Below, one piece after another: positions 1 through 30,489 of a DNA stretch of 30,489 nucleotides (position 1 is the stretch's first letter; every line of letters starts with the position of its first letter). A program made the translations under genes and the position numbers. The stretch covers positions 1 through 30,489 of IMG/VR virus record IMGVR_UViG_3300009509_000075; one strand, 5' to 3'. Below the pieces are notes generated by a model. It worked only from the letters and a program-made list of their open reading frames with translations. It was not told the DNA's origin and ran no database searches. The stretch is from a virus.

Positions 1-778
1 TACTGCTGTTGCCATCAGTTAGGGCCTCCGTAATGCCAAATAACAGCGTGTCTTTAAATTCCGGGTTCGGTGCGTACACCGTGAAGCGAGGTAGTACGGT
101 TATGGCCTTGTCAGTCTCGCTAAGCGACACGCCGCAAATATGTAGTTTATCTTCCACAGACTTGACGTACGCCGACGTCCTCATTTTGTACACCGTCTCC
201 CAACAGTCTGCCACCAACACCAGCACCATGGCGCCGTCTATCTGCGCCATGACCAGCTTGGATAACAGCGTTTTTAGCCTATCCTTGTACTCAAGTTCGC
301 TGTTGTAGCTGTAGTCAATGCGGCGTAACGTGTCATACATACTCCTCGCCGCTTGGTATTCCCTACAGCAACCACCATAACATCGTTCGTCGAGTACGCA
401 ATCCACCGGTTCACCCGTCCGTCTCATTCTTTTATCATTAAATACACACAACGCACACCATCTACTATCAAACCCAACCTTGCCACCACGTATCGCCGTC
501 TGCGTGTGGTCCCACGGGGACACGTATAGTTGTCTGATGTGCTCTATGGAGTATGCCAAGGCACTATCCGACGAATGCAGCCCAGCACAACGGATTCCTT
601 CTATTGCTAGCCACTTCACCGGGTGTGTCTGTTCGTAAAACCACCAGTGGACGTCCGCGCGTATGACTTTGGTTTGTATGTTGGTGACGCTAACGCACCC
701 ATCCACCCAATCCACAATCAAGCCAACAGCCGTCGCGTCACACCTATTATCAACAAGGAACGATACTTTAGGTCGCAT
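1..778 (-). CDS. Cys-rich hypothetical protein, 3' end beyond window
   Basis: An open frame of 259 codons starts at ATG 778-776 and runs off the left edge without a stop, so the protein is partial. I do not recognise it. The start is supported by a GGGGG-type ribosome binding site about 7 bases upstream and an 11-base overlap with the preceding gene. Residues 108-138 hold a cysteine cluster (C108, C111, C127, C133, C137, C138) with the spacing C-x2-C-x15-C-x5-C-x3-CC, which could bind a metal. A hydrophobic stretch follows at about 182-192 (GAMVLVLVADC). It belongs to the cluster after the terminator at 1531-1570, so it may not be a virion gene. The function is unknown; metal binding is inference only. 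Confidence 0.7.
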   Translation of the reverse strand, partial: MRPKVSFLVDNRCDATAVGLIVDWVDGCVSVTNIQTKVIRADVHWWFYEQTHPVKWLAIEGIRCAGLHSSDSALAYSIEHIRQLYVSPWDHTQTAIRGGKVGFDSRWCALCVFNDKRMRRTGEPVDCVLDERCYGGCCREYQAARSMYDTLRRIDYSYNSELEYKDRLKTLLSKLVMAQIDGAMVLVLVADCWETVYKMRTSAYVKSVEDKLHICGVSLSETDKAITVLPRFTVYAPNPEFKDTLLFGITEALTDGNSS

Positions 779-1085
779 CGCGTATCCCCCTTTCACTATA
801 CTCCTCAAACCTATCCCAGCACCGCCCGCCAAACACCACGTTCATCGGCGGGTACACCAGACCTTGAAAGTGGTCCTGACACCACTCCCGCGGCATAGCA
901 TGGAACTGCGCCTCAACGAATATCTCCGCTAGTCTAAAGTCCTTTAGTTTTTCAGCCACGGGCCGCAACAGACCGTCCGGTATGTTAAACACCACCGTCT
1001 TACGGTTCAGTCTACCAGCCACCAACCGCCGGTACGCCCGCTTCAACGCCACCATCTTAACCGCTTTATCCACCTTCAAATTCAT
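768..1085 (-). CDS. Hypothetical protein, 105 aa
   Basis: This 105-residue protein has a very basic N-terminal third (K and R alternate through residues 4-28) and a more mixed C-terminal half with aromatic residues. I see no known motif. Its ATG overlaps the stop of the 80-aa gene upstream in an ATGA arrangement, and its own stop overlaps the start of the Cys-rich gene, so the three look translationally coupled. The basic N-terminus would suit nucleic-acid contact, but this is a guess. The family is not recognised. Confidence 0.65.
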   Translation of the reverse strand: MNLKVDKAVKMVALKRAYRRLVAGRLNRKTVVFNIPDGLLRPVAEKLKDFRLAEIFVEAQFHAMPREWCQDHFQGLVYPPMNVVFGGRCWDRFEEYSERGIRDAT

Positions 1086-1324
1086 ACCTCGTGCGCCTCC
1101 CGCGGCACTACACCACGGTGGGATAGAAATTCCGGTGACACCAAATCATACTCGCCTTTGGGGGCGCCACCAAAATGCACCGTTTCCGCGTATCTGGTAA
1201 AAAAGGAGCGCGCGGGGGTAACAAGCCTACACGCGGCCCCCTGCCGTATCCACGGCCTACGTTTACATATTACCCCACCCTTGGAGCGGGGGTCCCCATC
1301 CGGAAAATTCAGAAACAAACCCAT
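1082..1324 (-). CDS. Hypothetical protein, 80 aa
   Basis: The frame is open upstream to about 1600, but I place the start at ATG 1324-1322 because AAAGGG sits 7 bases upstream of it. The longer version would have to translate across an intrinsic terminator and a GC-rich hairpin, which is unlikely. The 80-aa product is basic, with a short positively charged stretch near residues 20-28 (CKRRPWIRQ), and has no motif I recognise. It is the first gene after the terminator at 1531-1570 and couples by ATGA to the 105-aa gene. The function is unknown. Confidence 0.55.
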   Translation of the reverse strand: MGLFLNFPDGDPRSKGGVICKRRPWIRQGAACRLVTPARSFFTRYAETVHFGGAPKGEYDLVSPEFLSHRGVVPREAHEV

Positions 1325-1348
1325 ATTAATACCCTTTCGTATAGGAGA

Positions 1349-1371
1349 GGGTGGGGGCTGGGGGCGGAGGG
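1349..1371 (+). other. G-quadruplex-forming motif
   Basis: Four G-runs (GGG, GGGGG, GGGGG, GGG) are separated by loops of 1, 2 and 4 bases (T, CT, CGGA), which fits the canonical quadruplex pattern. The G-rich strand is the template for the leftward genes, about 25 bases upstream of the 80-aa start. Whether it folds, or matters, is unknown. Confidence 0.45.
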
Positions 1372-1440
1372 AGAGGAGAAAGCGAGATAACCCCAGCCAC
1401 TCACCCGTCTCGCGCCCCATAACACACCGGACAGCAGCCG

Positions 1441-1466
1441 GGTTCCATGGTCGTCCGCATGGAACC
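1441..1466. repeat. Perfect 9-bp inverted repeat with 8-base loop
   Basis: The arms GGTTCCATG and CATGGAACC are exactly complementary and are separated by 8 bases. Neither strand has a T-run after the stem, so it is not a terminator. It lies between the terminator at 1531-1570 and the 80-aa gene. It could be an operator for a dimeric repressor or a stem in a leader RNA. Confidence 0.55.
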
Positions 1467-1530
1467 GAGCGTTTGTGTCGGGTGTTACGGAATCGTCCCC
1501 GCCGCGCCCCACCCAACGGGCGGTGCGCAC

Positions 1531-1570
1531 AAAAAAGGAAGAGCGGCCGGAGGTCCTGAGCCACTCTTCC
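1531..1570 (-). terminator. Strong intrinsic terminator
   Basis: Read on the minus strand, an 11-bp stem (GGAAGAGTGGC with GCCGCTCTTCC, one T-G wobble) encloses a 12-base loop and is followed at once by six T. It lies about 90 bases after the stop of the 167-aa gene. It is the only convincing terminator in the window, so it probably ends the late structural transcript that starts beyond the right edge. Confidence 0.85.
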
Positions 1571-1661
1571 CGGAGAACGCGAAAACCGCGCCGCCTTCAC
1601 GGTCTGCGCTCAAATCCCTTTAAAAGAGGTTATGTCATTCTGGATTTTTACACCAGTCGAT

Positions 1662-2165
1662 TCAAGTGGGGGCGGGGCTTGGACTACCAGAGCCACCGCC
1701 GTTTTTCTCCTTAATAACTTTGTCCTTGCGCCTGCCGTTCAGATAGAGAGCGCCAACACCAGCCGGAAACAGCGTACCCAACACAACATTCATGGCGGTC
1801 GCTGTACTTGCCGGGGCAAACTGTTTTATTACACTTACCACCCCTTCGGCGAGTTGGGCTTTTTGTTCGTCCTGCCTTGTAAGTTCGTCTTCACTTAATT
1901 CTATCAACTCCGCTTTTGACTGCTGGTTTGCGTCCAGCGCATCAATTTTAGCAAGAAGGCTGGCCCTAGCAGATTTGTAGTCCGCATCAACTTTGTGAGC
2001 GATTACCGCCAGTTCCTGCCGGGTAACTTTTGCGCCGTCAAATGTCACCTTTGACTCGCAACCAAAGGCTACGTAAAGAATGGCGGCGCACGCAACAAGC
2101 CACACAAAAATCCACGGGTTGTGGCTGATGCGCTTGGTCAACCAATGCATCCAGTTGCTGTTCAT
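1662..2165 (-). CDS. Membrane protein with coiled coil, 167 aa
   Basis: The start follows AAAGGAG by 6 bases. After 17 polar residues comes a hydrophobic segment (about 18-33) ending in a cysteine (FGCESK), then a long charged helix rich in A, K, E, D and Q (about 45-110). A second hydrophobic stretch follows (about 118-142), and the tail is G/S/P-rich. Small last-of-module proteins with this layout occur in many environmental phages, but I know no established function. The cysteine suggests a lipoprotein, though V-A-F-G-C is a poor lipobox. A lysis-accessory or holin-like role is possible. It is the last gene before the terminator. Confidence 0.75.
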   Translation of the reverse strand: MNSNWMHWLTKRISHNPWIFVWLVACAAILYVAFGCESKVTFDGAKVTRQELAVIAHKVDADYKSARASLLAKIDALDANQQSKAELIELSEDELTRQDEQKAQLAEGVVSVIKQFAPASTATAMNVVLGTLFPAGVGALYLNGRRKDKVIKEKNGGGSGSPSPAPT

Positions 2166-2180
2166 TTTGTCTCCTTTCGA

Positions 2181-3449
2181 TTAAAACTCAACTAATGCTC
2201 TGTCCGGGACTTCCAAAGCCCCACCTTGCTTGTCGATTTTGTTGTTGGTTCCAAGTGTTATTGGACCTGTGGCTTGGCTTAAGTCGACCGTACCACCACG
2301 CAGCGGAAAGTCCTTGGTGGTCCCGCTGTCTATGCTCTTGACGCCGCTGCCCTTGGCGGTTAAGGTCCCACCGCGCACGTCGAAGTCGTACAGCCTGCTT
2401 TTACCCCACCACTCAACAACACCATCTCCAAACATATTAATAACATCTATATTAACTTGGGTACTTAAACCCACGTTTTTGCAGTATATCAACATACCGC
2501 CATTTATATCAAGATCCCCGGCCTTGCTGTCCCACGCGCAGTTCCCCGCGTCCATTTCAAGGTCGCAAGACACGGCGGACGGACCCAGACATCCTGTACC
2601 TACTTCTACCGTGGCGTTAGGTCCATCTTTTGTCATTATTATCTTTGTGAATTCAGCGTTCGGGGCCATTATCAAAGTGCCGTTGTTCCTGACCCTTATC
2701 TCGTTAAAGTTGTGACTTCCAACTACATCGCTACTCAAGTGCAACAGACCAGAAGCACTATTAAAGTCAACATATTCTATATTCAGCGTATCGTGGCTGG
2801 CTTCAATGTAAGCAGTACAGTTCGAGCCAAACTGTATTTCATAATTTGCCGATATACCCACCCGCAACGGTTTTCTGGCAACAGCCGTAGCTGACGTTGG
2901 TGGCGTCTCCTGTTTATACGCAAGCGGTATGGTAAATGTGTCGGTGGTGGTGGCCTTTATCCTAAACTCGCCGTTCAACAACACAGTACCACCTATTGTA
3001 ACGTAGTCTCCTACTGCAAAACCATTGGCGGTACAATATATAAGTGTACTGGCCCCTGCATCGGCCGGGTCTGTCTCTGTGGCGTCAAGATTCTTAGCCA
3101 CCCACCCAAACAGCCCTTTGCCGTTTCCGGGGTCATAGCCGGGCGTGAACGTAAGTCCGTTTAATTCAAGGTCGTCCCCACCAGACCCATGTGCCAGACC
3201 AGCGCAGCACGAAAAATGCTTACCCGGCTCGTGTGGTTCGGCGGCCTGACTATAGTCTGACGGGACTGTTTCAGCAAACTCCGAGAAGATGGCTTCGTCG
3301 GAGCCGGTTGGCTTAGCGCAACCCGTCCCAGTGTCGTCGACCCAATTGCTGTCGGCTGTTACTGTGTCATAATCCCAGTTTCCGTCGTCGGACGGGCTGC
3401 CTTGCCCCCTTAAAGCGTTGGCCCCGCCACGAAAATATTTTCTTGCCAT
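2181..3449 (-). CDS. Beta-rich tail fibre or appendage protein, 422 aa
   Basis: The start shares one base with the previous stop (TAATG). The protein opens with a G/D/N-rich segment of the form GNW...NWVDDTG...P..SDEAIF, a pattern I associate with fibre-like proteins of environmental phages. From about residue 200 it shows repeated short beta strands (such as DLDINGGMLIYC and DFDVRGGTLTAKGSG) that look like rungs of a beta-solenoid. There is no enzymatic motif I can defend. As the last large gene after the tape measure and tip proteins, it is best placed as a distal fibre or receptor-contacting protein; this is inference from composition and position. Confidence 0.7.
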   Translation of the reverse strand: MARKYFRGGANALRGQGSPSDDGNWDYDTVTADSNWVDDTGTGCAKPTGSDEAIFSEFAETVPSDYSQAAEPHEPGKHFSCCAGLAHGSGGDDLELNGLTFTPGYDPGNGKGLFGWVAKNLDATETDPADAGASTLIYCTANGFAVGDYVTIGGTVLLNGEFRIKATTTDTFTIPLAYKQETPPTSATAVARKPLRVGISANYEIQFGSNCTAYIEASHDTLNIEYVDFNSASGLLHLSSDVVGSHNFNEIRVRNNGTLIMAPNAEFTKIIMTKDGPNATVEVGTGCLGPSAVSCDLEMDAGNCAWDSKAGDLDINGGMLIYCKNVGLSTQVNIDVINMFGDGVVEWWGKSRLYDFDVRGGTLTAKGSGVKSIDSGTTKDFPLRGGTVDLSQATGPITLGTNNKIDKQGGALEVPDRALVEF

Positions 3450-6013
3450 TACACTACCTCGTAATTGTTCGGGTCTTTTCTAAAGACATCGACATCGTAG
3501 TTATCAAAGTTTATCTCCATCAACATATCTACATAGCCAGTTTCAACAAGCTGGCACGTTGTTACCTTCCACCATTCACAATGCTCATACGCCACGGCGT
3601 TAGCAAAGTATGAGCTTGGCATCCAATCTTCATTAGGCACAATCCAAAAGTACACCCAATACTGCCACGTAGTTCCGTTATCTGGTGTATACCACCCCTC
3701 CCAACTCGGCGCGCCAGCAACAAAATCATAAAGCCATAGACCGTCTTCTTCGTCAGCGCACGATGGTTTTATGCTCTTGCCAGCAACACCAACCTCTACT
3801 GGTTCAAATATTCTTTTACCATACTCCGCCGGTGGCGGCCCGCTAGCGCACTCTATTGATTGGAATTTTAAGTGAAACATCAAGTTGTCGCGCGTAGGGA
3901 AAGAGGGCAGCGCCCGGTAAGTGCCTTCGTATAGTTTTATTGCCACTTTACCATAAAACTTGGCTGTATCAAAGAAAACCAAGCCTGATGTCCATTTATT
4001 TGTGGGGGCGCCGGTATAGTTCACCTCCCCTCTAACGGAAACCTCTGCTGTATACCAGTTCTGGTACGCATTATCTGTTTGCATCAGGTTCCTGTTTGAG
4101 TCAACTATTCGTTTCCCCGTTTCTATGGCTTGGTACGAGGTGTCTTCCCAAGAGTCATCAGGCGGGCTTCCCGCGTCCCTAAGTTGAACGCAGTTTTCCC
4201 ATTGGATTAACGATGCCGGACAGTTGGTATAATAATACCTAAGTTGACACAATACACATCTGCAGTGGTTCAGCAGGTCGTGGTGTACCTCAAATCTCTC
4301 CTCGCTGTCAATCACTGTTGTTGAGTCGTGGCGTTCGAGAAGTCTATCAAACGCTTCCTCTCCGTAATCTATTCTTGCTTGCTTGTACAGCCCCTCAACA
4401 TCAACGACGCGGTACTCGTCGGTGTACATTGTTATCCTGTCGTACGTTGGCTGGCTAACTATGAACCTGTTTTTCAACCTCTTATATATCTGGTTTCGGC
4501 CCGTCCAGTACCCCGGCGGAAAGCCGAGTTCTCCCGGCCAAATCAAATATTCGCCAACAACGTTGTCCCCGCTTCTTGGACCTGGCCTACCCATGGTGTG
4601 TTTCCAAAACATACGCCACGTGCCTCTTGGTGGTGGCATTTCATACGCTATCGATGGATACTCCTTGCGCCACTTATACATCCACCAAGGCATGTACGGG
4701 TGTCCGGTGTCAAAATACCAGTCATATTCACCTAGGTTCTTTAGACACAACTCAAAAACACTGCCGTTGCAGTCCCAGTATTCTGCGGACGACAGGCCGC
4801 CATAATAGAAGTTACTGATTATTATGTCGCCGACAACATCCTGCATATACGCAAATGATATGTTGTACGGGGTATACCTCTGGTCGTAGGCTGGCGTGTG
4901 CCAGTGCGCCTCACCAGAAGCTGTTCCGGGTTTTCTTGGGTCCCCCGGCGTAGCTATGTATGGCTTTTTACACATATAGAAACACCCGTCCGGGTAAGTC
5001 CCGTCTGGGTTGTACTCTGAAATGTAGGCTATATTACCCAACGACCAGCCCTTATCGTCGTCCCACTCTTGGGCGTTATAGTGTACGTAGTTTTTCTGCC
5101 ATTCCTCCGTTACCGGCCACCCATACTTGGTCCCAATCTCACACGCTCTAACTATCTGGTCTTGTAGGGCATAATTCATTAACGGGTCGACGTAGTTTGG
5201 GTCGTGGTCTGGGTGGTTAACTCTCCACGGCTCTCCTCCCTCCATAACAAACTCATTTAGTTTTCTGCCTTTGTTGCACGGTTCATACGACACCGTGTCA
5301 ATAGAGCGGCTGTGGTGAGTTACCGGCCATTTAGTGATTGCATCTACCGTTAACTCAACTTTTTCAATTTTATTTCTTATTGTACCACCAATCTTAACCG
5401 GCGGCTTTTGGTGCAACCAGTCAAGTTGTTGTGGTAGATATTTATAAGCTGGCTCGTCGCTGGTGTACCCCGGCAACTGGCCACAGTTTGTCGATGATTG
5501 CGGATGGTCTACTATTATACGCCTGCTTGTAGCCCCTATAGTTGGTCTACCAGCATTCAGGCTGTAGTGGTAGTATTTATTCGGGTCTGGCGCTAACGAC
5601 CAAGCATTGCTTAAATTACCGGCGCCGGTTATTGGCGGGTTATTAACAAACTGTTCGTAGTTTAATGGCAGCTTGTTTACATACAAATCCGACACACCGT
5701 GATCGTCTTTAAAGTACACCCACAGCAGGCCTGCCCTATACGTGCCAGAAAAATTCATTTGTCCGGGCCAGTTGGAGCGTGTGTACGGGTAGGACGTGAC
5801 GTACCCGTTAGCGTCCCAATATGATATTCCGTATACGGCTGCTAAATCAATGTTGCCCGCTCTGTTACCTGTAGTAAGAAGCCATACCCACTTCCTACAA
5901 TCTTCGAACAGGTTGGCTTTTATCTCGTCACCCTTCTCGACAGGCCACTTACCTTGCTGCCAAGAGTAGACAGTATTAAACATTTCGCTAAGTGATGGTA
6001 TTTCTATAGCCAT
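3449..6013 (-). CDS. Large aromatic-rich tail-tip protein, 854 aa
   Basis: The largest gene of the window starts with one-base overlap (TAATG) on its upstream neighbour. The product is unusually rich in Trp, Tyr, Asn and Pro throughout and poor in long helices, which fits a carbohydrate-binding or rigid structural virion protein. Near residues 572-590 is a His/Cys cluster (HH...HCRCVLC...C) that could hold a metal or disulfides. Position two genes after the tape measure suggests a central tip or baseplate protein. I do not recognise a named family and see none of the usual tail-lysozyme or peptidase motifs. Confidence 0.75.
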   Translation of the reverse strand: MAIEIPSLSEMFNTVYSWQQGKWPVEKGDEIKANLFEDCRKWVWLLTTGNRAGNIDLAAVYGISYWDANGYVTSYPYTRSNWPGQMNFSGTYRAGLLWVYFKDDHGVSDLYVNKLPLNYEQFVNNPPITGAGNLSNAWSLAPDPNKYYHYSLNAGRPTIGATSRRIIVDHPQSSTNCGQLPGYTSDEPAYKYLPQQLDWLHQKPPVKIGGTIRNKIEKVELTVDAITKWPVTHHSRSIDTVSYEPCNKGRKLNEFVMEGGEPWRVNHPDHDPNYVDPLMNYALQDQIVRACEIGTKYGWPVTEEWQKNYVHYNAQEWDDDKGWSLGNIAYISEYNPDGTYPDGCFYMCKKPYIATPGDPRKPGTASGEAHWHTPAYDQRYTPYNISFAYMQDVVGDIIISNFYYGGLSSAEYWDCNGSVFELCLKNLGEYDWYFDTGHPYMPWWMYKWRKEYPSIAYEMPPPRGTWRMFWKHTMGRPGPRSGDNVVGEYLIWPGELGFPPGYWTGRNQIYKRLKNRFIVSQPTYDRITMYTDEYRVVDVEGLYKQARIDYGEEAFDRLLERHDSTTVIDSEERFEVHHDLLNHCRCVLCQLRYYYTNCPASLIQWENCVQLRDAGSPPDDSWEDTSYQAIETGKRIVDSNRNLMQTDNAYQNWYTAEVSVRGEVNYTGAPTNKWTSGLVFFDTAKFYGKVAIKLYEGTYRALPSFPTRDNLMFHLKFQSIECASGPPPAEYGKRIFEPVEVGVAGKSIKPSCADEEDGLWLYDFVAGAPSWEGWYTPDNGTTWQYWVYFWIVPNEDWMPSSYFANAVAYEHCEWWKVTTCQLVETGYVDMLMEINFDNYDVDVFRKDPNNYEVV

Positions 6014-6675
6014 TACCCAAACACCGCTTTTGCCCTACTTTTGCTGCCGTTGTCGTCCCACATTATTGAATAGTCGGTTCCGTCCTGAACTCTGGTTGGT
6101 GTATGGTTGAGAATCCACCAGTCCCTACCAGTCTGACCCGGAACTTGGTAGTTTATAACTTCAACGTACTCCCCAACCTGTATCCACGGCACTGCCTCTA
6201 ACAAGCTTCCTGAATACCCCCACACCCAAGCCTGCGTGTACTCGGATTCTTCCCAGTAAGTGCTGTTTAATCCAGGCTCTCTGGTAGACCTTGCCGTGTG
6301 TTCGACCTTACACACCCACAGTTTTGAGGCGTGTTTTACTATCATGTCTTTGGGGTAAGTGCCGTAGTTTTCCGACCAATCCTCGATGTTGGCCCCAACA
6401 ATTTGTATTTCGTAGTAGTCCCTCTCCTCTAACGGGGGGTCAACCGTCGTATCAGCCCTTTGCAAGGTGCTTACTATAGTGGCATGCGTAGCTGAGGCGT
6501 CGGCTGGTATTGGTTGTCTTCTAAAACTAAGCCCCCCACTCGACGCGAAAGCCAGTTGCGGGTGCGACCTTAACAGAAGTTCCATCCGTTCTGTAAGCTT
6601 GTTCCACTCAGCCGCCGGTAGTCTGTCTTTGTTGGCAACCAACCTCTTAAAGTTTGGTCCGGTTTGTAGTGTCAT
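6013..6675 (-). CDS. Tail-tip-associated protein, 220 aa
   Basis: The start overlaps the upstream stop by four bases (ATGA) and its own stop overlaps the next gene by one, so it belongs to a tightly coupled run of tip genes. The N-terminal 60 residues are helical and basic (TGPNFKRLVANKDRLPAAEW). The rest is beta-like with many Tyr and Trp and ends in a W-x-D-x-G-S-K-S-R stretch. I do not recognise the family. It is probably an adaptor or minor structural part of the tip because it is encoded between two larger tip proteins. Confidence 0.65.
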   Translation of the reverse strand: MTLQTGPNFKRLVANKDRLPAAEWNKLTERMELLLRSHPQLAFASSGGLSFRRQPIPADASATHATIVSTLQRADTTVDPPLEERDYYEIQIVGANIEDWSENYGTYPKDMIVKHASKLWVCKVEHTARSTREPGLNSTYWEESEYTQAWVWGYSGSLLEAVPWIQVGEYVEVINYQVPGQTGRDWWILNHTPTRVQDGTDYSIMWDDNGSKSRAKAVFG

Positions 6676-7541
6676 ATAAGGAAGGCCCCAAAGTCGTCTC
6701 TTTCATATACAAGTATGTCTCTGCCGCCAGCATTTTTAACGGTGGTGTATTTTATGTGGCCGTTGGGATCAGCGTCTTTGGGCCGCGGGAATTCGTTCCA
6801 TCCAAGCGGGTTGTTGAAGTCCCCCGCGTTCCTGTGTATGAACCTAAATGTAACGGCCCAAGCAGTAACGCCGGTCGACGTCTTTTCCCTGCTTAGTGAC
6901 GGATCGCCGCACAACAACGTTTCATACGCAAACCATTTATTTAAAGACCACGAGTATACATCATCAAGGTTTACCTTTCCCGGCAGTGTGAACACCTGCG
7001 ATGGAAGGGTTGTCAGCTTGTGCATGGTGTACACCCATGCAGTCATTCTTACCAGTTTGGACGGAGCGTCGGTAGCATCTATAGGCTCGGCCCCATTCTC
7101 GTCCCAGAATAAGTTCTTGTGGGATAGTGTCATAAACTCAGTAGCTGGTTCAATGCTCTCAGTGACATACGTCTCCTCATTCTCCTCCGGCATTTCGTAG
7201 TCCGGTACTTTGTAGGTTACTGTCAACACGGCTTCACTATACTCCGCTAAGTAGGCGTTGCTTCCTACCATCTTATTAGTAAACGGCTTTATATCAACAT
7301 CGTTAGCGTATAGGTGCAACAGTCCGGACCACGGATACTGGTGCGGTAGAAAATGTATCGTGTCTAGGCCCATTACTTGAGTATAACCAACCAGTTCAGC
7401 GGCCAGCCTTAGCCTGTCGGCCCACGCACACTTTAATACGCGAACGGCGCTTTGTGATTCAACACCTATTTCCTCTCTTGGACTTTCCTCCATTTCAGAG
7501 TAGGTTATTGATATACTGTTAGGATACACTAAATGTGCCAT
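6672..7541 (-). CDS. Tail protein directly after the tape measure, 289 aa
   Basis: The ATG shares its first base with the tape measure stop (TAATG), and its end overlaps the next gene by four bases. In siphoviruses the gene after the tape measure usually encodes the distal tail protein that begins the tip, and the mixed beta composition and length would fit. I cannot recognise the distal-tail fold from sequence, so the role rests on gene order. Residues 120-135 are very acidic (PEENEETYVTESIEPATEF), with no obvious catalytic motif. Confidence 0.65.
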   Translation of the reverse strand: MAHLVYPNSISITYSEMEESPREEIGVESQSAVRVLKCAWADRLRLAAELVGYTQVMGLDTIHFLPHQYPWSGLLHLYANDVDIKPFTNKMVGSNAYLAEYSEAVLTVTYKVPDYEMPEENEETYVTESIEPATEFMTLSHKNLFWDENGAEPIDATDAPSKLVRMTAWVYTMHKLTTLPSQVFTLPGKVNLDDVYSWSLNKWFAYETLLCGDPSLSREKTSTGVTAWAVTFRFIHRNAGDFNNPLGWNEFPRPKDADPNGHIKYTTVKNAGGRDILVYERDDFGAFLI

Positions 7542-9736
7542 TACGATACAGTTCCTAAAGAACCAAGTCTGCTTGCCAATGCGGAAGGCAGACCCGCCAG
7601 CAGTTCGTTTCTGTTTCTACTTAACAAATTGGATGTAACAAGTTCGCTCGTGGTCTTTTTCTGTTCCGCAAGCATAGCACTTTCACCAAGGGCCATAGCG
7701 AACTTGGACCACGCCTCAGCAAGGCCTACGAACCCAAGGCCGGACGGGACCGGCTCGGCTGTGCCTGCGCCCCCAACATAACTTGGCAACGTGGCCCTAA
7801 TTTTCTTTTCGGTTTCCTCGGTGACACCAAGCCTTAGTTTCGCGTATTTCTCTTCTATTTCCTTAAGTTCACCGGCCAGTCTTCTAAGATTGTTCCTGTG
7901 CTCACTCCTTAATGATTCAGGAATCTTTGCGGCAGCATCAGACGCAGCCTTCCTCAAATCTTGTAGATACCGTCTTGCGGTGTCGGCAAACATACTACCA
8001 GCTGTACCAAACCTATCAGCGGCCCTTTTGCCCAAGCTTTCCCACGATTCTGTTTTGATTGTGGGGTACTTAGAAGCAAAATAACCCATTGCTTCAAGTT
8101 TGGTTACCTTCTCTCTGGCCGATTCTTTGGCCAGTTTCGCTGCTTCTGGATGTTTGGCCCGACGCATCCACATATAAAGTGGCTCAAGCATAGCCAATTG
8201 CGATGCAAAACCCGGAAAGACCAAACTCATCTTCTTTAGCTCTTCAAGACCCTTAATTGGTCCGCCAGTCAACTCCAAAAATTTCTTTTTCTCATATTCT
8301 TTCGCCAGCGCGTGTTTGTGCATTGCTCTCTTAGCTACAACTAGCGACCTGTTTTCAATTTCTTTCCACAACTTTTCAAACACGTCAGATATTGTCTTTC
8401 CCACAGACTTGAACACTTCAATCAAAGCATTAAAGAATCCTTTGGCCGCCGTTATACCCGCTCTGAAACCACCCACTATCGCTGTAGACGCTATGTCCCA
8501 CGCCGCTGGCCAATCAGTTATTATAAACTTAGCTATTTCGAACAGTTCTCGCCTAAACCAGTTAATGTGGGCCGCCATCCTCTCGCCCCACTCGGCCACG
8601 TTTAGGATATGCTTGTCAACCTTTTTGGTCATTAACTCCAAAGTAGCACCAGTCTCTTTAGCCAGCCGAAGAAAACCTGGAGCTAACATTTCCCCAACGT
8701 GCCGTGTAAGGTTCTTTATCTGCCTCCATATCCTGCCCAACTGCTCAAGGAACGCTTTTAATTGTCTCTGGGCCACACGTTCGGTAGCCCCGCCAGCGTT
8801 TCTCAGTGAATTGGCGTATTCCTCCAACGCCTCTTTGCCAGTCTGAAATACGGCAACCTGTCCGGAAATGGCCCTTGCACCAAACAACACCCTAAACGCC
8901 ATATTTCTCTGCTCCTCGCTGGCATGTTTTAGTTTATCATTTAGTTCACCAAGTATCCGAATGAACGGCTTCATGCGCCCCTCGGCGTCGTACACAGCCA
9001 CGCCCCAGTGTTTCAGCATCTTACGACCGGCAGTGGTGGGAGCACCGAGGTTCAGCAACGCCCTTCTCAACGACGTACCGGCCATTGACGCCTTAATACC
9101 AACGTTAGCCATATGAGCTATTACTGCAACCGTGTCCTCAAGAGAATTATTCATAATGTGGGACACACCAGCCACCAGTTCAAGGGTCTGCCCAAGCTGG
9201 GTAAAATTCATATTACTTGATATAACTGCTTGTGTCATCACGTCGGCCACCTTTCGGGTGTCGGCGAACGACATCCTGAATCCTTTGATTGTGTCAACCA
9301 TGTTTTCGGCGGCTTCGGCTGCGCTTATAACTCCAGCCTTAGCCAACGTCACCACCGGCACGAAAGCCTGCATTTGTTCAGTGACGGAAAGACCAGCCGA
9401 ACCCAAGTAGTAGAAAGCGTCTGCTGCGTTCACCGCCGCGACGTTTAGCCGCATAGACTGTTCCTCCGCCATACGGGACATCGTCCTGAACTGCTGCTCG
9501 GTAGCATCACTGACCGCCGTAGCCCGCCGCATAGCCCTCTCAAAACTACCGTACGTTTTCATAGCCACTAAAGCGACACCACCGACAGTACCTACCATAG
9601 CCCCAACAGCCGCAGTAACGTCGGCCATCTTCTTTGATACTCGGCCAAGTATACCGTCCACTCTACCCATAACCTCAGAGAATCTGGCGTCGTGGACAGT
9701 TAGGTCTATAAATCCTTCTGTAAGTCTAAACGCCAC
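7541..9736 (-). CDS. Tail tape measure protein, 731 aa
   Basis: This protein spans the tail lumen, sets tail length and is released on DNA ejection. It starts at GTG 9736-9734 after AAGGA. The N-terminal half is the TP901-type tape measure domain: an alanine-rich hydrophobic segment near residues 40-58, then helical stretches with typical phrases such as TLELVAGVSHIMNNS and MAGTSLRRALLNLG near residues 180-225. The C-terminal half is charged and helical. At about 1.5 angstrom per residue, 731 residues suggest a tail near 110 nm. The start lies inside the end of the frameshifted chaperone frame, the usual arrangement. No peptidase or lysozyme insert is seen. Confidence 0.92.
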   Translation of the reverse strand: MAFRLTEGFIDLTVHDARFSEVMGRVDGILGRVSKKMADVTAAVGAMVGTVGGVALVAMKTYGSFERAMRRATAVSDATEQQFRTMSRMAEEQSMRLNVAAVNAADAFYYLGSAGLSVTEQMQAFVPVVTLAKAGVISAAEAAENMVDTIKGFRMSFADTRKVADVMTQAVISSNMNFTQLGQTLELVAGVSHIMNNSLEDTVAVIAHMANVGIKASMAGTSLRRALLNLGAPTTAGRKMLKHWGVAVYDAEGRMKPFIRILGELNDKLKHASEEQRNMAFRVLFGARAISGQVAVFQTGKEALEEYANSLRNAGGATERVAQRQLKAFLEQLGRIWRQIKNLTRHVGEMLAPGFLRLAKETGATLELMTKKVDKHILNVAEWGERMAAHINWFRRELFEIAKFIITDWPAAWDIASTAIVGGFRAGITAAKGFFNALIEVFKSVGKTISDVFEKLWKEIENRSLVVAKRAMHKHALAKEYEKKKFLELTGGPIKGLEELKKMSLVFPGFASQLAMLEPLYMWMRRAKHPEAAKLAKESAREKVTKLEAMGYFASKYPTIKTESWESLGKRAADRFGTAGSMFADTARRYLQDLRKAASDAAAKIPESLRSEHRNNLRRLAGELKEIEEKYAKLRLGVTEETEKKIRATLPSYVGGAGTAEPVPSGLGFVGLAEAWSKFAMALGESAMLAEQKKTTSELVTSNLLSRNRNELLAGLPSALASRLGSLGTVS

Positions 9737-10447
9737 TGTTTTTCCTTGATTTTATGAACGCCGCAGCGTCGGCCATACTGTCAAACCTTCTAAAACGTCT
9801 AAACAACGGTCGTTCCGTACGTTGCTCAGTCAGATACACCATCGATTGCGGTATCGTCATTCCTGCCACAACGTCCGGCCCAAACCCATAATCCTCACCA
9901 AGTCGCTTGAACAGCAGCGAAAAGTTTATTGGTTCTTCGTCATCAAGTTTTTTGGTTCTTCTGTAACCTCACCGTCCCTATTTTGTTTGGGGAAGCTAAG
10001 GTCCATAACCAACCCAAAAGCCTCTATTAGCGCATTGTTGTCGCGGTCAAAAAGTTCACTAACGTCCTTAAGTTCAAACAGCGGCGTCCCATCCTTACCG
10101 GGTTTGTCTCTTAGCGACAGTCGTACCACTCGCAGCATGCCGTCGAAAGTCCTCATAAAGGACATGGTTTTGGTAATTTCTTCCTCAGACTGCGCTGCAC
10201 TTAAAAAGCATTGACCTATGGAGATTCTGCTGGCTGCAAGATGGGCAGCTTCCATAATGTTTTGCCTAAAGTCCGGCGCAATCTTGGGCTGACTGGTTAC
10301 CGCTTCTATTGCCGCACCAATAATCTGCGACCGCATCCACTGTTCTACTTCACCCCAGTCCGTAAGTCTTAGACCGTACAGCTTTAGATTCTGCCCGTTA
10401 CAGTCAAAGTCCAGCGGGGCATTGGTAAGGTTGCCTAACGATTCCAT
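9726..10447 (-). CDS. Tail assembly chaperone, frameshifted (GT-like) form, about 240 aa
   Basis: At 9947-9953 the minus strand reads A AAA AAC in the frame of the short form, the textbook X XXY YYZ layout. A -1 slip there, re-reading base 9947, continues through 73 more sense codons to TAG 9728-9726. The extension contains LLFKRLGEDYGF and VVAGMTIPQSMVYL, protein-like segments of the kind found in phage chaperone T domains. The extension frame has no plausible start of its own for the whole segment, and its stop overlaps the tape measure start by 11 bases, as in lambda G/GT and H. A GAGG-like element lies 13 bases upstream of the heptamer. Confidence 0.85.
9926..10447 (-). CDS. Tail assembly chaperone, short (G-like) form, 173 aa
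   Basis: This gene sits between the tail tube and the tape measure, where siphoviruses encode the chaperone that coats the tape measure before tube assembly. The product is mostly helical and ends seven residues after a slippery sequence, in the standard frame (NLMTKNQ). The same mRNA can be read into a longer form by -1 frameshifting. The start is ATG with an AGGAGAACGCG region upstream. The sequence alone does not name the family, but position plus frameshift makes the assignment strong. Confidence 0.85.
   Translation of the reverse strand: MESLGNLTNAPLDFDCNGQNLKLYGLRLTDWGEVEQWMRSQIIGAAIEAVTSQPKIAPDFRQNIMEAAHLAASRISIGQCFLSAAQSEEEITKTMSFMRTFDGMLRVVRLSLRDKPGKDGTPLFELKDVSELFDRDNNALIEAFGLVMDLSFPKQNRDGEVTEEPKNLMTKNQ
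9947..9953 (-). promoter_or_regulatory. -1 ribosomal frameshift slippery heptamer
   Basis: A AAA AAC lies in the correct phase, with zero-frame codons CCA AAA AAC, seven codons before the zero-frame stop. A possible weak downstream stem pairs CTTGA with TCAAG about 32 bases later. An internal SD-like GAGG upstream may also stimulate slipping. Confidence 0.85.
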
Positions 10448-10465
10448 CGCGTTCTCCTAACGATA

Positions 10466-10855
10466 TTATGTAAGTGCACCGTTTCCGGTTACTGATATAG
10501 TGGCTTTTACCAGACCGCTACCGTCTATATCAACTTCAATTCCGCCGATGGTATCAATTCTGGCTTGACCATTCTTCTTGTTGGTCCCATCGACACTAAG
10601 TTCTATATCAGTAAGCAGCGTACCTACTTCAAGAGCGGCCAATTGGTCGTCGGGAAACTGACCATCTTCGAACAACAGGTCGATGGTGGCAGTCCAACTC
10701 TTGGCGCCTTCTGCCGATTCGGCCCAGCCGTTGGTACTACTACTTACATATGTCTTGTTAGCGGCGGTCATTTCAAGCGTCCATTTTAAGACACCCGCTT
10801 GAGAAGCACCGGCGTTGAACTTAACAAGACCGTTTTTGGCCGTTTTGCCCGCCAT
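10466..10855 (-). CDS. Major tail tube protein, 129 aa
   Basis: The product polymerises into the tail tube. Length, beta-rich content and sequence run (KFNAGASQAGVLKWTLEMT, then a W-containing sheet and an acidic DDQLAAL segment, ending in ISVTGNGALT) fit the TP901-1-type tail tube family. The gene lies exactly where the tube gene is expected, just before the assembly chaperone. The small size implies one tube domain without an added Ig-like decoration domain. AGGAG precedes the ATG by a short spacer. Confidence 0.85.
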   Translation of the reverse strand: MAGKTAKNGLVKFNAGASQAGVLKWTLEMTAANKTYVSSSTNGWAESAEGAKSWTATIDLLFEDGQFPDDQLAALEVGTLLTDIELSVDGTNKKNGQARIDTIGGIEVDIDGSGLVKATISVTGNGALT

Positions 10856-10894
10856 ACGTCTACTCCTTTATTAAGATTATAGTTACCGTTGTTG

Positions 10895-11395
10895 TTACGG
10901 ACTATCTACACCCATGACTATTAAGTCGTAGATAAGGTCGTCCACACCCACCCCGTTATGCTCGAACTTAATCTCGTCGTTGGTGGTAATGTCGATACCG
11001 TTGACGTCTGGACATACAAACACCCATTCACCGCCCGGCTTAATAACTACTGTGTGTGTACCAGCCCCAAAAAAGCCGATAGGGCTTGCGGCGTTACCAA
11101 GTATCAACGAGGCGTCTACTGACGTATTCTTGACGTACACGGCTTTGAGTATATCCATTGTTATAGAGATACCGACCTTGTTGGTCAGGGAACCGTCGTT
11201 GAACGCCAGCGTTTCATTTGACCCGTCCGTTAAGGTTCGCTGGTCGTGAAAAATCATGTTCACTTGGTTGGCCCCAACCCCTTGAGTAAAGGTTATTCCT
11301 CTACTGAGGTTAAGGGTGTCCACCAGCCTACTCAACTCGTCGAGATTGTCGTCCACGCAATACGGGTTTATACTTATCTTTGCCGTAATTGCCAT
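10895..11395 (-). CDS. Virion structural protein with PGG motif, 166 aa
   Basis: The layout matches a protein type common in environmental tailed phages: an FHDQRTL motif near residue 50, a central run ending in LILGNAA near 103, then VVIKPGGEW near 120, and a closing YDLIVMG. I know this as a recurring virion-associated family of unsettled role. It lies between the tail terminator and the tail tube, so a minor tail or tube-associated role is likely. The beta-rich sequence and absence of catalytic residues agree with a structural part. Confidence 0.7.
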   Translation of the reverse strand: MAITAKISINPYCVDDNLDELSRLVDTLNLSRGITFTQGVGANQVNMIFHDQRTLTDGSNETLAFNDGSLTNKVGISITMDILKAVYVKNTSVDASLILGNAASPIGFFGAGTHTVVIKPGGEWVFVCPDVNGIDITTNDEIKFEHNGVGVDDLIYDLIVMGVDSP

Positions 11396-11406
11396 GCTAC
11401 GGACTC

Positions 11407-11883
11407 CTAAATATTAGTTTTCATGTACGTTCTATTGAACCACATTTCAACATCCACATCAAAAGTGATTCGCCACCCCGGAAATATGTCTTCCTCACCG
11501 GGGTCATCGCTCATGTCTGAAAGTGTTACGTTCCTTACATAGTTCAAGTTAAAGTCAATGTCGGTATTGGCAAGGACGCAAAACACTGTCCATTTTAGCG
11601 GGAAATAGTTTTTTGTTGGCCTCATGTCGCCGTCGTAGACAGTAATCCTGTACCGCTGTATAAAGCTGGCGTCGCTGCTGGATTTGGACATGTTAACCTG
11701 TTCGTTGCCGTATGGCTCAACCACCACCATCGGAAAGTCGGACGTCGAAAACTCTGTGGGTCTTGGCTTGTCAGAACCAAGATTCAGCTTTATTCTGTTC
11801 TTCTCCTTAACGGCAGAAGTGAAGTTAGCGCTGCTTTCCAACAATGTCCATATTGCTGCTAAAACGTCCGTAAACGGGTCCAT
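11407..11883 (-). CDS. Tail terminator protein, Mu gp37-like, 158 aa
   Basis: Tail terminators cap the tube and join it to the head. Size, mixed alpha/beta sequence (an N-terminal helix starting MDPFTDVLAAIWTLL, then strands such as DFPMVVVEPYG) and gene order suit Mu gp37-like terminators. The ATG overlaps the upstream stop by one base, coupling it to the tail completion gene. The call rests partly on position, because this family diverges quickly. Confidence 0.7.
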   Translation of the reverse strand: MDPFTDVLAAIWTLLESSANFTSAVKEKNRIKLNLGSDKPRPTEFSTSDFPMVVVEPYGNEQVNMSKSSSDASFIQRYRITVYDGDMRPTKNYFPLKWTVFCVLANTDIDFNLNYVRNVTLSDMSDDPGEEDIFPGWRITFDVDVEMWFNRTYMKTNI

Positions 11884-12428
11884 TATGTGCCTCTACCAAT
11901 CCTTTCTATACCACGTTTCAGGTCGTTGCCCATCTTCCTCTGCAAATCGGAACTTGGCAAGTGCAAAATTTGACGCTTAGGCAGTCTTTTACCCTTACCC
12001 ACATTGTGCCATAGTCCTATATCACCTATAGTAGCCTTACCTTCCGGATGTTTTGCTGGGCCGCCGAACCCAACCCTAACACCACCGTATATGTACTTAA
12101 ACAAGTTTCCTGCCTCGTATGGAACCAGCGCCTTAACTATAGTGCCAAGTCTGTCTATCAGTATGGCATAGCGATTTTCGCCGTGCTCGCCCCTAACCCT
12201 TCTGCTGCGCCTACTGCGCCTGCGTATAGTTACAGGTGACAGTTCCTTCCAAGTAACACCTTGAGCGGTTCCGCCCCTTGACTTTATATAAAACAGTCGT
12301 CTGGTCCACGCCAGATACCTAATGCCCCATTGCTTAAACACAGGGCGCAACGGCCCCTTGGACCCGGCCTTAATCGCCTTCCGGAATCTGCGGAACTTGG
12401 CCATGTTTATACCAGATTTTCTACTCAT
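11883..12428 (-). CDS. Head-tail connector / tail completion protein, 181 aa
   Basis: This strongly basic protein has an Arg/Lys-rich stretch SPVTIRRRSRRSRRVRGE around residue 68, and a later GGPAKHPEGKATIGD stretch. The pattern resembles Mu gpG-like virion morphogenesis and HK97 gp10-like completion proteins, including the W-x-x-L-S-P-x-T-x-x-x-R signature. It lies between the gp36-like and gp37-like genes, the usual place. It overlaps the upstream stop by four bases (ATGA). Confidence 0.82.
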   Translation of the reverse strand: MSRKSGINMAKFRRFRKAIKAGSKGPLRPVFKQWGIRYLAWTRRLFYIKSRGGTAQGVTWKELSPVTIRRRSRRSRRVRGEHGENRYAILIDRLGTIVKALVPYEAGNLFKYIYGGVRVGFGGPAKHPEGKATIGDIGLWHNVGKGKRLPKRQILHLPSSDLQRKMGNDLKRGIERIGRGT

Positions 12429-12823
12429 ACGGCTATAGGACCAACGTTCTCAACCTCACTAGCGAAATCACACGGCAGTTGCCTCTGACCAGAAGTATAC
12501 GCCTCAATCTCGGAAGCAAGGTCGTCTTTCATATCCTGAAACCCTTCCTTCTGAGTATCCGCCTTGTTGAACCCCGGCCTATTCTCAAACAACCATATGC
12601 CAGCCAGCCTAGCGCACCAGCTTTTAACAACCTCGGAAGGGGTAGAGAAAGGAATAGCGTACCGGCCACCTCTAAACCTATTCTCCACCTCTTCCTCAGC
12701 CACCGCTATAGCGGTATTGATGCGGGTGGTGTCAGCGCCGACCTCGCCGTCAAGATTGCTCCATCTAGCAACATTGTCTTTGCCAAACACGTTTTCTATA
12801 TCGGACTTTACTATGTAGGACAT
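12425..12823 (-). CDS. Head-tail adaptor, Mu gp36-like (DUF1320), 132 aa
   Basis: The sequence fits the gp36/DUF1320 family: an N-terminal MSYIVKSDIENVFG, a helix beginning DTTRINTAIAVAEEEVENRF followed by a GGRYAIPF segment, and then KSWCARLAGIWLFE. Such proteins form an adaptor ring under the portal. It immediately follows the major capsid gene, as in other Mu-type head operons. Upstream is a modest GGTGAG ribosome binding site that overlaps the capsid stop. Confidence 0.88.
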   Translation of the reverse strand: MSYIVKSDIENVFGKDNVARWSNLDGEVGADTTRINTAIAVAEEEVENRFRGGRYAIPFSTPSEVVKSWCARLAGIWLFENRPGFNKADTQKEGFQDMKDDLASEIEAYTSGQRQLPCDFASEVENVGPIAV

Positions 12824-12832
12824 AGCTTAATC

Positions 12833-13972
12833 TCACCAGTGTACTTTGGCAATGAATATAGCGGCTGGAACCTTTATCACTGGCAAGAACGTATCACCAG
12901 CGACATGTTTGATTCCAACCGGGTCCTCGGTCACCTTGGCGTATGAGAACATACCGGCCTTAATCATGATGGTCCTTAACGCTTCCATACTACCAGCAGG
13001 AAGGTTGCCAATGTTGGTCGGTACTGGGTAAGTACCCTCAATAAAATCGTACCATGACCTCTCAACCTCCGGCGTAAACACAATGGTGTCGGCGTCGAAG
13101 ATTTCCTGATTGGTGTCAGCGTTGTCCTCAAAGAACGCTTGGTTGACGTCAATCCAGTTGAAGCCGAGGAACCCGTCCGGTATCTCACCAGCCAACAGGG
13201 CCTGCTGAACGGTGGAGTTCCTCTTCATGATGTCGCCGATTACAGTGTTCTTAATCAGGTAGTCAAGGACGTTCTCACCGTAGAACGCGTACTTTAGTGG
13301 GTAGCCAGTAAGCTTTCTGGCGGTCTTTTTCAGGGCCTTCAACTGTATATGAACGCCAGTGTCGGTCACAGACCACTTGTAGCTGGGGCCTGTACCGGGG
13401 CCAACGGGGCCGAGAATGCTTGCGTTTCCGACGGCATCGGCAAGGTTGCCCTTGTTTCCACCGCCACCAACAACGGTAGCCGGGACACCGTAGCTCACCT
13501 TTGAACCCGTGTCGCTTGCCAGAAGGTTGCCGTCCGAATCATAGTAAATCTCGCCGTTGGCGAGAGCTAAGTAGACGGACGCAAACCTTAGGTTAGCGAA
13601 TAACTGCTTGAATTCAGCAGTCTGTCTGGCGACCTCGGCCTCACCAAGCCGTTGTTTTTGGTCGTTCATATCCTTGAGAAGTATCAGAGTAGTTGGTGAG
13701 TGCATGATATTCTCAATGGTGTGGAACAGAGTGATGGGCTGTTCCTCAACACCAGACAGACTACGGGTCTTTGAAGGTGAACCATAGATGGCCAGCCTCG
13801 CGGTCTTTCGCGTGCCAGTCACCTTGAAGTAGGTCCCGACATGTCCATCAATGGTCCTCGTAACACGCATGAACCCAGCGGGTATGATGTCCATGGGGAT
13901 ACCCGGTTTAATCCTTTGGATGACGCCACAAAGGTTCTTGCCGCCAAGGATTTGATGCAATGTCTTAGGCAT
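12833..13972 (-). CDS. Major capsid protein, 379 aa
   Basis: The product builds the icosahedral shell. Length, position after the scaffold and decoration genes, and features such as FGENVLDYL-like YAFYGENVLDYLIK, a P-domain-like FTPEVERSWYDF and the helical region around residues 95-135 fit the lambda gpE-type branch of HK97-fold capsid proteins. An ideal AAGGAGATG ribosome binding site and a 64-base AT-rich spacer precede the ATG, suiting high expression. I see no clear cleavage site, so maturation is uncertain. Confidence 0.87.
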   Translation of the reverse strand: MPKTLHQILGGKNLCGVIQRIKPGIPMDIIPAGFMRVTRTIDGHVGTYFKVTGTRKTARLAIYGSPSKTRSLSGVEEQPITLFHTIENIMHSPTTLILLKDMNDQKQRLGEAEVARQTAEFKQLFANLRFASVYLALANGEIYYDSDGNLLASDTGSKVSYGVPATVVGGGGNKGNLADAVGNASILGPVGPGTGPSYKWSVTDTGVHIQLKALKKTARKLTGYPLKYAFYGENVLDYLIKNTVIGDIMKRNSTVQQALLAGEIPDGFLGFNWIDVNQAFFEDNADTNQEIFDADTIVFTPEVERSWYDFIEGTYPVPTNIGNLPAGSMEALRTIMIKAGMFSYAKVTEDPVGIKHVAGDTFLPVIKVPAAIFIAKVHW

Positions 13973-14036
13973 CTTACATCTCCTTCTAAAAAATTAGTAT
14001 CAACACTATATTAGGTATACAATAAACCGCCGACCA

Positions 14037-14759
14037 TTAAAAGTCGTCGTCGAACAACCAGCCAATGCTGTTTGCTCTCAATTGGGCTTTTACCCACGCC
14101 CTCATTGTGGTGAGCGCGGCCGCTGGGTAATTGATGATTTGGCTGGCGTCCACCTGACCACCTACCAGCATTCTGGCCAACTCTATGTTAAGGTTGGTTG
14201 TGTTGTCGTCGTCCGTCACTTTTAGGCCGTACTCATCAACAATTATGGCCTTTGGAAGATGAGTACCGTCAGGGGCACAAAGGAACGAGCCGTCGACATA
14301 CACGGCTGGACAGTTTGCATTAAGGGTAATTGTACGCTTTCCAGCCGCTGCCGCGCCAATGCTGTTGTACTGCAACGCAGCAGAAATAGACACAACACCG
14401 GTGTCGGTGGGAGGGCCGACCAGCACCAAATCACAACCAGCACCACCAGTACCTTCTCGCCTCTCCAGTTCGTCGGCGGCCGCCTCCTCAACCTCTACAT
14501 CAGTAGAGGCAGCAGAGGTGTCAGCCGTTACCAGACCGAGAACCGAAGGAGCATAAAGGCCAGTAGCAGTAATTTCACCCATCAGCAAACCGGCCCTGAG
14601 AACGTCAAGGTCGCCCGTATTTTTCGGGTCACGGGAGAGAGAGCCATTGATAATCTTACCACCTGGAAGGTATTGAGCGCCGTCTGGGGTTAGGAGTATC
14701 TTCCTCGGAGTGGCTGTCTTTGTGGTTCCCATTCCCGGAACTGAATTAGGATTTACCAT
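14037..14759 (-). CDS. Probable head decoration protein, 240 aa
   Basis: The gene sits between protease/scaffold and major capsid, the usual place for capsid decoration proteins. Its N-terminus has the typical order PRKILLTPDGAQYLPGGKII, then a beta-rich and acidic middle (residues near 80-98 very rich in A, E, D), and a terminal helix ending IGWLFDDDF. It is longer than lambda gpD (about 110 aa), so it may carry an added domain. The spacers on both sides are AT-rich, and AAGGAGATATTAAAG precedes the ATG. The role is inferred from gene order and general likeness. Confidence 0.65.
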   Translation of the reverse strand: MVNPNSVPGMGTTKTATPRKILLTPDGAQYLPGGKIINGSLSRDPKNTGDLDVLRAGLLMGEITATGLYAPSVLGLVTADTSAASTDVEVEEAAADELERREGTGGAGCDLVLVGPPTDTGVVSISAALQYNSIGAAAAGKRTITLNANCPAVYVDGSFLCAPDGTHLPKAIIVDEYGLKVTDDDNTTNLNIELARMLVGGQVDASQIINYPAAALTTMRAWVKAQLRANSIGWLFDDDF

Positions 14760-14830
14760 CTTTAATATCTCCTTTATTTGTTGACAATACTGTTAGTACG
14801 AAAACTATTAAAATATACCTCCTATGTCAG

Positions 14831-15379
14831 CTACTCGCCCCCGGCCATGTCGACCATTTCGTTCTCCACGTCTTTTTGGGCTTTCGCTTCGTCCTCCAAG
14901 TTTGCACCGGGCACTTCTCGGCTGAGGACCTGAACGCCGGTTCTTTCATTCAGTTCCACCACACTGTTTTCCTTGAGAGCCTCAACAATCTTAGTTAACA
15001 GGGACGGTTCACTATTGTCACCAATGCTAAGTGCCATAATGTTTCGTTTCCCTGCTTCACCCACCAAGGAGGCGCAAAGTTTGTCCTTTACCGCTGGGGT
15101 AATCTTTCCAGCCTCAACCAACAGACTAAGTTGCTGCTCAGCAGTAGCGCCCATCTGTTCGGCTAAGTTACGGTCAATGCTGGAGGCGGGTTTCTTACTT
15201 TCCTTGGTTTTGCTGGCCTCAAGCTTGCCTTCAAGGTCGGTGACTTTAGTCTGCAGCGCACTAAGCTGCTCCCTCTGTTCACTAAACCTCTCCTTAAGTC
15301 TGCTGAGGGCGTTCTCGGCGGTAATATCGTCCCCCGCCCCAAGCAGTTCCTTAATTGCGGCCAAAGTCTGTTCGTCCAT
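14831..15379 (-). CDS. Separate scaffold protein from an internal start, 182 aa
   Basis: Inside the protease-scaffold gene and in its frame, ATG 15379-15377 (MDEQTLAAIKELLG) is preceded by a perfect AAGGAG at a 7-base spacing, better than many gene starts here. The product would be only the coiled-coil scaffold half. Lambda C/Nu3 and Mu I/Z make free scaffold in this same way. The start falls exactly at the border between the protease-like and scaffold-like parts, which supports it. Confidence 0.75.
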   Translation of the reverse strand: MDEQTLAAIKELLGAGDDITAENALSRLKERFSEQREQLSALQTKVTDLEGKLEASKTKESKKPASSIDRNLAEQMGATAEQQLSLLVEAGKITPAVKDKLCASLVGEAGKRNIMALSIGDNSEPSLLTKIVEALKENSVVELNERTGVQVLSREVPGANLEDEAKAQKDVENEMVDMAGGE

Positions 15380-16117
15380 ACCATTACTCCTTGTAACATT
15401 AGATAAAGTTAAAACTGGTATTCTTCCAGCAACACATTTTGAAGCAGCAATGTCAACAGCTTCGAAGTCCCCCTGACCTGGAACCACTGGCTGCTGAACA
15501 ATGCTACTGTGAACTATAGCTTCACCATAACTATTCCCCTTACCATCTTTAAAATCCTTATCAATCAATACGCTTACGTTCTTGTTTCTTTGGACAATGC
15601 TTATAGCGTCATCTCCCCTTATTTCGTGCATTCCGTACAGGACCAACGTTCCGTCGTCGTCTTCCTCAACAAACATATCCACTACATAGCCAAGGTTGTC
15701 GTTAGCTGAATTACTGTGGTCCACAGGGACCTCGACGTCTACTCCATTATTCCTCATCTGCTTAAACGCAGCCACAAATCTATACAGCCGTTCCTCTGTG
15801 ATATCAAGGGTCCACCCAAACACTGGGTGAGTGTAAACCCCTACTTTCAGCATGTCTTTTTTGAATAGCTGAGCGTTAGCATCCCCTTCGGAGAGTTCTT
15901 TAGAACCCGCCACTATAGCCGGTTTACCACAGTGAAACAACCCCAACATACTGTTACTGTGTATGTTAGCGTTTATTGCACGAGCCTGCCTCATACACGC
16001 TGAATGGCTGCTGTGGCCGCCACCGTCTACGGCCGTACCGGCGTTGTTGGTTTCAATTTTACCGTCGGGGCCGACAATCCTATGTTTGCCGTTGATTAGT
16101 CTGCACTTTACAGGCAT
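14831..16117 (-). CDS. Prohead protease-scaffold fusion, Mu gpI-like
   Basis: I choose ATG 16117 rather than the GTG just before it, because AAAGGG lies 7 bases upstream. The first 60 residues are a KCRLINGKHRIVGPDGKI type leader seen in other phages. Residues about 85-235 look like the Mu gpI-type maturation protease, with VDHS near 132-135 and VSVLID plus VHSS as further conserved-looking patches. I do not assign the catalytic residues. From about 247 the sequence changes to a charged, coiled-coil scaffold (leucines and K/E/Q around 255-300). Scaffold is expected to be cleaved or expelled as the capsid matures. Confidence 0.85.
   Translation of the reverse strand: MPVKCRLINGKHRIVGPDGKIETNNAGTAVDGGGHSSHSACMRQARAINANIHSNSMLGLFHCGKPAIVAGSKELSEGDANAQLFKKDMLKVGVYTHPVFGWTLDITEERLYRFVAAFKQMRNNGVDVEVPVDHSNSANDNLGYVVDMFVEEDDDGTLVLYGMHEIRGDDAISIVQRNKNVSVLIDKDFKDGKGNSYGEAIVHSSIVQQPVVPGQGDFEAVDIAASKCVAGRIPVLTLSNVTRSNGMDEQTLAAIKELLGAGDDITAENALSRLKERFSEQREQLSALQTKVTDLEGKLEASKTKESKKPASSIDRNLAEQMGATAEQQLSLLVEAGKITPAVKDKLCASLVGEAGKRNIMALSIGDNSEPSLLTKIVEALKENSVVELNERTGVQVLSREVPGANLEDEAKAQKDVENEMVDMAGGE
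15387..15392 (-). promoter_or_regulatory. Internal ribosome binding site for scaffold
   Basis: AAGGAG lies 7 bases before the in-frame ATG at 15379. It decides the internal start of the scaffold form and coincides with the protease-scaffold domain border. Confidence 0.75.
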
Positions 16118-16188
16118 CACTATACCCTTTCACAAGACATAAGTCTACTTACCATTTTTACGTTTCACAAAGTCACACTATTTAAATC

Positions 16189-17097
16189 TTATACAGCCCC
16201 AACCAGCAGGTCGTCGTATATCAGACCGTGGTTGACCGCCCAACCTTCGTCGGGTTCTCCTTCTCGCTCGACGGTTACCGGGGCGTCGTCATAGAACAGT
16301 TCCAGAACGTCACACCTACAATTATACCCGTTAGGAGGCCAGTTAGTTTGCCAGAAAGCATGTTCTTTTGGGTAAGCGGCCCCGTCCAACGCCTCGTGCT
16401 CAAACCTAACCCGGTCATCACCCACGGTTACGTATTCATAGCCCCATAATATTTCCTGTATTGCTGGGTCCTGATTGGCGTTCCACCTACCAGCGCTGTA
16501 AGCTACGGCTATCTGCGTTCTGACCATCGTTTCCAGCAGCCATGGGTTGGAAACATCAATACCAACGTTGGTTAGGACGTCACGCATATATTTGATGCTG
16601 TCGCTGGTACTCATGGTCTGTTCTACTATATCCACCATAGCGTTAGAAGCAGCGTGCCCAACGGTACTGCCCACTTCGCCAGCAACGTCAACCGCGGCTC
16701 TACCATACTTTGCCCGTACGGTGTTTAGGTACGATTCGTCAAGTTCAAGTCTCTTCTTCACAAAATCTACAGCACTACTGTATGGGCCAAATGCTGCAGC
16801 AGTATTCATGTGTTCAGACGCTACTACTACGGCCCTCATTCTACCCTGCAGATGGGCTGCAACCATGGCGTCTGCGAATATTGGGCCAAGCTTAACAAAC
16901 TCGGATAGTATACAAGCGGGGGCGTCGTAGCCATACTTAACCGCGCGTATGGAGGCGGCCCTAGCACTCACCCCACCGGCCCTAACACTCCTTACCCCTA
17001 AGTTGAAGAGCCGTTCCTTATCAATCATAAGTTGTTCCAGCTTACTTGGCATATCCACCACGTTTTCGCGGTTTACCCTTTCTGGCTTCGGCCACAC
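16189..17097 (-). CDS. Mu gpF-like minor head / ejection protein, 302 aa
   Basis: The C-terminal third carries the hallmark of this family: YVTVGDDRVRFEHEALDG, then WPPNGYNCRCDV with Cys 261 and 263. The family (Mu gpF, SPP1 gp7) is a minor head protein bound to the portal. The start is uncertain: GTG 17097 gives 302 aa, while ATG 17052 (MPSKLEQLMIDKERL) gives 287 aa and fits a possible small ORF in the gap upstream. No toxin domain is fused at the C-terminus. Confidence 0.9.
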   Translation of the reverse strand: MWPKPERVNRENVVDMPSKLEQLMIDKERLFNLGVRSVRAGGVSARAASIRAVKYGYDAPACILSEFVKLGPIFADAMVAAHLQGRMRAVVVASEHMNTAAAFGPYSSAVDFVKKRLELDESYLNTVRAKYGRAAVDVAGEVGSTVGHAASNAMVDIVEQTMSTSDSIKYMRDVLTNVGIDVSNPWLLETMVRTQIAVAYSAGRWNANQDPAIQEILWGYEYVTVGDDRVRFEHEALDGAAYPKEHAFWQTNWPPNGYNCRCDVLELFYDDAPVTVEREGEPDEGWAVNHGLIYDDLLVGAV

Positions 17098-17161
17098 GCT
17101 TTTCAGGCGAATCTGGCTTCGGCCTATTAATAGGTATCGGTCTTCTTGTTATTGGTTCCAC
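17042..17161 (-). CDS. Possible small basic protein, 39 aa
   Basis: GTG 17161 opens a frame of 39 codons in the -1 phase relative to the portal gene; a TAA just upstream in this phase makes read-in from the portal unlikely. AGGTGA lies 7 bases before the GTG. The product is Pro-, Arg- and Lys-rich (VEPITRRPIPINRPKPDSP at the start, GKPRKRGG near the end). It overlaps the end of the portal gene and the start of the MuF-like gene. No family is recognised, and chance is a real alternative. Confidence 0.4.
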   Translation of the reverse strand: MEPITRRPIPINRPKPDSPEKRVAEARKGKPRKRGGYAK

Positions 17162-18516
17162 CTTTTAGTCACCTTTCTATACAGTCTCCTTGCAAAAGAC
17201 TCTGCTTTATTTATGTTTACAGTTCCAGGTCTGTCTATTTCCCTGTGTTCCGGGGCCTTTATCTTTCCACTAACCTTTGGCAGACCCACCCTAGTAACAA
17301 GTGTATCAATGTCAATCCATGATTCAAGCAGGTCATAGTTCTGTGGATGGGTTAGTACCGCCTTCACCAGTTCGGAATAGAACGCCCTCATTAATGGGTC
17401 AAGCTCGCCTCTTTCAAGCCAAACCGAATTCTCGGCGTCAAGACCGTAGTTGTAAACCAGAAGTGGGTTTATAATATACCAATTTATGTACTTGAGTATG
17501 TCGGCAAAAACCAAATCAGCGATAGTCAGCGCTATGCCTCCGTGGATTTCCGCCTCAGCCTTGGTCCCGTACTGCCCCTCCGTTCCAGCACGTTCCGGAA
17601 CAAGCCACCCTCTCATTATAAGGCTTTCGAGGTGTTTTAGTGAAGTTGTAAACTCCTTGCCGTGCTGACCTTTAGTTTCCAAGAACTGTATATGCCAAGC
17701 TTTCAGCTTTGCTAAGTCTATACCACTCCTTGCCAAATCTCCAGCAAATTTGGCCATGGTGTTTGGCATACACACACCGTCGCCCACCCCAAGTTTTGCC
17801 AGCACAGCCTTGGCCAAGTCAAAATTAGACTTTTCCTCACCAACCTCATTCTCGCTCTTACCTATTGGGTATTCAACTATGGGCGTTACCCCAGCGGTTT
17901 TCTTACCCCACTGACCCCGCCTATCAGATATCTCTTTCCAGTGAAGCCACGCCGTCTCGCGTATGTTCTCGTGTCTACTCCTGCCAAAAACGTTGCCAGC
18001 TTCCTTGTCGTATGTGTATACAAAACTCTTTTCGACCGACAGCTTGACTGGGCCTTGTTTAAGCCCCTTAAACAAGCCCGTCACAGAATCGACAATCGGT
18101 GCGGTCTTGTCGACGAGTAGGGGCTTTATTTTCCTGTATACATACTTTCCGTTGTGCACCATCCACACCTTTTCGAACGGCGCCCACCCATAGTCTATGG
18201 CGTACATCAAATTGTGAATAAGTTCTATCCAGTGGCTCTTCATCTGGTCCTCTATAAAGCTAATCCGCTCCACAGGGGTTTTCTCTACAGCCACCAAACT
18301 ATATTTAGCCGTACGTATCGGGGCAGTAGCCATCATTCTGGCAAGAGCTACAGTCGGATTTTTCCTCATTTCTCTGTAGGTTCTATACGTGCCAGTGGCC
18401 GCCATACCAAAACCGGTAAATAGTCCGTCTGTGTTTATTGACATCACTCCAGCCGGATATTGGGATTTGGTCTGCTCCGTTGTAGCAGGCTTGGTTGCTT
18501 TCTTCTTTCTAGCCAT
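17149..18516 (-). CDS. Portal protein, Mu gp29-like (DUF935), 455 aa
   Basis: The portal forms the dodecameric DNA channel at the capsid vertex. DUF935-type phrases are present: NPTVALARMM near residue 53, AIDYGWAPFEKVW near 106, FGRSRHENIRETAWLHWKE near 176, and a C-terminal helical region with YINWYIINPLLVYNYG. The length fits the Mu-type portal group. The start overlaps the stop of the large terminase by one base, the expected terminase-portal-MuF order. The N-terminus is basic, with a clear ATG. Confidence 0.92.
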   Translation of the reverse strand: MARKKKATKPATTEQTKSQYPAGVMSINTDGLFTGFGMAATGTYRTYREMRKNPTVALARMMATAPIRTAKYSLVAVEKTPVERISFIEDQMKSHWIELIHNLMYAIDYGWAPFEKVWMVHNGKYVYRKIKPLLVDKTAPIVDSVTGLFKGLKQGPVKLSVEKSFVYTYDKEAGNVFGRSRHENIRETAWLHWKEISDRRGQWGKKTAGVTPIVEYPIGKSENEVGEEKSNFDLAKAVLAKLGVGDGVCMPNTMAKFAGDLARSGIDLAKLKAWHIQFLETKGQHGKEFTTSLKHLESLIMRGWLVPERAGTEGQYGTKAEAEIHGGIALTIADLVFADILKYINWYIINPLLVYNYGLDAENSVWLERGELDPLMRAFYSELVKAVLTHPQNYDLLESWIDIDTLVTRVGLPKVSGKIKAPEHREIDRPGTVNINKAESFARRLYRKVTKRWNQ

Positions 18517-19931
18517 TATCTAACAGAGATTCTGCCTCCAATTTCTGATTCTTCTATTCGTAACGGTCTGATGAACCATATCCTGTAACCATCAGCGTCA
18601 CTTGGGTGACTTAGTTTTCTGTCTACTTTATCTATCTCTCCAAACTTGTCCCTCTGCATATGCCTGTAGTCGTGTGTTAATCTTTTACAACGTGGGTGTA
18701 TCTTGTAGTGCACCCGGCCCATTATATCCATCATTGCACAGTTTGAAGCGTTTATCCTGTCTATGACCGGGGGATTGCCGCGCGGGACTCGCATCCTGTA
18801 CGGTATGTTGTGTTCCTTCATCTTTTGTTGAAAGATTGTGTAACATGTCTCACCAGTACCCGCCCATTCATTCCTGCCTGTGGCGTCGCCGAATATTTCA
18901 AGCGGATGGTCCCATTCCCATTTAATCTGCTCCACAAGTTCTATAAAATCATCTGCGGCGCGCTTAACGTCAAGTCTTGGTGAATGTATCTCGTGCACGG
19001 TAGTTATGACGTCGGCCCCCGGAAAGTACTGTCCAACTTCAATATGCATGCCGGGAACGATGTTGAAGTCCATTGATACCTGCAGCGGAACGCCTCTCTT
19101 TAGCACAAGTCTTCCATCAACGTTAGCGTTGTAACTAAAACTGCCATACACTTTTCCGCCACTAAGACTTGCTGCCCCACCATCAAGGTACTGCTCAGCA
19201 AGTTCCTTTGTTAACATTTTGCGTTGCCTGTCATGGAAATCTTTGGCAACGACGTTCTCTATCGTTGGCGCTCGATACAGCGCCCGGTCCTCCATCTCAT
19301 TGTGCATCTCCTCGTACACTCTGGTGGTGTCACCTTCGTTGGTATATGTTAACATAATTTGTAAAAATCGAGCCTTGGCGGCCCTAACTCTGCCAGTAAG
19401 CTGCAGGAACGGGTCGTTCAGTGGGTCGAACCTGTCGTCTTTCCACCTCGCAGGTTCGTCGCCCCAAGCACCACCCACCGTAAAACCAGTAATTCTTCTT
19501 GGAACGTCAGCACTCCTAATTAATATAACGCTTGGCTGGTCACGCGTCCCAAAGTCCGGTATGATTATGGCTGGAGCAGCGTACTTCCCAGCGGATAAAT
19601 ATCCAGTGCCTCTCCACTGATGACTTAGGCCAGCCTCGTCGCAGGCGTCCTGCAAATGGGGGACGCAAAAGTCCATAGCGTTAGAGTACGTCGGCGCTAC
19701 CACCAACGACGCCACGTACGTAGCGTCCCCCACTGCGTCGAAGGCGTTGTATTCGTGCAAAGTTATCAGTTTTCTAGCCCCGATAAAAGATTTCCCTGAA
19801 TACCATCCACCTTCAAGACCTACAATAAAGTGAGTCCAATCCTCAGCAAACAGTTGTTGTCCACCGGGGTTTGGCGTCGTGGAGTAATCACGACTAAACT
19901 GTAACTGGTTGTACGCCTCAGCTTGTACCAT
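18516..19931 (-). CDS. terL: Terminase large subunit, 471 aa
   Basis: This is the packaging motor and nuclease. The ATPase half has Walker A GGWYSGKSF (G41-F49, with K47) and a Walker B/catalytic patch GGAWGDEP (D158, E159), followed by a coupling motif LQIMLTYTNEGD near 189-200. The nuclease half carries the RNase H-like acidic triad: SMDFN (D287), FGDATG (D348) and HPSDADGYR (D444 or D446). The start overlaps the upstream gene by 14 bases. No small subunit lies directly beside it; the only candidate is about 10 kb upstream. Confidence 0.95.
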   Translation of the reverse strand: MVQAEAYNQLQFSRDYSTTPNPGGQQLFAEDWTHFIVGLEGGWYSGKSFIGARKLITLHEYNAFDAVGDATYVASLVVAPTYSNAMDFCVPHLQDACDEAGLSHQWRGTGYLSAGKYAAPAIIIPDFGTRDQPSVILIRSADVPRRITGFTVGGAWGDEPARWKDDRFDPLNDPFLQLTGRVRAAKARFLQIMLTYTNEGDTTRVYEEMHNEMEDRALYRAPTIENVVAKDFHDRQRKMLTKELAEQYLDGGAASLSGGKVYGSFSYNANVDGRLVLKRGVPLQVSMDFNIVPGMHIEVGQYFPGADVITTVHEIHSPRLDVKRAADDFIELVEQIKWEWDHPLEIFGDATGRNEWAGTGETCYTIFQQKMKEHNIPYRMRVPRGNPPVIDRINASNCAMMDIMGRVHYKIHPRCKRLTHDYRHMQRDKFGEIDKVDRKLSHPSDADGYRIWFIRPLRIEESEIGGRISVR

Positions 19932-20268
19932 GCGACTTATACATAGACATTAACCACAAAAACAGCAGTATAACGCCTGTTGAAACCAACGTTCTCAGTA
20001 CTCCAAGTATAAAGCTCTTCCACTGGGCGGCGCTGTCCTTTACGTTCTCCTTACAATTCTTGAGTCTCTGGACTTCGGATACTAGCCCATCACCAGAGTT
20101 GCCGTACAGGGTTTTGTTTATCCTACCAGTATTATCTATGTGATGCTTACACCGTTCATCCATCCTTTCCTTCCACCTCAACAACACGTCGATACTTTCC
20201 TTTACAGCCCTAGTATCCCCAGCTATCGAGCTTAGTTGGCTAAGAACTTGCTGCAAATCCTCGCTCAT
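19918..20268 (-). CDS. Membrane-anchored coiled-coil protein, 116 aa
   Basis: Residues 1-50 are helical and charged, with heptad-like leucines and isoleucines. A middle segment reads LYGNSGDGLVSEVQRL (G-x-x-G-L-V), a signature I have seen in small phage proteins. Residues about 85-105 form one membrane helix (ILGVLRTLVSTGVILLFLWL), and the tail is short. The layout is like XhlA-type holin-associated proteins, but the function is open. It lies between the appendage block and the terminase and overlaps the terminase start. Confidence 0.75.
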   Translation of the reverse strand: MSEDLQQVLSQLSSIAGDTRAVKESIDVLLRWKERMDERCKHHIDNTGRINKTLYGNSGDGLVSEVQRLKNCKENVKDSAAQWKSFILGVLRTLVSTGVILLFLWLMSMYKSHGTS

Positions 20269-20300
20269 TACGGCCTTTGCCTTTCTTCTCTTCCTTGTTG

Positions 20301-20534
20301 TTAGTCTATTTTGGCTGCGATGGCCTGTATCCTACCCCTAAGGGATTCAACAGTCAGCGAACCGTCGATACACGCGTCCAGCAGGGCTTTCTTGGTTTCG
20401 CTCATCGGCGGGCTTGTCCCCGCTGGCGGAGTAGGCGGGGCCTCCCCCGGCTGTAATGGTTCGGTTGGCGTTTCAACCGGTTCGGCCGGGGCCGGAGCAG
20501 GTTGCTCCATGACTTCACTAAATTCTTCTACCAT
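20301..20534 (-). CDS. Pro-rich small protein, 77 aa
   Basis: The N-terminal half is acidic and proline-rich (PAPAPAEPVETPTEP near 12-26), probably disordered. The C-terminal half is a short helical segment (KKALLDACIDGSLTVESL) ending in AIAAKID. A clear AGGAG sits before the ATG. It could be a linker or scaffold-like accessory for the appendage module, but no family is known to me. The low-complexity half is a true coding frame because all three other minus-strand alternatives are worse. Confidence 0.65.
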   Translation of the reverse strand: MVEEFSEVMEQPAPAPAEPVETPTEPLQPGEAPPTPPAGTSPPMSETKKALLDACIDGSLTVESLRGRIQAIAAKID

Positions 20535-20552
20535 TTTAGTTCTCCTTTCGTG

Positions 20553-21434
20553 TTATGGAGTTTCCAATGACGAGTACGTGGCCTGCCACTTTACACAGTC
20601 CAATCTTACCGTATCGTCCTTCTTACTTTCAATAAACAAATAATACCATGCTCTCTCAACTATACCTTTCATGTCGTCCGGTAGTATTCCCCTGTAATTA
20701 CCATCAGTACCGGATATGTATGACATCGCTACATTGGTCCCGCCTTCAATACCTGAATACATTACCTCATGACCAACAAAGTCCTCGGCGGCGTAAGTCT
20801 CAGTAAACACAACCTTATCTACCTCTGTGTCGGTTATTAGATACATCTTATTATATTCAAACGTGTTAGCAAATCTCACACGATGACCGACCTCAACACT
20901 GTGCCCAATAACTGGTATGCCAACGCTGCCGCCGCCCTCGTTAATAGCCGAACCTTGTAGTATGCCCTTGGTTATTTCAGTAAGAGCGCTTCCAGCCTGT
21001 GTAGGCCCTGTAAGACCGCTAACGTCAAACGTAAGCAGAGAGGCGTCGCCTATTGATGCCGCCCAAGTGAAATACATACCATTCCCTACCGGATTAGTAT
21101 CGAGAGTATTCCCGCTTACAACAACATCATCAACCTCTATGGTGGATAGGTTTTCAAGAGCGGTCTTTATGGTGGCCAAAGACGCGTTGTACGCTATACT
21201 GCTGGTCGTCTGGCCCCTATAAGATAGGGTCCAATTACCGGCCGTGGCCGGGGCATCTATAAGCAGCCGTTGTACTTCCTGTGTAGCGTCAATCCCACTG
21301 GTAAGGCTTAGTTTGGTGTCCCTGAACAGGGACATGACCACGCTGTCAGCGTTGTTGACGTAATCGTCCACCACTACGTCGAAAAGCCCACTTAACACCA
21401 CGGCGTTGTCCGAACCTATATAAATATTACTCAC
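20553..21434 (-). CDS. Structural protein with YNAS domain, 293 aa
   Basis: I choose GTG 21434 (reading MSNIYIGSDN), 15 bases inside the longest frame, because GGAGG lies exactly 8 bases before it; the longer version would need a TTG start. Residues about 65-140 contain NWTLSYRGQTT, IAYNASLATIKTALENLS and a following VVVSG strand. I know this repeat-type domain from many environmental phage and some bacterial surface proteins; its binding role is unsettled. The C-terminus has a compact aromatic segment. It probably belongs to the virion appendage block. Confidence 0.75.
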   Translation of the reverse strand: MSNIYIGSDNAVVLSGLFDVVVDDYVNNADSVVMSLFRDTKLSLTSGIDATQEVQRLLIDAPATAGNWTLSYRGQTTSSIAYNASLATIKTALENLSTIEVDDVVVSGNTLDTNPVGNGMYFTWAASIGDASLLTFDVSGLTGPTQAGSALTEITKGILQGSAINEGGGSVGIPVIGHSVEVGHRVRFANTFEYNKMYLITDTEVDKVVFTETYAAEDFVGHEVMYSGIEGGTNVAMSYISGTDGNYRGILPDDMKGIVERAWYYLFIESKKDDTVRLDCVKWQATYSSLETP

Positions 21435-21442
21435 AGTTCCAA

Positions 21443-21447
21443 CCTCC
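21443..21447 (-). promoter_or_regulatory. Ribosome binding site that fixes a GTG start
   Basis: GGAGG lies 8 bases before GTG 21434, and the longer TTG start would put it inside the coding sequence. This supports the shorter 293-aa product. Confidence 0.7.
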
Positions 21448-21455
21448 AATTGCTG

Positions 21456-21677
21456 TCACTCATGTATCGACACCGAACCTTTCATTGCGATTTCAGTAGC
21501 TACTGAGCCGCTAAACTTCTTAACAGAGGTTATGCCGTTTATCCTTAACTTTGACTCAGACTCTACGTTTGCGTCAAAGCAAAACACAACATCCGGGTAT
21601 CCGGACTGTTCGGGCTGTTCGGCAAACCTTGCCCTACTCGGCAGTCCCAGAAACCCAAGTTGTGTAAGTCTTGCCAT
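21456..21677 (-). CDS. Small structural-block protein, 73 aa
   Basis: The product begins MARLTQLGFLGLPSRAR and ends in a beta-like segment (KLRINGITSVKKFSG). It is directly after the 235-aa gene (stop and start adjacent) and before the YNAS-domain gene. I know no family. A minor appendage component is the most likely role, by context only. Confidence 0.6.
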   Translation of the reverse strand: MARLTQLGFLGLPSRARFAEQPEQSGYPDVVFCFDANVESESKLRINGITSVKKFSGSVATEIAMKGSVSIHE

Positions 21678-22385
21678 TTATACGAGCCTAAAAGTATCTC
21701 CGTTTGCTGGTGCTTCGGTCATGGTAGAAACAGTAAAATGACCTCTACCACCTGTTAACAAATAAGCGGTGACATCGGCTACTTGGTCTTTCAAGTTACC
21801 AGTTATCCACAATACCACACGTCCTTTATAGTGGTTGGCAGTATCCTCAGTTATATCACTGACCTCAAATTGTGTAGTAGTTGGGGTGAACACCGTGTTG
21901 TCAACAGTTCCTTTTATCATGCTGTCGGCAACCTCGGAGGATTCCACGCCTATCGGAAACGCCGTCGACTGGTCGTACTTGCTGGCCGTTATGGTCCCAT
22001 CTTCAAGAGTAACCCCGCCACCAACGATAGCGGCAGAGGTTGATTGGGCTATAACAGCCGTTGCGTTGCTGGCGTACTCTATGGCGTCCATGGCGTCCCC
22101 AGCCCCGTCCACAGCCACGACGTTGCCTTTAGTGACAGTACACACAGTTGGGCTACCCCGGCCCGGAAACCGCAGCTTCCAGTTCAACAGTTTCATGGTA
22201 ATACCTACGTAGACGCTGCCTCCAAGGTCCTCCTTGCCTGACAGGTCCGCGACACCGGGGTAGTTTATGCCTACGGGTGAATCCTCAGCAGCACGAATAG
22301 CATTCACCAACTCCTGCACCGTGACATCATTGGTCGGGTCCGTCATGTCAATTCGGCTGTTGTTGAAGTCCACTACTATCGCCAT
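21678..22385 (-). CDS. Virion appendage protein, 235 aa
   Basis: The N-terminal half has a layout common in environmental phages: VQELVNAIRAAEDSPVGINY, then GKEDLGGSVYVGITMKLLNW and a short basic strand. The second half is beta-rich, ending VSTMTEAPANGDTFRLV. I recall this type as uncharacterised structural proteins near tail or fibre genes. The ATG has GGAG 8 bases upstream and overlaps the preceding gene by 38 bases in a different frame. Confidence 0.7.
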   Translation of the reverse strand: MAIVVDFNNSRIDMTDPTNDVTVQELVNAIRAAEDSPVGINYPGVADLSGKEDLGGSVYVGITMKLLNWKLRFPGRGSPTVCTVTKGNVVAVDGAGDAMDAIEYASNATAVIAQSTSAAIVGGGVTLEDGTITASKYDQSTAFPIGVESSEVADSMIKGTVDNTVFTPTTTQFEVSDITEDTANHYKGRVVLWITGNLKDQVADVTAYLLTGGRGHFTVSTMTEAPANGDTFRLV

Positions 22386-22560
22386 TCGGATTCTCCAACG
22401 CTACCTTTGCGGCAGCTGCCTTTTGCTTGCGTTCAAGGTAGGTTATCATTGTTTGATACTCTATTATCGTCGATTCTTCCTTTTTAATTGCGTCCTTAAA
22501 TATACGTATATTCTTCTTAGCACTTTCAATTCCCCCCTTTAGAGCGGTAACGTCAAACAT
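22348..22560 (-). CDS. Small coiled-coil protein, 70 aa
   Basis: Residues 10-55 form one charged helix with K, E, I and A in heptad-like spacing, and the tail is N/G/S/Q-rich. Its end overlaps the 235-aa gene by 38 bases, an unusually long overlap for this window. It is probably a linker or oligomerisation part of the appendage block. No family is recognised. Confidence 0.65.
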   Translation of the reverse strand: MFDVTALKGGIESAKKNIRIFKDAIKKEESTIIEYQTMITYLERKQKAAAAKVALENPNGDSSGLQQQPN

Positions 22561-22569
22561 TTATTATCC

Positions 22570-25065
22570 TTACGATTTAATGGTATCTAACAGCCTTGTA
22601 ATAGCTATCGACTTATCCGTACCGGACGTGGTGTCGTCGGTCGAGAACGGCTTTATTGGGCCGTCTGGATTAGTCGCCCGCGTGTTCCTAACCTTAACCC
22701 TAAAGAATATCTGCGAACTGTAGACGATTGAGCACGACGCCGCGCTGCTGGTCGGGTACACGTGGATTAGTGGTACATACAGGTCGTCACTCGACGTTAT
22801 AGCGACAGGGGCGCAGTTTAGTTCAATGTGGTCGCCGGGGTCCTGCCCTGTGATTGGTGGGTCAATCGTTACCTGATTAGCGCTGTCAACAGTTTTTACG
22901 TATGATACTGCTGTTTGGTCGTGATTGTAAACAAGGTCCCCACGCTTGGCGCCGGTGAATGCGCCAGACTCAACGATTGTGGTGGTGTTGGTTCCGGCGT
23001 CGGCGGCGGCAACGTCAATGTTGGCTAAAGTGAACACCGAACCGGACCACGAACTGAATCTGATTCTATACTCCTGACCAGCACCAGCCGGGTCATCAAC
23101 GAGGATTAAGACGCCGCCAGCAGTCTTGCCTGGAACGTCCGAAGCGATTGAGCCAGAAACCGTGATTGAGGCTGCACCGGCGGCCTCACCGCCAACACAG
23201 TCGTATTCATCCTTTTCAATATCACCACCAGAACCCGTCAACCGAAACATGGCGGCAAGGTCGTCGTCGTCCGTCGTTTCGTCCGTACCAACGAGGTTGG
23301 TAATCTCAAGAGTGATGGTCGTTGGTCTTTCCTTAGTTCCTCCCTCTATGGGTGTTAGGATGAACGAGTTCTCGTCTGCCGCTATATAATCGGTCAACAG
23401 GACCCCTCTGGCCCCAAAGAACGTACCACCAGCAAAAGTGCCAAGGGGGGACTGTTTGGAGGGTGAATATGCCACCGCAAAATCGTTAGGCGTTACAGTA
23501 CCGGCGTTGTCGTTATCCGTTACTAGGTTTGTGGTATTAAACGTGCCTCTAACGTTCCTTAACAACAATTTCTTTCCACCAGCGTCGTTGTGGTACGACA
23601 TTATCACACCCGTAGCGCCGGTGCTTGCCTGTGTTACGTCCGCTCCCTCCGCTATCGTACCGGACACGGTTCCGGTCCATGACAGTGAAACGGTCGGACC
23701 GATATACAACTCGGCGTTGATTCCATCTATGTCGTTCGTTATTTCACCACGTCTTGTGGCGTACTTGAGCCACTCGTACACCTCAGACAACGGGTTTTGG
23801 TTGCAGTCTATGGTGATGCCATAATACTCGTTTGTGGCGTCGTCATCAATGTCGGCTGTAGTGTTACCAACAGTAATAGTTGGGTACGTGTTGTTAGTAA
23901 ACCACGACGCCAAGGCTGGACCTTTGGCCGCTGGCGGAGCACTGTCTTTGGTTCCGGTCCCGGTATCGTCCTCGTTGGTGAGATTCTCAGCGGCAGTCTG
24001 GAAGTCAGTCTGTGGGTCATCAATCAAGTAGTAGTGGACCGTCTGCGTTGCACCCGGATTGTCAATCCGTGTTATGATGGCCCTCGCGTTGGACGTATCT
24101 CCAGTCATTTCATCTCCAACAGACCAGTTACCAGACGATGCAGTAAACGTAATACTCTTGTACCCCGTGACGTTATTAAGGTCGGGGGCAGTTGACAGAG
24201 GTATCGGGTTTCTACCTCCAGACGTCGTTGAACACGCAACCTCAAAATTGTCATACAAGGTTGTGTATTTCCTTGCAAAGACCGTGATGTACCCGTCGTC
24301 TATCACCGACCACGTTGAAGCTGTAATATCCTTTAGGGGGACACAGATATCGATGTGGCCATCACCCCACCAGTCCTGTGTAGCGTCGTTCCAAGAGAAA
24401 AGACGCGCCCGGCTGTCGTCCGACACCACACCCTGGTACAGGTAGATGTGTGTATCGGCCTCAATTGTACCGATAGAGTAGAGGTTGGCCCAAATCATCT
24501 CGCCGGTGGTTGCGGCTGCGTTCTGTGGGGCTGTGTTTGAGTTGCACGTCAGGTTCCCAGACGTACTGTCGAAGTTGTTTGCAGCAGCGCTGGAATCCGG
24601 CCTTATAACAATGTAATCATCGGTCCCGCCCGTATTAATGACCTCAAGCAGTGTCCCAGCGTCTCCGTCGGCGTGGGTGATGTCTTTGCCCCTATCACTG
24701 TCAACGATATTGTTGGACGCGGCAGTGACGGGGGCTATTACAATCCCAGTGTTGGTGGTGGCAACCCTGGTCCACCCGCTTGTTTGAAGAGCGCCGCCAG
24801 TGATGTGCTCCATGCAGTCAAAGGTGATGTACCATGGGTCATTGTCCCCGGCGTCAATCTTTCCGATGGTATACTCAACGGGTGTCTCTGCAGACATACA
24901 CGTCCCATCATCGATGGTCGTCTCCTCGTCCAGCAAATCTGCCATGGCTGAGTACACTTCGTTAATAGTTCTGGTCCCGCTAGCTGACCCGGTCCAGTAC
25001 AGGAATTTGCTCCTGTTGTTACCAAAATACTCGACCGTGATGTCGCCACCTAAGATAGTAGCCAT
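22570..25065 (-). CDS. Large beta-rich appendage protein, 831 aa
   Basis: The composition is that of a fibre: high G, T, S, D and N, very low K, no long helices. Two copies of a G-x-x-(T)-G-A-(T/R)-(A/G)-x-I motif (GNWSVGDEMTGDTSNARAII near 315 and ADVTQASTGATGVIMSY near 475) look like repeat modules of the kind seen in environmental phage structural proteins. No enzyme motif is defended. AAGGAG precedes the ATG. It is the largest gene upstream of the terminase, so it is likely a head or tail fibre or whisker; which of these cannot be told. Confidence 0.75.
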   Translation of the reverse strand: MATILGGDITVEYFGNNRSKFLYWTGSASGTRTINEVYSAMADLLDEETTIDDGTCMSAETPVEYTIGKIDAGDNDPWYITFDCMEHITGGALQTSGWTRVATTNTGIVIAPVTAASNNIVDSDRGKDITHADGDAGTLLEVINTGGTDDYIVIRPDSSAAANNFDSTSGNLTCNSNTAPQNAAATTGEMIWANLYSIGTIEADTHIYLYQGVVSDDSRARLFSWNDATQDWWGDGHIDICVPLKDITASTWSVIDDGYITVFARKYTTLYDNFEVACSTTSGGRNPIPLSTAPDLNNVTGYKSITFTASSGNWSVGDEMTGDTSNARAIITRIDNPGATQTVHYYLIDDPQTDFQTAAENLTNEDDTGTGTKDSAPPAAKGPALASWFTNNTYPTITVGNTTADIDDDATNEYYGITIDCNQNPLSEVYEWLKYATRRGEITNDIDGINAELYIGPTVSLSWTGTVSGTIAEGADVTQASTGATGVIMSYHNDAGGKKLLLRNVRGTFNTTNLVTDNDNAGTVTPNDFAVAYSPSKQSPLGTFAGGTFFGARGVLLTDYIAADENSFILTPIEGGTKERPTTITLEITNLVGTDETTDDDDLAAMFRLTGSGGDIEKDEYDCVGGEAAGAASITVSGSIASDVPGKTAGGVLILVDDPAGAGQEYRIRFSSWSGSVFTLANIDVAAADAGTNTTTIVESGAFTGAKRGDLVYNHDQTAVSYVKTVDSANQVTIDPPITGQDPGDHIELNCAPVAITSSDDLYVPLIHVYPTSSAASCSIVYSSQIFFRVKVRNTRATNPDGPIKPFSTDDTTSGTDKSIAITRLLDTIKS

Positions 25066-25082
25066 GCTTTACTCCTTAAAAA

Positions 25083-26753
25083 CTACGTTGCGTTATTTGG
25101 GTCTTCCCTTAAAGTAACTAATAAATTAAAATTGGAATCTATTGTGGCCAGCGTCGAAAACGGTATGTATTTAGTAGCCCCAGCACTACCCTTTCTACAG
25201 CGTATCTCAACGTCTACTGGAGTAGAACCGACATACGTCTCCTGAGCAACACCGCTGGCGTTGGTATCTTTATTCATAATCTCCGTACGGTCACTAATCT
25301 TGTAGACAGCGGTTTGAACGCCTTGTATAACAACGGTGTCCTCGTCCTTAACAGTTATAGTAATAATAACAGATGCTTGGAACGTTACCGAACTACCCTC
25401 ATATGAGTTTGGGTTGGACGTACCGGCTTTTGTGATAGTTATGGCACTACCAGATGAGTTAAGCACGTCATAATTGTTACCTGAATACACAAGATTAGTA
25501 TGAGTATAGGGAGTTCCAGCAGCGCTGGGATGCTCAACAGCGGCGCCGACGGTATTTGCTATAAAGCTGCAGTCCTCAATGTCTATGTTTTCATTCCACA
25601 ACAGGGCCGCATCAGCGTCAGCCGTTTCAGCAAAAATGCAGTTACGTATAACTGGAGCACCAACCGGGTCAAACTGAGCACACCCAAGGAACGACACACC
25701 ATAGAACTTGTGGTCTGAATCGTTTCCGCTGTTTATCGCACCGGTCAAGTCCTTCAAAGTAGTTCCGTACAGCGCCGTCACTGAACCAGCATTGTTGCCA
25801 CCGTACATGTCCATGGAAACCTTATGGTTTCCGTTACCAATGATAACACTGCCGGATCGTCCCTTATCAGAACCAACAACCACCCCGTCTGAAAAGGTCG
25901 TGGTATAGCTGCTATGGTCCTCTATTACAATGCCGGAGTAATCTATATTGGCCAGCGTCACCCAAGCGCTGCTATACCAGTATTCACTCGTGCCAAACTG
26001 TATGATTCTTCCCGAATCACTGAACGAAACCGCCGCTGTTTGGCTTGCTGCGTCCCCTATCCAAAACTTGCCGTACGCGTAGTAGATTCCCTCACGCTCC
26101 TGCATCATACCCCACGCCCTACTGGCGTAAGCTGTACAGTAGTCAACAATATCTTTCCACCCGGTAGTACTGGTCCCAGTTATTCTCAACCCAAATCCAA
26201 CAGCTATCTGGTCCATAAAAATGTTGTCACCCTTGGCAGTAGCGGTGGTGTCCATCCATACGCCAAAATACCTAATAGAACCGACGTCAAAAGAACCGGT
26301 GTCCGACACCGAACCGGGCTTCGTTGGGTCTACAACAAAACACTTCCACTGACCGTTCCATCCGTTGGCGTCGTCACTACCAGCTATGATGTATTCTCTG
26401 TACGCGCTCAAAGACGTACCCAGCCTTATAGCCAGCCCTTTGTTGGCTTTCGTATCTATAAGACCAAGGGTGGGACAGTGTATCCAAAAATAAATGTGTT
26501 GCCCCTCTTCGTTCCCGGCAGTATCAAAGTCTAACTCATTACCGGAACCTATGTCAAAATACTGATATCCACTTTTGTTGGAATACGCACCAGCCACGCA
26601 CGACGAGCCGAACAGAAACGTGTCTGTAGTTAAGGATATGGAACCAAGACCATCTTCACCCCAATCACCAGTACCAGTCCCGCCGGTATCGTCAGTGAGA
26701 GCATCGGCGTTTGCTATAACTCCCTTTCCTTCTATAGCTATTGTTAGAGCCAT
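25083..26753 (-). CDS. LamG-like/beta-helix appendage protein, 556 aa
   Basis: The first 210 residues look like a concanavalin/LamG sandwich (FLFGSSCVAGAYSNKSGYQYF, then FWIHCPTLG and later FGVWMDTTATA). The middle, about 270-440, has short repeated strands with N- and G-rich turns (such as VIRNCIFAETADADAALLW and IDIEDCSFIANT) that resemble a right-handed beta-helix. The last 100 residues are a beta sandwich (VIITITVKDEDTVVIQGVQTA). A carbohydrate-binding fibre is the most likely role. It follows the 71-aa gene by 9 bases. Confidence 0.75.
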   Translation of the reverse strand: MALTIAIEGKGVIANADALTDDTGGTGTGDWGEDGLGSISLTTDTFLFGSSCVAGAYSNKSGYQYFDIGSGNELDFDTAGNEEGQHIYFWIHCPTLGLIDTKANKGLAIRLGTSLSAYREYIIAGSDDANGWNGQWKCFVVDPTKPGSVSDTGSFDVGSIRYFGVWMDTTATAKGDNIFMDQIAVGFGLRITGTSTTGWKDIVDYCTAYASRAWGMMQEREGIYYAYGKFWIGDAASQTAAVSFSDSGRIIQFGTSEYWYSSAWVTLANIDYSGIVIEDHSSYTTTFSDGVVVGSDKGRSGSVIIGNGNHKVSMDMYGGNNAGSVTALYGTTLKDLTGAINSGNDSDHKFYGVSFLGCAQFDPVGAPVIRNCIFAETADADAALLWNENIDIEDCSFIANTVGAAVEHPSAAGTPYTHTNLVYSGNNYDVLNSSGSAITITKAGTSNPNSYEGSSVTFQASVIITITVKDEDTVVIQGVQTAVYKISDRTEIMNKDTNASGVAQETYVGSTPVDVEIRCRKGSAGATKYIPFSTLATIDSNFNLLVTLREDPNNAT

Positions 26754-26762
26754 TTATCTACC

Positions 26763-26978
26763 CTAAGGCAGCTTGTCAATCCCACCGGAAAACTGTGGAA
26801 CGGTTGAAGGAGTTCCCCTAAACCTCGGTTCGCTGGTTATGCCGGTGATGGTAAACTGCTCCGTGTTTTCTACGATTGCTTCTATTTCCCTACTTATATT
26901 TATGTGCTTATCCTGCCAAACACCTCTATTGGTGCTAAATTTCCACAGTCCTCTGTTCCATACACCATAAATCGGCAC
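26763..26978 (-). CDS. Small hypothetical protein, 71 aa
   Basis: The start is GTG 26978, directly after the stop of the upstream beta-helix gene (TAAGTG). The N-terminus is Trp-rich (GVWNRGLWKFSTNRGVW), and the rest is mixed and polar. No family is recognised. It is coupled to large appendage genes on both sides, so it is likely an accessory of the same structure. Confidence 0.6.
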   Translation of the reverse strand: MPIYGVWNRGLWKFSTNRGVWQDKHINISREIEAIVENTEQFTITGITSEPRFRGTPSTVPQFSGGIDKLP

Positions 26979-28388
26979 TTACATCGCTCCAAGAGTCGGG
27001 TCCCCGGTATGATAATTCGGGGAAATCGTCTGTAGTCTAAAATCCAAATTCTCTGCATCCATGAACAACGGGTCTGCCTCTATATTATGGTTCTGTGGGG
27101 TAGTGGAACAGCCCCACCTGTTACTGGCGGTGGGAGCGCCTTCTAGCGTCCACAAACAATTATAATCACAGTGTATAACCGACCCACTAATAGCATTTAC
27201 AAACAGTGAGGTGGACGCTGTCTCTCCAAGAACCACTGTGTTAGACACAACAAGTTTGGCGCCGGTGTCATTTATTTGTATGGCGTCGCCACACCTGTAA
27301 AATACTGTGTTTTTTATCACTCCACAAGTAGTTGGGTAGTTGAGAATAACGCCAGTCTGCCCGTACTGCCCAGTCCTACGTACAAGGCAGCCATCCATAT
27401 ACCCACCACCGCTACAGTAAAAATACACTAGCGGTTGCGTGGTGTTGCCGATAAGTTCGACGTTTTTCATGGAGCAGTATCTGGCCTGCTCTATTCTAAC
27501 GGCCTGCCCACCAGTCGATTGATAGGACCCGCCATTAATGGTTATCATGTAGGCGTTCCAGTTGAACACGTGAACACCGTATTGACCACCAGAGGTCTTG
27601 CAATGGTTGAAATAGTAGCCCTTGTGGGCGGCGGACGCGTTTACACGGAAGTCTGAATAGCTTGAACCGGCATTTTTGGCGTGTATATGTCTAACCTCAA
27701 CATTATCCACATTGTTTACATAGAACACATGACATCCGTAACTGGCGCCGTCGATTTCAAGGTACTGCCCATCCACAAGCTCCTTTCCGTCAGAGTCTAT
27801 ACCAACGATTCGCTTCCAAGTACCGTACTGACCACTTCCACAACCGACATCCACATCTATCTGGTTACCCACCCCTGTAAATGTTCTGGCTTTATTGGTC
27901 AGTATATAAACGTCGTTAGGCGTTGTCCCCGAATTGGCGTACGAGTTGTCGGAAGCTGTTTGTATGTAGTCAAACGCCCCACCAACCTTAATATCGGCGT
28001 TTCCAGCCCCCGGATACGTCAAGTTAATGACTATATAGTCGGCGCTGGCAGCCGTCACCGCGTACCGCCCGGTATACCCGGCCAGTGGCCCGGTGAACAC
28101 GACGTTGGCTATAAGCCCGGCAATACAGCTTGAGAACCCGCCGGTCTTTGTGAGTCTCGTAAGTCCACCGTCATTGGACGTGGTGCACGGAAAGCTGCCG
28201 GTCCAAGTGCTTGGGTCAGACAAAGGTTCTCCGTTAGTACCCATTATGTCCGACAGGGTTTTGTTTGGGTTCTTAAGATCCCCCCACAAAGTGGCGGTGC
28301 AGCCGCCCCCAGCATACATGTCACCGGCCTTGGTCCCCCGTCCACCAATAAACAGTATAGCCGCATCCGATTGCCATATTACAGCCAT
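26979..28388 (-). CDS. Right-handed beta-helix appendage protein, 469 aa
   Basis: I choose ATG 28388 (MAVIWQSDAAILFIGGRG) because GGAGGG sits 9 bases upstream; the frame is open a further seven codons. Residues about 170-420 contain repeated rungs such as NVDNVEVRHIHAKNAG, MITINGGSYQSTGG, YCSMKNVELIGNTTQP and YMDGCLVRRTG, typical of pectate-lyase-like beta-helices in tail spikes. Acidic residues alone do not show whether it cleaves polysaccharide. It overlaps the upstream gene by 10 bases. It is a good candidate for a glycan-binding spike. Confidence 0.8.
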   Translation of the reverse strand: MAVIWQSDAAILFIGGRGTKAGDMYAGGGCTATLWGDLKNPNKTLSDIMGTNGEPLSDPSTWTGSFPCTTSNDGGLTRLTKTGGFSSCIAGLIANVVFTGPLAGYTGRYAVTAASADYIVINLTYPGAGNADIKVGGAFDYIQTASDNSYANSGTTPNDVYILTNKARTFTGVGNQIDVDVGCGSGQYGTWKRIVGIDSDGKELVDGQYLEIDGASYGCHVFYVNNVDNVEVRHIHAKNAGSSYSDFRVNASAAHKGYYFNHCKTSGGQYGVHVFNWNAYMITINGGSYQSTGGQAVRIEQARYCSMKNVELIGNTTQPLVYFYCSGGGYMDGCLVRRTGQYGQTGVILNYPTTCGVIKNTVFYRCGDAIQINDTGAKLVVSNTVVLGETASTSLFVNAISGSVIHCDYNCLWTLEGAPTASNRWGCSTTPQNHNIEADPLFMDAENLDFRLQTISPNYHTGDPTLGAM

Positions 28389-28708
28389 TGCGGTTTGCCC
28401 TCCAACCAAATAGTGACGAACGGTTTGCCGAACTCACGGCCCTTGTCGGCTTCCCAGTGAGGGAAGTTGGCGTCAAGCCAAGACTTCACCTGCTGCTTAA
28501 GCCCGTCCATATGCTCGGCGTCGTCCCTGTCCCTAAGTTCAGTAGCTATACCGACCCTCATATTCACCAAGAACGCCTCTGATATAATAGCCTCGTATCC
28601 GACAATTGAGGAAACTTGCTGCCGCGTAAGGCTCTCGGCCTGCTCCACCGTGGCATTGTTCGCTATGGCGTACGACAGAACGGTCTGGTATATTGGGTCT
28701 TTCCTCAT
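28379..28708 (-). CDS. Hypothetical protein, 109 aa
   Basis: The sequence is helical (VEQAESLTRQQVSSIVGY, then EHMDGLKQQVKSWLDANF) and ends KPFVTIWLEGKPQWL. The start overlaps the upstream 54-aa gene by ATGA and the end overlaps the beta-helix protein start. It may be a tail-fibre chaperone or connector because it directly precedes the spike-like gene, but no family supports this. Confidence 0.7.
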   Translation of the reverse strand: MRKDPIYQTVLSYAIANNATVEQAESLTRQQVSSIVGYEAIISEAFLVNMRVGIATELRDRDDAEHMDGLKQQVKSWLDANFPHWEADKGREFGKPFVTIWLEGKPQWL

Positions 28709-28869
28709 TTTCTACCAAGTCCTATTCTGAACGCGATACCTATGGCGTTGGCTCTGCCAAAATCCCCTCTTTGACAGGCCCGGTCGTATGCCGCAATCAT
28801 GGCTTCCTGCCTTGACACGGGTTTCAGCGCGGTAATCGCTTTACGCTTATGTCTTCGTTTACGCTTCAT
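28705..28869 (-). CDS. Small basic protein, 54 aa
   Basis: The start ATG 28869 overlaps the 66-aa gene stop by ATGA, and the stop overlaps the 109-aa gene start by the same arrangement. The first 16 residues are strongly basic (MKRKRRHKRKAITALK), and the rest is helical with small residues (RQEAMIAAYDRACQRGDFG). The frame fills what would otherwise be the only gap in this coupled run, which is good evidence that it is real. The function is unknown; nucleic-acid binding would fit the basic N-terminus. Confidence 0.75.
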   Translation of the reverse strand: MKRKRRHKRKAITALKPVSRQEAMIAAYDRACQRGDFGRANAIGIAFRIGLGRK

Positions 28870-29066
28870 TCGTATCTACGGAATACCTCCTTTAAAGTAC
28901 CGAACAGGCCCACTATCTGGGTTAAGCTGCAGCCGAGGTCCCGAACGACAAGCCACTCGTCCGGTTCCGTGACCATCAGTTCCAGTTCGCTGCAGCAACG
29001 GTCCATCCTCTCCAACAACCGCCTCAGCTTTCGCGTCCTCCACCATAGCGATAGCTTTGATGTCAT
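28866..29066 (-). CDS. Small helical protein, 66 aa
   Basis: ATG 29066 has an almost perfect GAGGTGA ribosome binding site 6 bases upstream. The product is basic at the N-terminus (WWRTRKLRRLLERMD) and largely helical, ending LFGTLKEVFRRYE. It overlaps the 33-aa gene stop (ATGA) and 191 bases of the 152-aa membrane frame. No family is recognised. Its tight coupling upstream and downstream supports it strongly over the overlapping membrane frame tail. Confidence 0.7.
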   Translation of the reverse strand: MTSKLSLWWRTRKLRRLLERMDRCCSELELMVTEPDEWLVVRDLGCSLTQIVGLFGTLKEVFRRYE

Positions 29067-29334
29067 TTACGTTCACCTCTGCAAAAAGCAAGATAAAAAA
29101 CAAGCATAACAAAAGCAACCGCCAAAAGCCACGTGGATTCCAGCGGCATCGTTCCGGTATACATGTCTTATTCCTAAATAAGTCAGCAAGTCGGTTCTCG
29201 GCCCTTATCTGGGCAACCCCGGCCCTGAACAACCTGACGGGCCAATACAGAAAGGACCAGATAAACTCCAAAGTGTGCTTGCACCAGCACCAGTCGAATA
29301 CGCCCCCAAGGTACTGTACTAGGCCTTCGTTCAC
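28876..29334 (-). CDS. Putative membrane protein, 152 aa, partly dual-coded
   Basis: GTG 29334 is coupled to the 123-aa stop (GTGA) and has an AGGAGG site upstream, so translation likely begins here. Residues about 21-37 (TLEFIWSFLYWPVRLF) and 70-86 (FWRLLLLCLFFILLFAEV) are hydrophobic. Its codons from about 57 on overlap the 33-aa and 66-aa frames, and its last 50 residues are of odd, G/R/P-rich composition, as if shaped by the other frame. Alternatively only the first 60 or so residues matter, or the ORF is a relic. The family is unknown. Confidence 0.5.
   Translation of the reverse strand: MNEGLVQYLGGVFDWCWCKHTLEFIWSFLYWPVRLFRAGVAQIRAENRLADLFRNKTCIPERCRWNPRGFWRLLLLCLFFILLFAEVNVNDIKAIAMVEDAKAEAVVGEDGPLLQRTGTDGHGTGRVACRSGPRLQLNPDSGPVRYFKGGIP
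29063..29164 (-). CDS. Small membrane protein, 33 aa
   Basis: ATG 29164 has AGGA 7 bases upstream and the stop overlaps the 66-aa start by ATGA. The product has one hydrophobic segment (TWLLAVAFVMLVFYLAFC, residues 11-28) and a basic C-terminal CRGERK, so it should insert with a single helix. The frame is nested in the 152-aa ORF in another phase. It could be holin-like or an inhibitor; neither is shown. Confidence 0.55.
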   Translation of the reverse strand: MYTGTMPLESTWLLAVAFVMLVFYLAFCRGERK

Positions 29335-29702
29335 TGGCGTCCTCCTCTCGACCCTCTGGGCAATGCGAGCATACTGGGCCTTCGCTGGTTCTCAATAGCC
29401 TTGACATCCTCTCTGCTCATCCTGCCGCTGACGGTAATTATGTTCACGGCGTCTGCCTCTATCAAGAACCGGTCGTCGTGTATCTTGGTACTGGCAAACT
29501 CCGAGACGTCCAAAAAGTCCCCAATGACTATCTTTGGGTGCTCTCTCAGGACATGCGGGTCCTTATTCCGCACCCCGTTTAGTATCCTCAACATCTCGTC
29601 AAGCCGGTCGTCGCTGACGGTAACGTTCATACTGCTCTGCCCGGCGATAAACGTGACCATTCTCAGGTTCTTGACTTTATCCAAATCCATATTCTTACCC
29701 AT
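29331..29702 (-). CDS. Hypothetical protein, 123 aa
   Basis: AAGGAG precedes the ATG. The product is mixed alpha/beta with acidic and hydrophobic strands (RMVTFIAGQSSMNVTVS, KIVIGDFLDVSEF) and a basic, disordered C-terminus (LPRGSRGGRQ). I do not recognise it. It lies between the HTH protein and the membrane cluster, 12 bases from the former, suggesting joint expression. Confidence 0.65.
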   Translation of the reverse strand: MGKNMDLDKVKNLRMVTFIAGQSSMNVTVSDDRLDEMLRILNGVRNKDPHVLREHPKIVIGDFLDVSEFASTKIHDDRFLIEADAVNIITVSGRMSREDVKAIENQRRPSMLALPRGSRGGRQ

Positions 29703-29714
29703 TTTGCGTTCTCC

Positions 29715-30296
29715 TTAATCCATACTTGGCGGTCTTAGTGGGTAGTTTACCCGTTTCGGTTCGTTCGGGTCCCCTTCCGGCCTCAAGCGGGGGTCCCCGA
29801 ACACGTATGGCAGCATCTTTTCGGCCATCCACCGCAGCAGGTTACCGGCAGTTTTCAAATCCCCCTCGGACTTGGCCTCCTCGATTAGCTCTTCCAGCCT
29901 CTGTATATAGTTGGCCTTTAGGTTGCCCTTCTCGTGATCCATCAGGTCCCTGAGGCCGACGATGACCTTGCGGGACAGCTTGGGCCGGTTTATCGGGTCA
30001 TCAATAAGCAGTATCTCGACCGGGCGGTTGTCGCTCACCCATTTCTTGAAGGCCGAGAACCCGATTCCCAATATCCGGGCAATCCGTTCGTTTGAAACCC
30101 CATAACGCCACAGGAGTATCATTTTTGCCAACATTTCATCATTAAGCAGGATTTCCCTGCCCCGCCGATTTAAGGGCTTCTGGGCGTCCGGCGAACGACG
30201 CCGCACCTGTACTTCTCCTTTCAAAACCTTCTTACGCACCTTTTTTGGTGTCTTTTTCTTCGATTTCTTCTTACTCTTCTTCACAGTCTTTGCCAT
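29715..30296 (-). CDS. HTH DNA-binding protein, possible terminase small subunit, 193 aa
   Basis: The start has AGGAAGG 9 bases upstream. Residues 1-27 are almost pure Lys/Arg. Residues 53-90 form a helix-turn-helix (LLWRYGVSNERIARILGIG, then FSAFKKWV), and residues 125-155 a helix with the GDLKTAGNLLRWMAEK pattern that resembles the oligomerising region of some small terminases. The proline-rich tail is short. Small terminase is the best guess, but a transcription regulator is equally possible because the large subunit is some 10 kb away. The N-terminal lysine run could bind DNA without sequence preference. Confidence 0.7.
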   Translation of the reverse strand: MAKTVKKSKKKSKKKTPKKVRKKVLKGEVQVRRRSPDAQKPLNRRGREILLNDEMLAKMILLWRYGVSNERIARILGIGFSAFKKWVSDNRPVEILLIDDPINRPKLSRKVIVGLRDLMDHEKGNLKANYIQRLEELIEEAKSEGDLKTAGNLLRWMAEKMLPYVFGDPRLRPEGDPNEPKRVNYPLRPPSMD

Positions 30297-30489
30297 TTGT
30301 TAACCTTCCTGCGATTTGGATAACGTACTGTGGTTGGAACCTCGTCCACTCCCTTATACGCTCCCCCCTGTACGCGCATTTAATATATCTCTTTAGGGTT
30401 CTTTTGGCATGCGCCGTCAGGATGGCGCGGTGGGCCGGTCCCCGCCGTCGTTTGGGGGGTTGGGTTTGGGCCGGGCGCTGCGGGGGGCC
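30271..30489 (-). CDS. 3' end of a basic hypothetical protein
   Basis: A frame open from the right edge ends at TAA 30273-30271, overlapping the HTH gene start by 26 bases. The 72 visible residues are basic, starting with a Pro/Arg-rich segment and continuing AILTAHAKRTLKRYIKCAYRG and REWTRFQPQYVIQIAGRL, ending GKDCEEE. The start lies outside the window. The Pro-rich first part coincides with a G-quadruplex-like sequence, so its coding status is less sure than that of the rest. Confidence 0.5.
   Translation of the reverse strand, partial: GPPQRPAQTQPPKRRRGPAHRAILTAHAKRTLKRYIKCAYRGERIREWTRFQPQYVIQIAGRLTNGKDCEEE
30454..30487 (+). other. Five-run G-quadruplex motif
   Basis: G-runs of 6, 3, 3, 3 and 6 are separated by loops TT, TTT, CC and CGCTGC, a canonical quadruplex pattern on the strand opposite the genes. 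It lies at the right edge, where composition is far more G-rich than elsewhere in the window. It could be functional or reflect codon content of the overlapping Pro/Arg-rich frame. Confidence 0.4.

Follow-up and report, generated by a model that had tools for sequence, protein, structure and literature searches.

Does the gene which separates the tail-tube gene of this virus from its tape-measure gene encode a single protein, or does a programmed -1 frameshift give it a second, longer product? Across long-tailed phages, tail chaperone genes share a widely conserved -1 frameshift, and its mechanism has been reviewed (PMC5009743). A preliminary description of the locus had proposed that such a frameshift occurs here on the heptamer A AAA AAC. 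We analysed the window, i.e. the whole stretch of DNA under study, a virus record of 30,489 bases, together with related loci from viral contigs. According to this analysis the locus very probably encodes a tail-assembly chaperone pair of the lambda G/GT type, which would be made by -1 frameshifting on A AAA AAC.

Genome setting and geometry of the slippery site

The morphogenesis genes of the window are located on its minus strand and include, according to Pfam, a Mu-type portal (PF06074) and a Mu F-like protein (PF04233). Hereby, the chaperone gene has a tail-tube gene (PF06199) upstream and a tape-measure gene (PF10145) downstream, as in the lambda G/GT type. The features of the locus are summarized in Table 1. 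Neither the chaperone nor the extension matched a family in Pfam or PHROGs. Likewise, GenBank phage records searched with the chaperone at both the DNA and the protein level yielded no match, nor did viral contigs when they were first scanned using the chaperone alone.

Table 1. Features of the chaperone locus in the window
Feature	Position	Strand	Description
Tail-tube protein, upstream of the chaperone	10466..10855	-	PF06199 Phage_tail_2, E = 3.2e-5, above its cut-off
Zero-frame tail-assembly chaperone (gpG-like)	9926..10447	-	ORF, ATG start, 173 aa + stop TAA
GAGG, possible Shine-Dalgarno-like stimulator	9967..9970	-	13 nt upstream of the heptamer; weak candidate from the sequence
Slippery heptamer A AAA AAC	9947..9953	-	-1 phase; read CC[A AAA AAC] in the chaperone frame
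-1 extension (T-like domain)	9726..9947	-	73 codons + TAG, from translation
Tape-measure protein	7541..9736	-	PF10145 PhageMin_Tail, E = 8.9e-42; many PHROGs tape-measure families

Within the chaperone ORF the heptamer AAAAAAC is found at offset 494, which equals 2 modulo 3 and is thus the phase required for a -1 slip; past the heptamer, the zero-frame TAA follows as the seventh codon. Over the 13-codon overlap of the two frames, A AAA AAC is the sole in-phase XXXYYYN. The -1 frame extends from 9947 to 9729 and is closed by a TAG at 9728-9726; its translation begins LDDEEPINFSLLFKRLGEDYGFGPDVV and ends KNSGV. At its end it shares 11 nt with the tape-measure ORF, which starts with a GTG at 9736. 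Because the earliest ATG, GTG or TTG of the -1 frame is located 59 nt past the zero-frame stop, the extension is missing from the list of ORFs of at least 60 aa. Translation across the slip site gives a predicted fusion product of 240 aa. Hence, the preliminary description had placed the heptamer in the correct phase and at the correct distance of seven codons from the stop, and its coordinates for a 73-codon frame overlapping the tape-measure start were right, as were the expected product length of about 240 aa and the remark that an ORF finder would miss the extension.

Taken by itself, the heptamer shows no enrichment: AAAAAAC has 4 matches in the window compared to 7.35 expected. Based on the window's own dicodon rate, the probability of an in-phase A6 arising by chance within the 13-codon overlap is about P = 0.006. 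Multiplied over the first six lineages, the chance probabilities amount to about 3e-10, a product which takes the lineages as independent and thus serves as a guide only.

Conservation of heptamer and extension among relatives

Relatives were reached in viral contigs via the terminase and the tape measure, not via the chaperone. A search with the aligned fused chaperones of several loci added two contigs, one of them viral and the other binned as Candidatus Falkowbacteria, and scanning with aligned tape-measure N-termini returned 21 loci. On the Falkowbacteria-binned contig (L022, contig QMNH01000018.1), the related phage module might stem from a phage that infects a CPR bacterium, or else the binning is in error.

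An A AAA AAN in phase before the zero-frame stop, combined with a -1 extension that reaches the tape-measure start, was counted in 16 distinct loci, one of them the window, with C at the last position in eight of them, A in seven, T in one and G in none. As the preliminary description had anticipated, heptamer and extension are conserved together in homologues: the arrangement is kept in 15 relatives with A AAA AAN, always in the -1 frame, and in one further relative with G GGA AAG. Chaperone identity to the window is 45% for L004, 36% for L019, 33% for L021 and 36% for L022. The slip region of L004 reads GAA AAA AAA ACG and comprises nine consecutive A, while the heptamers are A AAA AAA in L019 and L002, A AAA AAT in L021 and A AAA AAC in L022; L019 is hereby the same locus as L015 and is near-identical to the loci of L016 and L020. 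In L019, L021, L022 and L002 the zero-frame stop follows the heptamer as the 7th to 14th codon, and the -1 extensions comprise 69 to 96 aa, each ending at the tape-measure start.

The extensions themselves are related in sequence. In blastp, the window extension matches those of L004, L019, L021 and L022 with E-values between 1.5e-14 and 1.6e-4, the best match being L004 (37% identity, E = 1.5e-14). The match to L022 covers 34 aa at 59% identity (E = 6.8e-11) and that to L019 covers 32 aa at 47% (E = 2.3e-8); the L002 extension gave no blastp match to that of the window. Ten loci newly added by the tape-measure scan (L029, L030, L031, L033, L034, L035, L038, L039, L040 and L042) are arranged likewise: their heptamer, which is A AAA AAC or A AAA AAA, is in phase and precedes the zero-frame stop by 6 to 39 codons. 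Several of these loci (e.g. L034, L035 and L040) are mutually related, so that not all are independent.

The seventeenth locus, L032 (1971-2348), carries the lambda heptamer G GGA AAG directly ahead of the zero-frame stop. Its extension frame contains an internal stop near 2105, which could reflect an error, a second recoding event or a decayed gene. One tape-measure relative, L043 (1793-2350), counts against the frameshift reading, as it possesses one uninterrupted ORF upstream and no -1 extension. Together with L036, L041, L045, L046, L047 and L048 it was left out of the heptamer count, the grounds for these seven loci being that the upstream region was truncated, that an extension was lacking, or that the tape measure had at most 30% identity and no in-phase heptamer accompanied it.

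The tail-tube-like protein, of which the window has one, occurs upstream of the chaperone as two or three tandem paralogues in L002 (2695-3948) and L015 (reverse strand).

Proposed mechanism and stimulators

The geometry of the site, its phase and its joint conservation with the extension are observed features of these loci, and we infer from the sequences that ribosomes slip on A AAA AAC. The majority of ribosomes would stop at the TAA ending at 9926 and release the 173-aa protein. A minority would slip by -1, whereby CCA AAA AAC is re-read as AAA AAA, and would append the 73-aa domain to yield the 240-aa fusion. The peptide at the fusion junction would then read ...EEPKNLDDEEPINF... or ...EEPKKLDDEEPINF..., depending on whether one or two tRNAs move. 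By analogy to lambda, the short form may coat the tape-measure protein, and the extension may recruit tail-tube subunits.

Downstream of the window's heptamer no significant RNA structure was found, z lying between about -0.8 and +0.6. The upstream GAGG is at best a weak candidate for a Shine-Dalgarno-like stimulator, and it is not conserved among the relatives. Since no strong stimulator is seen, the slip rate would probably be a few per cent. Only L019 shows a strong predicted hairpin, which is located 5 nt past the slip site (about 4585-4640) with a z of about -6 over 40 nt. Stimulators hence vary inside the group, with the hairpin present in L019 and the window without one. A point against the proposed mechanism comes from E. 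coli, where slippage on A AAA AAC is much less than on A AAA AAG (PMC5009743).

Alternative explanations

In principle, RNA polymerase instead of the ribosome could slip, adding or dropping an A in the run and thereby generating mixed mRNAs that encode the fusion. Every site is an A run, save the G GGA AAG of L032, and at the nine consecutive A of L004 and L002 such transcriptional slippage is possible. The window's run, however, consists of only six A followed by C. A six-A run is short for polymerase slippage, which is thus unlikely to operate in the window, and as an explanation of the locus we consider it improbable.

Still less probable are two separate proteins, with the second frame being translated by re-initiation or coupling past the zero-frame stop. 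The two frames do overlap, and in some relatives (L004, L021, L022) an ATG, GTG or TTG is found 14 nt past the stop. In the window, however, the first possible start lies within the conserved block and after INFSLLFKRLGEDYGF, so that re-initiation could not make this conserved sequence; moreover, the in-phase heptamer would have to be a coincidence in 16 loci. An assembly or sequencing indel that splits one continuous gene would fit the error-prone nature of poly-A runs and the origin of the sequences from metagenome contigs, but is hardly credible because the identical -1 offset recurs in independent contigs, being seen in 16 distinct ones from many samples and never as +1 or zero among the loci having extension and heptamer, and because the zero-frame C-termini have comparable end points, with MTKNQ in the window and MQKGQ in L004.

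Predicted structures and comparison with known systems

The AlphaFold2 model of the chaperone (pLDDT 79.8) shows a beta hairpin followed by helices. The top PDB row of a second-look comparison was the HK97 tail assembly chaperone 2ob9 (88 residues aligned, rmsd 4.3, 11% identity), with a Z of 6.3 that lies within the range which helical models such as this mostly helical one can reach by chance; the rows below had a Z of 5.1 and then less than 4. The HK97 protein is shorter than that of the window, and the Z is below the level that would exclude a common helical arrangement. The match is supportive of a chaperone fold, albeit not conclusive. Using Foldseek, the chaperone had no match in the PDB at E <= 0.001, and its viral matches include several named tail assembly chaperones with weak E-values. 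The extension was modelled with moderate confidence (71.3) and gave no Foldseek match among viral models.

Like lambda gpG/gpGT, the gene is situated between the tail-tube and tape-measure genes and carries its heptamer near the 3' end, the extension ends at the tape-measure gene, and a short and a long product are expected. The site differs, being G GGA AAG in lambda and A AAA AAC in the window, and the window's proteins are without detectable sequence similarity to known families. The preliminary description had regarded A AAA AAC as a less common choice. This view is weakened, as the heptamer has been named as the tail-chaperone site for phiCbK and relatives, which are Caulobacter phages (PMC3556154), for the Acinetobacter phages Loki and IME_AB3 (PMC5313236), possibly for Dragolir (PMC6003738), and for the haloarchaeal virus HCTV-2 (PMC5009743); given these precedents, A AAA AAC in a tail chaperone is not novel. 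The phiCbK-type phages, Loki, IME_AB3 and HCTV-2 share with the window the heptamer and the kind of gene, while a GenBank phage protein search detected no relationship between their chaperones and that of the window. The proposed frameshift mechanism is hence a long-known one of the ordinary lambda type, whereas the chaperone/extension family is absent from the libraries searched.

Choice of heptamer and biological meaning

It had also been suggested that the slip site reports on the tRNA set of the host. Support for this idea is weak and confounded by phylogeny: A AAA AAG occurs in none of the 16 loci (nominal P = 0.013, calculated from the AAN codon usage of those loci and weakened by their shared ancestry). 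That this uncultured phage group avoids A AAA AAG, which is the strongest site in E. coli, in favour of A AAA AAC and A AAA AAA, and does so as a reflection of differently slipping Lys/Asn tRNAs in its hosts, appears unlikely to us. If it were true, host decoding could be read from the slip site.

In conclusion, this gene pair, which defied annotation and belongs to a poorly known group of phages, is with high probability a frameshifted tail chaperone, and chaperone and extension together constitute a sequence family that present libraries lack.
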